Positions 1 through 64,000 of a DNA stretch of 64,000 bases are shown one piece after another. The notes below the pieces were generated by a model. That model did not search any database, was not told where the DNA came from, and saw nothing but the letters and a program-made list of their open reading frames with translations. Each line of letters starts with the position of its first letter. Positions within the stretch are counted from its first letter, which is position 1. The stretch comes from Usitatibacter rugosus (lineage in GTDB: Bacteria > Pseudomonadota > Gammaproteobacteria > Burkholderiales > Usitatibacteraceae): the NCBI RefSeq assembly GCF_013003965.1, contig NZ_CP053069.1, forward strand, positions 2,883,419 through 2,947,418. The letters run 5' to 3'. The position numbers were made by a program, and so were the translations under genes.

Positions 1-497
1 GCCACGCCGTAGCAGGTGCAGAAATAGGTCTGGTCGGGTTCGGCTTCCATGTAGACGCCCGTGCCGCGGATGCCGATGGAGGCGATGCGCGTCGTGAGCG
101 ACACCGGGCGGCGGCTCGGGAACACCGAGAGCAGCTTGCCGGTAAGGAGCTTGATGCCCGTGACCACCAGGGAATCGGCGGGCGGAGCTTCCACCAGCAC
201 GTTGCTGTCCGCGCGCAGGATGAAGGCGCTCTCGCCCACCGCGTAGACGACTTCGCTGTTCTTGCCCGTCTGGATGGTCGAGCCGGCGCCGATCTTCGAC
301 TCCGTGGTGGCGGCCTGGCCGTTGATGAGGACCGTGCCGTTCACGCGGTAGACGGACTTGCCGGCGGGCAGCTTGGAAGGCGCACTGCCCAGGACTTGCG
401 CGAGGGCCTCGATTCCCGCCCCCGAAAAAGCACCCATCGCCAGGGCCTGGATCAGCCAACGGCGCCGAGGATCTTCGGCTTCACCGAATCGCTTCAT
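1..497 (-). CDS. FecR-domain protein, partial (C-terminus beyond window)
   Basis: Minus-strand frame opening with ATG at 497 and still open at base 1, so only the first ~165 codons are visible. The N-terminus carries an arginine run (PRRRWLIQAL, residues 10-19) followed by a hydrophobic stretch, which looks like an export signal, possibly Tat-type. From about residue 47 the sequence reads as a FecR-type beta-rich domain: YRVNGTVLINGQ, then GSTIQTGKNSEVVYAVG, then IRGTGVYMEAEPDQTYFCTC. FecR-domain proteins of this kind are usually periplasmic and lie near surface or signalling genes, but the downstream neighbours are outside the window. An AGAGG ribosome binding site lies about 10 nt before the ATG. 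Domain assignment is by motif recognition; the role is unknown. Confidence 0.72.
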   Translation of the reverse strand, partial: MKRFGEAEDPRRRWLIQALAMGAFSGAGIEALAQVLGSAPSKLPAGKSVYRVNGTVLINGQAATTESKIGAGSTIQTGKNSEVVYAVGESAFILRADSNVLVEAPPADSLVVTGIKLLTGKLLSVFPSRRPVSLTTRIASIGIRGTGVYMEAEPDQTYFCTCYGV

Positions 498-560
498 GTG
501 CGCTTACCTCTTCTTTTCGTATGAGGGCTATACGGCCACCCTCCTCCCTTAGATGTTTGC

Positions 561-589
561 ATTATCACAGCTAAGTCGCTGTTCCCCAA
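561..589 (-). promoter_or_regulatory. Candidate sigma-70 promoter for the FecR-domain gene
   Basis: On the minus strand TTGGGG (589-584) is followed 17 nt later by GATAAT (566-561). This lies about 65 bp upstream of the ATG at 497 in an otherwise non-coding gap. Assigned by consensus match only. Confidence 0.4.
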
Positions 590-604
590 TGCTGAAAATC
601 ACAC

Positions 605-633
605 TTGACCAGTGACCGCGGGTCATTTATTCT
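605..633 (+). promoter_or_regulatory. Candidate sigma-70 promoter of the tetR-efflux operon
   Basis: TTGACC (605-610) and TATTCT (628-633) are separated by exactly 17 nt, a near-consensus promoter reading toward the TetR gene. Its spacer contains the first TGACC/GGTCA palindrome, so a bound repressor would cover the promoter. Confidence 0.6.
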
Positions 634-656
634 GGCCGTCAACTGACCCGGAGTCA
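613..656 (+). promoter_or_regulatory. Two palindromic operators, probable TetR autorepression sites
   Basis: TGACCGCGGGTCA (613-625) and TGACCCGGAGTCA (644-656) are 13 bp palindromes, perfect and one-mismatch respectively, 31 bp apart centre to centre. Each is followed directly by TTTAT. The first sits in the promoter spacer. The second overlaps the GGAG ribosome binding site (650-653) that sets the start at 660. TetR-family repressors typically bind such sites in front of their own gene; the link to this particular TetR is inferred. Confidence 0.6.
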
Positions 657-659
657 TTT

Positions 660-1340
660 ATGGCCGTCAAGCAACGCGCCGTCGCGGAGGCGGACAAGGA
701 GGAGCGGCGTAACGCCATCCTCGACGCGGCCGAAGCGCTGTTCAACGAGCACCCCACCCGCGTCGCCAACGTCGCCGAGGTCGCCGCGGCGGCCGGGCTC
801 GCCAAGGGCACGGTCTACCTGTACTTCCCCAGCAAAGAAGAGATGCTTCTGGCGCTCCATGAGCGCCACGTCGCGCGCTTCTTCGCCGAGGTGATGCGCC
901 TGCTGGACGGACCGGGCGAGATCGACTTCGATGCCGTATTCGAGGTGACGCGCAAGCACTTCATCCGCGCGCCCGGCTGCCTCGCCCTCACCAGCCGCTG
1001 CTTCGGGTTGATGGACCGCGAGATCCCGCTCGAGACGGCCCTGGAGTTCAAGATCCGCGTCGCGCAGACCCTCGCCGCCGCGGGTACCGCGCTCGAGCGG
1101 CACTTCCCCGCGCTCTCCCCGGGCCAGGGCATCGTGGTCTTCCTGCACAGCTACGGCCTGATCGTCGGGCTGTGGCAGCTCCTGCATCCCAACGAGCGGT
1201 TCGGCGCGGCGATGAATCGTCCGGAGCTGAAGCTCATCAAGCGCGACTACGAGCGCGACATCGAGGCGGCGCTGCGCGCCCTGTGGTCGGGCATGACCGC
1301 GGGCAGCGTTCCGGCCACGCCGAAAAGGAAATCGCGATGA
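660..1340 (+). CDS. TetR/AcrR-family transcriptional repressor
   Basis: A 226-residue regulator. The N-terminal helix-turn-helix is clear at residues ~38-57 (VAEVAAAAGLAKGTVYLYF), the TetR DNA-binding signature, followed by a helical ligand-binding domain without recognisable specificity. I chose ATG 660 over an upstream GTG at 612 because GGAG lies 6 nt before it, and because the 612 start would lie upstream of the predicted -10 box. The stop overlaps the ATG of the next gene (ATGA), so it is translationally coupled to the efflux genes. It probably represses this operon through the two upstream palindromes. The inducing ligand cannot be read from sequence. Confidence 0.9.
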   Translation: MAVKQRAVAEADKEERRNAILDAAEALFNEHPTRVANVAEVAAAAGLAKGTVYLYFPSKEEMLLALHERHVARFFAEVMRLLDGPGEIDFDAVFEVTRKHFIRAPGCLALTSRCFGLMDREIPLETALEFKIRVAQTLAAAGTALERHFPALSPGQGIVVFLHSYGLIVGLWQLLHPNERFGAAMNRPELKLIKRDYERDIEAALRALWSGMTAGSVPATPKRKSR

Positions 1341-2431
1341 AGCACGTCCTTTCGCTCGCCGCGCTCGCGGCGGTGCTCGCCGCGTGCGGCGGCAGCAAGA
1401 CCCCGACCGAAGCCGTCCGTCCGGTGCTCACGCAGAAGGTCGCGGCCGGCGCCGCGGCAGCGCGCGACGTGTATTCGGGCGAGGTGCGCGCGCGCTACGA
1501 GACCGACCTCGGCTTCCGCATCGCCGGCAAGATCCTCAAGCGCGAGGTCGACGCGGGGGCCCGCGTGAAGAAGGGCCAGGTGCTCGCGCGCCTCGATCCC
1601 GAGGACGCCAAGCTCGCCGCCGATGCCGCGCGCGCGCAGACCGCCTCCTCCGAGAGCGACCTCGCGCTCGCCAAGTCCGAGCTCGACCGCAGCGCCGACC
1701 TGCTCGACAAGAAGTTCATCAGCCAGAGCGCGTACGACGCGAAGAAGAACATCTACAACGCGGCCCAGGCGAAGCACGACCAGATGAAGTCGCAGGCGGC
1801 GATCTCCACGAACCAGGCCGGCTACACGACGCTCACCGCGGATGCCGATGGCGTCGTGCTGGTGGCGATGGCCGAGCCGGGACAAGTGGTCACCGCGGGA
1901 CAGGCCGTGCTCAAGCTCGCGCACGCCGGCGAGAAGGACGTGGTGCTGAACGCACCCGAGGGCCAGCTCGCGCGCTTCCGCGTCGGCGAGGACGTCGGCA
2001 TCTCGCTGTGGGCCGACCCGCAGAAGGTGTTCCGCGGGCGCATCCGCGAGGTTGCGGGCGGCGCCGATGCCGTGACGCGCACGTACACCGTGAAAGTCGC
2101 CGCGATCGATCCGCCGCCCACCGCATACATCGGCATGACGGCCAACGTGCTCTTCGCGCCGACCGTCGATGCGGGCCTCACGTTGCTGCCGCTCGGTGCC
2201 ATCGCCGGCGACCGCGACGCGCCCGCCGTCTGGATCGTCGATCCGAAGACCAGCGCCGTACAGCTGCGCCGCGTGAAGCTGGGGGCCTTCCGCGAGGATG
2301 GCGCCACCGTGCTCGAGGGCCTCGCACCGGGCGAGGTCGTCGTCACCGCGGGCGTGCACAAGCTGCGCGCGGGGCAAGTGGTGCGCGTCGCCGAGTCCGG
2401 CAAGCCCGCCGCCGTCGCCGACGGGCGCTAG
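1337..2431 (+). CDS. RND efflux periplasmic adaptor (membrane fusion) lipoprotein
   Basis: A 364-residue HlyD/AcrA-type adaptor that would bridge an inner-membrane RND pump to an outer-membrane channel. The N-terminus is a lipoprotein signal ending in a lipobox (LAAC then GGSK), so the mature protein should be lipid-anchored in the periplasm. The first lipoyl half-motif is at about residues 58-85 (FRIAGKILKREVDAGARVKKG), followed by an Ala/Asp/Lys-rich helical hairpin and the second lipoyl half (TADADGVVLVAMAEPGQVV). Its start overlaps the tetR stop and the pump gene begins 6 nt after its stop. No outer-membrane factor gene is in the window, so the pump probably borrows a TolC-like channel encoded elsewhere. 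Confidence 0.92.
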   Translation: MKHVLSLAALAAVLAACGGSKTPTEAVRPVLTQKVAAGAAAARDVYSGEVRARYETDLGFRIAGKILKREVDAGARVKKGQVLARLDPEDAKLAADAARAQTASSESDLALAKSELDRSADLLDKKFISQSAYDAKKNIYNAAQAKHDQMKSQAAISTNQAGYTTLTADADGVVLVAMAEPGQVVTAGQAVLKLAHAGEKDVVLNAPEGQLARFRVGEDVGISLWADPQKVFRGRIREVAGGADAVTRTYTVKVAAIDPPPTAYIGMTANVLFAPTVDAGLTLLPLGAIAGDRDAPAVWIVDPKTSAVQLRRVKLGAFREDGATVLEGLAPGEVVVTAGVHKLRAGQVVRVAESGKPAAVADGR

Positions 2432-2437
2432 GGCGCG

Positions 2438-5400
2438 ATGAGACAGCGCTTCAACCTCTCCGAGTGGGCCCTCGAGCACCAGACGCTGGTGCTCTTCTTC
2501 ATGATCGTGCTCGCGGCGATCGGCATCGGCTCGTACCTGCGCCTGGGCCAGGCGGAGGATCCGGACTTCACCTTCAAGCTGATGGTGGTGCGCACGATGT
2601 GGCCCGGCGCCTCGGCCGAGGAGGTCGAGCGCCAGCTCACCGACAAGATCGAGCGGAAGCTGCAGGAGACGCCGCGCCTCGACTTCCTGCGCAGCTACTC
2701 GAAGCCCGGCGAATCCGTCGTGTTCGTCTTCGTGAAGGACAACTCGCGTCCCGAGGAGATCAAGGACACCTGGTACCAGGTCCGCAAAAAAGTCGGCGAC
2801 ATCCGCCTCACCCTTCCGCAGGGCGTGATCGGCCCGTTCTTCAACGACGAGTTCGGCGACACCTTCGGCAACATCTACGCGCTCACCGGCGACGGCTTCA
2901 CCTATGCGCAGCTGAAGGAGACGGCCGATCGCATCCGCAACCAGCTCCTGCGGGTGAAGGATGTCGCGAAGGTGGACCTGATCGGCGAGCAGGACGAGAA
3001 GATCTACGTCGAGCTCGCCAACGCGAAGCTCGCCACGTTCGGCATCGAGCCCGCGCTCGTGTTCGCGGCGCTGCAGCAGCAGAACGCCGTGTCCGCGACG
3101 GGAAGCTTCGAGACCCCGACCGACCGCATCTACATCCGCGCCACCGGAGCGCTCGACTCCGTGGAGAGCGTGAAGCAGATCGCGATCCGCGCCAACGGCC
3201 GCCTCTTTCGCCTGGGCGACATCGCGAACGTCACGCGCGGCTTCGCCGATCCCGCGCAGCCCCGCATGCGCTACATGGGCCGCGACGCGCTGGGCATCGC
3301 GGTCTCGATGGTGCCGCGCGGCGACATCATCGCGCTCGGCAAGGCGCTGGATGCCGAGACCGAGCGCATCGAGGGCCAGCTCCCCGTGGGCCTGGAGCTG
3401 GACCGCGTGAACGACCAGCCGGCCACGGTGAAGCGCTCGGTGGGCGAGTTCACGCGCGCGCTCGCCGAGGCCGTGACCATCGTGCTGATCGTGAGCTTCG
3501 TCTCGCTGGGGCTACGTACCGGGCTCATCGTGGCCCTTTCGATCCCTCTCACGCTCTTCGTCACGTTCGCCTTCATGTACCAGGCCGGCGTGGACCTGCA
3601 CAAGATCTCGCTCGGCGCCCTCATCATCTCGCTGGGCCTCCTGGTCGACGACGCGATCATCTCGGTAGAGATGATGGTCGTGAAGATGGAACAAGGCTGG
3701 GAGCGGGCGAAGGCCGCCTCCTTCGCGTACACCTCGACCGCGATGCCCATGCTCACCGGCACCATCGTCACCGCCGCGGGCTTCTTGCCGATCGGGCTCG
3801 CGCGCTCCTCCACGGGCGAATACACGTTCTCGATCTTCGCCGTGACTACCACCGCCCTGCTGGTGTCGTGGGTCGTCTCGGTGCTCTTCGTCCCCTACCT
3901 CGGCTACAAGCTGCTGCCGGACTTCCGCAAGGCGGGCGTGCACCTGGACGAGGGCGCGGTCTACCGCAAGCCCTTCTACCAGCGCTTCCGCCGCGTCGTC
4001 GAGTGGAGCGTCGATCACCGCCGCGTAGTGATCGCGGCGACCGCCGGCGTCTTCCTGCTTTCCATCTTCGGCTTCAAGTTCGTGCAGCAGCAGTTCTTCC
4101 CCGCGGCGAGCCGCCCCGAGCTGATCGTGGACCTGCGGCTGCAGGAAGGTGCTTCGATCGACGCGACCCAGGCGCAGGTGAAGAAGATGGAAGCGCTGCT
4201 GATGGGCGAGCCGCTGCTGCGCGACAACATCGAGAACTTCGTCTCCTACGTGGGCAGCGGGTCGCCGCGCTTCTACCTGCCGTTCGACCAGCAGCTCGTC
4301 AACGCGAACTTCGGCCAGTTCATCGTCAACACGAAGAACAACGAATCGCGCGAGTGGGTCCGCGCCCGGCTGCTCAAGGCCTTCGACGAGGACTTCCCCG
4401 AGGTGCGCGGCCGCGTGAACCGCCTCGAAAACGGCCCGCCCGTGGGCTTCCCGGTCCAGTTCCGCGTGATCGGCGAGGACAAGGAAGTGATCCGCGGCAT
4501 CGCCAACCAGGTCTCGCAGGTGATGCGCGACAACGCGTGGACCCGCGACGTCAACTTCGACTGGGACGAGCCCTCGAAGGTGATCCGCCTCACCATCGAC
4601 CAGAACCGCGCCCGCGTGCTCGGCATCTCGACGCAGGAGCTGTCGGCGTTCCTGAGCACGGTGCTCTCCGGCTCCGCGATCACGACCTACCGCGAGGCCG
4701 ACAAGCAGGTGGACGTGGTGGTGCGCGGCGCCCGCGAGGAGCGCGTGTACATGAGCCTGCTGAAGGATCTCGCGGTACCGATCGGCCGCGGCCGCACGGT
4801 GCCGCTGGCGCAGATCGCCAACCTCACGTACGGCTTCGAGCAGGGCATCTACTGGCGGCGCGACCGCCTGCCGGTGATCACGGTGCGCTCGGACCTGAAG
4901 GACGGCATCCAGGCGCCGGTCGTGAGCGCGCAGGTGAACGAGAAGCTGGAAGCGATCCGCTCGAAGCTGCCCTTCGGCTACCGCATCGACACGGGCGGCG
5001 CCGTCGAGGACGCGGGCAAGGGCCAGAAGTCGATCGCCATCGTCGCTCCGGTGATGATCCTCGTGATGATCACGGCGCTCATGCTGCAGCTGCAGAGCTT
5101 CTCGCGCCTCACGATGGTCCTGCTCACCGCGCCGCTGGGGCTGATCGGCGTGGTCGCCGCGCTGCTGGTCTTCAACGTGCCGTTCGGCTTCGTCGCGATG
5201 CTCGGCACGATCGCGCTCGCGGGAATGATCATGCGCAACTCCGTGATCCTCGTGGACCAGATCGAGCAGGACATCCGCAACGGCAGCGACCCATACGAGG
5301 CGATCACGGATGCCACGGTGAGACGCCTGCGTCCCATCGTGCTCACCGCCGCCGCCGCGGTGCTCGCGATGATCCCGCTCACCCGAAGCGCGTTCTACGG

Positions 5401-5524
5401 CCCGATGGCCGTGGCGATCATGGGCGGCCTGGTCGTGGCCACCGTGATCACGCTGGTGTTCCTCCCCGCGCTCTACGCCGCGTGGTATCGCGTGCGTCGC
5501 CCCACCCTCCAGGAGGCCGCATGA
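2438..5524 (+). CDS. RND-family efflux transporter, inner-membrane pump
   Basis: A 1028-residue AcrB-fold proton-driven exporter of normal family length. The first transmembrane helix (residues ~15-33, TLVLFFMIVLAAIGIGSYL) precedes a large periplasmic domain. The TM4 region has the conserved acidic pair of the proton relay in SLGLLVDDAIISVEMMVVKM, and a second periplasmic half and C-terminal membrane bundle follow. The sequence resembles the HAE1/MexK-like branch rather than the CusA metal branch, because the methionine-rich CusA signatures are absent. Substrate is not predictable. It is co-transcribed with the adaptor, and its stop overlaps the ATG of the following small membrane gene. Confidence 0.93.
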   Translation: MRQRFNLSEWALEHQTLVLFFMIVLAAIGIGSYLRLGQAEDPDFTFKLMVVRTMWPGASAEEVERQLTDKIERKLQETPRLDFLRSYSKPGESVVFVFVKDNSRPEEIKDTWYQVRKKVGDIRLTLPQGVIGPFFNDEFGDTFGNIYALTGDGFTYAQLKETADRIRNQLLRVKDVAKVDLIGEQDEKIYVELANAKLATFGIEPALVFAALQQQNAVSATGSFETPTDRIYIRATGALDSVESVKQIAIRANGRLFRLGDIANVTRGFADPAQPRMRYMGRDALGIAVSMVPRGDIIALGKALDAETERIEGQLPVGLELDRVNDQPATVKRSVGEFTRALAEAVTIVLIVSFVSLGLRTGLIVALSIPLTLFVTFAFMYQAGVDLHKISLGALIISLGLLVDDAIISVEMMVVKMEQGWERAKAASFAYTSTAMPMLTGTIVTAAGFLPIGLARSSTGEYTFSIFAVTTTALLVSWVVSVLFVPYLGYKLLPDFRKAGVHLDEGAVYRKPFYQRFRRVVEWSVDHRRVVIAATAGVFLLSIFGFKFVQQQFFPAASRPELIVDLRLQEGASIDATQAQVKKMEALLMGEPLLRDNIENFVSYVGSGSPRFYLPFDQQLVNANFGQFIVNTKNNESREWVRARLLKAFDEDFPEVRGRVNRLENGPPVGFPVQFRVIGEDKEVIRGIANQVSQVMRDNAWTRDVNFDWDEPSKVIRLTIDQNRARVLGISTQELSAFLSTVLSGSAITTYREADKQVDVVVRGAREERVYMSLLKDLAVPIGRGRTVPLAQIANLTYGFEQGIYWRRDRLPVITVRSDLKDGIQAPVVSAQVNEKLEAIRSKLPFGYRIDTGGAVEDAGKGQKSIAIVAPVMILVMITALMLQLQSFSRLTMVLLTAPLGLIGVVAALLVFNVPFGFVAMLGTIALAGMIMRNSVILVDQIEQDIRNGSDPYEAITDATVRRLRPIVLTAAAAVLAMIPLTRSAFYGPMAVAIMGGLVVATVITLVFLPALYAAWYRVRRPTLQEAA

Positions 5525-5934
5525 GCATCGTGGCACTGGTCGCACTCGGCGCGGGCATCTTCGCCGCGCTGGGCACGCTGCACCTGCTCTACACCTTCTT
5601 CACGCCGAAGTTCGACCCGCGCGATGCGGCCGTGAAGGACGCGATGCAAGCCACGTCGCCGCGCATCACCCGCGCCACGACGATGTGGAAGGCCTGGGTC
5701 GGCTTCAACGCGAGCCACAGCCTGGGCGCGATGGTGTTCGGCGCGGTGTACCTCACGCTCGCGGTCCAGCATCCCGAAGTCCTGGCCGCATCGAAGCCGC
5801 TGCTGCTGATCGCCGGCGCCACGGGCCTCGCCTTCCTCGCGCTCGCGGTGCGCTACTGGTTCCGCATTCCGCTCATCGGCATCGCCCTCGCGACCCTGTG
5901 CTTCCTCGTCGCCAGCGCCCGCGCTTTCATTTAG
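5521..5934 (+). CDS. Small four-helix membrane protein coupled to the efflux operon
   Basis: A 137-residue, very hydrophobic protein with about four predicted membrane helices (residues ~4-26, 58-78, 86-108, 112-135). Its ATG overlaps the stop of the RND pump gene (ATGA), so it belongs to the operon. A conserved-looking GFNASHSLGAMVFG stretch lies around residues 61-74. It resembles small membrane proteins annotated as LIC_13387 family, but that is from memory and no function is established. A helper role for the pump is only inferred from position. Confidence 0.75.
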   Translation: MSIVALVALGAGIFAALGTLHLLYTFFTPKFDPRDAAVKDAMQATSPRITRATTMWKAWVGFNASHSLGAMVFGAVYLTLAVQHPEVLAASKPLLLIAGATGLAFLALAVRYWFRIPLIGIALATLCFLVASARAFI

Positions 5935-5944
5935 TCTTGGCGGC

Positions 5945-6646
5945 ATGGAACGCCGCGACTTTGTAGGACTCTGCACCGCCTCCGCGGCCGCGCTTTCCCT
6001 CCCGGGCGCTGGCCATGCCGCAACGCTCACCGCGCGCAACTATCGGCGCGCGAAGCTCGTCGACGAGCGAGGGCAGCCGCTTCGCGTGGCCGCGCTGAAG
6101 ACCGGTGTCACCTACGTCTTCGACTATCCGTTCGCCTCCACGCCCTGCTTCCTGATCCGCCTCGACAAGCCCGCACCCGGCGGCGTCGAGTTGCGCACCG
6201 AGTCGGGGTCGACGTATCGCTGGGAAGGCGGCATCGGACCCGGCAAGGCGGTCGTCGCCTATTCCGCGATCTGCGCGCACAAGCTCACGTACCCCACGCG
6301 CCAGGTGAGCTTCATCGGCTATCGCGATGCGCCCAGCCCGGTGGCCGGTCCGGGCAAGGTCATCACGTGCTGCTCGGACCGCAGCGTCTACGATCCCGCT
6401 GCCGGTGCCCGCGTGGTCTCCGGCCCCGCGCCGCAGCCGCTCGCCACCATCCTCCTCGAGCACGACGCGAAAGCCGACGAGGTGTTCGCGGTCGGCACGT
6501 TCGGCGGCGAGATGTTCACCGAGTTCTTCAAGAAATTCGAGTTCCGCCTGCAGCTCGAGATGGGCAACCGCGTGCGCAGCGAGGTCGACCGCACGGCGAC
6601 GGTAAAGGAGCTCGCCACGTACAGCGCCCAGTGGGCGCAGTGCTGA
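5945..6646 (+). CDS. Exported Rieske-like protein with altered second ligand motif
   Basis: A 233-residue protein with a Tat-like signal (RRDF at residues 3-6, hydrophobic core, AGHA cleavage region near 22-25). A Rieske-type pattern follows: C110-A-H112 as the first ligand pair and C142-C-S-D145 then RSVYDP as the second. Canonical Rieske proteins have C-x-H and C-x-x-H; here Asp145 stands where the second His should be while the flanking S-x-[FY]-D-P is retained. It may hold a modified or no cluster. It lies 10 nt after the efflux operon and converges with the LysR gene. A role as a periplasmic redox protein is plausible but not shown. Confidence 0.7.
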   Translation: MERRDFVGLCTASAAALSLPGAGHAATLTARNYRRAKLVDERGQPLRVAALKTGVTYVFDYPFASTPCFLIRLDKPAPGGVELRTESGSTYRWEGGIGPGKAVVAYSAICAHKLTYPTRQVSFIGYRDAPSPVAGPGKVITCCSDRSVYDPAAGARVVSGPAPQPLATILLEHDAKADEVFAVGTFGGEMFTEFFKKFEFRLQLEMGNRVRSEVDRTATVKELATYSAQWAQC

Positions 6647-6647
6647 G

Positions 6648-7589
6648 CTAGATCTCGAAGCTCTCGCGCGGAGCGGCCTCGAGCTGCTTCAGGTCCTCGA
6701 TGCGGAAGCGCGGCGCGAAGAGCCGCAGGAATTCCACCATGTAGCCCCGCAGGTAGGCGCCGCGCTTGAAGGCGATGCGCGTCGTCTGCGTGGGAAAGAG
6801 GTGCGCGGCGTCGAGCGCGACCAGCCCCTCGTCCTTGCCGGGGCGAAACGCCTTCTCCGAGATGATGCCCACGCCGAGACCGAGCGTGACGTACGACTTG
6901 ATCACGTCCGAGTCCAGCGCCGTGAGCACGATGTCGGGCGTGAGGCCGCGGGCGAGGAATACGCGGTCGATGGCGGTGCGCCCCGCGAAGGTCGGATCGT
7001 AGGTGACGATGGGATGCTCCGCGATCGCCTCCAGCGTGATGCGCTTCATCTTCGCGAGCGGATGGGACGCGGGCACCACGACGCAGTGATGCCACTGGTA
7101 GGCCGGCAGCGTGATCAGCTGGGGATACTCCATCAGCGCCTCGGTCGCGATCGCGAAGTCCGCGTCGCCATCGAGCACGTGGCGCGCGAGCTGGTGCGGG
7201 TTGCCCTGCAGCAGCTTCAGCCGCACGTGCGGGAAGTGCTTCTTGAACTCCGTCACCACGGGCGGCAGCGCATAGCGGGCCTGGGTGTGCGTCACGGCTA
7301 CCGCGAGGCTGCCCTTGGCCGAGTCCGCATATTCCTGGCCCACGGACTTGAGATTCCCGATCTCCGCGAGGATCCGGTCGATCCCGGCGACGATCTCGCG
7401 CCCGGCGTCGGTAACGGCGGTGAGCCGCTTGCCCTGGCGCACGAAGATTTCCGACCCCAACTCGCGCTCCAGCTCCCGAAGCTGGCGGGACACGCCGGGC
7501 TGGGACGTGTGGAGCGCCGCGGCCGCCTCCGAGATATTGAGGCCGCGCCGGGCGACCTCCGAGACGTAGCGAAATTGCTGCAGATTCAT
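6648..7589 (-). CDS. cysB: CysB-type LysR transcriptional regulator of sulfur assimilation
   Basis: A 313-residue LysR protein of the CysB/Cbl branch. The N-terminal winged HTH is typical (LNISEAAAALHTSQPGVSRQ, residues ~17-36), and the effector domain has the CysB hallmark THTQARYALPPVV (residues ~100-112). CysB proteins bind N-acetylserine or sulfate-derived signals and activate cys operons when sulfur is limiting. It is transcribed divergently from cysI with an 87 bp AT-rich gap, the classic arrangement for an activator and its target. A second paralogue lies at 19798, so which of the two is the global CysB is uncertain. Confidence 0.88.
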   Translation of the reverse strand: MNLQQFRYVSEVARRGLNISEAAAALHTSQPGVSRQLRELERELGSEIFVRQGKRLTAVTDAGREIVAGIDRILAEIGNLKSVGQEYADSAKGSLAVAVTHTQARYALPPVVTEFKKHFPHVRLKLLQGNPHQLARHVLDGDADFAIATEALMEYPQLITLPAYQWHHCVVVPASHPLAKMKRITLEAIAEHPIVTYDPTFAGRTAIDRVFLARGLTPDIVLTALDSDVIKSYVTLGLGVGIISEKAFRPGKDEGLVALDAAHLFPTQTTRIAFKRGAYLRGYMVEFLRLFAPRFRIEDLKQLEAAPRESFEI

Positions 7590-7676
7590 GGGCTTGGCCT
7601 GTATATACCTGTTGGTTATAAGAATATCACAACAAAGTATTTTTCAGGCATATAAGGACTGTCCAGAATCGCTGGC
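7590..7676. promoter_or_regulatory. Divergent cysB-cysI control region
   Basis: An 87 bp gap between two diverging starts. It is much richer in A+T than its surroundings, with GTATATACC at 7600-7608, GGTTATAAGAATATCAC at 7614-7630 and TATAAG at 7651-7656. The last may be a cysI -10 box lacking a good -35, as expected of an activator-dependent promoter. LysR boxes are degenerate, so individual CysB sites cannot be assigned. Confidence 0.45.
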
Positions 7677-9350
7677 ATGTACCGCTACGACACCTACGAC
7701 CAGACCATCGTCGCCGACCGCGTCGCGCAGTTCCGCGACCAGACGCGCCGCTTCCTCGCCGGCGAGCTGACCGAAGACGAGTTCCGGCCGCTGCGCCTGC
7801 AGAACGGCCTCTACATCCAGCGCCACGCGCCGATGCTGCGGGTCGCCGTGCCGTACGGCCTGCTCTCCTCCAACCAGCTGCGCATGCTTGCGCACATCGC
7901 GCGCAAGTACGACCGCGGCTACGGCCACTTCACGACGCGCCAGAACATCCAGTACAACTGGCCGAAGCTGGAGGAAGTCCCCGACATCCTCGCCGACCTG
8001 GCCTCGGTCGAGATGCACGCCCACCAGACCTCGGGCAACTGCATCCGCAACATCACCTCCGACCACTTCGCCGGCGTGGCACCCGACGAGCACGTCGATC
8101 CGCGAGCGCTCTCCGAGATCCTGCGCCAGTGGTCCACGTTCCACCCCGAGTTCGCCTACCTGCCGCGCAAGTTCAAGATCGCCGTGAACGGCGCCGACCA
8201 GGACCGCGCCGCCACGCTGCTGCACGACATCGGCCTGCATGCGCAACGCAACGCGAAGGGCGAGCTGGGCCTGCGCGTGATCGTGGGCGGCGGCATGGGC
8301 CGCACGCCGATCGTCGGCCACGTGGTGCGCGAGTTCCTGCCGTGGCAACACATGCTGACTTATTGCGAGGCGATCCTGCGCGTGTACAACCGCCACGGCC
8401 GCCGCGACAACATGTACAAGGCCCGCATCAAGATCCTCGTGAAGGCGCTCGGCGTGGAGGAGTTCACGCGCCAGGTGGAGGCGGAGTGGGCCGAGTTCGC
8501 CGAAGGCTCGCCCGCGATCGTCACCGACGCGGAGTACGCGCGCGTGGCGGCGTTTTTCGGCGCTCCGGCCTACCAGAAGCTCCCGGCCCTCGAGCCGCGC
8601 TACGTCGAAGCCCTTGCCGACAGCCGGGCGTTCACCAAGTGGACCGAGCGCAACGTCCATGCGCACCGCGTCGATGGCTACGCCGCCGTCACGCTCTCGC
8701 TCAAGAAGCCGGGCGTGCCCCCGGGGGATGCGACCGCCGAGCAGATGGAATTCGTGGCCGGCCTCGCCGATCGCTACAGCTTCGGCGAGCTGCGCATCTC
8801 GCACGAGCAGAACCTGATCCTCGCCGACGTGCGGAAGCGCGATCTCTTCGCGCTGTGGCTCGAAGCGAAGTCCCAGGGCCTCGCCACGCCGAACGTGGGC
8901 CTGCTCACCAACATCATCTGCTGCCCGGGCGGCGACTTCTGCTCGCTCGCCAACGCGAAGTCGATCCCGATCGCCGAGGCGATCCAGCGCCGCTTCGATG
9001 ACCTCGATTACCTCCATGACATCGGCGAGCTGGACCTCAACATCTCCGGCTGCATGAACTCCTGCGGCCACCATCACGTAGGCCACATCGGCATCCTCGG
9101 CGTCGACAAGAACGGGGCCGAGTGGTACCAGGTCTCGATCGGCGGCGACCAGGGCGTGGACGCCACGATCGGCCACGTGATCGGCCCGTCGTTCGCGGCC
9201 GCCGAGATGCCCGACGTGATCGACACGCTGATCGACACGTACATCGACACGCGCACCGAGGAAGAACGCTTCATCGACACGGTGAAGCGCCTCGGCATCG
9301 CCCCGTTCAAGGAACGCGTCTACGCCAAGCGCGAGGTCGCCCATGCCTGA
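7677..9350 (+). CDS. cysI: Assimilatory sulfite reductase, siroheme hemoprotein subunit
   Basis: A 557-residue siroheme and 4Fe-4S enzyme that reduces sulfite to sulfide with six electrons. The four cluster and siroheme cysteines are visible as C416-x5-C422 and C459-x3-C463 (in ICCPGGDFC and CMNSCGHHH). The substrate-binding arginine region is in FTTRQNIQYNW (residues ~85-95), and the ferredoxin-like nitrite/sulfite reductase half-domains occur twice. No cysJ flavoprotein follows. Electrons probably come from ferredoxin via the reductase encoded at 17711. It heads the cys operon, and its last 8 bases overlap the DUF934 start. Confidence 0.95.
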   Translation: MYRYDTYDQTIVADRVAQFRDQTRRFLAGELTEDEFRPLRLQNGLYIQRHAPMLRVAVPYGLLSSNQLRMLAHIARKYDRGYGHFTTRQNIQYNWPKLEEVPDILADLASVEMHAHQTSGNCIRNITSDHFAGVAPDEHVDPRALSEILRQWSTFHPEFAYLPRKFKIAVNGADQDRAATLLHDIGLHAQRNAKGELGLRVIVGGGMGRTPIVGHVVREFLPWQHMLTYCEAILRVYNRHGRRDNMYKARIKILVKALGVEEFTRQVEAEWAEFAEGSPAIVTDAEYARVAAFFGAPAYQKLPALEPRYVEALADSRAFTKWTERNVHAHRVDGYAAVTLSLKKPGVPPGDATAEQMEFVAGLADRYSFGELRISHEQNLILADVRKRDLFALWLEAKSQGLATPNVGLLTNIICCPGGDFCSLANAKSIPIAEAIQRRFDDLDYLHDIGELDLNISGCMNSCGHHHVGHIGILGVDKNGAEWYQVSIGGDQGVDATIGHVIGPSFAAAEMPDVIDTLIDTYIDTRTEEERFIDTVKRLGIAPFKERVYAKREVAHA

Positions 9351-9861
9351 AGTCATCCGCCACGGCAGCATCGAATCCGATCCCTGGACGTTCGTGGGCC
9401 TCGAGGAAGGCCACGACCCGGCCTCCGCGCTCCCGGAAGGCCCGATCGTGGTTCCCCTGGCCACGTGGACCGCGCGCCGCGACGAGCTGCTCCACCGCCG
9501 CACGCCGCTGGGTGTCTGGCTGGCGCCGGTCGACGAGCCCGACGCGATCCGCGATTCGCTCGACGTCCTCTCGCTGGTGGCGGTCCGATTCCCGAAGTTC
9601 ACCGATGGCCGTGGCTATTCCACAGCCGTGTTGCTGCGCCGCGCCGGTTACCGCGGCGAGCTGCGTGCGTTCGGTGACCTGGGCCGCGACCAGCTTTTCT
9701 ACCTCGCCCGCGTCGGCTTCGACGCCTTTGCGCTGCGCGAGCGCGAGGGCCTCACTTCGGCCGTGCAGTCGCTGAAGGATTTCCGCGAGGTCTACCAGGG
9801 CTCCGTCAACCAGCCCGCGCCGCTCTTCCGCCGCCGCGAAACCGCAGGGACCGTCCGATGA
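9343..9861 (+). CDS. DUF934 protein linked to sulfite reductase
   Basis: A 172-residue cytoplasmic protein of the DUF934 family. It is recognised from GVWLAPVDEPDAI, VRFPKFTDGRGYSTAVLLRR and GELRAFGDLGRDQLFYLARVGFDAF (read in parts). DUF934 genes in proteobacteria nearly always follow cysI, as here with an 8 nt overlap, and are thought to assist or partner sulfite reductase. No catalytic motif or metal-binding cysteine set is visible. The ATG at 9343 keeps translational coupling with cysI, and the end overlaps cysH. Confidence 0.85.
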   Translation: MPEVIRHGSIESDPWTFVGLEEGHDPASALPEGPIVVPLATWTARRDELLHRRTPLGVWLAPVDEPDAIRDSLDVLSLVAVRFPKFTDGRGYSTAVLLRRAGYRGELRAFGDLGRDQLFYLARVGFDAFALREREGLTSAVQSLKDFREVYQGSVNQPAPLFRRRETAGTVR

Positions 9862-10619
9862 GCCTTCCCGACCGCATCGAGCGCGCGAAGAAGCTCCTCG
9901 CCGGCATCGAGAAAAACTACTCCGCCGCCACGCTCTCCTGCTCGTTCGGCGCCGAGGACATGGTCCTGCTGGACCTCATCGCCCGCGACGGGCTCGCGAT
10001 CGAGGTCTTCACGCTCGACACCGGACGTCTCCCACGCGAGACACACGCGCTGATGGACAAGGTGCGCCACGACTACGCGCTGCCGATCGAGGTGTACTCG
10101 CCCTGGCCCGACAGCGTTGAAGCCTATGTGGCCGAGCACGGCATCGACGGCTTCTACGACGGCGTCGAGCAGCGCAAGGCCTGCTGCAACGTCCGCAAGG
10201 TGGAGCCGCTTCGCCGGGCGCTGGCCGGCAAGCGCGGCTGGGTCACGGGCCTGCGCCGCGAGCAGGCCGAGTCGCGCGCCACCGTCGTCGAGTCCGCGCT
10301 CGACGCCACCTTCGACCTCTGGAAGTTCAACCCGCTCGCCGACTGGAGCGAGTCCGAGGTGTGGGTCTACCTGCGCGACAACCGCGTTCCGTACAACAAG
10401 CTGCACGACAAGGGCTATCCGTCGATCGGCTGCGAGCCGTGCACGCGGGCCATCCGCAAGGGCGAGCATCCGCGCGCCGGGCGCTGGTGGTGGGAGCAGG
10501 AAGACGCGAAGAAGGAATGCGGGCTGCACGTCATCCCCATCACTGCCGTGAACGTATTCAAGGGGTCAGACCCCAATTTCCAGAAATTGGGGTCTGACCC
10601 CGTCTCGAGCTCCCCATGA
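9858..10619 (+). CDS. cysH: APS/PAPS reductase with 4Fe-4S cysteines and repeat-encoded tail
   Basis: A 253-residue sulfonucleotide reductase giving sulfite from adenylyl sulfate. It has the paired cluster cysteines C109-C110 and C192-x2-C195, which mark the iron-sulfur type that uses APS directly. That fits the absence of an APS kinase (cysC) in the window. The catalytic motif is ECGLH at 220-224. The ATP-loop-like SFGAEDMVLLDL is near residue 29. Residues ~235-248 are encoded by a perfect inverted repeat (10562-10601), so the tail after the catalytic motif appears to be an insertion. The gene overlaps DUF934 and cysD by 4 bases each. Confidence 0.93.
   Translation: MSLPDRIERAKKLLAGIEKNYSAATLSCSFGAEDMVLLDLIARDGLAIEVFTLDTGRLPRETHALMDKVRHDYALPIEVYSPWPDSVEAYVAEHGIDGFYDGVEQRKACCNVRKVEPLRRALAGKRGWVTGLRREQAESRATVVESALDATFDLWKFNPLADWSESEVWVYLRDNRVPYNKLHDKGYPSIGCEPCTRAIRKGEHPRAGRWWWEQEDAKKECGLHVIPITAVNVFKGSDPNFQKLGSDPVSSSP
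10562..10601. repeat. Perfect palindrome with 19 bp arms inside the cysH 3' end
   Basis: Left arm GGGGTCAGACCCCAATTTC (10562-10580) and right arm GAAATTGGGGTCTGACCCC (10583-10601) are exact reverse complements around a 2-base loop. Each arm also contains a nested GGGGTC-N-GACCCC palindrome. It is read in frame as the C-terminal tail of CysH, 15 bp before the cysD ATG. The sequence style resembles dispersed REP/RAYT-type palindromes, but no transposase is in the window. Confidence 0.85.
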
Positions 10620-11515
10620 GCGTTCTCTCTCACCTCGACGCGCTCGAGTCCGAGTCCATCCACATCCTGCGCGAGGTGGTGGCCGAGGCGCGCAATCCGG
10701 CCCTGCTCTTCTCGGGCGGCAAGGATTCCATCGTCATGCTGCGGCTGGCCGAGAAGGCCTTCCGCCCCGACCGCTTCCCGTTCCCGTTGCTGCACATCGA
10801 CACCGAGCACAACTTCGACGAAGTGATCGCGTTCCGCGACAAGCGCGCGGCCGAGCTCGACGAGAAGCTCGTGGTGCGCTCCGTGGCGGACTCCATCCGC
10901 ACCGGCCGCGTGGTGCTGCGCCGCCCCGACGAGAGCCGTAACGTCCACCAGTCGGTGACGCTGCTCGACGCGATCCAGGAATTCCAGTTCGACGCCCTCT
11001 TCGGCGGCGCCCGGCGCGACGAGGAGAAGGCCCGCGCGAAGGAGCGCGTGATCTCCCACCGGAACGAATTCGGACAGTGGGATCCGCGCAACCAGCGCCC
11101 CGAGCTCTGGAACCTCTACAACGCTCGCGTGGCGAGTGGCGAGCACCTGCGCGTCTTCCCGATCTCCAACTGGACCGAGCTCGACGTGTGGCAGTACATC
11201 CGCCGCGAGAACCTCGCCGTCCCGTCGATCTATTTCGCGCACGAGCGCCTCGTGGTCGAGAGGAACGGCCTGCTGGCCCCGGTGACGGCGCTGACACCAC
11301 CGCGCGCGGGCGAGCTCGCCGTGCAGCGCAGCGTCCGCTTCCGCACCGTGGGCGACATCACCTGCACCTGCCCCGTGCTCTCGGACGCGGCGAACGTCGA
11401 CGCGATCATCGCCGAGACGGCCGTCACGACCGTCACGGAGCGCGGCGCCACACGCATGGACGACCAGACCTCGGAAGCGTCCATGGAGCTGCGCAAGAAG
11501 GAAGGCTACTTCTGA
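10616..11515 (+). CDS. cysD: Sulfate adenylyltransferase small subunit
   Basis: A 299-residue ATP-pyrophosphatase-fold subunit that makes APS from ATP and sulfate together with CysN. The nucleotide loop SGGKDSIVMLRLAEKAF is at residues ~38-54. Other family blocks are FPLLHIDTEHNF, FGGARRDEEKARAKER, the NWTELDVWQYI box and the C-terminal RKKEGYF ending. Length matches the family. ATG 10616 overlaps the cysH stop, and its own stop shares one base with the cysN ATG. The adjacent palindrome may affect cysH-cysD coupling, because no clear ribosome binding site precedes the ATG. Confidence 0.95.
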   Translation: MSVLSHLDALESESIHILREVVAEARNPALLFSGGKDSIVMLRLAEKAFRPDRFPFPLLHIDTEHNFDEVIAFRDKRAAELDEKLVVRSVADSIRTGRVVLRRPDESRNVHQSVTLLDAIQEFQFDALFGGARRDEEKARAKERVISHRNEFGQWDPRNQRPELWNLYNARVASGEHLRVFPISNWTELDVWQYIRRENLAVPSIYFAHERLVVERNGLLAPVTALTPPRAGELAVQRSVRFRTVGDITCTCPVLSDAANVDAIIAETAVTTVTERGATRMDDQTSEASMELRKKEGYF

Positions 11516-12798
11516 TGACCGCGACCCTCACGCGCCTGCCGGCCGCCGACACGCTGCGCGTCGCGACCTCGGGCTCGGTCGACGACGGCAAGAGCACGCT
11601 GATCGGCCGCCTGCTGTACGACACGAAGGCGATCCTGGCCGACCAGCTCGCCGCCGTCGCGCGCGACACGTCGCGCCGCGGGGGTGAAGGCCTGGATCTC
11701 GCACTGCTCACCGACGGCCTTACCGCCGAGCGCGAGCAGGGCATCACGATCGACGTCGCCTACCGCTATTTCGCCACGCCGCGCCGGCGCTTCATCCTCG
11801 CCGACACGCCGGGCCACGAGCAGTACACGCGCAACATGGTGACCGGCGCCAGCCAGGCCGACCTCGCCATCCTGCTGGTCGATGCGCGCCACGGCGTCGT
11901 CGCCCAGACGCGCCGCCATGCCGCGCTCGTGAGCCTGCTGCGCATTCCGCACGTGACGCTCGCCGTGAACAAGATGGATCTCGTCGGATTCGACCGCGCC
12001 GTCTTCGAGCGCGTGCGAGACGAGTTCGCCGCGCTCACCCACAGCCTCGGCTTCGAGGGCGTGACCACCATCCCGGTCTCGGCGCTCGAAGGCGACATGG
12101 TCGTGGACCGCGGAACGCGCATGGGCTGGTATACGGGCCCGACGCTCCTCGAGCTGCTCGAGACCGCCAGCACCGCTCGCGCCGCGCTGGGTCCTTTCCG
12201 CTACCCGGTGCAGCTCGTGTCGCGCTCGCGCTACGGCGAGCGTGCCGACAGCCGCGGCTACTTCGGCCGTGTCGAGAACGGGGCCGTCGCCGTGGGCGAC
12301 CGCGTGTGCGTATGGCCCTCCGGCGTCACCGCACAGGTCGCGCAGATCGTGACGCTCGACGGCACGCTCGAAACCGCCGGCGCCGGCCGCTCGATCTCGC
12401 TCATCCTCGACCGGCAACTGGATGTCGCGCGCGGCGACCTCATCACGCACGCGGGCGATGCCCCTTATGTCACCGACGCGTTCGGAGCCCGCCTGGCCTG
12501 GCTCTCGGCCACGCCGCTCGATCCGCGCCGGACCTACCTCGTGAAGCACGGCACGGCCGTCACGAAGGCGCGCATCGCCGCCATCGAGGATCGCCTCGAC
12601 ATCCACACGCTGCATCCGGTCCCGGGTGAAACGCCGCTCGCCGCCAACGACATCGGCCGCGTGCGCATCAAGGCAGCCCGTGCGCTGCCGCTCGACCGCT
12701 ACGCCGACGTGCGCGCCACGGGAAGCTTCCTGCTGATCGACGAGGCGACGCTCGCTACCGTGGCGGCCGGCCTCATCGAGGACTTGCCGCGTGGGTAA
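11515..12798 (+). CDS. cysN: Sulfate adenylyltransferase large (GTPase) subunit
   Basis: A 427-residue elongation-factor-like GTPase that drives APS formation by CysD. The P-loop GSVDDGKST spans residues 20-28. G3 is DTPGHEQY, G4 is NKMD, and the switch region contains EREQGITIDVAYRYF. EF-Tu-like beta-barrel domains 2 and 3 follow. There is no C-terminal APS kinase fusion, consistent with an APS-reducing pathway. The start shares one base with the cysD stop, and the end overlaps the GTG of cobA by 8 bases. Confidence 0.95.
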   Translation: MTATLTRLPAADTLRVATSGSVDDGKSTLIGRLLYDTKAILADQLAAVARDTSRRGGEGLDLALLTDGLTAEREQGITIDVAYRYFATPRRRFILADTPGHEQYTRNMVTGASQADLAILLVDARHGVVAQTRRHAALVSLLRIPHVTLAVNKMDLVGFDRAVFERVRDEFAALTHSLGFEGVTTIPVSALEGDMVVDRGTRMGWYTGPTLLELLETASTARAALGPFRYPVQLVSRSRYGERADSRGYFGRVENGAVAVGDRVCVWPSGVTAQVAQIVTLDGTLETAGAGRSISLILDRQLDVARGDLITHAGDAPYVTDAFGARLAWLSATPLDPRRTYLVKHGTAVTKARIAAIEDRLDIHTLHPVPGETPLAANDIGRVRIKAARALPLDRYADVRATGSFLLIDEATLATVAAGLIEDLPRG

Positions 12799-13570
12799 GG
12801 TCTACCTCGTCGGCGCCGGCCCGGGCGCGCCCGATCTCCTCACGCTGCGCGCCGCGCGGCTGCTGGGCGAGGCCGACATCGTCTTCTACGACGCGCTGGT
12901 CCATCCGGACACGCTGAAGCTCGCCACGAAGGCGCGGCTCGTGGACGTGGGCAAGCGCAATGGCAAGGCCTCCACCGAGCAGCGCTTCACCAACCGCGCG
13001 CTGGTCGAGGCCGCGAAGTCGCATGCCGTCGTCGTTCGCCTGAAGGGCGGCGACCCGATGATCTTCGGGCGCGCGCAGGAAGAGCTGGATGCCCTCGCGG
13101 CCGCTGGGATCGAATGCGACGTCGTTCCGGGCATCACCGCCGCGCATGCCGCCAGCGCCTCGCTCGGCGTCTCGCTCACGCGCCGCGGCCTGTCGCGCAA
13201 CGTTGCGTTCGTGACGCCCCGTGCCGGCGAAGGCCAATCGCCCGTCGAATGGCTCGCGGTCGCTTCCGCCGCCGACACGATCGCGCTGTACATGGCCTCC
13301 ACGCAGGCCCATGCGGTCGCCACCGACCTCATCGCCGCGGGCCGCACGCCGGATACCCCCGCCGTCTTCATCGAAAACGCGTCGCTCCCGAGCGAGCGCC
13401 GCGTCGTCACCACGCTTCAAGCTTTGCGCAGCGGCCCCACGCCTTCCTTCGAAGGGCCCGCGATCCTGCTCGTTGGAGAAGTCTTCCGGGAACTGTCGCT
13501 CAGCGTCATGGAGCACGAAGCGGAACTCCGCCTCGCCGTGACCGAGCGATGTCAGGCGAAGTCCGCCTGA
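12791..13570 (+). CDS. cobA: Uroporphyrinogen-III C-methyltransferase
   Basis: A 259-residue SAM-dependent methyltransferase that makes precorrin-2, the precursor of the siroheme used by CysI. Family signatures are [15 protein letters not shown] (residues ~6-20), the DALVHPD segment, [12 protein letters not shown] (~79-90) and [15 protein letters not shown] at 12791 is used, because it gives the canonical [12 protein letters not shown] start and overlaps the cysN end. It is a stand-alone SUMT domain without the CysG dehydrogenase/ferrochelatase half, so those steps must be encoded elsewhere. Placement in the cys operon matches cofactor supply to demand. Confidence 0.93.
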
Positions 13571-13622
13571 TTCCCGCGCCGCTCGCACCGGCGCCCTTTT
13601 CGACTTCCCAAACGGAGCTTCC

Positions 13623-14624
13623 ATGATCCGCAAGACCGCATTTGCCGCCGTTGCACTCCTCGCATCCACGTTGGCACTCGCCGACACGACGTTGCTCAAC
13701 GTCTCGTACGACCCGACCCGCGAGCTCTACGCCGACTTCAACAAGGCCTTCGCCGCGCAGTACGAGGCGAAGAACAAGGAGAAGGTCACCGTGAAGCAGT
13801 CGCACGGCGGCTCGGGCAAGCAGGCCCGCTCCGTGATCGACGGCCTCGAGGCCGACGTCGTGACGCTCGCCCTCGCCTACGACATCGACGCGATCTCGGA
13901 GAAAGCGAAGCTGCTGCCCGCCGACTGGCAGAAACGCCTGCCGCAAAACAGCACGCCGTACACCTCGACCATCGTGTTCCTCGTGCGCAAGGGCAACCCC
14001 AAGGGCATCAAGGACTGGGATGACCTGGTGAAGCCGGGTGTGGCCGTCATCACGCCGAACCCGAAGACCTCGGGTGGCGCGCAGTGGAACTACCTCGCCG
14101 CGTGGGAATTCGCGAAGCGCAAGAACAATGGCGACGAGGCCAAAGCGAAGGAATTCGTCACGGCGCTCTACAAGAACGTGCCCGTCCTGGATTCCGGCGC
14201 GCGCGGCTCCACGGTGACCTTCGTCGAGCGCGGCATCGGCGACGTCTTCATCTCCTGGGAGAACGAGGCGTTCCTGTCGATCAAGGAGCTGGGGCCGGAC
14301 AAGTTCCAGATCGTCGTCCCGCCGCTGTCGATCCTCGCCGAGCCGCCGGTGGCCGTGGTGGACAAGGTGGTCGACAAGCGCGGCACGCGGAAAGTCGCCG
14401 AGGCCTACCTGCAGTACCTCTACACCGAGGAAGGCCAGGAGATCGCCGCGAAGCACTACTACCGCCCGACCAACGCCAAGGTCGCCGCGAAGTATGCGAA
14501 GGACTTCCCGAAGGTGACGCTCTTCACCATCGACCAGGCGTTCGGCGGCTGGCAGAAGGCCTCGAAGGCGCACTTCCAGGATGGCGGCACGTTCGACCAG
14601 ATCTACCAGCCGGGGAAGAAATAG
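13623..14624 (+). CDS. sbp: Periplasmic sulfate-binding protein of the CysTWA transporter
   Basis: A 333-residue binding protein with a cleavable signal (residues 1-20, ending in ALA-D). Family blocks are [13 protein letters not shown] (mature N-terminus), [17 protein letters not shown] near residues 59-75, [17 protein letters not shown], and [12 protein letters not shown]. It would deliver sulfate, or thiosulfate if it acts as CysP, to CysTW. A CGGAG ribosome binding site lies 6 nt before the ATG. It follows cobA after 52 bp and precedes cysT by one base, so it probably belongs to the same cys transcription unit. Confidence 0.93.
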
Positions 14625-14625
14625 C

Positions 14626-15468
14626 GTGAACGTCCTGCAGCGCCGCCACAGCGTGCTCCCGGGGTTCAATCTCGCCCTGGGGTTCACGCTGTTGTACCTG
14701 AGCCTGATCGTGCTGATCCCGCTCTCGGCGGCGTTCGTGAAGACGTTCACGCTCACGTGGGACCAGTTCGTCACGCACGTGACGAACCCCCGCGTGCTGG
14801 CATCGCTGCGCCTGTCGTTCGGCACCTCGTTCCTCGCGGCCGCGCTCAACGCGGTGTTCGGCCTGCTGGTCGCGTGGGTGCTCGTGCGCTACAAGTTTCC
14901 CGGGCGCCGGTTCATCGACGCGTTGGTGGACCTGCCCTTCGCGCTGCCCACTGCCGTGGCAGGTATCGCCCTCACGACGATCTACGCGCCCAACGGCTGG
15001 CTGGGCAAGCCGCTGATGGATCTGTTTGGCATCAAGGTGGCGTTCACGCCGCTGGGCGTGCTGGTGGCGCTCACGTTCATCGGCCTGCCGTTCGTGGTTC
15101 GCACCGTACAGCCCGTGCTGGAAGACCTGGAGCGCGAGCTCGAGGAGGCCGCGCAGTCCCTCGGGGCCAGCAAGCTGCAGACCTTCCTCCGCGTGGTGCT
15201 GCCCACGGTGCTGCCGGCACTGCTCACCGGCTTCGCGCTCGCGTTCGCACGAGCCGTCGGCGAGTACGGCTCGGTGATCTTCATCGCCGGCAACATGCCG
15301 ATGGTCTCCGAGATCGCGCCGCTCATGATCATCACCAAGCTCGAGCAGTACGACTATGCGGGCGCCACGGCGATCGCGGTCGTGATGCTCGTCGCCTCCT
15401 TCATCCTGCTGCTCGCCATCAACGGGCTGCAGTGGTGGTCGCGCCGGCACGCGGAGCGGAAGGGCTGA
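14626..15468 (+). CDS. cysT: Sulfate ABC transporter permease CysT
   Basis: A 280-residue inner-membrane permease with about six helices. The EAA loop that contacts the CysA ATPase is in [20 protein letters not shown] followed by LPTVLPAL. The motif [20 protein letters not shown] is typical of CysT/CysU. GTG 14626 is preferred because it starts one base after the sbp stop and gives a standard N-terminus; an upstream in-frame ATG at 14581 would lie inside sbp. It works as a heterodimer with CysW. Confidence 0.93.
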
Positions 15469-15469
15469 C

Positions 15470-16321
15470 ATGGCCGCCGTCCTCTCTTCCCCGGTTCCGG
15501 CCGCGCGCACGCGCCGCGCGCGACCCATCGCCTGGGTGCCTGTCGTACTGGTGGGCGTGGCGCTGCTCTACCTCACATTGTTCCTGTTCATCCCCCTCTT
15601 CGCCGTCTTCTTCGAGGCGCTGAAGAAAGGCTGGGGCGTCTACCTCGCGGCCATCAGCGAGCCCGACGCCTGGGCCGCGATCCGCCTCACGTTCATCGCG
15701 GCGGCCATCGCCGTGCCGCTGAACCTGGTCTTCGGCATCGCCGCCGCTTGGGCGATCGCGAAGTTCGACTTCCGCGGCAAGAGTGCGCTCATCACGCTGA
15801 TCGACCTGCCCTTCTCGGTCTCGCCGGTGGTCTCGGGCCTGATCTACGTGCTGATCTTCGGCCTGCAGGGCTGGCTGGGCCCGTGGCTGCAAGGCCACGA
15901 CGTGAAGATCATCTTCGCGGTGCCCGGCATCGTGCTCGCGACGGTGTTCGTCACGTTCCCGTTCGTCGCGCGCGAGCTGATTCCCCTCATGCAGGCCCAG
16001 GGTCGCGAGGAAGAGGAAGCCGCCGTGCTGCTGGGTGCCAACGGTTGGCAATTGCTGTGGCGGGTCACGCTGCCCAACGTGAAATGGGGTCTGCTCTACG
16101 GCGTGATCCTCTGCAACGCGCGTGCGATGGGCGAGTTCGGGGCCGTGTCGGTCGTCTCGGGCCACATCCGCGGGAGCACCAACACGCTGCCGCTGCACGT
16201 GGAGATTCTCTACAACGAGTATCAGTTCGCGGCGGCGTTCGCCTGCGCTTCGCTACTTGCCTTGCTCGCGCTGGTTACGCTGGCGCTGAAGAGCTGGGTC
16301 GAGATCAAGGCAAGGGCGTGA
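15470..16321 (+). CDS. cysW: Sulfate ABC transporter permease CysW
   Basis: A 283-residue inner-membrane permease, the partner of CysT. It has about six hydrophobic segments, the EAA-type loop [20 protein letters not shown] (residues ~181-200), and the CysW-like stretches [13 protein letters not shown] and [16 protein letters not shown]. It begins 1 base after the cysT stop. Unusually, the next transporter gene, cysA, does not follow directly. A 367 bp non-coding interval containing a large palindromic element separates them. Confidence 0.93.
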
Positions 16322-16336
16322 TGGAGTGAAGGGGGT

Positions 16337-16646
16337 TTTAGAGCACAGAGGACACAGAGGATTCACAGAGGACACAGAGGAAAGCGGATTGAAGGGTAGA
16401 ACGCCTCAGGGGAAACGCTGGATGGAAAGGGAAGGAGGGGAAGGAAAAACGAAGGAAGGGAAGGAAGGCCCTGAAAGTGAAATGGATGCGTCGCGCGGGT
16501 TCGAGACGACGGCATTTCAATCTCATTCAACGATTTCCTTCCCTCCCTTCGCTTTTCCTTCCCTTCCTTCCCCCTAAAAATCGGCATGCAAAGTTTCGCT
16601 TTCCCCTGTGTCCTCTGTGAAGCCTCTGTGTCCTCTGTGTTGAAAA
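16337..16646. repeat. Composite palindromic element, copy A (cysW-cysA gap)
   Basis: This fills the 16322-16688 gap between cysW and cysA. Outer arms (16337-16387 and ~16597-16646) are inverted repeats built of tandem CACAGAGGA-like 9-mers. Inner purine-rich arms (16424-16466 and 16535-16574, of the GGGAAGGAGGGG type) are imperfect inverted repeats around a ~68 bp core (16467-16535). A second copy lies at 50092-50376 with the flanks in the same orientation but the core reversed. I see no coding signal, ribosome binding site or transposase. Short open frames here are low-complexity translations of the repeat. Confidence 0.85.
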
Positions 16647-16688
16647 CCGGCGTTTGAAATCTCGCCGCACCGTAACGAGGAAGAAACC

Positions 16689-17690
16689 ATGAGCATCGCA
16701 GTCCAGAACGTCTCCAAGAATTTCGGCGCCTTCAGCGCCCTGAACGACGTCACGCTCGACATCCAGCCCGGCGAGCTGGTCGCCCTCCTCGGCCCTTCCG
16801 GCTCCGGGAAGACGACGCTGCTTCGGGTGATCGCAGGCCTCGAGCGCCCCGACCGCGGCTCGGTGCACTTCGAGGGCGAGGACATCACCGACCAGCGCGT
16901 GCAGGACCGCGGCGTGGGCTTCGTGTTCCAGCACTACGCGCTCTTCCGCCACATGACGATCTTCGAGAACGTGGCCTTCGGCCTGCGCGTCCGTCCGCGC
17001 GCGCAGCGCCCGACCGACGCGCAGATCCACCGCAAGGTGAAGTCGCTGCTGGAGCTGGTGCAGCTCGATTGGCTCGCCGACCGCTATCCGCACCAACTCT
17101 CGGGCGGGCAGCGCCAGCGGATCGCACTGGCCCGCGCGCTCGCCATCGAGCCCAAGGTGCTGCTGCTGGACGAGCCGTTCGGGGCGCTGGACGCGAAAGT
17201 CCGGAAGGAGCTGCGCCGGTGGCTGCGCCGCCTGCACGACGAGATCCACCTCACGAGCGTGTTCGTGACGCACGACCAGGAGGAAGCGCTGGAAGTCGCC
17301 GACCGCGTCGTGGTCTTCAACCACGGGAAGATCGAGCAGGTAGGGACGCCTTCGGAGGTGTACGACACGCCCGCCTCGCCGTTCGTCTACCAGTTCATCG
17401 GCCACGTGAACGAGCTGGTGGGCGAGAACGGAATCGCCTATGTCCGCCCGCACGAGATCGACGTCGTGGCCGCCTCGCATCCCGGCGCGGTCGAAGCCGT
17501 TCTCGAGCACGTCGTGCGCCTGGGCCCGCGCGTGCGCCTCGAGCTGCTCGCCAGCGCGGGCAACACACCCCTTGAAGTCGAGCTTTCCGCCGATACCTTC
17601 TCTTCATTGGGCGTGAATGCGGGCGATACGCTGCACATCGCCCCACGCCGCGCCCGGGTATTCCCCATCGACGACGCCAAGGCCGCCTGA
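16689..17690 (+). CDS. cysA: Sulfate ABC transporter ATP-binding protein
   Basis: A 333-residue ABC ATPase energising sulfate import. Walker [10 protein letters not shown] is at residues 35-43, the signature is [16 protein letters not shown], Walker B is [11 protein letters not shown], and the H-loop is [11 protein letters not shown]. The C-terminal ~95 residues form the regulatory TOBE-like domain seen in CysA ([12 protein letters not shown]). An AGGAAG ribosome binding site precedes the ATG. It is separated from cysTW by the palindromic element, so it may depend on readthrough or on its own weak promoter. Confidence 0.94.
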
Positions 17691-17710
17691 CTTCCCTCCG
17701 CGACACCGCC

Positions 17711-18487
17711 ATGCAACCGACCGACAAGTTCACCATCGAGACCATCACGGACGTGCGTCCGTGGACCGAGAGCCTCTTTTCCTTCCGCACCACGCGCGAC
17801 CGCGGCTACCGCTTCGTGCCGGGCCAGTTCGCGCGCATCGGCGTGCAGGATGCCGAAACGGGCGAGATGATCTGGCGCGCCTATTCCATCGCCTCGGCGA
17901 ACTACGACGAGCACCTGGAGTTCTTCTCCGTCGTCGTGCCGGGCGGCAAGTTCACCAGCCGGCTTTCCAAGCTGAAGGAGGGCGATCCGATCCTCGTCGA
18001 GCGCAAGAGCTACGGCTTCCTCACGACCGACCGCTTCGAGGCCGGGCGCGACCTGTGGATGCTCGCCACCGGCACGGGACTCGCACCGTTCCTGTCGATC
18101 CTCCACGACTTCACGACCTGGGAGCAGTACGAGAACCTCGTGCTCGTGCAGAGCGTGCGCACGCAGGCCGAGCTCGCCTACGAAGATCTCATCCGCAGCT
18201 TCGACAAGAGCGAGTACTACGCCGAGTTCGCGCACAAGCTCTCGTACGCGCGCATCGTGACGCGCGAGGACGTGCCCGGCGCCTTCACCGACCGGGTGAC
18301 GAAGCTGCTGGCCAGCGGCGTGCTGGAGAAGAACCTCGGCATCGAGCTGGACCACGACCGCTCGCGCTTCATGGTGTGCGGCAACCCGGAGATGGTGGAG
18401 GACACGCGTAAGCTGCTGCTCTCCCGCGGCTTCCGCCCCTCGCGGCGCAACGACCCGGGCCACATCGTCCAGGAGAACTACTGGTGA
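17711..18487 (+). CDS. fpr: Ferredoxin-NADP+ reductase
   Basis: A 258-residue FAD enzyme transferring electrons between NADPH and ferredoxin or flavodoxin. The FAD motif RAYSIAS is at residues ~56-62, the NADP-binding motif is ATGTGLAPFLSILHD (~120-134), and the C-terminal region VCGNPEMVEDTRKLL leads to the terminal aromatic (ENYW) typical of bacterial Fpr. It begins 20 bp after cysA. In a cys operon without cysJ, the simplest reading is that it feeds ferredoxin electrons to CysI. That link is inferred from context. Confidence 0.92.
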   Translation: MQPTDKFTIETITDVRPWTESLFSFRTTRDRGYRFVPGQFARIGVQDAETGEMIWRAYSIASANYDEHLEFFSVVVPGGKFTSRLSKLKEGDPILVERKSYGFLTTDRFEAGRDLWMLATGTGLAPFLSILHDFTTWEQYENLVLVQSVRTQAELAYEDLIRSFDKSEYYAEFAHKLSYARIVTREDVPGAFTDRVTKLLASGVLEKNLGIELDHDRSRFMVCGNPEMVEDTRKLLLSRGFRPSRRNDPGHIVQENYW

Positions 18488-18527
18488 GAACCGCTCCGAA
18501 ACTTCACTCTGACCCCGGTTTTGCATC

Positions 18528-18992
18528 GTGAGCGAACGCGAAGCTCCGGCCGGCGTGGCCGCGATCCTCGAGCAGGCCGGCGAGCGCGCTCGCGTCAAGG
18601 GCCTCACCTACGCCGGCGAAGTCACGCCTACCGAAGCCTGGCGCCTGCACGCGGCTGGGGCCGCGCGGATCGTCGATGTCCGAACCCGCCCCGAGCATGA
18701 GCTCGTCGGCCGCATTCCGGATACGCCCCTGGTCGAATGGCGGCGCTATGGCGACTCGCAACCCAACCCGAACTTCCTGCGCGAGCTGGCGGAGCACGTG
18801 AAGCCCGACCAGCCCGTGCTCTTCCTTTGCCGGAGCGGCGTGCGCTCGCACAGCGCCGCCGAGCTCGCCACGCAAGCAGGGTACAAGCAAGCCTTCAACA
18901 TCCTGGAGGGCTTCGAGGGTGGCCTCGACGCCTCGCAGCGCCGCGGCGCCAACGGCTGGCGCGCCGCCGGGCTTCCGTGGGAGCAGAGCTAG
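18528..18992 (+). CDS. Rhodanese-domain sulfurtransferase
   Basis: A 154-residue single-domain rhodanese. The active-site loop is C101-RSGVRS (FLCRSGVRSHSAAELA) and the conserved structural motif is RIVDVRTRPEHELVGRIP. Such proteins move sulfane sulfur or detoxify cyanide; the substrate here is unknown. The GTG at 18528 fits the frame. It lies 40 bp after fpr, and the gap holds TCTGACCCC, a fragment like the cysH palindrome. The genes are co-directional with the cys operon, so it is probably its last gene. A palindromic repeat follows. Confidence 0.88.
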   Translation: MSEREAPAGVAAILEQAGERARVKGLTYAGEVTPTEAWRLHAAGAARIVDVRTRPEHELVGRIPDTPLVEWRRYGDSQPNPNFLRELAEHVKPDQPVLFLCRSGVRSHSAAELATQAGYKQAFNILEGFEGGLDASQRRGANGWRAAGLPWEQS

Positions 18993-19002
18993 GGCAAAGT
19001 CA

Positions 19003-19142
19003 AAGGCGAAAGGCTTCCTCCGCAGATAAACGCGGATAAACGCCGATGAACACCTTCGAACTTTTCATCGCAAGCGCGACCATACCAAGACGTTTTTATC
19101 GGCGTTTATCTGTGTTTATCTGCGGAGAGCGCCTTTCGCCTT
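19003..19142. repeat. Inverted repeat of GATAAACGC-type tandem units, copy 1
   Basis: Left arm 19003-19050 and right arm 19096-19142 are imperfect inverted repeats of ~47 bp. Each contains two or three tandem units of the CAGATAAACGC type and ends in AAGGCGAAAGGC. The loop is ~45 bp. It lies between the rhodanese and peroxiredoxin genes and overlaps no CDS. A related copy is at 34871-34974. Its folding potential could end or stabilise transcripts. Confidence 0.85.
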
Positions 19143-19162
19143 AACCCGGTAGGAGAGAAACC

Positions 19163-19801
19163 ATGAGCATCAGACTCGGCGACATCGCACCCGACTTCAC
19201 CCAGCAATCCACCGCCGGCGAGATCAAGTTCCACGAATGGCTCGGCGATTCGTGGGGCGTCCTGTTCTCGCACCCGAAAGACTTCACGCCCGTGTGCACC
19301 ACGGAGCTGGGCGCCACCGCCAAGCTCGCGGAGGAGTTCAAGAAGCGCAACGTGAAGGCCATCGCCGTCAGCGTCGATCCGCTCGAGTCCCACAACGGCT
19401 GGGTGGGCGACATCAACGAGACGCAGAACACGAAGGTGAACTTCCCGATCCTCGCCGACCCGGACAAGAAGGTCGCGAACCTCTACGACATGATCCACCC
19501 GAACGCGAACGACACGCTCACCGTGCGCTCGCTCTTCGTGATCGACCCGAAGAAGAAGGTGCGCCTCACCATCACCTACCCCGCCAGCACCGGCCGCAAC
19601 TTCGACGAGGTGCTGCGCGTGATCGATTCGCTGCAGCTCACCGACAAGCACTCGGTCGCGACGCCCGCCAACTGGAAGCAGGGCGACGACGTGATCATCG
19701 TCCCGTCGCTGCAGGACCCGGAGCTGATCAAGCAGAAATTCCCGAAGGGCTTCAAGGCGGTGAAGCCGTACCTGCGCATCACGCCGCAGCCCGACAAGTG
19801 A
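19163..19801 (+). CDS. 1-Cys peroxiredoxin (Prx6 subfamily)
   Basis: A 212-residue thiol peroxidase. The peroxidatic cysteine is C45 in the motif PVCTTELG, and no other cysteine is present, so it is a true 1-Cys enzyme needing an external reductant. The length and the C-terminal extension (GWVGDINETQNTKVNFPI, later PYLRITPQPDK) match the Prx6 group rather than AhpC. A TAGGAGAG ribosome binding site lies just before the ATG. It is coupled to the next gene: the CysB-like LysR GTG starts inside its last codons. That suggests a sulfur or oxidative-stress link. Confidence 0.92.
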   Translation: MSIRLGDIAPDFTQQSTAGEIKFHEWLGDSWGVLFSHPKDFTPVCTTELGATAKLAEEFKKRNVKAIAVSVDPLESHNGWVGDINETQNTKVNFPILADPDKKVANLYDMIHPNANDTLTVRSLFVIDPKKKVRLTITYPASTGRNFDEVLRVIDSLQLTDKHSVATPANWKQGDDVIIVPSLQDPELIKQKFPKGFKAVKPYLRITPQPDK

Positions 19802-20820
19802 ATTTCCAGCAGCTGCGCTCGGTACGCGAGGCGATCCGCCGCGACTTCAGCCTGACCGAAGTCGCGAACGCGCTCTTCACCTCGCAGCCGGGTGTCAGCC
19901 GCCAGATCCGCGAGCTGGAGGAAGAACTGGGCGTGGAGATCTTCGAGCGCAGCGGCAAGCGCCTCGTGGGCCTCACCGCGCCCGGCACCGAGATCCTGCG
20001 CATCGTCGAGCGGCTGCTGCTCGAAGCGGACAACCTCAAGCGAGCCGGGCACGAGTTCTCCACCATCGGCGAAGGGCGGCTGCTCGTCGCGACCACGCAT
20101 ACGCAGGCGCGCTACGCCTTGCCGCCGGTGATCGCGCAATTCCGCCGTGAGTACCCGCAGGTGAAGTTGCGCCTGCACCAGAGCGCGCCCGAGCACATCG
20201 TGGCGATGCTCGAAGCGGGCGAGGCGGACATCGGCATCGCCACCGAATCGCTGGCCAGCCGCACGGGCCTCGCCGCCCTGCCCGCCTATCGCTGGCACCA
20301 CGCCGTCATCGCACGACGCGACCACCCGATCGCCTCGGCAGGCCCGCTCACGTTGGCGGAGATCGCACGCTATCCCCTCGTCACTTACGACCCGGGCTAC
20401 ACGGGGCGCTCGCGCATCGACGAGGCGTTCGAGAGCGCGGGGCTCGTTCCCGACTTCACGCTCACCGCACTTGATGCGGACGTGATCAAGACGTATGTCG
20501 AGCAAGGGCTGGGCGTGGGGATCGTCGCCTCGATGGCGGTCGATCCGCAACGCGACACGGCACTGGCCGCGCTCGACGCGAGCCACCTCTTCGCGGCCAA
20601 CACCACGCGCATCGCGGTCCGCCGCGGCGCCTACCTGCGCAGCTACACCTATCGCTTCATCGAGCTCCTGGCGCCGCACCTGGACCAATCCGTCGTCACC
20701 GATGCCATGGACGGCATCGTCCCGTCCGACGAGGACCTGCTGGCCGACGAGCGCGCGGCAGCAGCGGGCGCATTTGCAAATGCGGAAAGCTTCGTTCGCG
20801 CGGGAGCGGTGAGCGCGTAA
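19798..20820 (+). CDS. Second CysB/Cbl-type LysR regulator
   Basis: A 340-residue LysR protein starting at GTG 19798, overlapping the peroxiredoxin stop by 4 bases. The start gives MNFQQLRSVREAIRRDFSLT, matching the CysB/Cbl N-terminus. The HTH contains LFTSQPGVSRQIRELEEELG and the effector domain has THTQARYALPPVIAQFRREY. It is about 27 residues longer at the C-terminus than the paralogue at 6648. It is followed by a terminator and then the ssu operon, which suggests the Cbl role (sulfonate-gene activation), though this is inference. The last codons contain a GCATTTGCAAATGC palindrome. Confidence 0.88.
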   Translation: MNFQQLRSVREAIRRDFSLTEVANALFTSQPGVSRQIRELEEELGVEIFERSGKRLVGLTAPGTEILRIVERLLLEADNLKRAGHEFSTIGEGRLLVATTHTQARYALPPVIAQFRREYPQVKLRLHQSAPEHIVAMLEAGEADIGIATESLASRTGLAALPAYRWHHAVIARRDHPIASAGPLTLAEIARYPLVTYDPGYTGRSRIDEAFESAGLVPDFTLTALDADVIKTYVEQGLGVGIVASMAVDPQRDTALAALDASHLFAANTTRIAVRRGAYLRSYTYRFIELLAPHLDQSVVTDAMDGIVPSDEDLLADERAAAAGAFANAESFVRAGAVSA

Positions 20821-20873
20821 CGTGGCGTCACGGCGGGAGAGATCCCGCCGGTATTCTCCTCCGAGCAGTTGAG

Positions 20874-20904
20874 ACGCGTGCCCGAAACGGCACGCGTTTT
20901 TTTT
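20874..20904 (+). terminator. Rho-independent terminator after the second LysR gene
   Basis: Stem ACGCGTGCC (20874-20882), loop CGAAAC, stem GGCACGCGT (20889-20897), then a run of eight T. It lies 54 bp after the LysR stop and separates that unit from the ssu operon, which therefore needs its own promoter in 20905-20965. Confidence 0.85.
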
Positions 20905-20908
20905 CGTG

Positions 20909-20924
20909 TTTGCAAATGCGCAAA
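20909..20924. promoter_or_regulatory. Palindromic motif upstream of ssuE, possible operator
   Basis: TTTGCAAATGCGCAAA (20909-20924) is a near-palindrome between the terminator and the ssuE start. A related perfect palindrome, GCATTTGCAAATGC, is at 20770-20783 in the end of the LysR gene, and both are followed by similar TTCGTTC...TTCGCG sequence. No clear -35/-10 pair is visible. Regulator identity is unknown; the upstream LysR is a candidate. Confidence 0.3.
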
Positions 20925-20965
20925 CATTCGTTCCGTTCGCGTGAACCCGCCGATACCTTGTCGGC

Positions 20966-21538
20966 ATGTCGAACCGAATCGCCATCATTGCCGGAAGCCC
21001 GTCCGAGGGATCGCGCTCCGCCGCGCTCGCGGGCCACGCGGCCGAGCGCCTTGCCGCGCGCGGCATCGCCACCCGCACCGTGCACGTGCGCCGCCTGCCC
21101 GCCGAGGAGCTGCTGCAGGCGCGCTCCGGCATCGGCACGTCGGAGGCGCTGCGCACGATCGCCGAGTCCGCCGCGGTCGTCATCGCGACCCCCGTCTACA
21201 AGGCCTCCTTCAGCGGGCTGCTGAAGGTGTTCCTCGATCTCCTGCCGATCGATGGCCTGCGCGGCAAGGCCGTGCTCCCGCTCGCGACCGGCGCCAGCCC
21301 GGGTCACATGCTCGCCCTCGACTACGGCCTGCGTCCCGTGCTCGCCGCGCTCGGCGCCTATCCGGTGCTGCCGAGCGTGTACGGATTGGACAGCCAGCTC
21401 ACGAATCCCGCCGAAGGACGCCTGGTGATCGAGCCCGTGCTCGAGCTCCGGCTGCTCGAGGGCGTGGATCGCCTCGCCGAAGCCGTGCGCAAGTCCGCGC
21501 CGGTGCAGCACACCCTCCACGAAGCCACGCTCACCTGA
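20966..21538 (+). CDS. ssuE: NADPH-dependent FMN reductase of the alkanesulfonate system
   Basis: A 190-residue flavodoxin-fold reductase providing FMNH2 to the SsuD monooxygenase. The phosphate-binding loop is AGSPSEGSRSAAL (residues ~9-21). The SsuE/NADPH-FMN reductase block is VIATPVYKASFSGLLKVFLD, and the GLRGKAVLPLATGASPGHML segment follows. It is first in the ssu operon and begins 62 bp after a terminator, followed 10 bp later by ssuA. Length matches the family. Confidence 0.92.
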   Translation: MSNRIAIIAGSPSEGSRSAALAGHAAERLAARGIATRTVHVRRLPAEELLQARSGIGTSEALRTIAESAAVVIATPVYKASFSGLLKVFLDLLPIDGLRGKAVLPLATGASPGHMLALDYGLRPVLAALGAYPVLPSVYGLDSQLTNPAEGRLVIEPVLELRLLEGVDRLAEAVRKSAPVQHTLHEATLT

Positions 21539-21548
21539 GAACAAGACC

Positions 21549-22514
21549 ATGAATCGACGCCGCCTCCTCGCCCTCGCCCTTCCCCTCTTCGCCACACTGG
21601 CGCTCACCGCCCCGCAGGCCGTCGCGCAAACGCGCGAGGTCGTGCGCGTGGGCTACCAGAAGTACGGAACACTGATCATCCTCAAGGCCAAGGGCGGCCT
21701 CGAGCAACGCCTGGCACCGCTGGGCATCGACGTGAAGTGGACGGAATTCCCCGCGGGACCCGTGCTGCTGGAGGGCCTGAACGTCGGCAGCATCGACGTA
21801 GGCACCGTCGGTGAGGCGCCGCCGATCTTCGCGCAGGCGGCGGGGGCCAACCTCGTGTACTTCGGCCACGAGCCTCCGGCTCCGCAAGGCGAGGCGATCG
21901 TCGTCCCGAAGGGCTCGCCGCTCAAGTCGCCGAAGGACCTGAAGGGCAAGAAGGTCGCGCTCAACAAGGGTTCGAACGTCCATTACCTGCTGGTGAAGGT
22001 GCTGGAGGCCAACGGCCTGCAGTACAAGGACATCGAGCCCGTGTTCCTGCCGCCCGCCGACGCCCGTGCCGCTTTCGAGCGCGGCGCCGTGGATGCGTGG
22101 GTGATCTGGGATCCGTTCCTCGCCGCCGCCGAGAAGCAGCTCGGTGCGCGCGTCCTCGCCGACGGAACGGGTGTCGCCAGGAACCACCAGTTCTATCTCG
22201 CGTCGCGTCCCTACGCCGAGCGCCGCCCCGACGTCGTGAACATCGTGATCGAGGAGCTGGCGAAGATCGACGCGTGGGCGAAGGCGAACCCGCGGGCCGT
22301 CGCCGAATTCCTGGCGCCGGTCATCGCGCTCGACGTGGAGATCGTCGAGCTCGCCGCCCGCCGCTTCAGCTACGGCGTGACGCCGCTCAGCGACTCGGTG
22401 GTCCTCGAGCAACAGAAGATCGCCGACACCTTCCATGATCTCAAGCTGATCCCGAAGAAGCTCGTGGTGAGCGACGTGATCTGGAAGCCGAAGTCCGCCG
22501 TTGCGTCGCGCTAG
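21549..22514 (+). CDS. ssuA: Aliphatic sulfonate-binding periplasmic protein, first copy
   Basis: A 321-residue periplasmic binding protein. It has an arginine-rich signal peptide ([14 protein letters not shown], cleavage near AVAQ) and the SsuA pattern [20 protein letters not shown], then [21 protein letters not shown] (read in parts), [21 protein letters not shown] and FYLASRPYA. It would deliver sulfonates to SsuBC. It is the first of two ssuA genes flanking ssuD; the second is at 23673. Confidence 0.92.
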
Positions 22515-22524
22515 GGACACCGCC

Positions 22525-23676
22525 ATGGAAGTCTTCTGGTTCATCCCGACCCACGGCGACAGCCGCTACCTCGGCACCTCGAAGGGTGCGCGCGCCACCG
22601 ACTACGACTACTTCAGGCAGGTGGCCGTCGCCGCGGACACGCTGGGCTACGACGGCGTGCTGCTGCCGACGGGCCGCTCGTGCGAGGACGCGTGGGTGGT
22701 CGCCTCGAGCCTGATCGGTGCCACGAAGCAGCTGCGCTTCCTGGTAGCAATCCGCCCGGGCATCTCTTCTCCCGGCCTGTCCGCACGCATGGCCGCGACA
22801 TTCGACCGCCTCTCCAACGGGCGGCTGCTGGTGAACGTGGTCACCGGTGGAGATCCCGACGAGCTCGCCGGCGACGGGGTCTTCGTGAGCCACGACGAGC
22901 GCTACGAGATCACGAGCGAATTCCTGCGCGTGTGGCGCGACACGCTCGAGGGCAAGACCGTCGATCACAAGGGCAAGCACATCCACGTGAAGGGCTCGAA
23001 GGTCCTCTACCCACCGGTGCAGAAGCCCTATCCGCCGCTCTATTTCGGAGGCTCCTCGCCGGCCGCGCACGACGTGGCCGCGGAGCAAGTGGACGTGTAC
23101 CTCACCTGGGGCGAACCCGTGGGCGAGGTCGCGAAGAAGATCTCCGATGTGACCGAGCGAGCCCGCATCCTCGGACGCAAGCTGCGATTTGGTCTCCGCT
23201 TGCACGTGATCGTGCGCGAGACCGAGGACGAGGCCTGGGCCGCGGCCGACGAGCTGATCAGCCATCTTGACGACGACATCGTCGCCAAGGCGCAGAAGAA
23301 CTTCGCGCGCATGGACTCGCACGGCCAGCAGCGCATGGCACAGCTTCACGGTGGCAAGGGACGTTCGCGTGCCGAGCTGGAAATCGCGCCCAACCTGTGG
23401 GCAGGTGTCGGCCTCGTTCGGGGCGGGGCCGGCACCGCGCTGGTGGGCGACCCGCGCACGGTCGCGAAGCGGTTGGAGGAGTACGCCGCGCTCGGCATCG
23501 ACACCTTCATCCTCTCCGGCTACCCGCACCTCGAGGAGTCGTACCGCGTCGCGGAGCTGCTCTTTCCCCTCCTGCCGCGCGCACGCAAGGCCGCGCCGAA
23601 GCAGATCTCGCTCACCGGACCCTTCGGGGAAATGGTGGGCACCGAACACTACCCAAAGGCCGCCGCCGCATCATGA
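22525..23676 (+). CDS. ssuD: FMNH2-dependent alkanesulfonate monooxygenase
   Basis: A 383-residue luciferase-fold monooxygenase that cleaves sulfite from alkanesulfonates using FMNH2 from SsuE. The start ATG 22525 gives the usual [18 protein letters not shown]-terminus; an in-frame upstream codon at 22501 would overlap ssuA. Family blocks are [32 protein letters not shown] and [20 protein letters not shown]. The length is typical of SsuD. Its stop overlaps the ATG of the second ssuA (ATGA). Confidence 0.94.
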
Positions 23677-24602
23677 CCCGCCTCCTCGCCGCAATTCTCC
23701 TTCCCATCCTCGCCCTCGCCGCGCAAGCCCAGGAGCCGCTGCGCATCGGCTACCAGAAGTCTTCCACGCTGATCACGATCCTCAAGTCGCGCGGCACGCT
23801 CGAAGCGGCCCTCGCTCCGAAGGGCTTCAAGGTCACGTGGCACGAATTCCCCAACGGCCTGCCGTTGCTCGAAGCGCTGAACGTCGGCGCGATCGAGTTC
23901 AGCGCCGACGTGGCCGACACCGTGCCGGTGTTCGCGCAAGCCGCCGGTGCGCGTCTCGTCTACGTCGCCCAGGAGGCGCCTTCCCCTTCGGCGCAGGCCA
24001 TCGTCGTGCGCGCCGACTCGCCGTTGAAGTCGGTGGCGGACCTGAAGGGCCGCAAGGTCGCGGTCACCAAGGCCGCGGGCAGCCACTACCTGCTGATCGC
24101 GGCGCTCGAGAAGGCCGGCCTTCGCTTCAAGGACATCGAGCCCGCGTATCTCACCGCCTCCGACGGCCGTGCGGCCTTCGAGCGCGGATCGGTCGACGCG
24201 TGGGTGACGTGGGACCCGTTCCTCGCGGGCGTGCAGAAGCAATCGGCGGTGCGCATCCTCGCCGACGGGCGCTCGATCGCCGACTACAAGCGCTACTACC
24301 TCGCCGCCGCGCCTTTCGCCGCCAAGCATCCGGAAGCGATCGCGATCCTCTACGACGAGCTGCGCAAGGCCGGGGACTGGGTGCGCGGGAATCCGAAGGA
24401 GGCCGCCGTGCTGCTCGCGCCGCTTTGGGGGCTCGACCCGCCGACGGTGGAGCTCGCCAACAGCCGCCGCAGCTACCTCGTGCAGGCGATCGCGCCGGGC
24501 GGGCTCGCGGAGCAGCAACGCATCGCCGACACATTCCATGGCGAAGGCTTGCTGCCGAAGCGCATCAACGCAACGGACGCGGCGACCTGGGCGAGCCGAT
24601 GA
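23673..24602 (+). CDS. ssuA: Aliphatic sulfonate-binding periplasmic protein, second copy
   Basis: A 309-residue binding protein with signal peptide [20 protein letters not shown], paralogous to the protein at 21549. They share [38 protein letters not shown] and [20 protein letters not shown]. They differ in the ligand-contact regions enough that different sulfonates are plausible. It overlaps ssuD (ATGA) and ssuC (ATGA), so it is firmly embedded in the operon. Which of the two SsuA proteins is the main partner of SsuBC cannot be told from sequence. Confidence 0.9.
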
Positions 24603-25372
24603 GGACGCGGGCATCCCACGCGATCGCGCCGTGGCTCTTCCCCGTGGCGCTGCTCGTGGCGTGGCAACTCTGCGCGCAATGGGGCTGGCTCTCCACGCGC
24701 ATCCTGCCCGCACCGTCGAGCGTGGCGCGCGCGGCATGGGAGCTCACCGTCTCTGGCGAGCTGCTGCAGCATGTGAAGGTGAGCACGCTTCGCGCGCTCG
24801 CCGGCTTCGCGGTGGGTGGCGGGCTGGGGCTGGCACTCGGGCTGCTCACGGGATCGCTCCGCTCCGCCGAGACGCTGCTGGACAGCACGGTGCAGATGAT
24901 CCGCAACATCCCGCCGCTGGCACTGATCCCGCTCGTGATCCTCTGGTTCGGCATCGAGGAGAGTGCCAAGCTCTTCCTCGTTTCGCTCGGCGTGTTCTTC
25001 CCGGTCTACATCAACACCTTCCACGGCATTCGCTCTGTCGACCGCGGGCTAATCGAGATGGCGCGCAGCTACGGCCTTTCGGGCTGGCGGCTTTATCGCG
25101 AGGTCATCCTGCCGGGGGCGTTGCCCTCGATCCTCGTGGGCGTGCGCTTCTCGCTCGGCTTCATGTGGGTGATCCTCATCGTCGCCGAGACCATCTCCGC
25201 GCAATCGGGCATCGGATACATGACGATGAACGCGCGCGAGTTCCTGCAGACCGACGTCGTGCTGCTGGGCATCCTGCTCTACGCGTTGCTCGGAAAGCTC
25301 GCCGACCTGCTCGCGCGCGGGCTCGAGCGCTACTGGCTGCGGTGGAATCCGGCCTATCGGGTGGCCGCATGA
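24599..25372 (+). CDS. ssuC: Alkanesulfonate ABC transporter permease
   Basis: A 257-residue inner-membrane permease with five or six helices (first at residues ~10-27). The EAA loop that engages SsuB is in [25 protein letters not shown] (read in parts, residues ~152-176). Other family blocks are [17 protein letters not shown] and [13 protein letters not shown]-like [17 protein letters not shown] 24599 overlaps the preceding stop, and the end overlaps the ATG of a 45-codon ORF. Confidence 0.93.
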
Positions 25373-25506
25373 GCTTTCGCGATACCTGGGACCGGCTGCT
25401 CGATCGCTTCATCGACCTGGTGACGGTGCCTTTCGACTTCCTGCAGCAGCGCCTCGGCCGCGACCAGGACGACGACAACCCCCACGACCCCACCCTCTGG
25501 CTCTAG
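25369..25506 (+). CDS. 45-residue acidic small protein between ssuC and ssuB
   Basis: A short ORF whose ATG overlaps the ssuC stop (ATGA) and whose stop lies 2 bases before the ssuB ATG, so it is perfectly packed in the operon. The protein begins [20 protein letters not shown]. It has an amphipathic helical N-terminal half and an aspartate-rich C-terminus ([16 protein letters not shown]). There is no signal peptide, and I do not recognise the family. The tight overlaps on both sides argue for real translation. It could be a small subunit or regulator of the SsuBC transporter; that is inference only. Confidence 0.6.
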
Positions 25507-25508
25507 AC

Positions 25509-26306
25509 ATGAACGCATCCCTCGCCTGGAAAGCTCCTCCCGTCCCCTTCGCCGCAAAGCTCGCGGCTCCTCGCTCGGCCACGGGCTCGACGAACGGCAT
25601 CGCGCTACACGTCGAAGGGCTCGACAAGTCGTACGGCACTCGCCAGGTCCTGCGGGGCCTGTCGCTCGCGATCGAGCCGGGCGCCTTCGTGGCCATCGTG
25701 GGGCGCAGCGGTTGCGGCAAGAGCACGCTGCTCCGCGCGATCGCAGGGCTCGAGAATGCCGAGCGCGGCACCATCGCGTTCGACGGCCGCGAACGCAACG
25801 GGCTGCATCCGGACGCCCGGATCATGTACCAGGAGCCGCGCCTGCTGCCGTGGAAGCGCGTGATCGACAACGTGGCCCTGGGCCTCGAGCGCGGCGCGCG
25901 CGAGGACGCGCGGCGCGTGCTGGCGCAGGTGGGCCTTGCCGACCGCGCCGACGAATGGCCCGCGGTGCTCTCGGGCGGCCAGCGGCAGCGCGTGGCGCTC
26001 GCACGCGCGCTCGTGCATCGGCCGAGGCTGCTCCTGCTGGACGAGCCGCTCGGTGCGCTCGATGCCCTGACGCGGATCGAGATGCAGGGCCTCATCGAAT
26101 CGCTCTGGCGCGAGGCCGGGTTCACGGCGGTGCTCGTCACGCACGACGTGGGCGAGGCGGTGGCGCTCGCCGATCGCGTCGTGCTGATCGAGGACGGCGC
26201 GGTCACGTTCGATGAGGACGTCGGCCTGCCACGGCCCCGCACCCGGGGCAGCGCGGTCTTCGCCCGCCTCGAGGAGGCCGTTCTCTCCCGCGTGCTTCGG
26301 GGCTAG
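25509..26306 (+). CDS. ssuB: Alkanesulfonate ABC transporter ATP-binding protein
   Basis: A 265-residue ABC ATPase. Walker A is GRSGCGKST (around residues 64-72), the Q-loop region [12 protein letters not shown] is typical of SsuB/TauB, the signature is [15 protein letters not shown], Walker B is [12 protein letters not shown] and the H-loop is [11 protein letters not shown]. An ~30-residue N-terminal extension precedes the ABC fold. It is the last gene of the ssu operon. No hairpin terminator is visible before the next gene. Confidence 0.93.
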
Positions 26307-26394
26307 CCGAGGCGCCGCGACCCGTACCAAAGGGCAGTTCCGCGGCAGCGTACGAAGGGCCATCATCGCGGGGTTCATCCCGATGGAGGTCCCC

Positions 26395-27009
26395 ATGTCC
26401 CGCCTTCGACTCATCTCCCGCCCGATCCTCGCGCTGGCGCTCCTGGCCGGCCTCGCCCTCGCCGGCTGCTCGTCCACGCGCCTCGTCGATACGTGGAAGG
26501 ACCCCGCGTTCACCGCGGGCCCGCCCAAGCAGCTCCTGGTCCTCGGAATCAGCCGCAGCGACGCCAACCGCCGCATCTTCGAGGATGGTTTCGTCGGAGC
26601 GCTGAAAGCGGCCGGCACTCCGGGCGCCCCGAGCTACCCCGTGCTCACCGTGGGCGACAAGTTGAGCACCAAGGATCTCGCCGACGCGATGGACAAGACG
26701 AACTCCGACGCCGTCCTCGTGACGCGCGTGCTGCGCGTGAAGCGCGACGTGAACGTGTCGCCGGGATTCGCGCACACGGGGTTCTATGGCCGCGGCTTCG
26801 GCGGCTGGTACGGCGGCGCGTACGCGGCGGCGCCGGACGTGAACGTCTACGACGTGCTCACGCTCGAGTCCACGCTGTGGAACATCCGCACCGACAAGCC
26901 CGTCTGGTCGGCCACGAGCGAGGTGACGGATCCGGGCAGCGTCGGCAAGGCGACCGAGGAGCTGGCCAAGGTCCTCGTCACCAAGATGAAGGCCGATGGG
27001 GTGATCTGA
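26395..27009 (+). CDS. Lipoprotein with DUF4136-like features
   Basis: A 204-residue predicted lipoprotein. The signal ends in the lipobox LALAGC followed by SSTRLVDTWKDP. The domain has a glycine/tyrosine-rich central loop (FYGRGFGGWYGGAYAAAPD, residues ~125-143) and a C-terminal ATEELAKVLVTKMKADGVI. Similar small lipoproteins are often labelled DUF4136; no function is known. I chose ATG 26395 because GGAGG lies 5 nt before it, rather than the ATG at 26383. It is probably a separate unit from ssuB, 88 bp away. Confidence 0.75.
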   Translation: MSRLRLISRPILALALLAGLALAGCSSTRLVDTWKDPAFTAGPPKQLLVLGISRSDANRRIFEDGFVGALKAAGTPGAPSYPVLTVGDKLSTKDLADAMDKTNSDAVLVTRVLRVKRDVNVSPGFAHTGFYGRGFGGWYGGAYAAAPDVNVYDVLTLESTLWNIRTDKPVWSATSEVTDPGSVGKATEELAKVLVTKMKADGVI

Positions 27010-27051
27010 CCGCTTCGCTTTAGAATGGGGCGACTCCCTTCGAGGCGCCCC

Positions 27052-29790
27052 ATGTCCCTCCTACAACGACTCCTCTGCGCGTTCGCCGCCAGCGCCCTCC
27101 TCGCGCCGGCCCCCGCCGCCGCCCATGAGCTGATCGGCGCCAACCTCAACACGATCGCCGACTTCTCCCGCAACCAGGAGTACGTGGACCTGGTGCGCCA
27201 GTCGCGCGAGTTCGGCTCCTTCGCCGACCCCTTCAACACCGTCATCGCCGTAGGACCCGACGGCTGGCCCACCGGCGATTTCGGCATCACGCTGCTGGGC
27301 GGCGGGCAGGCGAACGTCCAGGGCATCGGCGGCACCTACAAGGTGATCTTCAACGGGCGCGCGACCGTCACTTCGGCCGCGCTCGGGACCGTGGCCAACG
27401 CGACCTACGACGCGGCGACCAACACCAGCCGCCTCGACGTGGTCTTCCCCGCCGACGGCGACACGCTGGCCCTGCGCTTCGCCGTGACGGCTGGCCCGGC
27501 CACCAATGCGGTGAAGAACCTGCGCGTGATCCGCCCCGGCTTCGACGCGGGCAATCCGCCGATCTACACGCCCGCGTGGCAGGCGCACGTCTCGCGCTTC
27601 CGCATCCTTCGCTTCATGGACTGGCTCTCCACCAACGACAAGGCCAACGCCATCGTCACGTGGGCCGACCGCCCCACGCTGGAGAAGAAGCGCACCGAGG
27701 CGAACGGCGCGCGGTGGGAAGCCATCGTCGAGCTCGCCAACACCGTGAACCGCGACATCTGGCTCAACGTGCCGGTGCGCGCGAACGACGAGTACGTGCG
27801 CAACCTCGCGACCCTCCTGCGCGATTCGCTCAATCCGGGCCTCAACGTCTACGTCGAGTATTCGAACGAGCTGTGGAACGGCGCCTTCCCGCAGTTCGCG
27901 ATCCAGCGCGACCTCGCGATCGCCGAGGCGCAGGCCAGCACCGCCTCGCCCCTGCGCTATGACGGAACGACCGACACCAGCACCTGGGCCTTCCGGCGCG
28001 TGGGCAAGCGGCTGAAGGAGATCAGCGACATCTTCGCGTCCGTGTGGGGCGCGGGTGCGATCAACACGCGCGTGCGCCCGGTGCTCGCCGGGCAGATGGC
28101 CAACAACTTCATCGTGGGCCAGGGCCTCGAGGTGGTGGATGCGGGCATGAACACGCGGCCCTCGTCGGTGTTCTACGCGATCGGCGGCGCGCCCTACCTC
28201 TTCCCCTCGGCCACCAACGACTCGCAGGCCGACGAGGCGGCCGGCTTCGGCGTGGAGCAGATCATCGCCGGGCTGCAGGCGGCCGCGAACAACGCGCCCA
28301 ACGGAAACTCGTACCAGTACGAGCAGCATGCGGCGCTGGGCGCGTGGTACGGCGTGAAGGTGCTCGCGTACGAGGGCGGCTTCGACACCTTCGGCGGGCA
28401 GAACGTCGCGGCCAAGCGCCTGGCCAACCTGGACCCTCGCGTGAAGGCCATCTGCCGCAAGCTCGTCGACGACTGGCATGCCGCGGGCTTCGAGCATTTC
28501 CAGTGGTTCAACGCCGGCGCCGACAACTACGCCATCCCGTTCGGGCAGTGGCCGCTGCTGGAGGACATCCGCGACACGGCGAAGCCCAAGAACCAATGCA
28601 TCGACGAGATCGTCGCGGCCGCGCTGCCGGCGGTCACGATGGGTCACGCCGTTGGAACCACCATCCCCGGCGGCGGCTTCGTCGGCAGCAGCACACCCGC
28701 CGGGACGATCACCAACACGAGCGGGCCCTTCGGCTTTCCGGGCTATGTCGAATACCTCGTGCGCGCCAGCGCGACGGGCACCCACACGCTCACGTTCGTC
28801 GCGCAGGGTTCGTCCGCGCCGAAGGTGGAGATCCGCGTCAACAACACCGTGGTGAACGCGTCGTTCCTGCTGCCCGAAGGTGCGTCGCTGGCGACATCGC
28901 AGCCCGTGACGGTCACGCTGCGCAAGGGCGTGAACGCGATCCGCTTGTATCGCCCGGCCTCCGCGGGAAGCTGGACGATCCAGTCTCTGTCGTTCACGGC
29001 CGCGGGCGGCGGCGGCGGCGCCACCAATTACACGACGATGTGGTTCGACCCGGCCGAATCGGGTTGGGGCCTGAATCTCAACCACCAGTCGGACACGATC
29101 TTCGCCACGCTCTTCAACTATGCCGCGGACCGGCGCGACCTCTGGCTCGTGGCCAGCGATTTGCGCCTGCAGCCCGACGGCTCGTTCACGGGCGCTCTCT
29201 TCCGCTCCACGGGGCCGGTGTTCAATGCGCAGCCCTGGGTCCCCAACATCGCCACACCGGTCGGCACGATGACGTTGCGCTTCCCCACGGCGGGCACGGC
29301 GCAGCTCACCTACGTGTTCAACGGCACGACGGTGACCAAGTCGATCCAGCGCTTCGTCTTCGGGACGGCGCCAGTGTGCACGGCGCAAGCCGGATCGCGC
29401 GCGGGCGAGGTGAACTACCAGGACATCTGGTTCAATGCGAGCGAGTCGGGCTGGGGCATCAACCTCACGCACCAGGGCGACATCATCTTCGCCACGCTCT
29501 TCACCTACGCCGCCGATGGACGCGACCTGTGGCTCGTGGGAACGGACTTGCGCCGCCAGCCTTCGGGCGCCTTCACCGGTCCGCTCTATCGCGCGACGGG
29601 CGCGCCATTCAACGCCGTGCCGTGGACCGGGGCCGCGCTCGTGGACGTGGGCACGATGTCGCTTGCGTTCCCCGACGGCGAGCACGGCACGCTCAACTAC
29701 GTGTTCAACGGGACGGCCGTCACCAAGTCGATCACGCGGCTGGAATTCGGCGCGCTGAGGCCGGTGTGCCGCACTCCTTTCCCGGGGTGA
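27052..29790 (+). CDS. Large secreted glycosidase-like protein with two C-terminal repeats
   Basis: A 912-residue exported protein with signal peptide MSLLQRLLCAFAASALLAPA. The central region resembles clan-A glycoside hydrolases: VEYSNELWNGAF with E273, and AYEGGFDTFGG with E441, would be candidate acid/base and nucleophile. A beta-sandwich, CBM-like segment follows at ~550-650. The C-terminus has two ~120-residue repeats (from ~658 and ~787) sharing WF[DN]-x-[AS]ESGWG[LI]NL, IFATLF-Y and a terminal -VC. No GH family can be assigned by eye. It stands alone between a lipoprotein gene and aat. Confidence 0.72.
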   Translation: MSLLQRLLCAFAASALLAPAPAAAHELIGANLNTIADFSRNQEYVDLVRQSREFGSFADPFNTVIAVGPDGWPTGDFGITLLGGGQANVQGIGGTYKVIFNGRATVTSAALGTVANATYDAATNTSRLDVVFPADGDTLALRFAVTAGPATNAVKNLRVIRPGFDAGNPPIYTPAWQAHVSRFRILRFMDWLSTNDKANAIVTWADRPTLEKKRTEANGARWEAIVELANTVNRDIWLNVPVRANDEYVRNLATLLRDSLNPGLNVYVEYSNELWNGAFPQFAIQRDLAIAEAQASTASPLRYDGTTDTSTWAFRRVGKRLKEISDIFASVWGAGAINTRVRPVLAGQMANNFIVGQGLEVVDAGMNTRPSSVFYAIGGAPYLFPSATNDSQADEAAGFGVEQIIAGLQAAANNAPNGNSYQYEQHAALGAWYGVKVLAYEGGFDTFGGQNVAAKRLANLDPRVKAICRKLVDDWHAAGFEHFQWFNAGADNYAIPFGQWPLLEDIRDTAKPKNQCIDEIVAAALPAVTMGHAVGTTIPGGGFVGSSTPAGTITNTSGPFGFPGYVEYLVRASATGTHTLTFVAQGSSAPKVEIRVNNTVVNASFLLPEGASLATSQPVTVTLRKGVNAIRLYRPASAGSWTIQSLSFTAAGGGGGATNYTTMWFDPAESGWGLNLNHQSDTIFATLFNYAADRRDLWLVASDLRLQPDGSFTGALFRSTGPVFNAQPWVPNIATPVGTMTLRFPTAGTAQLTYVFNGTTVTKSIQRFVFGTAPVCTAQAGSRAGEVNYQDIWFNASESGWGINLTHQGDIIFATLFTYAADGRDLWLVGTDLRRQPSGAFTGPLYRATGAPFNAVPWTGAALVDVGTMSLAFPDGEHGTLNYVFNGTAVTKSITRLEFGALRPVCRTPFPG

Positions 29791-29806
29791 GCCCGCAGGG
29801 GACCGC

Positions 29807-30484
29807 GTGATCCCGTGGCTGCGTCCCGGCGAGCCGTTCCCGCCCGTCACGAAGGCGCTCACCAATCCCAACGGCCTGCTGTGCGCGGGCGGCGAGCTCT
29901 CGCCCGAGCGGCTGGTGGAGGCGTACACCCACGGCATCTTCCCCTGGTACTCGGAGGGCGATCCGATCCTCTGGTGGTCGCCGGATCCGCGCATGGTGCT
30001 GCTTCCCGAGGAGCTCAAGGTCTCGCGGTCGCTGCGGAAGACCGTCGCGCGGGGGACTTACGAGACGCGCTTCGACACCGCCTTCGGCCGCGTGATGGAG
30101 GAATGCGCCTCGCCGCGCGAGGGCCAGATGGGCACGTGGATCCTGCCGGAGATGGTCGCCGCCTATACGCGCCTGCACGTGCGCGGGTTCGCCCACTCGG
30201 TGGAGTCCTGGCTGGACGGCGAGCTGGTGGGCGGGCTCTACGGAATCCAGCTCGGCGAGGCGTTCTTCGGCGAGTCGATGTTCTCCCGGGAGACGGATGC
30301 GTCGAAGGTCGCGTTGGTGGCGCTTGTCACCCGCCTGCGGGAATCCGGCTGCCGGGTAATCGACTGCCAGCAGGCCACGAACCACCTGGCCTCCCTGGGC
30401 GGCCGGGAGATCCCCAGGGCCCGGTTCGTGCAGCTGCTGCGGGAGTCGATACAATATCCGCCATCCGGAAGTCGATGGACGTGA
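29807..30484 (+). CDS. aat: Leucyl/phenylalanyl-tRNA-protein transferase
   Basis: A 225-residue N-degron enzyme that adds Leu or Phe from tRNA to proteins with N-terminal Lys or Arg, marking them for ClpS/ClpAP. Family motifs are [40 protein letters not shown] and [17 protein letters not shown], followed by [14 protein letters not shown] at 29807 is the start that gives the canonical IPWLRPGE N-terminus. It is followed 10 bp later by bpt, a common pairing. Confidence 0.95.
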
Positions 30485-30494
30485 CCCGACGACG

Positions 30495-31217
30495 ATGGCG
30501 AAGCTGAACGACCTCCCGATCGCGAACCTGCAGTTCTACGCGACGGCGCCGTACCCCTGCAGCTACCTGTCCGGGCGCCTGGCGCGCTCGCAGGTCGCCA
30601 CGCCCAGCTACCTGATCGACACGGATACCTACAGCGCCCTCGTCTCGGCGGGCTTTCGCCGCAGCGGCGCCTTCACCTACCGCCCCTACTGCGACCACTG
30701 CCACGCCTGCGTGCCGGTGCGCGTGGTGGCCGCGGAGTTCGAGGCCAACCGGGCCCAGCGACGCGCCGCCGCACGCCACGCGAGCCTCGAGCCGCGCTAC
30801 GGCGAGCTCAAGTTCAATGCCGAGCACTACGCGCTCTATCGCCTCTACCAGGGCGAGCGCCACCGCGGCGGCGGCATGGACCACGACAGCCGCGAGCAAT
30901 ACGCCCACTTCCTGCTGCAGTCGAACGTCACCACGCGGCTGATCGAATTCCGGGAAGGCAGCGAGCTGCGCATGGTGTCGATCGTCGACGAGCTGGCCGA
31001 CGGCCTCTCCTCGGTCTACACGTTCTTCGACCCGATGGTCCCGAAGGCGAGCTACGGCACCTACAACATCCTCTGGCAGGTGGAGGAAGCGCGCCGCCGC
31101 GGCCTGCCCTACGTCTACCTCGGCTACTGGATCGCGCAGAGCCGCAAGATGAGCTACAAGAACCAGTTCCGTCCGATCGAGGGGCTCTCGCGAGGCGAGT
31201 GGAAGCGCCTCCCCTGA
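30495..31217 (+). CDS. bpt: Aspartate/glutamate leucyltransferase
   Basis: A 240-residue Ate1-like transferase that adds Leu to proteins with N-terminal Asp or Glu, complementing Aat in the bacterial N-degron pathway. It shows the cysteine-rich N-terminal signature [16 protein letters not shown] (residues ~55-70), and the C-terminal catalytic segments SSVYTFFDP and [20 protein letters not shown] (split reading). Its stop overlaps the ATG of pyrD by one base, giving an aat-bpt-pyrD unit. Confidence 0.95.
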
Positions 31218-32239
31218 TGCTCTATTCGCTCGCGCGCGCCGCCCTCTTCCGCCTCGACCCCGAAGTCGCCCACGACCTGACCCTGAAGTCGCTCTGCGCG
31301 ATGGGTCCCGGCGTCGCCTTGCTGGGCGCGGGTGCCGATGCCGTGGACGAAACCACGCGGGTGATGGGCATCGACTTCCCCAACCCGGTGGGACTCGCGG
31401 CCGGCCTCGACAAGAACGGCGACTGCATCGATGCGATGGCGGCGCTCGGCTTCGGCTTCGTGGAGATCGGCACCGTCACGCCGCGCCCGCAGCCGGGCAA
31501 TCCCAAGCCGCGCATATTCCGGCTGGTCGAGCACGACGCCATCATCAACCGCCTCGGCTTCAACAACGGCGGCGTGGAGAACCTGGTCCGCAACGTCGAG
31601 CGCGCGAGCTTTCGCGGCGTGCTGGGCATCAACATCGGCAAGAACTTCGATACGCCGATCGAGCGCGCCGCGGACGACTACCTCGCCTGCCTCGACGCGG
31701 TCTATGCGCACGCGACGTACGTCACGGTAAACATCTCCTCGCCCAACACGAAGAACCTCCGCGACCTGCAGTCGCCGGAGAAGCTGGACGAGCTGCTGGG
31801 GGCGGTGATGGCGCGGCGCGACAAGCTCGCGGCGCGAGACGGCCTGCGCCCCAAGCCCCTCGCGGTGAAGGTCGCTCCCGATCTGGACGACGAGCAGATC
31901 GAGTCCATCGCGTCGATCGCGATAAAGCATCGCATCGACGGGCTCATCGCGACCAACACCACCCTCGACCGCGAGCCGGTCGCGGGCCATGCCCACGCGG
32001 GCGAAGCCGGCGGATTGAGCGGCCGGCCCGTGTTCGAGCGCTCGACCACGGTACTTCGCAAGCTCGCGAAAGCGCTCGGCGGGAAGGTGCCGCTGATCGG
32101 CGTGGGCGGCATCCTCTCCGGCAGCGACGCGAAGGCGAAGCGCGATGCCGGCGCCTCGCTCGTGCAGGTCTATACCGGGTTCATCTACCGCGGCCCGGCG
32201 CTGATCGCGGACGCGCGCCAAGCGCTGCGGGGGCGATAG
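31217..32239 (+). CDS. pyrD: Dihydroorotate dehydrogenase (quinone), class 2
   Basis: A 340-residue flavoenzyme of pyrimidine synthesis that passes electrons from dihydroorotate to membrane quinone. The N-terminal helix pair [19 protein letters not shown] is characteristic of membrane-attached class 2. The active-site serine loop is [14 protein letters not shown], the FMN-site blocks are [15 protein letters not shown] and [15 protein letters not shown] 31217 overlaps the bpt stop. An in-frame codon 18 bases upstream would sit inside bpt. Confidence 0.95.
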
Positions 32240-33288
32240 TGCACGTCGGCGTCCCTCGCGAGGTCAAGGAAGGCGAGCGCCGCGTGGGGCTCGACCCGCA
32301 AGGGGTCGCGATGCTCGTGCGCGAGGGCTTTCGCGTGAGCATCGAAGCCGGGGCGGGACAAGGGATCAATGCCGACGACCTGGACTACCGGCGCGCCGGG
32401 GCTGCCGTCGTCGATCGCGCCGGAGCGTGGTCCGGAGATCTCGTGCTCAAGGTGAAGGAGCTGCAGCCCGGCGAGGCCGGCGGCGTCCCCCGCGGCACGG
32501 CCGTGTTCTCGTTCCAGCACCTGGTCGGCGCGCCCGATGCCGTTCGGGCACTCGCCGATGCGGGACTCACGGCGATCGCCTACGAAATGGTGCGCGACGA
32601 AAGCGGCCGCTTCCCGATCCTGGCGCCCATGTCCGAGCTCGCGGGCCAACTCGCCATCGAGGCGGCCGTGGAGCACGGGCGCGATGTCCGCCGCGTGCTC
32701 ATCATCGGAGCCGGCCGCGTGGCGCGCGCTGCGGCCGATACGGCGCTCGACCATGAGATGCAGGTCACCGTGCTCTGCAGTTCGGCGACATCGCAGGCGT
32801 CCCTGCGCGAGGCGTTCGGCGGGGACATTGCCACCGGCCTCGCCACGCCGGGGGAAATCGCCGCCGCCGCACTCGGTGCCGATGCGATCGTCGGCGCGGT
32901 GTTTGCCGCGGGCCTGCCCACGCCCAAGCTCGTGCCGCGTTCGCTCCTCGGCCGCATGAAGCCCGGCTCGATCCTGGTGGACGTGTGCATCGAGGAAGGC
33001 GGCATCGCGGAGACCTCGCGGCGCACGACGCATGCCGATCCCACGTTCGTCGAGGACGGCATCGTCCACTACGCCGTGGGCAACATGCCGGCGGCGGTGC
33101 CCCGCGAAGCGAGCCGCGCGCTCTCGAACGCGGTGCTGCCGTACCTTCGCCGCATGCAGATCCTCGGAATCCGCGGCGCGATCGCGGAGGACGAAGGGCT
33201 GCGCTCGGGCGTCCTCCTGTGGAAAGGCGACGTCGTGAACGAGGCGCTCGCCCGCGAGTCGGGCTTGCCGCTCGGAGCGATCGCGTGA
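32239..33288 (+). CDS. ald: Alanine dehydrogenase
   Basis: A 349-residue NAD-dependent enzyme interconverting alanine and pyruvate. Family features are [15 protein letters not shown] at the N-terminus, the substrate lysine segment [10 protein letters not shown], the histidine segment FSFQHLVGA, and the Rossmann loop [16 protein letters not shown] (residues ~155-170). The closely related AlaDh/PNT N-terminal domain of transhydrogenase is a possible alternative, but the single-chain length fits Ald. GTG 32239 shares one base with the pyrD stop, and the end overlaps the rnfB start (GTGA). Confidence 0.85.
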
Positions 33289-33800
33289 GTCTCAAGGAGC
33301 TCGCCGCGGATATCGATTCGCTCCTGCCGCAAACGCAATGCACGAAGTGCGGCTATGCGGGATGCCGTCCCTATGCGGACGCCATCGCCTCGGGCGTCGC
33401 CGACATCAACCAATGCCCGCCCGGCGGCGACTCGGGCGTCGAGGCGATGGCCCGGCTGCTGGGCCGCGAGGCGAAGCCGCTCAATCCCGCGAACGGCCTC
33501 TACCGGCCGCCCCAGGTCGCCGTGATCGACGAGGCGACATGCATCGGCTGCACCAAGTGCATCCAGGCCTGCCCGGTCGACGCGATCGTCGGCGCCTCGA
33601 AGCTCATGCACACCGTGATCGCCTCATGGTGCACGGGCTGCGAGCTGTGCATCCCGCCCTGCCCCGTCGATTGCATCGTGCTCGAACCCGTTGCCGCGCT
33701 GCCCGACGCGGATGTCTCCCGCGAGCGCTTCGCCTTCCACGGCTTCCGCACCGAACGCGACGCGCGCGAGCGCTCCGATCGCCTCGCCGCCCTCGAATGA
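33285..33800 (+). CDS. rsxB: RnfB-like electron transport protein (short)
   Basis: A 171-residue iron-sulfur protein. An N-terminal 4Fe-4S cluster site (CTKCGYAGC followed by CPPGG, residues ~20-46) is linked to two ferredoxin motifs ([12 protein letters not shown] and [15 protein letters not shown]). It lacks the N-terminal membrane helix of full RnfB and there are no other rnf/rsx genes here, so it is the orphan type often found next to nth. It overlaps both ald and nth (ATGA). A role in keeping clusters reduced, including that of Nth, is only inferred. Confidence 0.88.
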
Positions 33801-34450
33801 CACCCGCCAAGCGCCACGCCTTCTTCGCCAAGCTCGCGAAGGCCATGCCCGACCCGAAGAGCGAGCTCGAGTATTCGACGCCGTTCGAGCTGCTGGTCGC
33901 GGTGATCCTCTCCGCGCAGGCCACGGACAAGGGCGTGAACCTGGCGACCCGGAAGCTCTTCCCCATCGCCAACACGCCGAAGCAGCTGGTCGACATGGGC
34001 GAGGAGAAGCTGATGGAGCACATCAAGACCATCGGCCTCTTCCGCATGAAGGCGAAGAACGTGGTCGCGATGTCGAAGCTGCTCCTGGAGAAACATGGCG
34101 GCAAGGTGCCGAAGACGCGCGACGAACTGACGGAGCTGCCCGGCGTCGGGCGCAAGACCGCGAACGTGGTGTTGAACGTTGCATTCGGCGAGCCCACGAT
34201 GGCCGTGGACACGCACATCTTCCGCGTCTGCAATCGCACGGGGCTGGCGCCCGGCAAGGATCCGCTCGCCGTCGAGCTCCAACTGGAGAAGGTCGTTCCC
34301 GACGAGTTCCGCCTGAACGCGCACCATTACCTGATCCTGCACGGGCGCTACACGTGCCTGGCCCGCAAGCCCCTCTGCTACAAGTGCCCGGTGTACGACG
34401 AGTGCGGCTTCCCGGACAAGAAGAAATACCGTGTTCAACCCGAGTCGTAA
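33797..34450 (+). CDS. nth: Endonuclease III
   Basis: A 217-residue bifunctional DNA glycosylase/AP lyase that removes oxidised pyrimidines. The helix-hairpin-helix and catalytic lysine are in [19 protein letters not shown], and the catalytic aspartate in [11 protein letters not shown]. The C-terminal 4Fe-4S loop has spacing C-x6-C-x2-C-x5-C ([17 protein letters not shown]). The N-terminal [12 protein letters not shown] block is also present. It overlaps rsxB at its start and the DUF1841 gene at its end. Confidence 0.95.
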
Positions 34451-34862
34451 CGAGGTCCGCGAGTTCTTCTTCGCGATCTGGTCGAAGGCGCAGGCGGGCT
34501 CGGTGCTGACGCCGCTGGAGGCGATGGCGCTCTCCGTGGTGCAGGCCCATCCGGAATACCACGAGGTGCTCTCGAACCCCGAGCGCTACCGCGAGCGCGA
34601 GTGGACGCCCGAGGGCGGCGAGACCAATCCCTTCCTGCACCTCTCGGTGCACCTCGCGATCGAGGAGCAGCTCTCGATCGACCAGCCGCCGGGTATTCGC
34701 GGCATCGTGCAGTCGCTGGAGTCGAAGCTCGGCAACGCGATGGACGCGCGGCATGCGGTGATGGATTGCTTAGTCGAGCAGATATGGCAGGCACAGCGGA
34801 ATGCCGTCCCGTTCAACAACGAGGCTTACCTCGATTGCCTTCGCCGACGTTCGTCGGGTTAA
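34431..34862 (+). CDS. DUF1841 family protein
   Basis: A 143-residue cytoplasmic protein of a family largely restricted to betaproteobacteria and relatives. Recognised by [16 protein letters not shown] at the start and NPFLHLSVHLAIEEQLSID (residues ~64-82). Function unknown. GTG 34431 overlaps the last 20 bases of nth in a different frame, so the two are probably co-expressed. A GATAAACGC palindrome follows 8 bp after the stop. Confidence 0.85.
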   Translation: MFNPSRNEVREFFFAIWSKAQAGSVLTPLEAMALSVVQAHPEYHEVLSNPERYREREWTPEGGETNPFLHLSVHLAIEEQLSIDQPPGIRGIVQSLESKLGNAMDARHAVMDCLVEQIWQAQRNAVPFNNEAYLDCLRRRSSG

Positions 34863-34870
34863 GGAAAAAA

Positions 34871-34974
34871 GCATCCTCCGCAGATAAACACAGATAAACG
34901 CCGATAAACCCAATCCTGGGTTTTGCCCTGCAAGGTTTTATCTGCGTTTATCTGTGTTTATCTGCGGAGGACGC
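34871..34974. repeat. Inverted repeat of GATAAACGC-type tandem units, copy 2
   Basis: Left arm 34871-34908 and right arm 34937-34974 pair at 36 of 38 positions around a 28-base loop. Each arm holds tandem CAGATAAACAC/CAGATAAACGC units and the boundary TCCTCCGC. It sits between the converging DUF1841 and cytochrome genes. It is the same family as 19003-19142. Confidence 0.88.
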
Positions 34975-35002
34975 CTTTCGCCGTAGTGCTGCGAAGCAGC
35001 CC

Positions 35003-35032
35003 AAAAAGAAAAAGCCCGGCAAGGCCGGGCTT
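35003..35032 (-). terminator. Rho-independent terminator of the cytochrome c pair
   Basis: Read on the minus strand: stem AAGCCCGGC (35032-35024), loop, GCCGGGCTT (35020-35012), then a T-rich tract (complement of 35013-35003). It lies 23 bp after the cytochrome stop at 35055. Confidence 0.85.
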
Positions 35033-35054
35033 CTTTGCGATGCGATGCAGCGGG

Positions 35055-35375
35055 TCAGTATTTGACGTCGAGGCCGCGCAAGCTGGAGTAGTAGGCCGCG
35101 AGGTCGGCGATATCGCGCGAGGTGAGGTTGGCGACCTGCCCCGTCATGATCGGGTTCTTGCGCTTGCCGTTCTTGTAGTGGCCGAGGACGAAGATCAGGT
35201 AGTCCTTGTGCTGGCCCGCGAGGATCGGGAAGTCGCCGGTGGCGCTCATGCCGTTCTCGCCGTGGCAGGCTTTGCAGGGTTCGGCCTTCTTCTTGCCCAC
35301 TTCCGCATCGCCGGCGGCGAACGCGGGCGCTGCGAGGCTGAAGAGGGCGGCGGCGAGGATCGTCTGGAGTTTCAT
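35055..35375 (-). CDS. Periplasmic class I cytochrome c, first of pair
   Basis: A 106-residue monoheme cytochrome c with signal peptide MKLQTILAAALFSLAAPAFA and heme-binding motif CKACH. A likely distal methionine is in the PIMTG context (KNPIMTGQVANL). It resembles the cytochrome c4/c553-type domains of betaproteobacteria. I chose ATG 35375 because GAGG precedes it at good spacing; an upstream ATG at 35387 is possible. It follows the other cytochrome by 8 bp. The partner oxidase or reductase is not in the window. Confidence 0.88.
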   Translation of the reverse strand: MKLQTILAAALFSLAAPAFAAGDAEVGKKKAEPCKACHGENGMSATGDFPILAGQHKDYLIFVLGHYKNGKRKNPIMTGQVANLTSRDIADLAAYYSSLRGLDVKY

Positions 35376-35383
35376 GGCGGTCC

Positions 35384-35725
35384 TCATTTCTTCTCGGCCG
35401 TGACGGGTTTCGCCACGGCACCGTAGTAGGCCGCGAGATCATCGATATCCTGGTCGGACAGGTCGGCCGCGACGGCGCGCATGGTGGCGTGGTCGCGCTC
35501 GCCCGACTTGTAGGCCTTGAGCGCGGTCGCGATGTATTGCGCGTGCTGGCCGCCGAGCTTCGGCACCGGATAGACCTCCGGGAAGGCGGTCTTCCAGCCG
35601 GGGATGCCGTGGCAGCCCTGGCACTGGAAATTCTTCTTGGCGCCCGAGGCGGCGTCGCCTGCGGCCTGCGCGCTGACCGCGAAAACGGCGGCGGTGGCGG
35701 CAAAGAGGATTCGGATCGAGGTCAT
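35384..35725 (-). CDS. Periplasmic class I cytochrome c, second of pair
   Basis: A 113-residue monoheme cytochrome c with signal peptide MTSIRILFAATAAVFAVSAQA, heme motif CQGCH and a later ATMRAVAADLSDQDIDDLAAYY that supplies a candidate axial Met. The start at 35725 is preferred over longer in-frame codons because it gives a proper signal peptide and lies 46 bp after a TATAAT box. The two cytochromes together look like the halves of a split cytochrome c4 and are co-transcribed. Confidence 0.88.
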   Translation of the reverse strand: MTSIRILFAATAAVFAVSAQAAGDAASGAKKNFQCQGCHGIPGWKTAFPEVYPVPKLGGQHAQYIATALKAYKSGERDHATMRAVAADLSDQDIDDLAAYYGAVAKPVTAEKK

Positions 35726-35770
35726 GGAGGCCAAACGGGGACGTTTGAGAGTCGTTCTTGTCAGCCTCGA

Positions 35771-35799
35771 ATTATAGCAGCGAGCCCTACCCGCCACCA
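35771..35799 (-). promoter_or_regulatory. Candidate promoter of the cytochrome c pair
   Basis: A perfect TATAAT lies on the minus strand at 35776-35771, with a weak -35 (TGGTGG, 35799-35794) 17 nt upstream. It overlaps the end of the cupin gene and lies 46 bp before the cytochrome ATG. Confidence 0.5.
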
Positions 35800-36242
35800 G
35801 TGCGCACGTAGAGGAGGCATCCCGCATCGGTGCGCAGCGCCCCGTGGGGCTTGCCGCGGGGGGCGCGGTGGAAGTCTCCCGCGTGGCAATGCACGTCGCC
35901 CAGCCAGACCTCGCCTTCCAGCACCATGCATTCCTCGGCGGTGGGATGGTCGTGCGCGGGCAGGCTCGAGCCTGACTCCATGCGCAGCAGGAAGGCCTGG
36001 ACGCCAGGCCCTTCCACCAGCCGTTTCTGCAGGACGCGCGGCGCGATCCTCCGCCATTCGCCCTGGTCGTGGTGGACCGTGACGAAATCGTCGAGATCGG
36101 CCGGCATCTCGATCCTGCGAAACAGCGCCTCGCGCATGGCCTGGGCGCGGGCTGTCGCGGGCTCGATCGGCCTCAGCTGCTGCAGCAGCTCGGCTTCGAG
36201 CGCGGCATCGAGGACGGGTTGGCTCTCGGGCTTGAGCTTCAT
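35787..36242 (-). CDS. ChrR-like cupin protein, putative anti-sigma partner
   Basis: A 151-residue protein with a C-terminal cupin: metal ligands in PAHDHPTAEECMVLEGEVWL (His-x-His and Glu) and HAGDFHRAPRGKPHG. Cupin proteins beside ECF sigma factors are usually ChrR-type anti-sigma factors. Here the N-terminal zinc-binding H-x3-C-x2-C domain that normally holds the sigma factor is not visible; residues 1-45 are helical and lack that pattern. It starts 3 bases after the sigma stop, so the two are co-expressed. It may be a modified sensor of oxidative stress. Confidence 0.72.
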   Translation of the reverse strand: MKLKPESQPVLDAALEAELLQQLRPIEPATARAQAMREALFRRIEMPADLDDFVTVHHDQGEWRRIAPRVLQKRLVEGPGVQAFLLRMESGSSLPAHDHPTAEECMVLEGEVWLGDVHCHAGDFHRAPRGKPHGALRTDAGCLLYVRTGGG

Positions 36243-36245
36243 GGC

Positions 36246-36881
36246 TCAGTGCACCGTGGCCAGCCGCGCGCGAAGCTCGGCCAGCGCACGGCGGATGTAG
36301 GTTTTCACGGAGCCCAGCGGAAGGCGGGCATGCGCCGCGATCTCCTGGTGGGTGAGGCCGCGGAAGAAAGCGAGCGCGATGAGCTGGCGTTGCAGGGCCG
36401 ACAAGTCCTCCAGCGCGCGCTTCAATTGCGAGTGCGATTGCAGGGCGGCCAACAGGTCCTGCGGATCGTCGTGGCGGTCGAGGGTTTCCGGATTCACGAG
36501 CGATTCGGGATCGGCGTGCGGCTCGGAGGGCTCGGCGCGGCGCAGGTGGTCCAATGCGCGGCTGCGGCACAACGTCAGCAGCCAGGCGAGCGGCGCTCCG
36601 CGGAGCGCGTCGTACGTATGCGCCTTCCGCCAGGCTTGCAGGTACACATCGACGGCGACTTCCTCGGCGGATTCGCGCGTGCGCACGATGCGAAGGGCGA
36701 GGCCATAGACACGGCCCAGCGTCGCCTCGTGGAGGCTCTTCAGGGCCTGCCCGTCACCCGCGGCCATGCGCGCGATCCACGCCGCCATCTGCGCCTCGCT
36801 CGCCACGGCGCTGGGCACACGCGCGTCGACGTGCTCCTGCGGATCGGCGCGACGCTTCTGCGCGGGGGGATTGCGGGCCAC
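36246..36881 (-). CDS. ECF-family RNA polymerase sigma factor
   Basis: A 211-residue extracytoplasmic-function sigma factor. Region 2 covers about residues 37-113 (ATLGRVYGLALRIVRTRESAEEVAVDVYLQAW, read in parts, with the LTLCRSRALDHLRR end). Region 4 is at ~157-207 (LSALQRQLIALAFFRGLTHQE and LPLGSVKTYIRRALAELR, split). An Ala/Arg-rich N-terminal extension precedes region 2. It is encoded directly before the cupin protein, resembling the sigmaE-ChrR arrangement (ECF11 type) that answers singlet oxygen in alphaproteobacteria. That analogy is inference. Confidence 0.9.
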   Translation of the reverse strand: MARNPPAQKRRADPQEHVDARVPSAVASEAQMAAWIARMAAGDGQALKSLHEATLGRVYGLALRIVRTRESAEEVAVDVYLQAWRKAHTYDALRGAPLAWLLTLCRSRALDHLRRAEPSEPHADPESLVNPETLDRHDDPQDLLAALQSHSQLKRALEDLSALQRQLIALAFFRGLTHQEIAAHARLPLGSVKTYIRRALAELRARLATVH

Positions 36882-36883
36882 GG

Positions 36884-38602
36884 TCAGGTCGCCTCGAAGA
36901 GCGCTTCCCAGGGACGCGGCGGCGCCAGGTAGAAGCCCTGCCCCATGGGGATGCCGATCTGCATGAGCTTCCTCGCGATCTCCTCGGTCTCGACGTATTC
37001 GGCCACCGTCTGCAGGCCGAGGCTGGTGCCGATCTTCTGGATCGATTCCACCAGCGCGTAGTCGAGGTAGTTCTTCGCCACACCCTTCACGAAGAGGCCG
37101 TCGATCTTGATGCCGTCGACGGGGAAATGCTTGAGGTAGTTGAAGGACGACAGGCCCGAGCCGAAATCATCGAGGTAGAAGCGCACGCCCATGGCGCGAA
37201 GCTGCTCGATCAACGCGCGGGCGCGCTCGACGTTCGCGATCGCCGCGGTCTCCGTGATCTCGAAGAAGAGCGCCTGCGGCGGCACCGCGTATTGCGAGAG
37301 CTTCTCCTGGAGGAATTCCGAGAAGTCGGGGCTGGAGAGCGTGTGGCCGGAGAGGTTGATCGCGAACTCGGCGGGCGAAGGATCGTCGCGGAGCTTCGCC
37401 ACGCGACGGAAATCGGAGAACGCCCGCTCGACCACCCAGCGGTCGATGGTGCGCATCAGGTCGTAGCGCTCGGCCACGGGGATGAAGGACATGGGCAGGA
37501 TCAGCTCGCCACCGGTGTCGCTCATGCGCAGCAATGCCTCCACGCGGCGCACGCCCCCGCGCTGCGCGGGATCGATATGCAGGATCGGCTGGTAGAGGAG
37601 CGTGAAGGCCCCTTCGGCCAGCGCGTCGTTGATGCGCTTCAGCCACCCGCGGCTCGTGTGGCGCATGTATTGCGAGCTGCCGGCGTCGTGGAAGGCGAAG
37701 ACGCGGTTGCGGCCCTGCTCTTTCGCGGTGAAGCACGCGGTGTCGGCTTCGCTCATCACGGCGGCCAGGCCCGGGGTGAGGCGCGTGATCGCGACCACGC
37801 CTACGGAGACGCCGACCTGGAACGCCTTGCCGTCCCACTCGAACTGCCAGGACTGCACGGCATCGCGCAGGCGCGTGGCGACCTCGGTGGCGTACTGCGC
37901 GCTCACGTTCTCCAGAAGCACCGCGAACTCGTCGCCGCCGATGCGCGTGAGCATCTCGTTGTCGCGAAGCTGGGCCTTCAGGATCGGTGCGATGCCGCGC
38001 AGCAGCTCGTCGCCCGCGAGGTGGCCGAAGGAATCGTTGATGCGATGGAAGAAGTCGACGTCGAGGTAGAGCAGCGCGTGCGTCGCACCCTGCTCCCGGG
38101 CCGAGACAAGCACCGACTCCAGCCGCTCCTCGAGGGTCTTGCGGTTCGCGAGCCCGGTGAGCGGATCGTGGTTGGTGAGGAAGAAGATCTGCTGGCGCGC
38201 GGTGTCGAGCCGCTCCTGCAGGCGCCCCTGCTGCTGGGCGAAATCCTTGGCGAGCTTGAGCACGTCCTGCTTCATGCCTTCCAGGGGCGGCGTGAGCTCG
38301 GGCAGCGGAGGCAGCTCGCCGCCGCCCACCACGTGGCGCACCGCTTGGCCGACCGCATCCACCTCGCCCACGACCGCGCGCGCGGCGAGGCGCGCCAGCG
38401 CGAACATGGCGCAGATGCTCGCCACCAGCGCGATCACGAACGTCCAGGCCTGCGCGTTGTTGGTGGCGTTGCCCAGCGCGGCGCGCGCGAAGACGAACAC
38501 CGCGCAGAAGACCGCGATCGGGATCAGGCCGAGGCCGAACATGCGCCCGGCCAGCCGGCTGCGGGCCTCGGGACGCGGGACGGGCTTGTCGGCGGCGGCC
38601 AT
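36884..38602 (-). CDS. Membrane GGDEF-EAL cyclic di-GMP enzyme
   Basis: A 572-residue signalling protein. Two N-terminal membrane helices (~22-41 and 52-71) are followed by a coiled linker (~108-140). The GGDEF domain has an intact GGDEF at 222-226 and a degenerate inhibitory site (R213-D-N-E216 instead of RxxD). The C-terminal EAL domain has E355-A-L plus YLDDFGSGLSSF, GIKIDGLFV and AEYVET. Both active sites look intact, so it may make and degrade c-di-GMP. It lies 2 bases before dnaQ and 2 bases after the sigma factor gene, an uncommon setting. No sensory domain other than the membrane region is seen. Confidence 0.92.
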   Translation of the reverse strand: MAAADKPVPRPEARSRLAGRMFGLGLIPIAVFCAVFVFARAALGNATNNAQAWTFVIALVASICAMFALARLAARAVVGEVDAVGQAVRHVVGGGELPPLPELTPPLEGMKQDVLKLAKDFAQQQGRLQERLDTARQQIFFLTNHDPLTGLANRKTLEERLESVLVSAREQGATHALLYLDVDFFHRINDSFGHLAGDELLRGIAPILKAQLRDNEMLTRIGGDEFAVLLENVSAQYATEVATRLRDAVQSWQFEWDGKAFQVGVSVGVVAITRLTPGLAAVMSEADTACFTAKEQGRNRVFAFHDAGSSQYMRHTSRGWLKRINDALAEGAFTLLYQPILHIDPAQRGGVRRVEALLRMSDTGGELILPMSFIPVAERYDLMRTIDRWVVERAFSDFRRVAKLRDDPSPAEFAINLSGHTLSSPDFSEFLQEKLSQYAVPPQALFFEITETAAIANVERARALIEQLRAMGVRFYLDDFGSGLSSFNYLKHFPVDGIKIDGLFVKGVAKNYLDYALVESIQKIGTSLGLQTVAEYVETEEIARKLMQIGIPMGQGFYLAPPRPWEALFEAT

Positions 38603-38604
38603 GG

Positions 38605-39312
38605 TCAGGCGGGCACCTCGGTGCCGAGCCCGAGCCACAGGCAGCGGCCCTTGCTCTCCTTCGCGATCCGCTCGCACATCGCGAAGTGGGCGCGAAGCTC
38701 TTCGTCCGTGGCGCGCAGCACCGCGAGATGCGCGGGGCGCGCGGCTTCCTGCGTGCCCATCATCGGCGCGGGTGCCACGAGGTTGATGTCGAGCGCGTCC
38801 TGCCCGCGCGTCATGCACAGCCACACTTCCGCGAGAAGCTGCGTGTCGAGTAGCGCCCCGTGCAGTGTGCGGCGGGAATTGTCGACCACGTAGCGCTCGC
38901 AGAGCGCATCGAGCGAGTTCCGCTTGCCGGGATGAAGCTCGCGCGCAAGCTCGAGCGTATCCGTCACGCGGCAGCTGGTGCACACGCCGGGCTTGCCGAC
39001 GCGCGTGAGCTCCGCGTCGAGGAACGCCACGTCGAAGGGCGCGTTGTGGATCAGCAACTCCGCGTCCCCGAGGAATTCCAGCAGCTCCTCCACGATGTCG
39101 GCGAAGCGCGGCTTGTCGGCGAGATCCTCGGCCGTCATGCCGTGCACCTGGGTCGCGGCGATGTCGATGTCGCGCTCGGGGTTCACGTAGCGGTGGAAAT
39201 GTCGCCCGGTCGGCCGGCGGTCGTGCAGCTCCAGGCACGCGACCTCGATGATGCGGTGGCCCTGGTTCGGCTCGAGGCCGGTGGTCTCCGTGTCGAGGAC
39301 GATGCGCCTCAC
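38605..39312 (-). CDS. dnaQ: DNA polymerase III epsilon subunit (proofreading exonuclease)
   Basis: A 235-residue 3'-5' exonuclease. Exo I is DTETTGLEP (residues ~6-14), Exo II is [14 protein letters not shown], and Exo III contains H-x-A-L-x-D in [17 protein letters not shown]. The GTG at 39312 is used because it starts at [15 protein letters not shown], the standard epsilon N-terminus, and overlaps the rnhA stop. The rnhA-dnaQ order is conserved in proteobacteria. Confidence 0.94.
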
Positions 39313-39755
39313 GCCGGTACACCCTTGTTGGCCAGGGCGTCGGCGCGCTCGTTGCCGTCGTGGCCCGAATGGCCCTTCACCCACTTCCATTCGATCTCGT
39401 GCCGGGCCACCTCGGTATCGAGCGCCTTCCAGAGGTCGACGTTCTTCACCGGCTCCTTGGCGGCGGTGCGCCAGCCGCGCGCCTTCCAGCCGTGGATCCA
39501 CTCGGTGATGCCCTTCATCACGTAGGTGGAGTCGGTATGCAGGAGCACCTTCGACGGGCGCTTCAGCGCGCGCAACGCCTCGATCACCGCCATCATCTCC
39601 ATGCGGTTGTTCGTGGTGGTGGCTTCGCCGCCGAACATCTCCCGCTCCTCGCCGTTGTACTTGAGCAGGGCGCCCCAGCCGCCCGGGCCGGGATTGCCCT
39701 TGCACGCGCCGTCGGTATAGATGTGGACTGCCGGTACCGCGATGTCGTCGTTCAC
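39309..39755 (-). CDS. rnhA: Ribonuclease HI
   Basis: A 148-residue RNase H that removes RNA from RNA-DNA hybrids. The catalytic carboxylates are all present: D in [17 protein letters not shown] in [14 protein letters not shown] in LHTDSTYV and D in [13 protein letters not shown] 39755 gives [20 protein letters not shown] and overlaps the stop of the methyltransferase gene by one base. Confidence 0.95.
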
Positions 39756-40498
39756 TACTTCACGATCTTCAAATGGCCGTGCTTGATGTGACCCTGGCGC
39801 TTGGCGGCTGCGGCGAGCGGCTTTTCTCGCGCGGCCTTCTCCTGCCACGCGGGCATGATGAGGCGCATGCCACGCACGCGCTTGATGGCCTGGAGCATGT
39901 AGACCGCGCCGCCGATGGCCCACCAGCGGTCACCCGCCGGCTCCATGAACGAGAAGCGCCGCCGCCACGCCTCGGCGTCGAACGGCGGCACGTAGCACGC
40001 GAGCCTTCCGGCATTCACGTCGTAGCCCAGGAGCGAGAGCCAGTCCTTCACGCGCAGCAGCGAGTTGAAGCGGCCGTTCCACGGCGGCTCGGAGCGCGAA
40101 AAGCCGGCGGCGCTGCGCAGGCCCCAGAGGCTCCACGGGTTGAAGCCGACGATGATGAGCCGGCCCTCGGGCATCATCACGCGGTCGACTTCGCGGAGCA
40201 CGGCATGGGGATCGTCGGCGAACTCGAGCACGTGCGGCAGGAGCGTGAGGTCGATCGACTGCGTGGCGATCGGCAGCTCGTGGCACTTGGCGCGCGCATC
40301 CACGTTGCCCCAGGGCGCGAGCTTCACGCGGTGCGCGATGCGGCTCTCGCGCAGCAGGTCGTGCTCCGGCAGGCCCAGCTGCAGCGCGTGGTAGCCGAAG
40401 ATGTCGGGCGTGACTTCGTCGAGGTAGGCGCGCTCCTTCTCGAGCACGTATGCCCCAAGTGGAGTCGCGAACCAGTCGCCGAGGGTGTTGGTCGCCAT
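39755..40498 (-). CDS. SAM-dependent class I methyltransferase
   Basis: A 247-residue protein with a methyltransferase-11-like core: [29 protein letters not shown] then [21 protein letters not shown] (read in parts). The usual glycine-rich SAM motif I is degenerate, with [16 protein letters not shown] in its place. Its position upstream of rnhA and dnaQ is typical of a family found beside gloB in betaproteobacteria, but the substrate is unknown. It is divergent from gloB with a 29 bp gap, so the promoters of both genes must overlap it. Confidence 0.85.
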
Positions 40499-40527
40499 GC
40501 GCCAATTCTAATAGACTCGGCCCCACG

Positions 40528-41292
40528 ATGCGCATCCATGCCGTGCCCGCGTTCCAGGACAATTACCTCTGGCTGATGGAGGACGGGGGCAAGGCAGCGG
40601 TGGTGGATCCCGGCGATGCGCAACCCATCGAGGCCGCGCTCGCCGAGCGGGGCCTGGAGCTCACCGCCATCCTCACGACCCACCATCACGGCGACCACGT
40701 CGGGGGCGTGGAAGCCCTCGCGGCCCGCTGGAAGTGTCCGATATTCGGACCGGCCGGCGAATCCATCCCGCGCATCACGCGAAAGCTCGTCGAAAGCGAC
40801 ACGATCGAGGTCCCCGGGCTCGGCGAGACGTTTTCCGTGCTCGACGTGCCCGGCCACACCGCGGGACATATCGCGTATGTGGGCGACGGCGTCGCGTTCG
40901 TCGGCGACACGCTCTTCGCCTGCGGCTGCGGCCGGCTCTTCGAAGGCACGGCGGAGCAGATGGCCCATTCGCTCGGCAAGCTCTCGAAGCTGCCCGCCGC
41001 CACGCGCGCCTACTGCGCGCACGAGTACACGATGGCCAACATCAAGTTCGCCGAGGCCGTGGAGCCGGGTAACGCACGCCTGCACGCGCGCCACGCCGCG
41101 GATGCCGCGAAACGTTCGCGCGGCGAGCCGACCGTGCCTTCGACGATCGGCGAAGAGCTCGCCACCAATCCTTTCCTGCGTTGCACCGAGCCGGAGGTCG
41201 TCGCCTCCGCCGAGCGCCATGCGGGCAAGCGCCTCGGCGACGCGGTCGCCGTCTTCGCGGAAATCCGCGCCTGGAAGAACACATTCCGATGA
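40528..41292 (+). CDS. gloB: Hydroxyacylglutathione hydrolase (glyoxalase II)
   Basis: A 254-residue metallo-beta-lactamase-fold enzyme that hydrolyses S-lactoylglutathione in methylglyoxal detoxification. The metal motif THHHGDHVGG is at residues ~53-62. Further ligands are in DVPGHTAGHIAY, FVGDTLFACGCGRLFEG and the CAHEYTMANIKFA segment for glutathione binding. ATG 40528 gives the typical MRIHAVPAFQDNY start. It overlaps the following GNAT gene (ATGA). Confidence 0.95.
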   Translation: MRIHAVPAFQDNYLWLMEDGGKAAVVDPGDAQPIEAALAERGLELTAILTTHHHGDHVGGVEALAARWKCPIFGPAGESIPRITRKLVESDTIEVPGLGETFSVLDVPGHTAGHIAYVGDGVAFVGDTLFACGCGRLFEGTAEQMAHSLGKLSKLPAATRAYCAHEYTMANIKFAEAVEPGNARLHARHAADAAKRSRGEPTVPSTIGEELATNPFLRCTEPEVVASAERHAGKRLGDAVAVFAEIRAWKNTFR

Positions 41293-41774
41293 CCGACACG
41301 TCTTTCACCCTGCGAGCGGCCGCCGCTTCCGATGTCCCCGAGATCCTGCGGCTGATCCACGCCCTCGCGGTCTACGAAAAGCTCGAGGACCAGGCGGTCG
41401 GCACCGACGCGATGCTGCGCGAAGCCCTGTTCGGTAAACGCCCGAGCTGCGAAGCCCTGATCGCCGAGCGTAACGGCCGCGCCGTCGGCTTCGCGCTCTA
41501 CTTCACGACGTTCTCCACGTTCCTCTGCAAGCCGGGGCTGTACCTCGAGGATCTCTTCGTCGAGCCGGAGTGCCGGGGCCTGGGCATCGGCAAGGCGCTA
41601 CTGCAGCGCCTCGCGGCGATCGCGGCCGAGCGCGATTGCGGCCGCTTCGAATGGCGGGTCCTGGATTGGAATGAACCGTCGATCAAGTTCTACGAGAGCC
41701 TGGGCGCGACGCTCATGCCGACGTGGATCCTGGTGCGGATGACGCAGCGCGAATTCGCGTTGCTCGCGCGCTAG
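41289..41774 (+). CDS. GNAT-family N-acetyltransferase
   Basis: A 161-residue acetyltransferase. The acetyl-CoA loop is CRGLGIGKALLQRLAAIA (residues ~97-114), preceded by LYLEDLFVEPE. The layout is similar to diamine/thialysine acetyltransferases (N-terminal FTLRAAAASDVPEILRLI; C-terminal WNEPSIKFYESLGA). The substrate is not certain. It starts inside the gloB stop and ends convergently with the SARP gene, the two stops sharing the palindrome CTAG (41771-41774). Confidence 0.88.
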   Translation: MTDTSFTLRAAAASDVPEILRLIHALAVYEKLEDQAVGTDAMLREALFGKRPSCEALIAERNGRAVGFALYFTTFSTFLCKPGLYLEDLFVEPECRGLGIGKALLQRLAAIAAERDCGRFEWRVLDWNEPSIKFYESLGATLMPTWILVRMTQREFALLAR

Positions 41775-44700
41775 GCTTCGGCCAGCGCCCCGCGCGCCTC
41801 GGTCACCAGCTCGGACAGGTCGCGCTTCTTCGCCGCCGCGCGCACCGCGGCCGAGAAGGCCGGCGAGAGCTCCGCTTCGAGCGCCAGCGCATCCCTGCGC
41901 ACCGTCACCGAGACGCCGGGGAGCTGCGCCACCGCATGCGCCCATCCGAACGCGCGCTCCCGCTCGGGCGGCCCCAGCTCGACCAGCATGCGCGCCGCGA
42001 CGATGACGGCATCGGCGAGCACGTTGGTGAAGTGGTGGCGCTTGCCGCCCTCGAACGCAGCGACGAGGTGGTACGTGGCCGAGGGGCGATCGCCGAGCGC
42101 GAGCGCGGCTTGCGCCAGCACGATGCGCGCATCGAGAGCGGGGAGCATGTTGCCGTCGTGCTCGGCCATCATCAGGGCCTGCTCCAGCGGCGCCATCGCA
42201 TCGCGGGGACGCCCGATGCGCACCATCGCGTCGCCCTGCGACATGAGGTTCAGCGCGATGAGGTTCCGGTCGCCCGCGCGCCGCAGGTGCTCGAGCGCCG
42301 CCTGGTAGCGATCGAGGGCCTGCGCATAGTCGCCCTTGCGCGTCGCGACGGCGCCGAGGTTATGCATGGCGCGCCCAACGTTCAGCGTGTTGCCCGCCAG
42401 CCGCCAGAGATCGAGGGCGCTCTCGTAGCCCGCTTCGGCCGAGGCGTAGTTGCCGAGGTGGTTCTCCGCCAGCGCGAGGTTGTTGTGGGCGGCGGCGACC
42501 ATCGAGGGCTTGCCGAGCGAGGTCGCGGCCTCGAGCGAGCGGCGCTCGATGTCGCGGCCTTCCTCGCGGCGGCCGAGCTGCACGAGCGCCAGGCCGCGCA
42601 CGCGGCATGCGGAGGCGATGAGCGCCTTGTCGCCGATGGCTTCGGCGAGCGCGAGAGACTCGGCACCGGAGCGCTCGGCCTCCTCGAGGCGGCCCATGAG
42701 GAACAGCGTGAAGGACTTGCCCGCGTGCGCCTGGCTGCGGTCGGGCTTCGCGTCGTCGAGGCCCTCCATCGCCGCGAGCGCCTCGTCGAGCGCCGCGAGC
42801 GAGCCGGGGTTGTCTCCGGAGAAACGCAGGAAGACACCGCGGCGGATCATCGCTCGCGTCGCGGAGGCTCCGTCGCCGGCGCGATGGGCGGCGTCCAGCC
42901 ACGCCTCGGCAGCGCGAAGGCCTTCGGCCGTGTACGTGCGGCACTCGAGGAAATCGAACCACGTGGGCGCCGCGGCATCGAGTGCGCCAACGCTCGCGGA
43001 GGCAGCACCCGACTCCCACGCCCGGCGGATGTTGGCGCTCTCGGCCTCGATCTCGGCCAGGCCCTCGCTCTCCTCGGGACCGTCGAGGCGCGCCTGGGCG
43101 TTGCGCAGGAATTCGAGATAGAAGCTGTCGCGCCGCTTGAGCACCGAGGCTTGGCGGACCGCGCGCGCCTTGGCCGTCGTGCCGTGCTGGTCCCAGGCGT
43201 ACTGCCGCACGACTTCGTGCTGGTGCCAGCGGCCCGCGGAAACGCGCGAGAGCAATGATTTTTCCGTGAGCGCGGTGAGCGTGCGCAGGCTGGCCTGGGC
43301 CACGTGCTCGGCCGCCTCGCGCGAGAAGCTGCCGTGCAAGGCTCCGAGACCCGAGAGTGCCTCGCGTTGCTCCGCGGGAAGCCGCTCCCACGAATACGCC
43401 ACGACGGCGCCCAGGGTCTGGTGCCGGGCCGCGCGATTCACGTGGCGGCTGCGAAGCTCCTGGGCGCGCTCGCGAAGCGACGACGCGATCTCCGCGCACG
43501 GCACGTTGCGAACCCAGCTCGCGGCGAGCTCGAGGCCGAGGGGCAGGCCTTCCAGCGCTTCGCACACCTTCACGACGTTGGGCAGCTCGGCGGCGAGCGA
43601 GAAGCCGACGTAGGCCTGGCGTGCGCGCTGCGCGAAGAACTGCACGGCGGGATAGTTCTGCGCATCGTCCACGGCATCCGACGCGGGATAGGCGAGGCCC
43701 GAGAGCTCGTAGCTCCACTCCTCCTGGAGATGCAGCGTCTCGCGCGACGTGGCGAGGACCTTGAGCTGCGAGCCGGTCTCGCGCAGGAGTGTCGCGATCT
43801 GCGCCGCGAGGCCATGCGGATCGCCGGGCTCGCCCACCAGGTGCTCGAGGTTGTCCAGCACGACGAGCGCGTTGCGTTCGCGAAGGAAGCCGCACACGGT
43901 CGAGAGCGGCGAAGCGGACGCGGCGGGCTGCAGGCCGCAGGCGCGCGCGAGCGTTTGCGCGAAGAGGCGCGGGTCCTGGAGGTCATCGAGCCCGACGACG
44001 TACGTGCCGTCGGGAAACGCAGGGCCTTCCATCTCGGCGAGCGCCATCGACAAACGCGTCTTGCCGACACCGCCCATCCCGAGGAGCGTGAGCAGGCGGC
44101 AGGTCGGGTCGGCGAGCAGGCCGCGCAGCTCCGCGAGCTCGTCGGTGCGCCCGAAGAAAGAGGTTGCGGCTCCGATGCGCGGTGGCATCTCGCGCGGGGC
44201 GGCGCCGGCGCCCTGGCGCAAGCGCTCGGCGAGCGACGACATCTCCTCCGACGGCGCGGCGCCGTGCGCGACCGCGCGCGCCCGGCGATACACCTCGTAG
44301 TGCGCGAGGGCCTGGTCGCCGCCCGCGCCTTGCGAGAGCCACGTCATCAGCAGGCGGTGCATCGCCTCGTTGGCCGGATCGAGGCGCAGCCAGGCATCTG
44401 CGACCTCGCGCGCGCGGTCACGCTCGCCCAGCGAGTGCAGGCGGCGCGCGAGCTTCACGTGGGCGTCGGCGGCGATGGTGCGCAGGCGATTCCGTTCGGC
44501 GAAGAGCCAGTCGGCGAACTCCGGTGCGAGGTCCTGGCCGATGTCCTGGAGGAGATCGCCCCGGTAGAGCGCGACGGCGGAGCGCAGCGACTCCACCTCG
44601 TCGGACGACGCGAGCGCCGTGAACGTCTCGACATCGACGTCGACCCCCGGGGTGGGAGCGACCGTGTCGCGCGTCACGGACAGGTGCTTCAGCACCGGCG

Positions 44701-44920
44701 CCGGGAGCTTGGTCAGCGCGACCCGCAGGCTCCCCAGCGCATGGCGCTGGCCGGCCCCGCCCCACAGGAGGGCCGCCAGCCGGGGCCGCGGCTGCGCGAC
44801 CTTGGTCAGGAAGACATACGCCGCCAGCCAGACTGCCTTCTGGGCGTTACAGGCGAGCTCCCGCCCTTCGGCCTCGAAAACCGGGCGGCCGAGCAGGCGC
44901 AGCTTGAGGGAAGTCTCCAT
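41771..44920 (-). CDS. Very large SARP/AfsR-type regulator with NTPase and TPR domains
   Basis: A 1049-residue protein. Residues ~7-95 read as the OmpR-like winged HTH of SARP proteins (LRLLGRPVFEAEGRELACN, then LAALLWGGAGQRHALGSLRV). A bacterial transcriptional activation (BTAD) domain follows at ~100-245. A STAND/NB-ARC ATPase starts near residue 280 (P-loop GMGGVGKTRL; Walker B VVLDNLEHLVGE). The rest is alpha-helical TPR repeats, with NNLALAENHLGNYASAEAGY-type units near 835-930. I chose ATG 44920; longer in-frame starts would run across the upstream 11 bp heptamer array. Such proteins are frequent in actinomycetes and rarer here. Targets are unknown. Confidence 0.88.
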   Translation of the reverse strand: METSLKLRLLGRPVFEAEGRELACNAQKAVWLAAYVFLTKVAQPRPRLAALLWGGAGQRHALGSLRVALTKLPAPVLKHLSVTRDTVAPTPGVDVDVETFTALASSDEVESLRSAVALYRGDLLQDIGQDLAPEFADWLFAERNRLRTIAADAHVKLARRLHSLGERDRAREVADAWLRLDPANEAMHRLLMTWLSQGAGGDQALAHYEVYRRARAVAHGAAPSEEMSSLAERLRQGAGAAPREMPPRIGAATSFFGRTDELAELRGLLADPTCRLLTLLGMGGVGKTRLSMALAEMEGPAFPDGTYVVGLDDLQDPRLFAQTLARACGLQPAASASPLSTVCGFLRERNALVVLDNLEHLVGEPGDPHGLAAQIATLLRETGSQLKVLATSRETLHLQEEWSYELSGLAYPASDAVDDAQNYPAVQFFAQRARQAYVGFSLAAELPNVVKVCEALEGLPLGLELAASWVRNVPCAEIASSLRERAQELRSRHVNRAARHQTLGAVVAYSWERLPAEQREALSGLGALHGSFSREAAEHVAQASLRTLTALTEKSLLSRVSAGRWHQHEVVRQYAWDQHGTTAKARAVRQASVLKRRDSFYLEFLRNAQARLDGPEESEGLAEIEAESANIRRAWESGAASASVGALDAAAPTWFDFLECRTYTAEGLRAAEAWLDAAHRAGDGASATRAMIRRGVFLRFSGDNPGSLAALDEALAAMEGLDDAKPDRSQAHAGKSFTLFLMGRLEEAERSGAESLALAEAIGDKALIASACRVRGLALVQLGRREEGRDIERRSLEAATSLGKPSMVAAAHNNLALAENHLGNYASAEAGYESALDLWRLAGNTLNVGRAMHNLGAVATRKGDYAQALDRYQAALEHLRRAGDRNLIALNLMSQGDAMVRIGRPRDAMAPLEQALMMAEHDGNMLPALDARIVLAQAALALGDRPSATYHLVAAFEGGKRHHFTNVLADAVIVAARMLVELGPPERERAFGWAHAVAQLPGVSVTVRRDALALEAELSPAFSAAVRAAAKKRDLSELVTEARGALAEA

Positions 44921-44972
44921 GGGCCCATTCTTCGCTGCATGGCCCCCCACCGCAACCGCCCCGGGGGCCCCG

Positions 44973-45001
44973 TAACGGGACATTAACGGGGCTTTAACAT
45001 C
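44973..45001. promoter_or_regulatory. Three heptamers at 11 bp spacing between divergent starts
   Basis: TAACGGG (44973-44979), TAACGGG (44984-44990) and TAACATC (44995-45001) are direct repeats with exact 11 bp period, separated by 4 bases. They lie 53 bp upstream of the SARP start and 53 bp upstream of the membrane protein start at 45054. SARP proteins with OmpR-type winged HTHs bind heptamer direct repeats at 11 bp steps. The match to this regulator is inferred. Confidence 0.55.
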
Positions 45002-45053
45002 CGACAGCCCCGGGACGGCTGACATGCCCTTGGCGCCGGCGTAGTCTGGTTTC

Positions 45054-45533
45054 ATGAGCCTGCGTGACCTCGACAACGATCCGGACGACGACGACGAGTC
45101 GGCGGCCGAGACCTTCTCGAAGATCGCCGACATCCACCGCGGCCGGTGGCTGCGCGTGGGCATCTTCGTCCTGCTGCTGGGCCTGATGTACTTCCTCTAC
45201 CTGCGCTGGGTGTTCTCCCCCAACGCGCCCGACGCTGTCCTCACCTTCGGCGGCGTCTTCCTGCGGATCGTCGTCCTCGCCGCGATCGGCAGCGTGCCGT
45301 TCTTCGTGATGGCGTACCTCGACCCGGTGTGGCGCTCGAAACATGCGGCGTCGATCGCGGCGCTCACGTGGATCGTGGTCTTCACGCTGTTCTCGAACTC
45401 GAAGTGGGGATTGACGTGCCCGGCGGCTGCCATCTTCTTCTTCGTCCCGTTCAGCATAGGGGCGCTGGTGGGGCACAACCTGGGGATGTTCAAGCATCCG
45501 GAGACCTTCGATCAAGACGACCTTGACCGCTGA
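45054..45533 (+). CDS. Four-helix membrane protein of unknown function
   Basis: A 159-residue protein with an acidic N-terminus (NDPDDDDESAAE) and about four hydrophobic helices (residues ~33-50, 62-85, 98-113, 122-143). It does not match a family I recognise. It is transcribed divergently from the SARP gene across the shared heptamer array, so it is a candidate target of that regulator. The start ATG follows directly on the gap, and a 41 bp inverted repeat begins 32 bp after its stop. Confidence 0.7.
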   Translation: MSLRDLDNDPDDDDESAAETFSKIADIHRGRWLRVGIFVLLLGLMYFLYLRWVFSPNAPDAVLTFGGVFLRIVVLAAIGSVPFFVMAYLDPVWRSKHAASIAALTWIVVFTLFSNSKWGLTCPAAAIFFFVPFSIGALVGHNLGMFKHPETFDQDDLDR

Positions 45534-45564
45534 TCCGTTGCAGCAGGGCCTGCGGCCAGGTGGG

Positions 45565-45724
45565 CCTTGAACCACGGAGGCACGGAGACACGGAGGGCCA
45601 CGGAGGAATTCATGGCGGACCGTGAGAGATATCGGCCGCGGTGAATCGCGACTGCTGGCAACTGCAATTCCCTTGAAGTTTTTCTCCGTGGCCCTCCGTG
45701 TCTCCGTGCCTCCGTGGTTCAAGG
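45565..45724. repeat. Perfect 41 bp inverted repeat of CACGGAG-type units
   Basis: Left arm 45565-45605 and right arm 45684-45724 are exact reverse complements over 41 bases, separated by a 78-base interior. The arms are built of CACGGAGG/CACGGAGACA units and are bounded by CCTTGAA...TTCAAGG. It lies between the membrane protein and tldD, in 275 bp without a gene. No target-site duplication or ORF is evident. Confidence 0.9.
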
Positions 45725-45808
45725 GGTCCCAAGTGCGCAGCATCCCGATGAGAGACCGCGACAGCGGTAAAATGGCGATCTCTCCGGCTGCCTCCGCTTC
45801 CTCCTCCC

Positions 45809-47251
45809 ATGGAAAATCTCCAGCGCGCCTTCCGCGCCGCCGCCCCCGCCGTCGATTTCTGCTCGCTGCGCTTCGTCGAGGAGTCGAGCGAATACCTCTC
45901 CGTCCGCCAGGACGTCCCCGAGCCGCCGCAGCTGTCGGTCGATCGCGGGGCCATGGTCACGGTGATCGACAAGGGCGGCCTCGGCTATGCGGCGACCAGC
46001 GACCTCACGCCCGCGGGCCTGGCCGACGCGGCGGGCCGTGCGAAGCGCTACGCGGAGCTCACGCGCGGCCGATCGGTCGTTGACTACAGCAAGATCGCGC
46101 TCCCTCGACCCGAGGGCGAATACCGCTCTCCCGTCGGGCGCGATCCGGCGAACGTGTCGCGCAAGGACAAGTACGAGATCCTCGGCCGGGAGTCGGCGGG
46201 CTGCCGAATCGACCCGCGGATCGTGGACTGGGACGCGTCGATCTGGACCACGAAGGTCCGCCAGCTCTACCTCACGGCCGACGGCGGCGCGGTGGAGCAA
46301 TCGTTCGACATGCTGGTGCCGAACCTCTCGGCCACCGCGTATGCCGACGGCGAAACGCAGACCCGCACGCACGCCGGGCGCTACAACGGCTTCTGCCGCC
46401 AGGGCGGGATGGAGATCCTCGACGCCTTCGGCCTCGACGGTGCGGGCCGCGCGGTCGCGGAAGGCGCGCTCGAGCTGCTCGGTGCGCCCAACTGCCCCAG
46501 CGGCAAGATGGACGTGCTGCTGATGCCCGACCAGATGATGCTGCAGATCCACGAGTCCATCGGCCATCCGCTCGAGCTCGATCGCATCCTCGGCGACGAA
46601 CGCAACTTCGCGGGCACGAGCTTCGTCACGCTCGACATGTTCGGCAGCTACCGCTACGGCTCGGCGCTCCTCAACGTCACTTACGACCCGACGCGCCCCG
46701 AGCAATATGCGAGCTTCGGCTGGGACGACGACGGCACCGCGGCCGAGCGCCAGCACGTGATCCGCGACGGCATCCTCGAGCGGCCGCTGGGCGGCGCGAT
46801 CTCGCAGGCGCGGGCCGGCGGCATTCCGGGCGTGGCCAATGCGCGCGCCTGTTCGTGGAACCGCCCGCCCATCGACCGGATGGCGAACCTCAACGTCGAG
46901 GCCGGCGACTCCACGCTCGACCAGCTCATCGCCTCGATCGAGCTCGGCGTGATGATGCGCACCAACGTCTCGTGGTCCATCGACGACTCGCGCAACAAAT
47001 TCCAGTTCGGCTGCGAGTGGGGCCGCGTGATCCGCAACGGCAAGCTCGCCGAAGTGGTGAGGAACCCCAACTACCGCGGCGTCTCCGCCACGTTCTGGCG
47101 CTCGCTCTCGGGCGTGGGCGATGCATCCACGTACCAGGTGATGGGAACGCCCTACTGCGGCAAGGGAGAGCCTTCTCAGGTCGTCCGCGTGGGGCACGCC
47201 GCGCCCGCGTGCCGCTTCTCCGGGGTCGATGTCTTCGGAGGTGCCGCGTGA
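45809..47251 (+). CDS. tldD: Zinc metalloprotease subunit TldD
   Basis: A 480-residue peptidase of the TldD/PmbA family. The metal motif H248-E-S-I-G-H253 (HExxxH) is in MLQIHESIGHPLELDRIL, and family segments LFGAP-like SCSVRPTAP are absent, but GTGYDE-like GAISQARAGGIPGVANARA is present. TldD pairs with TldE/PmbA to process small peptides such as microcin precursors or CcdA antitoxin. The ATG at 45809 follows a small gap. The stop overlaps the ATG of the partner gene. No small precursor peptide gene is visible nearby. Confidence 0.88.
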   Translation: MENLQRAFRAAAPAVDFCSLRFVEESSEYLSVRQDVPEPPQLSVDRGAMVTVIDKGGLGYAATSDLTPAGLADAAGRAKRYAELTRGRSVVDYSKIALPRPEGEYRSPVGRDPANVSRKDKYEILGRESAGCRIDPRIVDWDASIWTTKVRQLYLTADGGAVEQSFDMLVPNLSATAYADGETQTRTHAGRYNGFCRQGGMEILDAFGLDGAGRAVAEGALELLGAPNCPSGKMDVLLMPDQMMLQIHESIGHPLELDRILGDERNFAGTSFVTLDMFGSYRYGSALLNVTYDPTRPEQYASFGWDDDGTAAERQHVIRDGILERPLGGAISQARAGGIPGVANARACSWNRPPIDRMANLNVEAGDSTLDQLIASIELGVMMRTNVSWSIDDSRNKFQFGCEWGRVIRNGKLAEVVRNPNYRGVSATFWRSLSGVGDASTYQVMGTPYCGKGEPSQVVRVGHAAPACRFSGVDVFGGAA

Positions 47252-48579
47252 TGGACATGAAGCAGTACTTCCACGACCTGGCCGCGCACATCGACACGCT
47301 CGCGAAGCCCGGCGAGGTGATCGTCTCCTCGCTCGCCGCCGAGGACAGCGACTTCATCCGCTTCAACAAGAGCGCCGTCCGCCAGGCGATGGCGATCCGC
47401 CAGGTGTACTGGACGCTCTCGCTGATCCACGACAAGCGAAGGCTCGATGCAAAGGTGACGCTCGCGGGCTCGTTGGCCGCGGACCGCGAAGCGCTGGCGG
47501 GCTTGCTGCGCGACCTTCGCAACGCCATCGGCGAGCTGCCGCGGGATCCTTTCCTGCTCTATCAAACCGAGCCCAGCCATTCGGTGCGCGAGTCGAAGGG
47601 ACAGCTGCCCGATCCGGCGAGCGTGATCGATTCCGTGGTCGCCGCGGGCCAGGGCGTCGATCTCGTCGGCCTCTACGCGGGAGGTCCGATCTACCGCGGC
47701 TTCGCCAACACGCTGGGCGCGCGCTACTGGCACGAGGTCGAGAACTTCGATTTCGGCTGGTCGCTCTACCACTCGCGCGACAAGGCGGTGAAGTCGAGCT
47801 ATGCCGGCAGCGCGTGGGATGCGGCCGCATTCGACCGCAAGATGGCCTTCGCGCGCGGGCAGCTGGTGCGCCTCGCGGAGACGCCGCGCACGCTCGAGCC
47901 CGGCGGCTATCGCGCGTTCCTGGCACCCGCGGCGATGACCGAGATCCTCGGCATGCTCTCGTGGGCGGGCTTCGGATTGAAGAGCCGCAACACCAAGCAG
48001 ACGGCGCTCATTCGCATGGCCGAGCAAGGCGCGACGCTTTCGCCGCAGGTGACGCTGCGCGAGAACACCGCGGGCGGCATCGCGTGCGGCTTCCAGGCCG
48101 AAGGCTTCCTGCGCCCGGATTCGGTGGAGCTCGTGGGCGCGGGCCAGCTCGGCACGGCCCTTGTCTCGCCCCGCTCGGCTCGCGAGTACGACGTGCCCAC
48201 CAACGGCGCCAACGCTTCGGAGAGTCCCGAGTCCCTCGACCTCGCCGCCGGCATGTTGCCGGAGGCCGACGCGCTGAAGACCCTGGGCACCGGCATCTAC
48301 ATCGGCAACCTCTGGTACCTCAACTTCTCGGACCGCTCGGCCTGCCGCATGACGGGCATGACGCGCTTCGCCTCGTTCTGGGTCGAGAACGGCGAGATCC
48401 GCGCGCCGCTCAACGTGATGCGCTTCGATGACACGGCCTACCGCGTGCTGGGCGCCAACCTCGAGGCCCTCACCCGGGAACGCGACCTGGTGGTCGACGA
48501 CAACAGCTACGAGAAGCGCTCCACGTCATCGATGCACACCCCTGGCGCGTTAATCCGGGAGTTCGCCCTGACGCTCTGA
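47251..48579 (+). CDS. TldE/PmbA-type partner protease subunit
   Basis: A 442-residue TldD/PmbA homologue lacking the HExxxH metal motif, as is normal for TldE-type partners. Segments PAAMTEILGMLSWAGFGLKS, TLRENTAGGIACGFQAEGFL (split) and GTGIYIGNLWYLNFSDRSACRMTGMTRF are recognisable. ATG 47251 shares one base with the tldD stop, so the two subunits are made together. The pair most likely forms a heterodimeric peptidase. Confidence 0.85.
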   Translation: MDMKQYFHDLAAHIDTLAKPGEVIVSSLAAEDSDFIRFNKSAVRQAMAIRQVYWTLSLIHDKRRLDAKVTLAGSLAADREALAGLLRDLRNAIGELPRDPFLLYQTEPSHSVRESKGQLPDPASVIDSVVAAGQGVDLVGLYAGGPIYRGFANTLGARYWHEVENFDFGWSLYHSRDKAVKSSYAGSAWDAAAFDRKMAFARGQLVRLAETPRTLEPGGYRAFLAPAAMTEILGMLSWAGFGLKSRNTKQTALIRMAEQGATLSPQVTLRENTAGGIACGFQAEGFLRPDSVELVGAGQLGTALVSPRSAREYDVPTNGANASESPESLDLAAGMLPEADALKTLGTGIYIGNLWYLNFSDRSACRMTGMTRFASFWVENGEIRAPLNVMRFDDTAYRVLGANLEALTRERDLVVDDNSYEKRSTSSMHTPGALIREFALTL

Positions 48580-48643
48580 CCGTTGACGCGCCCCGCCCCT
48601 CCGGTTAGCATCAAAAAGGCTTTTGGAAACAGATACTAACTGG

Positions 48644-50032
48644 ATGATTTTAAAGCAGAAATTCAAGTGCCTCGCGCTCGCCGCGGGCCTGGCTCTCGGT
48701 TCCGGCGGGATCTCCGCTGCCGACGCGCCGAAATCGGTGGCCTTCGAGGCGCCGAAGCCCATGGCCTTCCCGCCCGCCTTCGAGGACCCGGATGACGTCC
48801 CCCTGCCGGATCCAGACCTCTGGCACCGCATCCGCATGGGCTTCGCCCTGGAGCCGCTGGAAACGCCCCTGATCGTGAAGTGGGAGGGGTGGTACTCCGA
48901 CCGCCCCGAATACATCGCGCGCTTCGTCGACCGCGGCAGCCGCTACCTCCACCACATCGTGGAGGAGGTCGAGAAGCGCAAGATGCCCATGGAAATCGCG
49001 CTGCTCCCCGTCGTGGAGAGCGCCTTCAACCCCCACGCCTACTCGCGCTCCAAGGCCTCGGGCCTGTGGCAGTTCATCCCCTCCACCGGCAAGAGCTACG
49101 GCCTGTCGCAGGATTCGTGGAAGGACAACCGCCGCGACGTGATCGCCGCCACCGATGCCGCGCTGAACTACCTCGAAAGGCTGCACACGATGTTCGGCAG
49201 CTGGGAGCTCGCGCTTGCCGCCTACAACTGCGGCGAAGGCTGCGTGGGCCGCGCGATCGCCAAGAACCAGAAGAAGGGCCTGCCCACCGATTTCCTGAGC
49301 CTGAACCTCCCGCCCGAGACGCAGAACTACGTCCCGAAGCTGGTCGCGGTGAAGAACATCGTGCTCTCCCCCGCCACCTACGGCGTGGATCTCGGCACCG
49401 TGCCCGACCAGGCGTACTTCACCGCCGTGAAGGCCCCCGAGAAGATCGACGTGAAGCTCGCCGCGAAGCTGGCCGGCATGAGCGAGGAGGAGTTCGTCGC
49501 GCTGAACCCCTCCAACAACGGCGCCGTCGCGGTTTCGAAGGGCACGTTCCTCGTGCCGCTCGACAAGGCCGATGCCTTCCGCACCAACCTCGATGGGTAC
49601 GACAAGCCGCTCGTTTCCTGGACCACCGTGACGGCGAAGAAAGGCGAATCGATCGACTCGCTCGCCAAGCGCTACGGCGTGCCCGCGCACGAGTTCCGCG
49701 CGGCCAACGGCGCCGTCAAGTTGAACAAGAAGGGCTACCTCGCGGTGAACCAGTCGATCATGGTGCCGATGAAGTCCGCCACCACGGTCGCCACCGCCGC
49801 GCCCGCGAAGGCCACGCACGCGAAGCACACCGTGGCCGCCGCACCCGCGAAGATCGAAGCCGAGCCGAAGATCGTCCCGGCCTCCTCCGGCAGCACGTAC
49901 ACCGTGCGGGCCGGCGACACGCTCTACGGCATCGCGCAGAAAGCCGGCGCCACCGTGGACGACATCCTCGCGCTGAACCGCCTCAAGTCGAGCGCGGTGA
50001 TCCAGCCCGGACTCCGGCTCCGCCTTCCTTAA
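48644..50032 (+). CDS. mltD: LysM-containing lytic transglycosylase (MltD-like)
   Basis: A 462-residue exported murein lytic transglycosylase. The signal is around residues 1-26 (MILKQKFKCLALAAGLALGS). The SLT domain holds the catalytic E125 in LLPVVESAFNPHAYSRSKASGLWQFIPS (read in parts) and the AAYNCGEGCVGRAIAKN segment. A central module with a degenerate LysM at ~333-378 and a clear C-terminal LysM (YTVRAGDTLYGIAQKAGATV) complete it. ATG 48644 is preferred over TTG 48623 because it gives a normal signal peptide, but no good ribosome binding site precedes either. Confidence 0.85.
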   Translation: MILKQKFKCLALAAGLALGSGGISAADAPKSVAFEAPKPMAFPPAFEDPDDVPLPDPDLWHRIRMGFALEPLETPLIVKWEGWYSDRPEYIARFVDRGSRYLHHIVEEVEKRKMPMEIALLPVVESAFNPHAYSRSKASGLWQFIPSTGKSYGLSQDSWKDNRRDVIAATDAALNYLERLHTMFGSWELALAAYNCGEGCVGRAIAKNQKKGLPTDFLSLNLPPETQNYVPKLVAVKNIVLSPATYGVDLGTVPDQAYFTAVKAPEKIDVKLAAKLAGMSEEEFVALNPSNNGAVAVSKGTFLVPLDKADAFRTNLDGYDKPLVSWTTVTAKKGESIDSLAKRYGVPAHEFRAANGAVKLNKKGYLAVNQSIMVPMKSATTVATAAPAKATHAKHTVAAAPAKIEAEPKIVPASSGSTYTVRAGDTLYGIAQKAGATVDDILALNRLKSSAVIQPGLRLRLP

Positions 50033-50091
50033 GGCAGGTCTATTTGTGTTGGTGCGATTCTGCTTGCAGGGCAGAGGTGCTGAGGCACGTC

Positions 50092-50376
50092 TTTCAACAC
50101 AGAGGACACACAGGAAAGCGGATTGAAGGGTTAGAGCGCCTCATGGAAGCGCTGGATTGAAAGGGAAGGAGGGGAAGGAAAAACGAAGGAAGGGAAGGAA
50201 ATCGTTGAGTGAGATGGAAGTGCCGTCGTCTCGAACCCAGGCGACGCACCCACTTCACTTTCAGAGCTTTCCTTCCCTTCCTTCGTTTTTCCTTCCCCTC
50301 CTTCCCCCAAAAATCAGCATTCAAGGTTTCGCTTTCCTCTGTGTCCTCTGTGCCCCCTCTGTGTCCTGTGTTGAGA
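50092..50376. repeat. Composite palindromic element, copy B (mltD-M3 peptidase gap)
   Basis: This fills most of the 50033-50431 gap. Outer arms carry CACAGAGGA-type units. Inner arms (50163-50201 and 50268-50306) are perfect 39 bp inverted repeats around a 66 bp core (50202-50267). It matches copy A at 16337-16646: the flanking unique stretches are in the same orientation, but the core is reverse-complemented relative to copy A (about 60 of 68 positions agree). I see no coding capacity. The rest of the gap, 50033-50091 and 50377-50392, holds nothing else I can identify. Confidence 0.88.
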
Positions 50377-50385
50377 ACGGCGCCC

Positions 50386-50414
50386 CACAAAAAAGGGCGC
50401 CCGAAGGCGCCCTT
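50386..50414 (-). terminator. Rho-independent terminator of the M3 peptidase gene
   Basis: On the minus strand: stem AAGGGCGCC (50414-50406), loop TTCG, stem GGCGCCCTT (50401-50393), then a T-run from 50394-50389. It lies 17 bp after the peptidase stop at 50432. Confidence 0.85.
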
Positions 50415-50431
50415 GATGACGAGGAAACGAG

Positions 50432-52387
50432 TCAACGTTTCCCGGTGATTTCCTTGAAGAACGCGTCGCTCGAAGGCTCGCGCCCGAGGAAGCGCTTCAC
50501 GAGATCCATCGGCTCTTCCTGCGCTCCGTTGGCGAGGATGATGTCGCGGTAGCGCTTGCCCACCGCCGGATCGAGGTAGTTGCCCTTGAACGCGGAGAGC
50601 ATGTCCAGCGCCAGCACTTCCGACCACATGTAGCCGTAGTAGCCGGCCGCGTAGCCCGACGCGAGGTGGCCGAAGGCCGCGGGGAACGTGGTGCCCTCGA
50701 TGTAGCCCAGCGGCGTCTGCTTCTCCACCGCGATCCACGCCTGCATCACCGGCTGCGGCTTTTGCGAGAGCGCCATGTCGAACGCGGCGTACTCCCACTG
50801 TCGCTGGTACTTGCTGCCCTGGCCGTAGGTGCGCGCGGCCTCGAGGCGCTGGATCTGGTCCTTCGTGAGCTGCGGGCACTCCGGGCAGACCGTCTTCATG
50901 AGCGCCAGCGGCTGCTCGTGGCGGACCCACTCCTCGAACATCTGCGAGGGGGCCTCGACGAAATCCTGCAGCGTGTTCGTGCCGGCCTGCGGGTTGTAGT
51001 CCGCGGTCGAGAGCACGCCGTGAAGCACGTGGCCGAACTCGTGGAAGACGGTCTCCATCTCGGCCTGCGTGAGGCCCTTCCGGTCGATGTTGGTCACGAA
51101 CACGGTCATGGGCGTGCGGCCCGTGAGCTTGCTGGCGCCGCGCACGGCCCAGGCGGCGGCGTGCGTGTACTTGCCCTCGCGCGGGAACGGATCGAAGTAG
51201 AAGCTGGAGAGGTACTTGCCGGTCTTCGCGTCCGACACCTCGTAGTAGCGCACGTCCTCGTTCCAGGACTTGACCGCCACCGGCTTGATCTTGATGCCGT
51301 AGAGCGTCTCGGCCACGAGGAAGGTGTAGGCGATCGCCTTCTCCGTCGGGAAGTACTTGCGCAGCTCTTCCTGGTCCACCGCGAAGCGCGCCTTGCGGAT
51401 GCGCTCCTGGTGGTAGTTCACGTCCCAGCGCGAGAACGCGGTCTGGTCGGGGGGCGTGCCGCGCTCCTTCGACTTGTCGGCTCGGAGCTCCTCGAGCTCT
51501 TTCTTCTCGACCTCGCCGACCGCTTGCTTTACCTCGGCGAGGAACTTGTTCACGTTGGCGGGCGTACCGACCATCTTCCGGCGCGTGACGTAGGTCGCGT
51601 AGTCGGGCAGGCCGTAGATCGTGGCGAGCTCCTGGCGCAGGATGAAGAGCGTCTCGAGGATCTTCAGGTTCTGCTCGCCGCCCTGCTTCGAGCGGGCCCG
51701 GTAGTAACGCTCGCGGGCCGCCTCGGACTTCGCGTTCGACATGAAGGGCCCGTAGACCGGCGTATCCAGCTTGAGCACGTAGTTGCCCTGCTCGTCCTTC
51801 TTCTTGTCCTTGAGGTAGGCCTCGGACAAGCCCTCCATCTCGGCGGGCGTCATCGTGACGGTCGTCTTGTCGTCGCGGATGTTGCGGTCGAACGCCTGGC
51901 GGCCCGCTTCGAGCTGGTCGAAGATTTCCTTCACGCGGGCGCGCTTGTCCTGCGGGAGGGTGACGCCGCTGTCCTCGAAGACCTCGAGGAGGTCCTTCTG
52001 CAGCTTCTTCTGGTGGGCGTTGGCCGGCTTGACCGCCTTCACGCGCGCGTAGAGCGCCTCGTTCTGGTTGATCTCGGTGTTGAGCTCGGTGAGCTTGGTC
52101 GAGCACGGCTCGGCGGCGTCGCGCACGGCCTTGTCCGGATGCACGGCACCCAGCAGCGAGACCGGGCCCGCGACGTCCTCGACGGCGATCTGCAGCTTGT
52201 TCCACTCGGCGAGGATGGTGCCGGGTTCCTTCTTCGCCGACATCGCGGCGATGTCCTTGCGGGCCTTGGCCACGGCGGCATCGCAGGCCTTGGTGAGCGA
52301 GGGGGCGTCCCACGAGGGCATGAGCGTCGGAGCGGCAAACGCGGGAAGGGCCGCGAGCAGCGCCGCGGCGAGGATGGTCTTGTTCAT
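50432..52387 (-). CDS. Secreted M3-family oligopeptidase
   Basis: A 651-residue zinc metallopeptidase of the M3 (thimet oligopeptidase/Dcp) family. Signal peptide MNKTILAAALLAALPAFA. The zinc motif H449-E-F-G-H453 is in VFHEFGHVLHG, and the third ligand is probably in DFVEAPSQMFEEW. It is downstream of and co-directional with a peptide ABC transporter, 11 bp after the ATPase gene. The likely role is trimming periplasmic peptides before or alongside import. Length is normal for the family. Confidence 0.9.
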   Translation of the reverse strand: MNKTILAAALLAALPAFAAPTLMPSWDAPSLTKACDAAVAKARKDIAAMSAKKEPGTILAEWNKLQIAVEDVAGPVSLLGAVHPDKAVRDAAEPCSTKLTELNTEINQNEALYARVKAVKPANAHQKKLQKDLLEVFEDSGVTLPQDKRARVKEIFDQLEAGRQAFDRNIRDDKTTVTMTPAEMEGLSEAYLKDKKKDEQGNYVLKLDTPVYGPFMSNAKSEAARERYYRARSKQGGEQNLKILETLFILRQELATIYGLPDYATYVTRRKMVGTPANVNKFLAEVKQAVGEVEKKELEELRADKSKERGTPPDQTAFSRWDVNYHQERIRKARFAVDQEELRKYFPTEKAIAYTFLVAETLYGIKIKPVAVKSWNEDVRYYEVSDAKTGKYLSSFYFDPFPREGKYTHAAAWAVRGASKLTGRTPMTVFVTNIDRKGLTQAEMETVFHEFGHVLHGVLSTADYNPQAGTNTLQDFVEAPSQMFEEWVRHEQPLALMKTVCPECPQLTKDQIQRLEAARTYGQGSKYQRQWEYAAFDMALSQKPQPVMQAWIAVEKQTPLGYIEGTTFPAAFGHLASGYAAGYYGYMWSEVLALDMLSAFKGNYLDPAVGKRYRDIILANGAQEEPMDLVKRFLGREPSSDAFFKEITGKR

Positions 52388-52398
52388 GGTGTCTCCGT

Positions 52399-54090
52399 TC
52401 AAGCCGCCTGGTGCTCGAGTCCTTTTGGGATCGAGGAGAGCAGCTTTCGCGTGTAGTCCTGCTGGGGGTTGAGGTAGATCTGGTCCGAATCCGCGATCTC
52501 GACGACCGCGCCCTCGTTCATCACCATCACCTGGTCGGAGATGTACTTCACGACCGCGAGGTCGTGCGAGATGAAGATGTACGAGAGGCCGAACTCGTCC
52601 TGCAGGTCCTGCAGGAGGTTCAGCACCTGCGCCTGCACCGAGACGTCGAGCGCGGAGACGCTCTCGTCGCAGATCAGGACGTCGGGCTTCATGGTGAGGC
52701 AGCGGGCGATGGCGATCCGCTGGCGCTGGCCGCCGGAGAACTCGTGCGGGTACTTGTAGAACGAGGCTTCCGAGAGCCCCACCTTCTTCAGCAGGCTGAA
52801 GGCGTGCTCGACGCGCTCGGCTTGGTCCTTGCCGATCGAGTGGATCTTCATCGGCTCGACCAGGATCTGGCCCACCGTCATGCGCGGGTTCAGCGACGCA
52901 TACGGGTTCTGGAAGATGATCTGGATGCGTCGGCGGTAGGCCATCATCTCGCGGTCGGTGAGCGAGAGCAGGTTCTTGCCCTCGAAGAGCACCTCGCCGC
53001 TGGTGGCGTCGTGCAGGCGCATGAGCGTCAAGCCCACCGTCGTCTTGCCCGAGCCGGACTCGCCCACGAGGCCGAGCGTCTTGCCCTTGCGCAGGCGGAA
53101 GTTCACGTCCTTCACCGCGGCCACCTCGCGCTTGCCGAAGAAGCCCTCCTTGAGGAAGAACGTCTTGTACAGGTTCTTCACCTCGAGGATCACGGCGTCG
53201 GATTCCTTCGTGCCGCGCGGGCGCTCCTCCAGCTTCGAGGCCACGTCGCCGCGCAGGAAGTCGTCGATCACCGGCAGGCGCTTCGGGCGGCGGTCGAGGC
53301 GCGGACGGCAGGCGAGCAGCGCCTTGGTGTACGCATCCTTCGGGTCGTGGAAGATCTGGTGGACCTGGCCCTGCTCCTTGATCTCGCCGTTCTGCATGAC
53401 CACCACGGTGTCGGCGATGTCGCCCACGACGCCCAGGTCGTGCGTGATGAAGAGCACCGACATGTGGTGCTTCTCCTGCAAGCTCGCGAGGAGGTCGAGG
53501 ATCTGCTTCTGGATCGTGACGTCGAGCGCCGTGGTGGGCTCGTCGGCGATGAGCAGCTTCGGCTCGCACGCGATCGCCATCGCGATCATCACGCGCTGCT
53601 GCTGGCCGCCGGACATCTCGTGCGGGAAGGAATTGACGCGAAGCGCGGGGTTCGGGATGCCGACCTCGGCCAGCAGCGCCACCGCGCGCTCGCGCGCGGC
53701 CTTGCCCGACAGGCCCATGTGCTGCGTCAGCACCTCGGCGATCTGGTCGCCGACGGGGAACACCGGGTTCAGCGACGTCATCGGCTCCTGGAAGATCACC
53801 GAGATCTCCTTGCCGCGGATCGCGAGCTTCTCGGAGGCGGAGGCGCGAAGGATGTTGCGCCCGCCGTAGATCACCTCGCTCTCGGGCGCGATGATCGCGT
53901 TCTCCGGCAGCAGGCCCAGGATCGACATCGCGGAAACGCTCTTGCCGCTGCCCGACTCGCCGACGAGTGCCACCGTGCTGTTCGTGGGCACGTCGAAGGA
54001 GATGCCCTTCACCGCGCGGAACGGCTCGTGCTTCTTGTCGATCCGGAAGCGGATGTCGAGGTTCTTGACCTGCAGGATGGGATCAGTCAT
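52399..54090 (-). CDS. Peptide ABC transporter, two-domain fused ATPase
   Basis: A 563-residue protein with two ABC domains in tandem, like YejF or a DppD-DppF fusion. First domain Walker A is GESGSGKS (around residues 44-51) with signature MSGGQQQRVMIAMAI. The second begins near residue 303, with Walker A GESGSGKTT and signature [15 protein letters not shown]. Walker B ADEPTTALD and CDESVSALD are also present, and the oligopeptide-ATPase C-terminal extension follows each domain. It powers import by the two permeases encoded just upstream. Confidence 0.92.
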   Translation of the reverse strand: MTDPILQVKNLDIRFRIDKKHEPFRAVKGISFDVPTNSTVALVGESGSGKSVSAMSILGLLPENAIIAPESEVIYGGRNILRASASEKLAIRGKEISVIFQEPMTSLNPVFPVGDQIAEVLTQHMGLSGKAARERAVALLAEVGIPNPALRVNSFPHEMSGGQQQRVMIAMAIACEPKLLIADEPTTALDVTIQKQILDLLASLQEKHHMSVLFITHDLGVVGDIADTVVVMQNGEIKEQGQVHQIFHDPKDAYTKALLACRPRLDRRPKRLPVIDDFLRGDVASKLEERPRGTKESDAVILEVKNLYKTFFLKEGFFGKREVAAVKDVNFRLRKGKTLGLVGESGSGKTTVGLTLMRLHDATSGEVLFEGKNLLSLTDREMMAYRRRIQIIFQNPYASLNPRMTVGQILVEPMKIHSIGKDQAERVEHAFSLLKKVGLSEASFYKYPHEFSGGQRQRIAIARCLTMKPDVLICDESVSALDVSVQAQVLNLLQDLQDEFGLSYIFISHDLAVVKYISDQVMVMNEGAVVEIADSDQIYLNPQQDYTRKLLSSIPKGLEHQAA

Positions 54091-54092
54091 CG

Positions 54093-54120
54093 CGTCATCC
54101 CCGCGCAGGCGGGGATCCAG
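54093..54120. repeat. 28 bp palindromic repeat, left side of permease gene
   Basis: A 28 bp sequence from CGTCATCCCC to GGGGATCCAG with an internal hairpin (ATCCCCGC / GCGGGGAT). Its exact reverse complement is at 55188-55215, so the permease gene between them is bracketed by a perfect 28 bp inverted repeat. It belongs to a hairpin repeat class common in proteobacterial genomes. Confidence 0.85.
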
Positions 54121-55173
54121 TTATTTGAGTTTCGGATCGAGCGCATCGCGCAACGAGTCGGTGAGGAGCGAGAACGCGGTCACCAGCACCGCCATGGAAG
54201 CGCCGGCAGCGAAGAGCTGCCACCACTTGCCGATCACGAGCTCGTTCTGCGCCTCGGCGAGCATCGTGCCCCACGAGACCATGTCCACCGGGACGCCCAG
54301 TCCCAGGAACGAGAGGATCACCTCCGCCTTGATGAACTGCACCACGTGCTGCGAGAGCTGCACCAGGATCACGTGCGAGGCGTTGGGCAGGATGTGGATG
54401 AACATGCGCGACATGTGGGACGCGCCGATCGCCTGCGCGGCCTTCACGTACTCACGAGCGCTGTGCTTGATGTATTCCGCGCGCACCAGGCGGTAGATGC
54501 CGGTCCAGCCGGTGAGGGCCAGGATCACGATGATCGTGTCCAGCCCCTTCTTGAACACCGCGGCGAACGCGAGGATCAGCAGGATGTACGGGATGGACGT
54601 GAAGATGTTGTAGAACCACTCGAGGAAGTCGTTGACCTTCCCGCCCCAGTAGCCGGCCATCGCGCCCAGGAAGGTGCCGATGATTGTGGCGAGGACCGCG
54701 GCCACGAGGCCCACGAAGATCGAGACCTCGGAGCCCTTGATCGCCTTCAGCAGCACGTCGCGGCCCCACTTGTCGCCGCCGAAGGGCAGCGTCTCGGCCC
54801 GCTTGGTCTCGGTGACGGCGATCTTGGCCGCGCGCTCCTCCCACTCCTTGTAGCGCGGAGCGAGCGGATCGACGTCGGAGAGATCGACCGGGGGCGCCTT
54901 GGAGACGCCGGTGCCGGCCGCCACGGCCTTGGCCTCGAGGTTCTCCTGGCCCGCGAGGAACGCGGGGTTGGCATACGAGACGCCGGATTCCTTGCTCCAG
55001 TCGCGCGCGACGAGGCCCGTGAACGAGGCCAGCATCATCGCGAGGAAGAGGATCACCACCGCGAGGGCGATCATGCCGACGGGGTCCTGCTTCAGGCGGC
55101 GCCAGGCGAGGGTCCAGAGGCCCGGCGATTCCTGCGGGGCGGGCGGCGTGGGATTCGTGAGGACTGCGCTCAT
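54121..55173 (-). CDS. Peptide ABC transporter permease (DppC-like)
   Basis: A 350-residue inner-membrane permease. One N-terminal helix (~35-57) is followed by a long periplasmic segment (~58-125) and then about five helices. The motif LPFGGDKWGRDVLLKAIKGS is the characteristic DppC/OppC signature before the transmembrane domain, and an EAA-type loop YVKAAQAIGASHMSRMFIHI is near residues 225-245. It works with the DppB-like permease upstream. The gene is bracketed by a 28 bp inverted repeat. Confidence 0.92.
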   Translation of the reverse strand: MSAVLTNPTPPAPQESPGLWTLAWRRLKQDPVGMIALAVVILFLAMMLASFTGLVARDWSKESGVSYANPAFLAGQENLEAKAVAAGTGVSKAPPVDLSDVDPLAPRYKEWEERAAKIAVTETKRAETLPFGGDKWGRDVLLKAIKGSEVSIFVGLVAAVLATIIGTFLGAMAGYWGGKVNDFLEWFYNIFTSIPYILLILAFAAVFKKGLDTIIVILALTGWTGIYRLVRAEYIKHSAREYVKAAQAIGASHMSRMFIHILPNASHVILVQLSQHVVQFIKAEVILSFLGLGVPVDMVSWGTMLAEAQNELVIGKWWQLFAAGASMAVLVTAFSLLTDSLRDALDPKLK

Positions 55174-55187
55174 CGTTGGGCTCCGGG

Positions 55188-55215
55188 CTGGATCCCCGCC
55201 TGCGCGGGGATGACG
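55188..55215. repeat. 28 bp palindromic repeat, right side of permease gene
   Basis: Exact reverse complement of 54093-54120. It lies between the two permease genes, 14 bp upstream of the DppC-like start. Confidence 0.85.
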
Positions 55216-55249
55216 AGGGAAAGGGATCGCATTCGCTCTTCTCCTCTCG

Positions 55250-56188
55250 TCACTTGAACGAGACGCGCGGATCGACGAACTTGTACATCACGTCGACCAG
55301 CAGGTTGATGATCATGGTGAGCACCGCGAGGTAGACCGTCACCGCCTTGATCACGGGGAAGTCGCTGCGGTTCACCGCGGTGATGATCTCGCGGCCCAGG
55401 CCCGGGATCGAGAAGAACACCTCGAGCAGGAAGGAGCCGACGAAGACGCTCGGCAGGTAGATGCCGATGTTGGTGAGGATGGGGATGAGCGCGTTGCGAA
55501 GCACGTGCTTCATCATCACCTTCTTCTCGGGCAGGCCCTTGGCGCGAGCCGTGCGCACGTAGTCCTGGTTGATCTCCTCGAGGAAGAACGAGCGGTAGAG
55601 GCGAAGCTGGGGCGCCAGGCCAACGGCCACGGCGAGGATGATGGGCAGCGGAGCGTACGTGACGAGGTTCTTCGTGAAGCTCTCGCTCCAGCCCTGCACC
55701 GGGAAGATGCCCCACTGGAAGCCGAACAGGTACTGGCCGACGATGATGTAGACGAGGAAGCTGATCGACATCGCCGTGGTGCAGAGGATCATGATCGTGC
55801 GGTCGGTCAGCGTGCCGCGCACGTAGGCGACCATGATCGCGAAGATGACCGCGAGGAAGGTCTCGATGATCAGCACCGGCACCATGATGGTGAGCGTCGG
55901 GCCGACGCGCGTGAGGAGGATGCGCGAGACCTCTTCGTTCGTGGACCAGCTGCGGCCGAAGTCGAACGTGAAGACCTGCTGCACGAAGTACCAGAGCTGC
56001 ACGTAGTACGGCTGGTCGACGCCGAGCTGCTTCCTGATGTTGGCGATCTGCTCGGGGTTGGAGATCTTCCCGGCCAGCACCTGCGCGGGATCCCCTCCCA
56101 CCCAGTTGAACAGGAAGAAGATCAGCAGGATCACGCCCGCCAGGGTCGGGATCATCTGCCACAGCCTGCGAACGACGTACGCGGTCAT
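55250..56188 (-). CDS. Peptide ABC transporter permease (DppB-like)
   Basis: A 312-residue inner-membrane permease with six helices. The N-terminus MTAYVVRRLWQMIPTLAGVI and the FGRSWSTNEEVSRILLTRVGPT block are typical of DppB/OppB. The EAA loop is RTARAKGLPEKKVMMKHVLRNALIPI (residues ~195-220, read in parts). It pairs with the permease at 54121. It starts 33 bp after the last binding-protein gene. Confidence 0.93.
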   Translation of the reverse strand: MTAYVVRRLWQMIPTLAGVILLIFFLFNWVGGDPAQVLAGKISNPEQIANIRKQLGVDQPYYVQLWYFVQQVFTFDFGRSWSTNEEVSRILLTRVGPTLTIMVPVLIIETFLAVIFAIMVAYVRGTLTDRTIMILCTTAMSISFLVYIIVGQYLFGFQWGIFPVQGWSESFTKNLVTYAPLPIILAVAVGLAPQLRLYRSFFLEEINQDYVRTARAKGLPEKKVMMKHVLRNALIPILTNIGIYLPSVFVGSFLLEVFFSIPGLGREIITAVNRSDFPVIKAVTVYLAVLTMIINLLVDVMYKFVDPRVSFK

Positions 56189-56221
56189 CGCGCTACTCCT
56201 CGTGGGTTTTTTTGCTCGCTT

Positions 56222-58027
56222 CTACTTCTTCGTCGCGGCCTGCTGCTCCGCGACGTCGATATCGAGGTACTTGAAGTTGGTATAGAGGATCGGGTGCTTC
56301 TTGTACGCCTTCACCCAAGGGTACTGCAGGTGGTTGAAGACGCGGTGCACGCCCAGGCGCCAGGGCGCATAGGCGAGGATGAGGCGGCTCATGTCGCGGT
56401 AGAGGGCGTTGCGCTCGGGACTGTCCGGGTAGCGCTGCGACTTCTCGTACGTGCGGTCGTATTCGGGGAGCTTGAAGCGCGCCTCGTTCGACTGGCCCGT
56501 GTTGGGGCCGTACAGGAGCTGGAGGAAATTCTGGGCGTCGGGGTAGTCCGCGGTCCACGCCGAGGAAGCCATCTGGAACTTGCCGACGCGCTTGTCCTGC
56601 AGGAGGTCGGCGAACTGCACCGCTGCCGCGTCGACGCGGATGCCGATCTCCGCCATGGACTTCACCCACAGGAGTGCGAGCTGGCGCTGCTCCTGCGAGC
56701 CGGTGTTGTACTTGTACGAGATGCGAAGCGGCTTGCCGCCGGGGAGGTCGCGCCAGCCGTCGCCGTCGCTGTCGACGTAGCCGAACATATCCAGCAGCGC
56801 CTTCGCGCGTGCGGGGTCGTGGTCCTGCTGGTGCGAGAGGAACGCGGGATCGAAACCCACCACGCCGGGCGGCACCGGCGTCTGCGCGGCATTCGCCTGG
56901 CCCTTGCGGACGATGCCCACCTCCTGGTCGCGGTCGTGGGCCAGCACCATCGCGCGGCGCAGGGCCACCTTCTCCGGCGTGTAGCCGCCGAGCGTCGGGT
57001 CGTCGATGTTGAAGAGGTCGTACGTGGTCTCGGGCGCCTCTTCGCGGAAGACGCGCACGCCCTGCTTCGCGAGCGCCGGGGCCAGCTTGCCGTTGGGCAG
57101 GATCTGCTCGATGAACTCGAAGGGCGTCTCGTCGAGGATGTCGTGCTCGCGGTTCACGAAGGCGAGGTAGCGCGGCTGCTCTTCCTCGATGGGATAGATT
57201 TCCACGCGGTCGAGGTTCGGCAGGCGCTTGCCGCGCAACGCCTCGATGGCCGCCTTGTCCCAGGGATCGTTCGGATCGGCGTAGCGCACGTCGAGCTCGT
57301 AGCCACGGTGGTTGGGGTTCTTCTCGAGCACGATCTTCGAGCGGCGCACCCATTCCTTCAGCACAAAGGGGCCGGTGCCGACCGGATGTCCCATCATGTC
57401 GTCGGGGTAGAGCTCCACCACCTCGCGCGCCACCGGCACCACGTTGGGCATCGCGAGCACGTAGGCAAAGTTGAAGTCGGGCTCCTTCAGCTTGAAGCTC
57501 ACGGTGTAGCGGTCGCGCACCTCGATGCCCGGGATGGGCGTGTCCATGTCGAGGGTGCCGGTCTTCTTCGCCTTCTCGGCGAGCTCGTCCAGGCCGATGA
57601 GCTTGTTCTCGAACAGCCACTCGTAGGGGCTCGCGAGCTTCGGATCGCGGAAGCGCCGGATCGAGTACGCGACGTCCTGCGCGGTGAGCTCGCGCTTCTT
57701 GCCCTTGAACGCGGGATCGTCGGCGAAGTAGATGCCGGGCTTGATGCGGAAGGTGTAGCGCGTGCCGCCCTCCTCGGGCTGCGGCACGGCCTCGGCCGTG
57801 AGCGGGACCACTTTCACGGGGCGCGCGAGGTAGTCGTACGTGAGCAGGGGTTCGAACAGGCTCTCGCAGATCCCCACCGAGTAGCGGTCGAAGACCTTCT
57901 GGGGATCGAAGCCGGTCTCCGCGGTCCGGAAAGCCATGCGCAGGACCTTCTTCGGCTCGGACAGCGCGGGATGCGCGGTGGCGAGCAAGGTGGCCAGGGC
58001 GAGGACGGCGAATGGGAGGCGTTTCAA
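56222..58027 (-). CDS. Peptide-binding periplasmic protein, family 5 (third in tandem)
   Basis: A 601-residue solute-binding protein of SBP family 5 with signal MKRLPFAVLALATLLATAHP. Family blocks are KVLRMAFRTAETGFDPQKV, GGTRYTFRIKPGIYFADDPAF (split), [17 protein letters not shown] and DGWRDLPGGKPLRI. It is the closest of three tandem paralogues to the permease genes. The shared architecture suggests the same permease is fed by different binding proteins. Ligands are not predictable beyond peptides or similar. Confidence 0.9.
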   Translation of the reverse strand: MKRLPFAVLALATLLATAHPALSEPKKVLRMAFRTAETGFDPQKVFDRYSVGICESLFEPLLTYDYLARPVKVVPLTAEAVPQPEEGGTRYTFRIKPGIYFADDPAFKGKKRELTAQDVAYSIRRFRDPKLASPYEWLFENKLIGLDELAEKAKKTGTLDMDTPIPGIEVRDRYTVSFKLKEPDFNFAYVLAMPNVVPVAREVVELYPDDMMGHPVGTGPFVLKEWVRRSKIVLEKNPNHRGYELDVRYADPNDPWDKAAIEALRGKRLPNLDRVEIYPIEEEQPRYLAFVNREHDILDETPFEFIEQILPNGKLAPALAKQGVRVFREEAPETTYDLFNIDDPTLGGYTPEKVALRRAMVLAHDRDQEVGIVRKGQANAAQTPVPPGVVGFDPAFLSHQQDHDPARAKALLDMFGYVDSDGDGWRDLPGGKPLRISYKYNTGSQEQRQLALLWVKSMAEIGIRVDAAAVQFADLLQDKRVGKFQMASSAWTADYPDAQNFLQLLYGPNTGQSNEARFKLPEYDRTYEKSQRYPDSPERNALYRDMSRLILAYAPWRLGVHRVFNHLQYPWVKAYKKHPILYTNFKYLDIDVAEQQAATKK

Positions 58028-58065
58028 GCGGGAATCCGGGTGCGCAAAACAGTCGAATTATATCG

Positions 58066-59844
58066 TTATTTCATATACTTGGCGCGGATTTCGAGGTCGA
58101 TGTCCGCGTAGCGCATCGCCTCGTGGAGGAACGGGTTCTTGCGCCAGCCGAGCACCCACGGCTGGGTCAGGTCGTTGCGCTTGCGGTGCACGTTCACGCT
58201 CCAGGGCTGGTAGGCGGCGACGATGCGCGCCATCTGCTGGTAGATCTTCTTGCGCGCCTCGGCCTCGGTGGGCGGAATGGCGGCGGCCTGCTCGTAGAGC
58301 CGGTCGAACTCGGGGAACTGGAAGCAGCCATCGTTCGAGCTGCCGCAGTTGGGGCCATAGAGCAGCTGGTAGAAATTCTCGCCGTCGGGGAAGTCGCCGT
58401 TCCAGGCCAGGAACCAGCTCTGCAGCTTGCCGAGCTTCGATCTCTTCCGCAGGTCCGGCCACTTCGCGATGATCGTCTCCACCCGGATGCCGAGCGCTTC
58501 GATCGACTTCTTGCGCAGCTCCAGGAACTGGCGCTCGAGCTGGCTGGGCGCGCTCGCGTACTCGTAGATGAGCGGCTTGCCGTCGGGCAGGTCGCGCCAG
58601 CCGTCGCCGTCCTTGTCGACGTAGCCGAACATGTCGAGCAGTGCCTTGGCCTTCGCCGGATCGTAGGAGCGGCCCAGGTTGAAGCTCGCGTCATAGCCCA
58701 GGACACCGGGCGGGATCGGCGACACCGCCTCGATGGCCGTGCCGTTGCGCACGAGGTTGATCTCGGTCTGGATGTCGTAGCCGAGGCCCACAGCCCTGCG
58801 CAACGCAACCTTCTCGGGCGTGTAGCCGCCCCACACCGGATCCTTCATGTTGTAGTAGACGTACGTGACGCTGGCCTCGACGCTGGGGAACCACTTCAGG
58901 CCGCGCTTCACCGCCCACGGCGCGAGCTTGTCCCCGGGCAGCACGGTGCTCTTGAATTCGTACGGCTGGTTGATCCACTCGAGCTCGCTGTTCAGGAACG
59001 CGAGCCAGCGCGGCTGGGACTCCTCGATGATGTAGATCTCCACCCGGTCGACCGCGGGCAGCCGCTTGCCCTTCATCTCCGCGAGGATGCGCTGGCCCTC
59101 GGCATCGTCGGCCGCAGGCTCCGCCTCGTAGTAGACCTCGCGGAAGTTGGGATTGCGCTCGAGCACGATCTTCGAGGAACGCTTCCACTCCTTCAGCATG
59201 AAGGGGCCCGTGCCGATCGGATGCGCTCCGATATCGCTGCCGTAGTGCTCCACGACCTCGCGGCACTGCGCGCCCAGCGTGCCCAACGCGAGGATGTAGA
59301 GGAAATTGTAGTCGGGCTTCGTCAGGTGGATCTGCAGCGTGTACCGGTCAAGCACCTTGAGCCCAGAGATCGGTGCGTCGTAGTCGAGCCTGCCCTCCTT
59401 CTTCGCCTTGTCACGCAAGGCATCGAGGCCCTCGATCTTGCCGTCGACCATCCACAGGTTCGGCGATGCCATCTTCGGGTCGACCAGGCGCTGGATCGCG
59501 AAGATGTAGTCCTGGGCGACGAGCTCGCGCTTCGTGCCCTTGAACACGGCATCGTCCGCGAAGTAGATCCCCTTCTTGATCCGCAGCGTGTAGAGGCGCC
59601 CGCCCTCGGTGATCTCGGGCATGGCTTCCAGCGTCTGCGGCTTCAGCTTCGCCGGCCGCGCCAGCATGTCGTAGGTGAGCGGCGGCTCGAGGATCTCGTC
59701 GATGACGTTGTTCGAGTAGAGATCCGCCGTGAACGCCGGATCGAAATTCGTCTCCGCGGCGATGAACGGGATGCGCAACACCTTCTGCTCCGCGGCCTGC
59801 ACGGAAAGCGCGACGAACAGCAGGACGAGGACGCGCGCGATCAC
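58066..59844 (-). CDS. Peptide-binding periplasmic protein, family 5 (second in tandem)
   Basis: A 592-residue family 5 binding protein with signal peptide [20 protein letters not shown] 59844 is the start, overlapping the stop of the preceding paralogue (GTGA). Shared blocks are LRIPFIAAETNFDPAF, YFADDAVFKGTKRELVAQDY, IGAHPIGTGPFMLKEW and DGDGWRDLPDGKP. It contains a cysteine pair (NCGSSNDGCFQF) not seen in the first paralogue at this position, possibly a disulfide loop near the ligand site. Confidence 0.9.
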   Translation of the reverse strand: MIARVLVLLFVALSVQAAEQKVLRIPFIAAETNFDPAFTADLYSNNVIDEILEPPLTYDMLARPAKLKPQTLEAMPEITEGGRLYTLRIKKGIYFADDAVFKGTKRELVAQDYIFAIQRLVDPKMASPNLWMVDGKIEGLDALRDKAKKEGRLDYDAPISGLKVLDRYTLQIHLTKPDYNFLYILALGTLGAQCREVVEHYGSDIGAHPIGTGPFMLKEWKRSSKIVLERNPNFREVYYEAEPAADDAEGQRILAEMKGKRLPAVDRVEIYIIEESQPRWLAFLNSELEWINQPYEFKSTVLPGDKLAPWAVKRGLKWFPSVEASVTYVYYNMKDPVWGGYTPEKVALRRAVGLGYDIQTEINLVRNGTAIEAVSPIPPGVLGYDASFNLGRSYDPAKAKALLDMFGYVDKDGDGWRDLPDGKPLIYEYASAPSQLERQFLELRKKSIEALGIRVETIIAKWPDLRKRSKLGKLQSWFLAWNGDFPDGENFYQLLYGPNCGSSNDGCFQFPEFDRLYEQAAAIPPTEAEARKKIYQQMARIVAAYQPWSVNVHRKRNDLTQPWVLGWRKNPFLHEAMRYADIDLEIRAKYMK

Positions 59845-61673
59845 TTTCCGGCAACCGTTTCGAGCTTGGGTTGATCGATGTCCACGTACTTCCACCAGCC
59901 GCGCATCACCGGATGGCGGCGGTAGCCGATCGCCCACGGCTGCGAGATGTCCGAGAGGATGCGATGCGTGCCCAGCCGCCAGGGCGCGTACACGAGGAAG
60001 AGGCGATTCATCTCGCGGTAGACGGCGTTGCGCTCGGGGCCGTCCGGCAGCCGCTTGGCCTGCAGGTAGAGCTTGTCGAATTCCGCGAGCTGGAAGCGCG
60101 AGTGGTTGGCCTGGCCGCTGTTGGGCCCGTAGAGCATCACGAAGAACACGTCGGCATCGGGGACGGTGGCGCTCCAGCCCGGGCCCCACATCTGCAGCTT
60201 GCCGGCTTGCGAGGCCTTGAGCAGGTCGGGCCACTTCGCCTTCTTGAAGCGCATGTTGATGCCGATGGCATCCATGTTCCGCTTCCAGTTCTCGTCGATC
60301 GGCTTCTGGTCCGCGGCGGGTGCCGAGGCGTATTCGATCGAGAAGGACTTGCACTCGTCGCCGGACTTCGCGCGCGGGAGGTCTCGGAATCCGTCGCCGT
60401 TGCAGTCCACGTAGCCGAACATGTCGAGCAGTGCCTTCGATTTGGCCGGGTTGTACTCGGACGCGGTCGAGCGGAAGTCCGCGTCGTAGCCCGAGGCTCC
60501 CGGGCCGATCGGCGAATGGGCGGGGATGGCCTGGCTCTTCCTCGCGATGGAGATCTCCGCGCCCACGTCCTGGCCCAGCACGATCGCGCGGCGAAGCGCG
60601 ATCTTCTCCGGCGCGTATCCCCCCACGACGGGGTCCTGCATCGCGAAGTACGAGTACGTGATCTCCATGCCGGGGTTGCGGTCGAGCACCATGCCGCGGC
60701 GCTGGAGGTTGGGCGCGAGCACGCCGCCGGGGAAAGCGACGTTCGCGAACTCCTCGGGCACGCGCTCGACGAAGTCGTGCTCGTTGTTGAGGAACGCGAG
60801 CCAGCGCGGCTGCGGCTCCTCGATCACGTAGACCTCGATGCGCCCGACCATCGGCAGCTTCTTGCCCTTGAGCGCCGCCGCGATCGCTTCCGCGCCCGCA
60901 TCGCCCGCGGGCGGAGTCTCGTCGTAGGTCTGCTCCCGATAGGCGGGATTGGCATCGAAGACCATCTTCGAGGAGCGCTTCCAGAACGAGAGCTTGAACG
61001 GGCCGGTGCCCACCGGGTGCTCGCCCACCTTCTCGCCGTAGTGCTCCACCACCTCGCGCGCAAGGGCGCAGGAGAGGTTGCAGTGCGCGAGGTAGTACAG
61101 GAAGTTGTAGTTCGGCTGCTTCAGGCGCACCTGCCAGGTGTACTTGTCGAGCGCGCGCAGGCCCTCGATGGGCGTATCGAAGTCGAAGCGGTTGGTCTTG
61201 CGCGCTTTCGCGAGCACCTCGTCCATGCCGACGAGGTAGCCCTCGAGCTGGTAGAGGTTGGGCGACTTCACCTTCGGGTCGAAGAGCCGCTTGATCGAGT
61301 AGACGTAGTCCTCGGCGACCAGCTCGCGCTTCTTGCCGTTGAACGCAGGGTCGTCCATGAAGTAGATGCCGGGCTTCACCCGCATCGTGTAGACCGTGCC
61401 GCCTTCGCTCACCACGGGCATCTCGGCCAGCGTGTTCGGCACCAGCTTCAGCGGACGCGCGAGGAAGTCGTAGCCGAGCGGGGTATCAAAGAGATTCGCA
61501 ATGACCGTGGACGAATAGAGGTCCGAGACGGCGGCGGGGTCGAAGCTGGTCTCGGCCACGCGGAAGGCGTAGCGGAAGACCTTGGTGTCGGCGGGAAGCG
61601 CCGGGGTGGAGGCCAGGCTGGCGGCAAGCAGTCCCGGGATCGCCAGGGCCGATAGGAAGCGCGTGGGGTGCAT
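59841..61673 (-). CDS. Peptide-binding periplasmic protein, family 5 (first in tandem)
   Basis: A 610-residue family 5 binding protein with signal [21 protein letters not shown] chose ATG 61673 because GAGGA lies 8 nt before it; an in-frame ATG at 61688 has no ribosome binding site. Blocks shared with its paralogues are [39 protein letters not shown] (split), [16 protein letters not shown] and [15 protein letters not shown]. It heads the seven-gene operon: three binding proteins, two permeases, ATPase, M3 peptidase. It is divergent from fabI. Confidence 0.9.
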
Positions 61674-61758
61674 GAAACGAGTCCTCATGGGACCGGTGGG
61701 CCGGGAGCGGCCAGCGCGCGATTATACTGCGGCCTTACTCTGGAAAAGGCGTTACGAA

Positions 61759-62547
61759 ATGTCATTCCTGCAGGGGCGAAAGATCCTGGTCACGGGCCTG
61801 CTTTCCAACCGGTCCATCGCGTATGGCATCGCCAGGGCCTGCCAGCGCGAGGGCGCCGAGCTCGCCTTCACGTACGTCGGGGAGGGCTTGAAAGAGCGCG
61901 TGGCCGGCCTCGCGAAGGAATTCGGCGTGGACGAGGTCTATCCGTGCGACGTCGCGGACGACGCGCAGATCGACGCGCTCTTCGAGACATTGAAGGCCAA
62001 GTGGGGCGTGCTGGACGGCGTGGTGCACGCCATCGCCTTCGCCCCGCGCGAGGCGCTGAAGGGCAGCTTCCACGAGAGCGTGACGCGCGAGAATTTCCGC
62101 ATCGCGCACGACATCTCCAGCTACAGCCTGGCCGCGCTCGCACGCGGAGCGGCTCCGCTGATGCAGGGGCGGCCGGGCGCGATCGTCACCCTCTCCTACC
62201 TGGGTGCCGTGAGCGCGGTGCCGAACTACAACGTGATGGGCCTCGCCAAGGCGAGCCTCGAGGCGGGCGTGCGCTACCTGGCGTCGAGCCTGGGGCCGCA
62301 GGGCATCCGCGTGAACGCGATCTCCGCGGGCCCCATCAAGACGCTCGCCGCGGCGGGCATCGGGGGATTCTCGAAGATCCTGCACTTCGTCGAGAAGAAC
62401 GCGCCGCTGCGCAGGAACGTCACGATCGACGAAGTGGGCAATGCCACGGCCTTCCTGCTCTCGGACCTCGCCTCCGGGATCACGGGCGAGGTGATGTACG
62501 TCGACGCGGGGTTCAACACCACCACGCCGGGGATGGAAGCCGAGTAG
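61759..62547 (+). CDS. fabI: Enoyl-[acyl-carrier-protein] reductase (NADH)
   Basis: A 262-residue SDR-fold enzyme catalysing the last step of fatty-acid elongation. The start [25 protein letters not shown] includes the FabI nucleotide loop (read in parts). The catalytic pair is in [21 protein letters not shown] (Tyr...Tyr-x6-Lys). [13 protein letters not shown] and the [11 protein letters not shown] end are typical. The -10-like TATACT at 61723-61728 lies in the gap with the divergent transporter operon. It converges with ppiD. Confidence 0.95.
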
Positions 62548-62556
62548 TCCCCCCGG

Positions 62557-64000
62557 CTAGCTGCCGAGCTTGGTCGGGGCCTTCGGGCGCGGCGCCTGCG
62601 CCGGCTGCTGCGGCTGGTCGTCGGGGTTCTTCTTCTCGAGCGCGTCCTTGCGGACGCTGAAGCCCACGCGGTTGCGCACGCTCGAGAGCGACGCTTCCAT
62701 TTCCTGGGCGGCCACCGCCGAGCGCAGCTGCGTGCCCAGGCCTTCGCGGCGGGCGTCGTCGATCTTCTCCACGTCGATCACCTTGGTGATCCTCACCAGC
62801 GAGTAGCCCGCGGGCGTGGTCGTGCCGACGAACGCCGGGAGCTTCTTCGCATCCGCGCGCAGCACCGCATCGACCACCGGCGGGAAGAGCCCGCCCGGCT
62901 TCTGGCGGTTCACGGCGAGCGACGCGGGCCACTTGATGTCTTCCGCCTTGCCTTCGCGGGCCGCCTTCAGCTTCGCCTCGCCGTCGGCCTGCGCGAGCTT
63001 CAGCGCCTCCTCGCGCTGGTAGCGGCGCTGCACGTCCGCCTGCACGGCCTCGAAGGGCCGCACCTCGGAAGGCTTGTGCTCCACGACGCGCGCGGCGATC
63101 AGCACGCCGGGGCGCACTTCGAGGGCGGTGGTGTTGCGCTTGTTCTTGATCGCGTCGTCCGAGAAGAGCTCGGCGAGGAGCTTCGGGTTGTTCAGCGCGG
63201 GCGGGGCGCCGGCGCCGTTCTTGGACAGCCAGCCCGTGGGCTGCACGGGGAGCTTCAGCAGCTCGGAGGCGGGCTTCAGGCCCGTCGGCTGCGAGAAGAC
63301 GATGTCGGCGAACGGATCGGCCACTTCGGCGAACTTCGCCGAGGCCGCACGCTTCTTCAGCTCCGCCTCGATCTCGGGCGTGGCGTCGGCGAGCGACTTC
63401 ACGCGCTCGGGCTTGATGTCGGTGACCAGGATCACGTGGTAGCCGAAGTCGCTCAGCACGGGGCCGACGATGTCGCCCTTCTTCGCGGCGAAGGCGGCAT
63501 CCTCGAAGGGCTTCACCATCGCGCCGCGCGGGAAGAAGCCGAGGTCCCCGCCCTGCACGGCCGAGCCCGGGTCCTGCGATTCCTTCTTCGCGACGTCGGC
63601 GAAGCTCTTGGGGTTCTTGCGAACGGCGTCGGCGATGGCCTGGGCTTTCGCCTGCGCGGCCTTCTTGTCCGCTTCGGGCGCGTCGGCCTTGGCGTTGATA
63701 AGGATGTGCGAGGCCTTGCGCTCTTCCTTCTGGCCCCACTTGCCCGCCTTCATCTGCTCGTCGTAGTTACCCTTCACCTCGTCGGCGGAAACCGATGCCT
63801 GGGGCGCCAGCGTGTCGGACGAGACCTCGATGAACTCCGCGCGGACCTGCTCGGGGATCGTGAACTCGGCCTTGTGCGATTCGTACCAGGCCTTGGCCAG
63901 CTCGGGGGTGATGGTGACCTTGGAGGCGTATGCATCGGGCGCGAAGGTGACGACGCTCACCTCGCGCGACTGCTCGGACAGGCGGATGAAGTTGTCGAGC
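62557..64000 (-). CDS. ppiD: Periplasmic peptidyl-prolyl isomerase PpiD, partial (N-terminus beyond window)
   Basis: The C-terminal ~480 residues of a membrane-anchored PPIase/chaperone; the 5' end lies beyond base 64000. The SurA-N-like chaperone region comes first (LDNFIRLSEQSREVSVVTF at the window edge). The parvulin domain is EERKASHILINAKADAP through QDPGSAVQGGDLGFFPRGAMVKPFEDAAF (split), ending GPVLSDFGYHVILVTDI, then a C-terminal chaperone domain. Tail KAPTKLGS. The stop is 9 bp from the fabI stop, so the two genes converge without a visible hairpin terminator. Confidence 0.92.
   Translation of the reverse strand, partial: LDNFIRLSEQSREVSVVTFAPDAYASKVTITPELAKAWYESHKAEFTIPEQVRAEFIEVSSDTLAPQASVSADEVKGNYDEQMKAGKWGQKEERKASHILINAKADAPEADKKAAQAKAQAIADAVRKNPKSFADVAKKESQDPGSAVQGGDLGFFPRGAMVKPFEDAAFAAKKGDIVGPVLSDFGYHVILVTDIKPERVKSLADATPEIEAELKKRAASAKFAEVADPFADIVFSQPTGLKPASELLKLPVQPTGWLSKNGAGAPPALNNPKLLAELFSDDAIKNKRNTTALEVRPGVLIAARVVEHKPSEVRPFEAVQADVQRRYQREEALKLAQADGEAKLKAAREGKAEDIKWPASLAVNRQKPGGLFPPVVDAVLRADAKKLPAFVGTTTPAGYSLVRITKVIDVEKIDDARREGLGTQLRSAVAAQEMEASLSSVRNRVGFSVRKDALEKKNPDDQPQQPAQAPRPKAPTKLGS

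What the first reader, a model, noticed from the sequence alone, without database searches (positions are those of the whole stretch)
50092..50376. Composite palindrome whose core is inverted relative to its copy at 16.3 kb
Copies at 16337-16646 and 50092-50376 share left flanks (AAAGCGGATTGAAGGG...) and right flanks (AAAAATC-GCAT-CAA-GTTTCGCTTTCC) in the same orientation, yet the ~68 bp core of one is the reverse complement of the other at about 60 of 68 positions. The core of copy B is bounded by perfect 39 bp inverted repeats (50163-50201, 50268-50306). That is what an inversion between the arms would leave. It could be a rare recombination event, a hairpin-repair product, or an active phase switch. 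I know of no described family with this design.
Basis: partly seen in the sequence, partly recalled or inferred. Interest (0 to 1): 0.75.

Follow-up and report, generated by a model that had tools for sequence, protein, structure and literature searches.

The report
Nested DNA hairpin with flipped loop

Summary
Copies A (16337-16646) and B (50092-50376) share flanks in the same orientation (43/49 and 26/30), while B's 66-nt core matches A's as reverse complement (58/66). B's arms are a perfect 39-bp inverted repeat.

The element is two nested intergenic palindromes. The outer family (O, CACAGAGG-type arms) occurs at 13 places in this genome. The inner family (K, purine-rich arms) has 20 copies here and no match in 27 family genomes. 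Ten K copies share this core. K's own end sequences follow the O flanks in both copies, so the core flipped inside K; K was not inserted twice.

Arms of one K copy are more alike than arms of different copies. Arm homogenisation with spacer inversion is the published signature of polymerase template switching, seen there with spacers of 2-8 nt. Nothing supports a phase switch.

Side finding: one K-arm pair encloses a GxxExxY (PF13366) gene, and 24 of 43 PF13366 loci tested, 40 of them from two families, have long flanking inverted repeats, against 4.2% of mispaired flanks.

The parts
50098..50114 (+). Copy B: left arm of outer palindrome O (CACAGAGG modules; shortened)
50115..50162 (+). Copy B: left mid layer (remainder of O loop plus K's left end sequence CGCTGGATTGAAA); same orientation as A, 43/49
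50163..50201 (+). Copy B: K left arm, 39 nt, perfect complement of the right arm
50202..50267 (+). Copy B: 66-nt core, reverse complement of copy A's core at 58/66
50268..50306 (+). Copy B: K right arm, 39 nt
50307..50335 (+). Copy B: right mid layer (K's right end sequence CCAAAAATCAGCAT plus O loop); same orientation as A, 26/30
50336..50373 (-). Copy B: right arm of outer palindrome O
16344..16380 (+). Copy A: left arm of O
16381..16428 (+). Copy A: left mid layer, including K end sequence CGCTGGATGGAAA
16429..16466 (+). Copy A: K left arm; identical to B's left arm over 38 nt
16468..16533 (-). Copy A: 66-nt core, in the opposite orientation to B
16534..16572 (+). Copy A: K right arm; 36/39 identical to B's right arm
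16573..16602 (+). Copy A: right mid layer, including K end sequence CCTAAAAATCGGCAT
16603..16640 (-). Copy A: right arm of O

Best explanation
The element is a K palindrome (ends, about 38-nt arms, 66-nt core) sitting in the loop of an O palindrome. A and B descend from one such composite. In one lineage the core was inverted inside K by DNA-polymerase template switching: while copying the first arm, the nascent strand moved to the near-identical complementary arm, copied the core (and arm) backwards, and switched back at the second arm. The same process, with or without core inversion, keeps the two arms of each copy alike. Shown: nesting; core inversion relative to K's own ends and to the O flanks; perfect arms in B; excess similarity of the two arms within a copy in K and O. 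Inferred: the molecular mechanism, the single-ancestor history, and which copy is flipped. Polarity is unresolved: standalone copy 3501595 has B's arrangement of ends and core, which favours A as the flipped one; B's two identical arms favour a switching event in B.
For: Flanks in the same orientation, core reversed. K's end sequences keep the same side in both copies: in the core frame the alpha-minus-beta end scores are B left +13, right -7, and A left -14, right +10, as a flip of the core inside K would give (the two end motifs were chosen by me after seeing the copies). The 34-nt left mid-layer query scores 68 on B, 46 on A and at most 27 elsewhere in the loci fetched by then, so A and B look like sister composites. 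Within-copy arm distance is 1.47 against 4.55 between copies over 33 nt (19 copies; 0 of 20000 permutations as low; this set mixes two arm subfamilies). In the 10 core-sharing copies it is 1.4 against 2.26 (p 0.008), in the other 9 it is 1.56 against 5.09 (p 1e-4). Arm variants show no detectable link to core side (cross minus same-side 0.06, p 0.25). O linkers agree between the two arms in 6 of 11 loci (permutation p 0.0008). Both composites fold far better than shuffles as single-stranded DNA (z -12.9 and -13.9). Published precedent: PMC8604942 (abstract, introduction, section 6) and PMC8794818 (abstract, passages).
Against: The published spacers that I saw are 2-8 nt, and PMC8604942 reports that spacers of repeats with template switching are shorter than others; 66 nt is long. 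In PMC8794818, stem correction together with loop inversion was very rare in rRNA (6 cases) and not enriched over simulation, although loop inversion alone (69 cases) was. A and B cores (87%) are no closer to each other than to standalone copy 3508694 (86 and 87%), and the core tree groups A, B and 2481801 only weakly (58/80), so a core brought in from another K copy is not excluded. Likeness of arms within a copy could also come from selection for pairing or from each copy arising by fold-back copying. Further flips among other K copies are not established: end orientation came out 5 one way, 3 the other and 2 ambiguous among the 10 core-sharing copies, and only A, B and 3501595 are clear. 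No reads or second strain were available.
Confidence: 0.6

Rival explanations
1. Ectopic gene conversion: the core of A or B was replaced from another K copy elsewhere in the genome. Because the arms are palindromic, the donor can pair in either orientation, so its core may enter reversed.
For: Eight further copies share the core at other loci, and A and B cores are as close to 3508694 as to each other. Nine more copies share the arms but have cores without clear similarity to this one, so cores are exchanged, lost or fast-evolving.
Against: Among the ten core-sharing copies compared, B's arms are identical only to A's core-right arm (0 of 33 differences; the next nearest arms, of three other copies, have 1). 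A donor would be expected to bring its own arm variants.
Confidence: 0.22
2. RecA-dependent or simple reciprocal recombination between the 39-bp arms inverted the core, with separate later homogenisation of arms.
For: The arms are long and perfect in B.
Against: Simple exchange alone leaves the two arm variants of A in place, yet B has one variant on both sides; it needs an extra conversion step.
Confidence: 0.1
3. Two independent insertions of K into the same point of O, in opposite orientation.
For: K is a dispersed family and sits next to an O half at another place, G000 1228740-1228985.
Against: K's end sequences are not reversed with the core; it also needs the same insertion point twice.
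Confidence: 0.05
4. An active phase switch driven by a site-specific recombinase.
For: The anatomy (perfect inverted repeats around an asymmetric core) is formally that of an invertible switch.
Against: 0 sigma-70 promoter-like sites in both elements; no recombinase among the adjacent ORFs by eye; the arms are the general arms of a 20-copy family.
Confidence: 0.03

Closest known systems
Template-switch homogenisation and spacer inversion at inverted repeats (Abraham and Hazkani-Covo 2021, PMC8604942; Monttinen and Loytynoja 2022, PMC8794818)
   Same: Perfect arms together with a reversed spacer and unchanged flanks; REG2 in yeast, one of ten spacer inversions in that paper, shows both at once.
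   Different: Spacer of 66 nt instead of 2-8 nt; a dispersed bacterial repeat family instead of single genes or rRNA loops; ancestral state inferred from paralogues, not orthologues.
Bacterial MITEs / small palindromic intergenic repeats (ERIC, Correia, BOX and similar; names recalled, not compared)
   Same: Short, mostly non-coding, dispersed, terminally inverted, able to nest.
   Different: Arms take up much of the element, 9 of 19 K copies without a gene have cores with no clear similarity to the common one, and no cognate transposase or target-site duplication was identified (duplications were not searched for systematically).
REP/BIME with RAYT (Y1_Tnp) transposases
   Same: Palindromic extragenic repeats; five Y1_Tnp genes exist in this genome.
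   Different: No O or K motif within the five Y1_Tnp loci of about 3.3 kb; two of the four Y1_Tnp loci scanned for inverted repeats hold GGGTCAGAC-type palindromes instead.

Membership tests
Template-switch spacer inversion | Spacer reversed while outer flanks keep their orientation | tested here: met
Template-switch spacer inversion | Arms homogenised in the affected copy | tested here: met
   B 39/39; within-copy excess similarity in the family
Template-switch spacer inversion | Ancestral state known from orthologues at the same locus | tested here: inconclusive
   No K match in the 27 other family genomes held, some of them incomplete; polarity rests on paralogous copies and conflicts
REP/RAYT | Repeats flank or lie near a Y1_Tnp gene | tested here: not met
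   0 of 5 Y1_Tnp loci contain the O or K motifs searched for
MITE | Non-coding, dispersed, terminal inverted repeats | tested here: met
   one of 20 K copies encloses a gene
MITE | Target-site duplication and shared ends with an autonomous transposon | tested here: inconclusive
   One K-arm pair encloses a PF13366 gene; no duplication could be defined by eye at loci A and B
Site-specific invertible switch | Promoter or coding end in the invertible segment and a recombinase | tested here: not met
   0 sigma-70 promoter-like sites; adjacent ORFs judged by eye only
Site-specific invertible switch | Both orientations present in one population | not testable with these tools
   no reads available

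The most novel reading that the evidence does not exclude
O, K and the palindromes around GxxExxY (PF13366) genes are one class of mobile hairpin element. Full members carry a PD-(D/E)XK-superfamily GxxExxY gene in the loop, and solo members carry a short non-coding loop.
Probability: 0.25. Interest if true: 0.75.

Novelty: new variant of a known kind. Interest (0 to 1): 0.5.

Why it matters
It gives a natural bacterial case in which a long (66-nt) hairpin loop appears to have been inverted in place while the arms of one copy are identical, a likely footprint of how palindromes stay perfect over evolutionary time. The K family (20 copies in one genome) makes the rate and spacer-length limit of this process measurable. 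If the link to GxxExxY genes holds, it would also give a setting to a protein family that my full-text searches found named in only three papers.

Tried and rejected
Chance or low-complexity core match: rejected. Whole-element reversal: rejected. K inserted twice in opposite directions: disfavoured, because K's ends follow the flanks. RAYT-mobilised REP: O and K motifs are absent from the five Y1_Tnp loci. Known RNA family: 0 Rfam matches in the window at gathering scores. Phase-switch promoter: 0 sigma-70-like sites found. K in other genomes: the arm pattern gave 0 stretches in genome contigs, where records near the window's genome may be left out; the K DNA query matched 1 of 28 family genomes, the window's own. 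The tree of the ten cores was too short to resolve A and B. A count of core flips by end orientation is inconclusive beyond A, B and 3501595. Literature for GxxExxY, PDDEXK_3 or PF13366: 2 papers and 2, three different ones in all, seen as listings only and not opened. The term searches listed nothing that I recognised as these elements, by titles and abstract starts only.

Rows dropped before counts: the gene-carrying K copy was left out of the arm permutation (19 of 20 copies used). Ends were scored for 16 of the 19 other copies. Arms compared with B's were those of the ten core-sharing copies. For O linkers, 12 loci were looked at (10 of the 13 O places of this genome and 2 of G002); B lacks the left linker, so 11 entered the test; the 3 O places not looked at showed arm matches on one strand only.

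Full report
CHECK. The window lies at 2883419-2947418 of a single-contig 4.56-Mb genome. A same-genus genome, G002, has 4806848 bases, the length of Betaproteobacteria bacterium GR16-43, CP019169.1. The genus name Usitatibacter is my recollection; one search shows only that such a genus exists. Copies A and B share same-orientation non-palindromic flanks (43/49 left, 26/30 right), whereas the core matches as reverse complement (58/66 without gaps; score 92 against a maximum of -1 in 5000 shuffles). In the same orientation the core scores -11, close to its best shuffle (-7), since the core is partly palindromic itself. B's arms are 39/39 complementary; A's differ at 3 of 33 aligned positions.

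ANATOMY. The structure is a palindrome inside a palindrome. The outer family O has arms of CACAGAGGACACAGAGG modules; a pattern search with one mismatch gave 42 sites (19 forward, 23 reverse) and none for the reversed control, at 13 places in this genome. With the whole element as query, same-genus G002 has five matches and G005 one weak match. A longer O pattern, without mismatch, occurs in 2 of 274 genomes of a class sample, one of them this genome. The inner family K has arms close to AGGATGGGAAGGAAAAGCGGAGGAAGGGAAGGA. A pattern search with three mismatches found 38 arms in this genome, 19 on each strand, and none for the reversed control; one further copy has an interrupted arm, so there are 20 copies. 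K was matched in 1 of 28 genomes held for the family, its own; several of the others are incomplete. Ten K copies share the core (mean scores 41 to 78 against the others). Nine have cores without clear similarity to it (scores 11 to 17, shuffles about 12; three of the nine lie 2.6 to 3.4 standard deviations above their shuffles). The twentieth arm pair encloses a gene.

WHY THE CORE AND NOT ALL OF K WAS TURNED. Outside its arms K has end sequences of two kinds, CGCCGGATTGAAA-like and CGCCGATTTTTAAG-like, which by eye also occur in standalone copies. In both composites the first kind is on the left and the second on the right of the window strand, although the cores point in opposite directions. 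Insertion of K in opposite directions would have reversed the ends too. The motifs were picked after seeing the copies, so the score describes the pattern and is not an independent test; the direct alignment of the mid layers is independent of them. The left mid layer (34-nt query) occurs in no other locus fetched by then at comparable score, so A and B look like sister composites.

MECHANISM. Within-copy arm distance averages 1.47 of 33 against 4.55 between copies (19 copies; 0 of 20000 permutations as low). This set mixes two arm subfamilies; inside them it is 1.4 against 2.26 (ten core-sharing copies, p 0.008) and 1.56 against 5.09 (nine others, p 1e-4). In the separate O family the three- to four-base linkers agree between the two arms in 6 of 11 loci although they differ among loci (p 0.0008). 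Selection for pairing or fold-back origin of each copy could also make arms alike. Arm variants are not linked to core side (p 0.25), which is compatible with past flips but does not prove them. Template switching between inverted-repeat arms is described as giving arm homogenisation and spacer inversion (PMC8604942: abstract, introduction and section 6 seen; PMC8794818: abstract and passages). In the first paper one of ten spacer inversions (REG2) shows both effects at once, spacers are 2-5 bases, and spacers of switching repeats are shorter than others. In the second, inverted loops are typically four and up to eight nucleotides; loop inversion alone was enriched over simulation (69 cases), stem correction with loop inversion was not (6 cases). 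Here the spacer is 66 nt, but its partial palindromy extends the hairpin (folds; z -12.9 and -13.9).

POLARITY. At the three positions where A's arms differ, B carries A's core-right variant on both sides. A snap-back copy of one arm would give this, and makes B look derived. Standalone copy 3501595 has B's arrangement of ends and core, which makes A look derived. By my reckoning both histories need two events; I leave this open.

CONTEXT. Both composites lie between ORFs that I take to be real. A lies between ORFs read by eye as sulphate-transport permease and ATPase genes (stop at 16321, start at 16689). B lies between a LysM/lytic-transglycosylase-like ORF ending at 50032 and a convergent M3-peptidase-like ORF ending at 50432. 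At the site of A, G001 has only a short gap and no palindrome by eye, and G002 has a different O-like palindrome of 40-nt arms, 93% complementary, with a 38-nt gap. At the site of B, G001 has an unrelated perfect inverted repeat of 77 nt with an 18-nt loop; the stretch of G002 scanned has none of 20 nt or more. Hairpins at these two sites thus differ among the three species.

SIDE FINDING. The K-arm pair at G000 2753566-2753592 and 2753989-2754015 encloses an ORF matching TIGR04256 GxxExxY and PF13366. PF13366 was found in 12 of 28 family genomes and 25 of 150 phylum genomes, of which most belong to one other family, f24. Of 43 loci tested (16 from the window's family, 24 from f24, 3 from other families), 24 have a flanking inverted repeat of score 20 or more (13 of 16 and 11 of 27) and 34 of score 15 or more (14 of 16 and 20 of 27); among 1806 mispaired flanks the fractions are 4.2% and 7.0%. 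The mispaired set includes related loci with the same arms, which raises its top end, and the 43 loci are not all independent. Many arms are built of short modules like those of O. Against a strict link: 9 of 43 loci score below 15, and apart from the one K pair the arms are not K. In gaps beside similar transporter-like ORFs, several family genomes carry such elements with different arm modules but the same gene direction relative to the neighbours (by eye); this suggests concerted drift of both arms and no flip of the long cargo.

VERDICT. It is best read as an in-place inversion of a 66-nt hairpin loop in a palindromic repeat family seen so far only in this genome, by a known mutational mechanism. 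Ectopic conversion from another K copy is the main rival. Assembly error cannot be excluded without reads; the genome is one contig and the stretches read contain no undetermined bases.

Noticed in passing
L182 (G000 2753566-2754015) and loci L165-L214: GxxExxY/PF13366 genes tend to lie between inverted repeats of short modules (score 20 or more in 24 of 43 loci tested against 4.2% of mispaired flanks; 40 of the 43 from two families); one has K arms. I found no description of this (listings only).
   Followed up: partly
L143:170-341: In G001 the site corresponding to copy B holds an unrelated perfect 77-nt inverted repeat with an 18-nt loop; its arms contain GGGGTCAGATCCC.
   Followed up: no
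L144:1123-1176 and L148:1382-1437: Two of the four Y1_Tnp (RAYT-like) loci scanned in this genome have GGGTCAGAC-type palindromes near the gene.
   Followed up: no
L128 (G000 1228740-1228985): A K-type palindrome with a different core lies directly beside a single O arm pair, a second, different K/O junction.
   Followed up: no
L171, L172, L175, L178, L179, L180, L181: Gaps beside similar transporter-like ORFs in several family genomes carry GxxExxY palindromes whose two arms differ between species but match each other; the gene direction is constant where seen (by eye).
   Followed up: partly
L166 (G002, around 3851988-3852332 and downstream): A GxxExxY palindrome whose right arm region contains a further short O-like hairpin, again a nested arrangement (by eye).
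   Followed up: no
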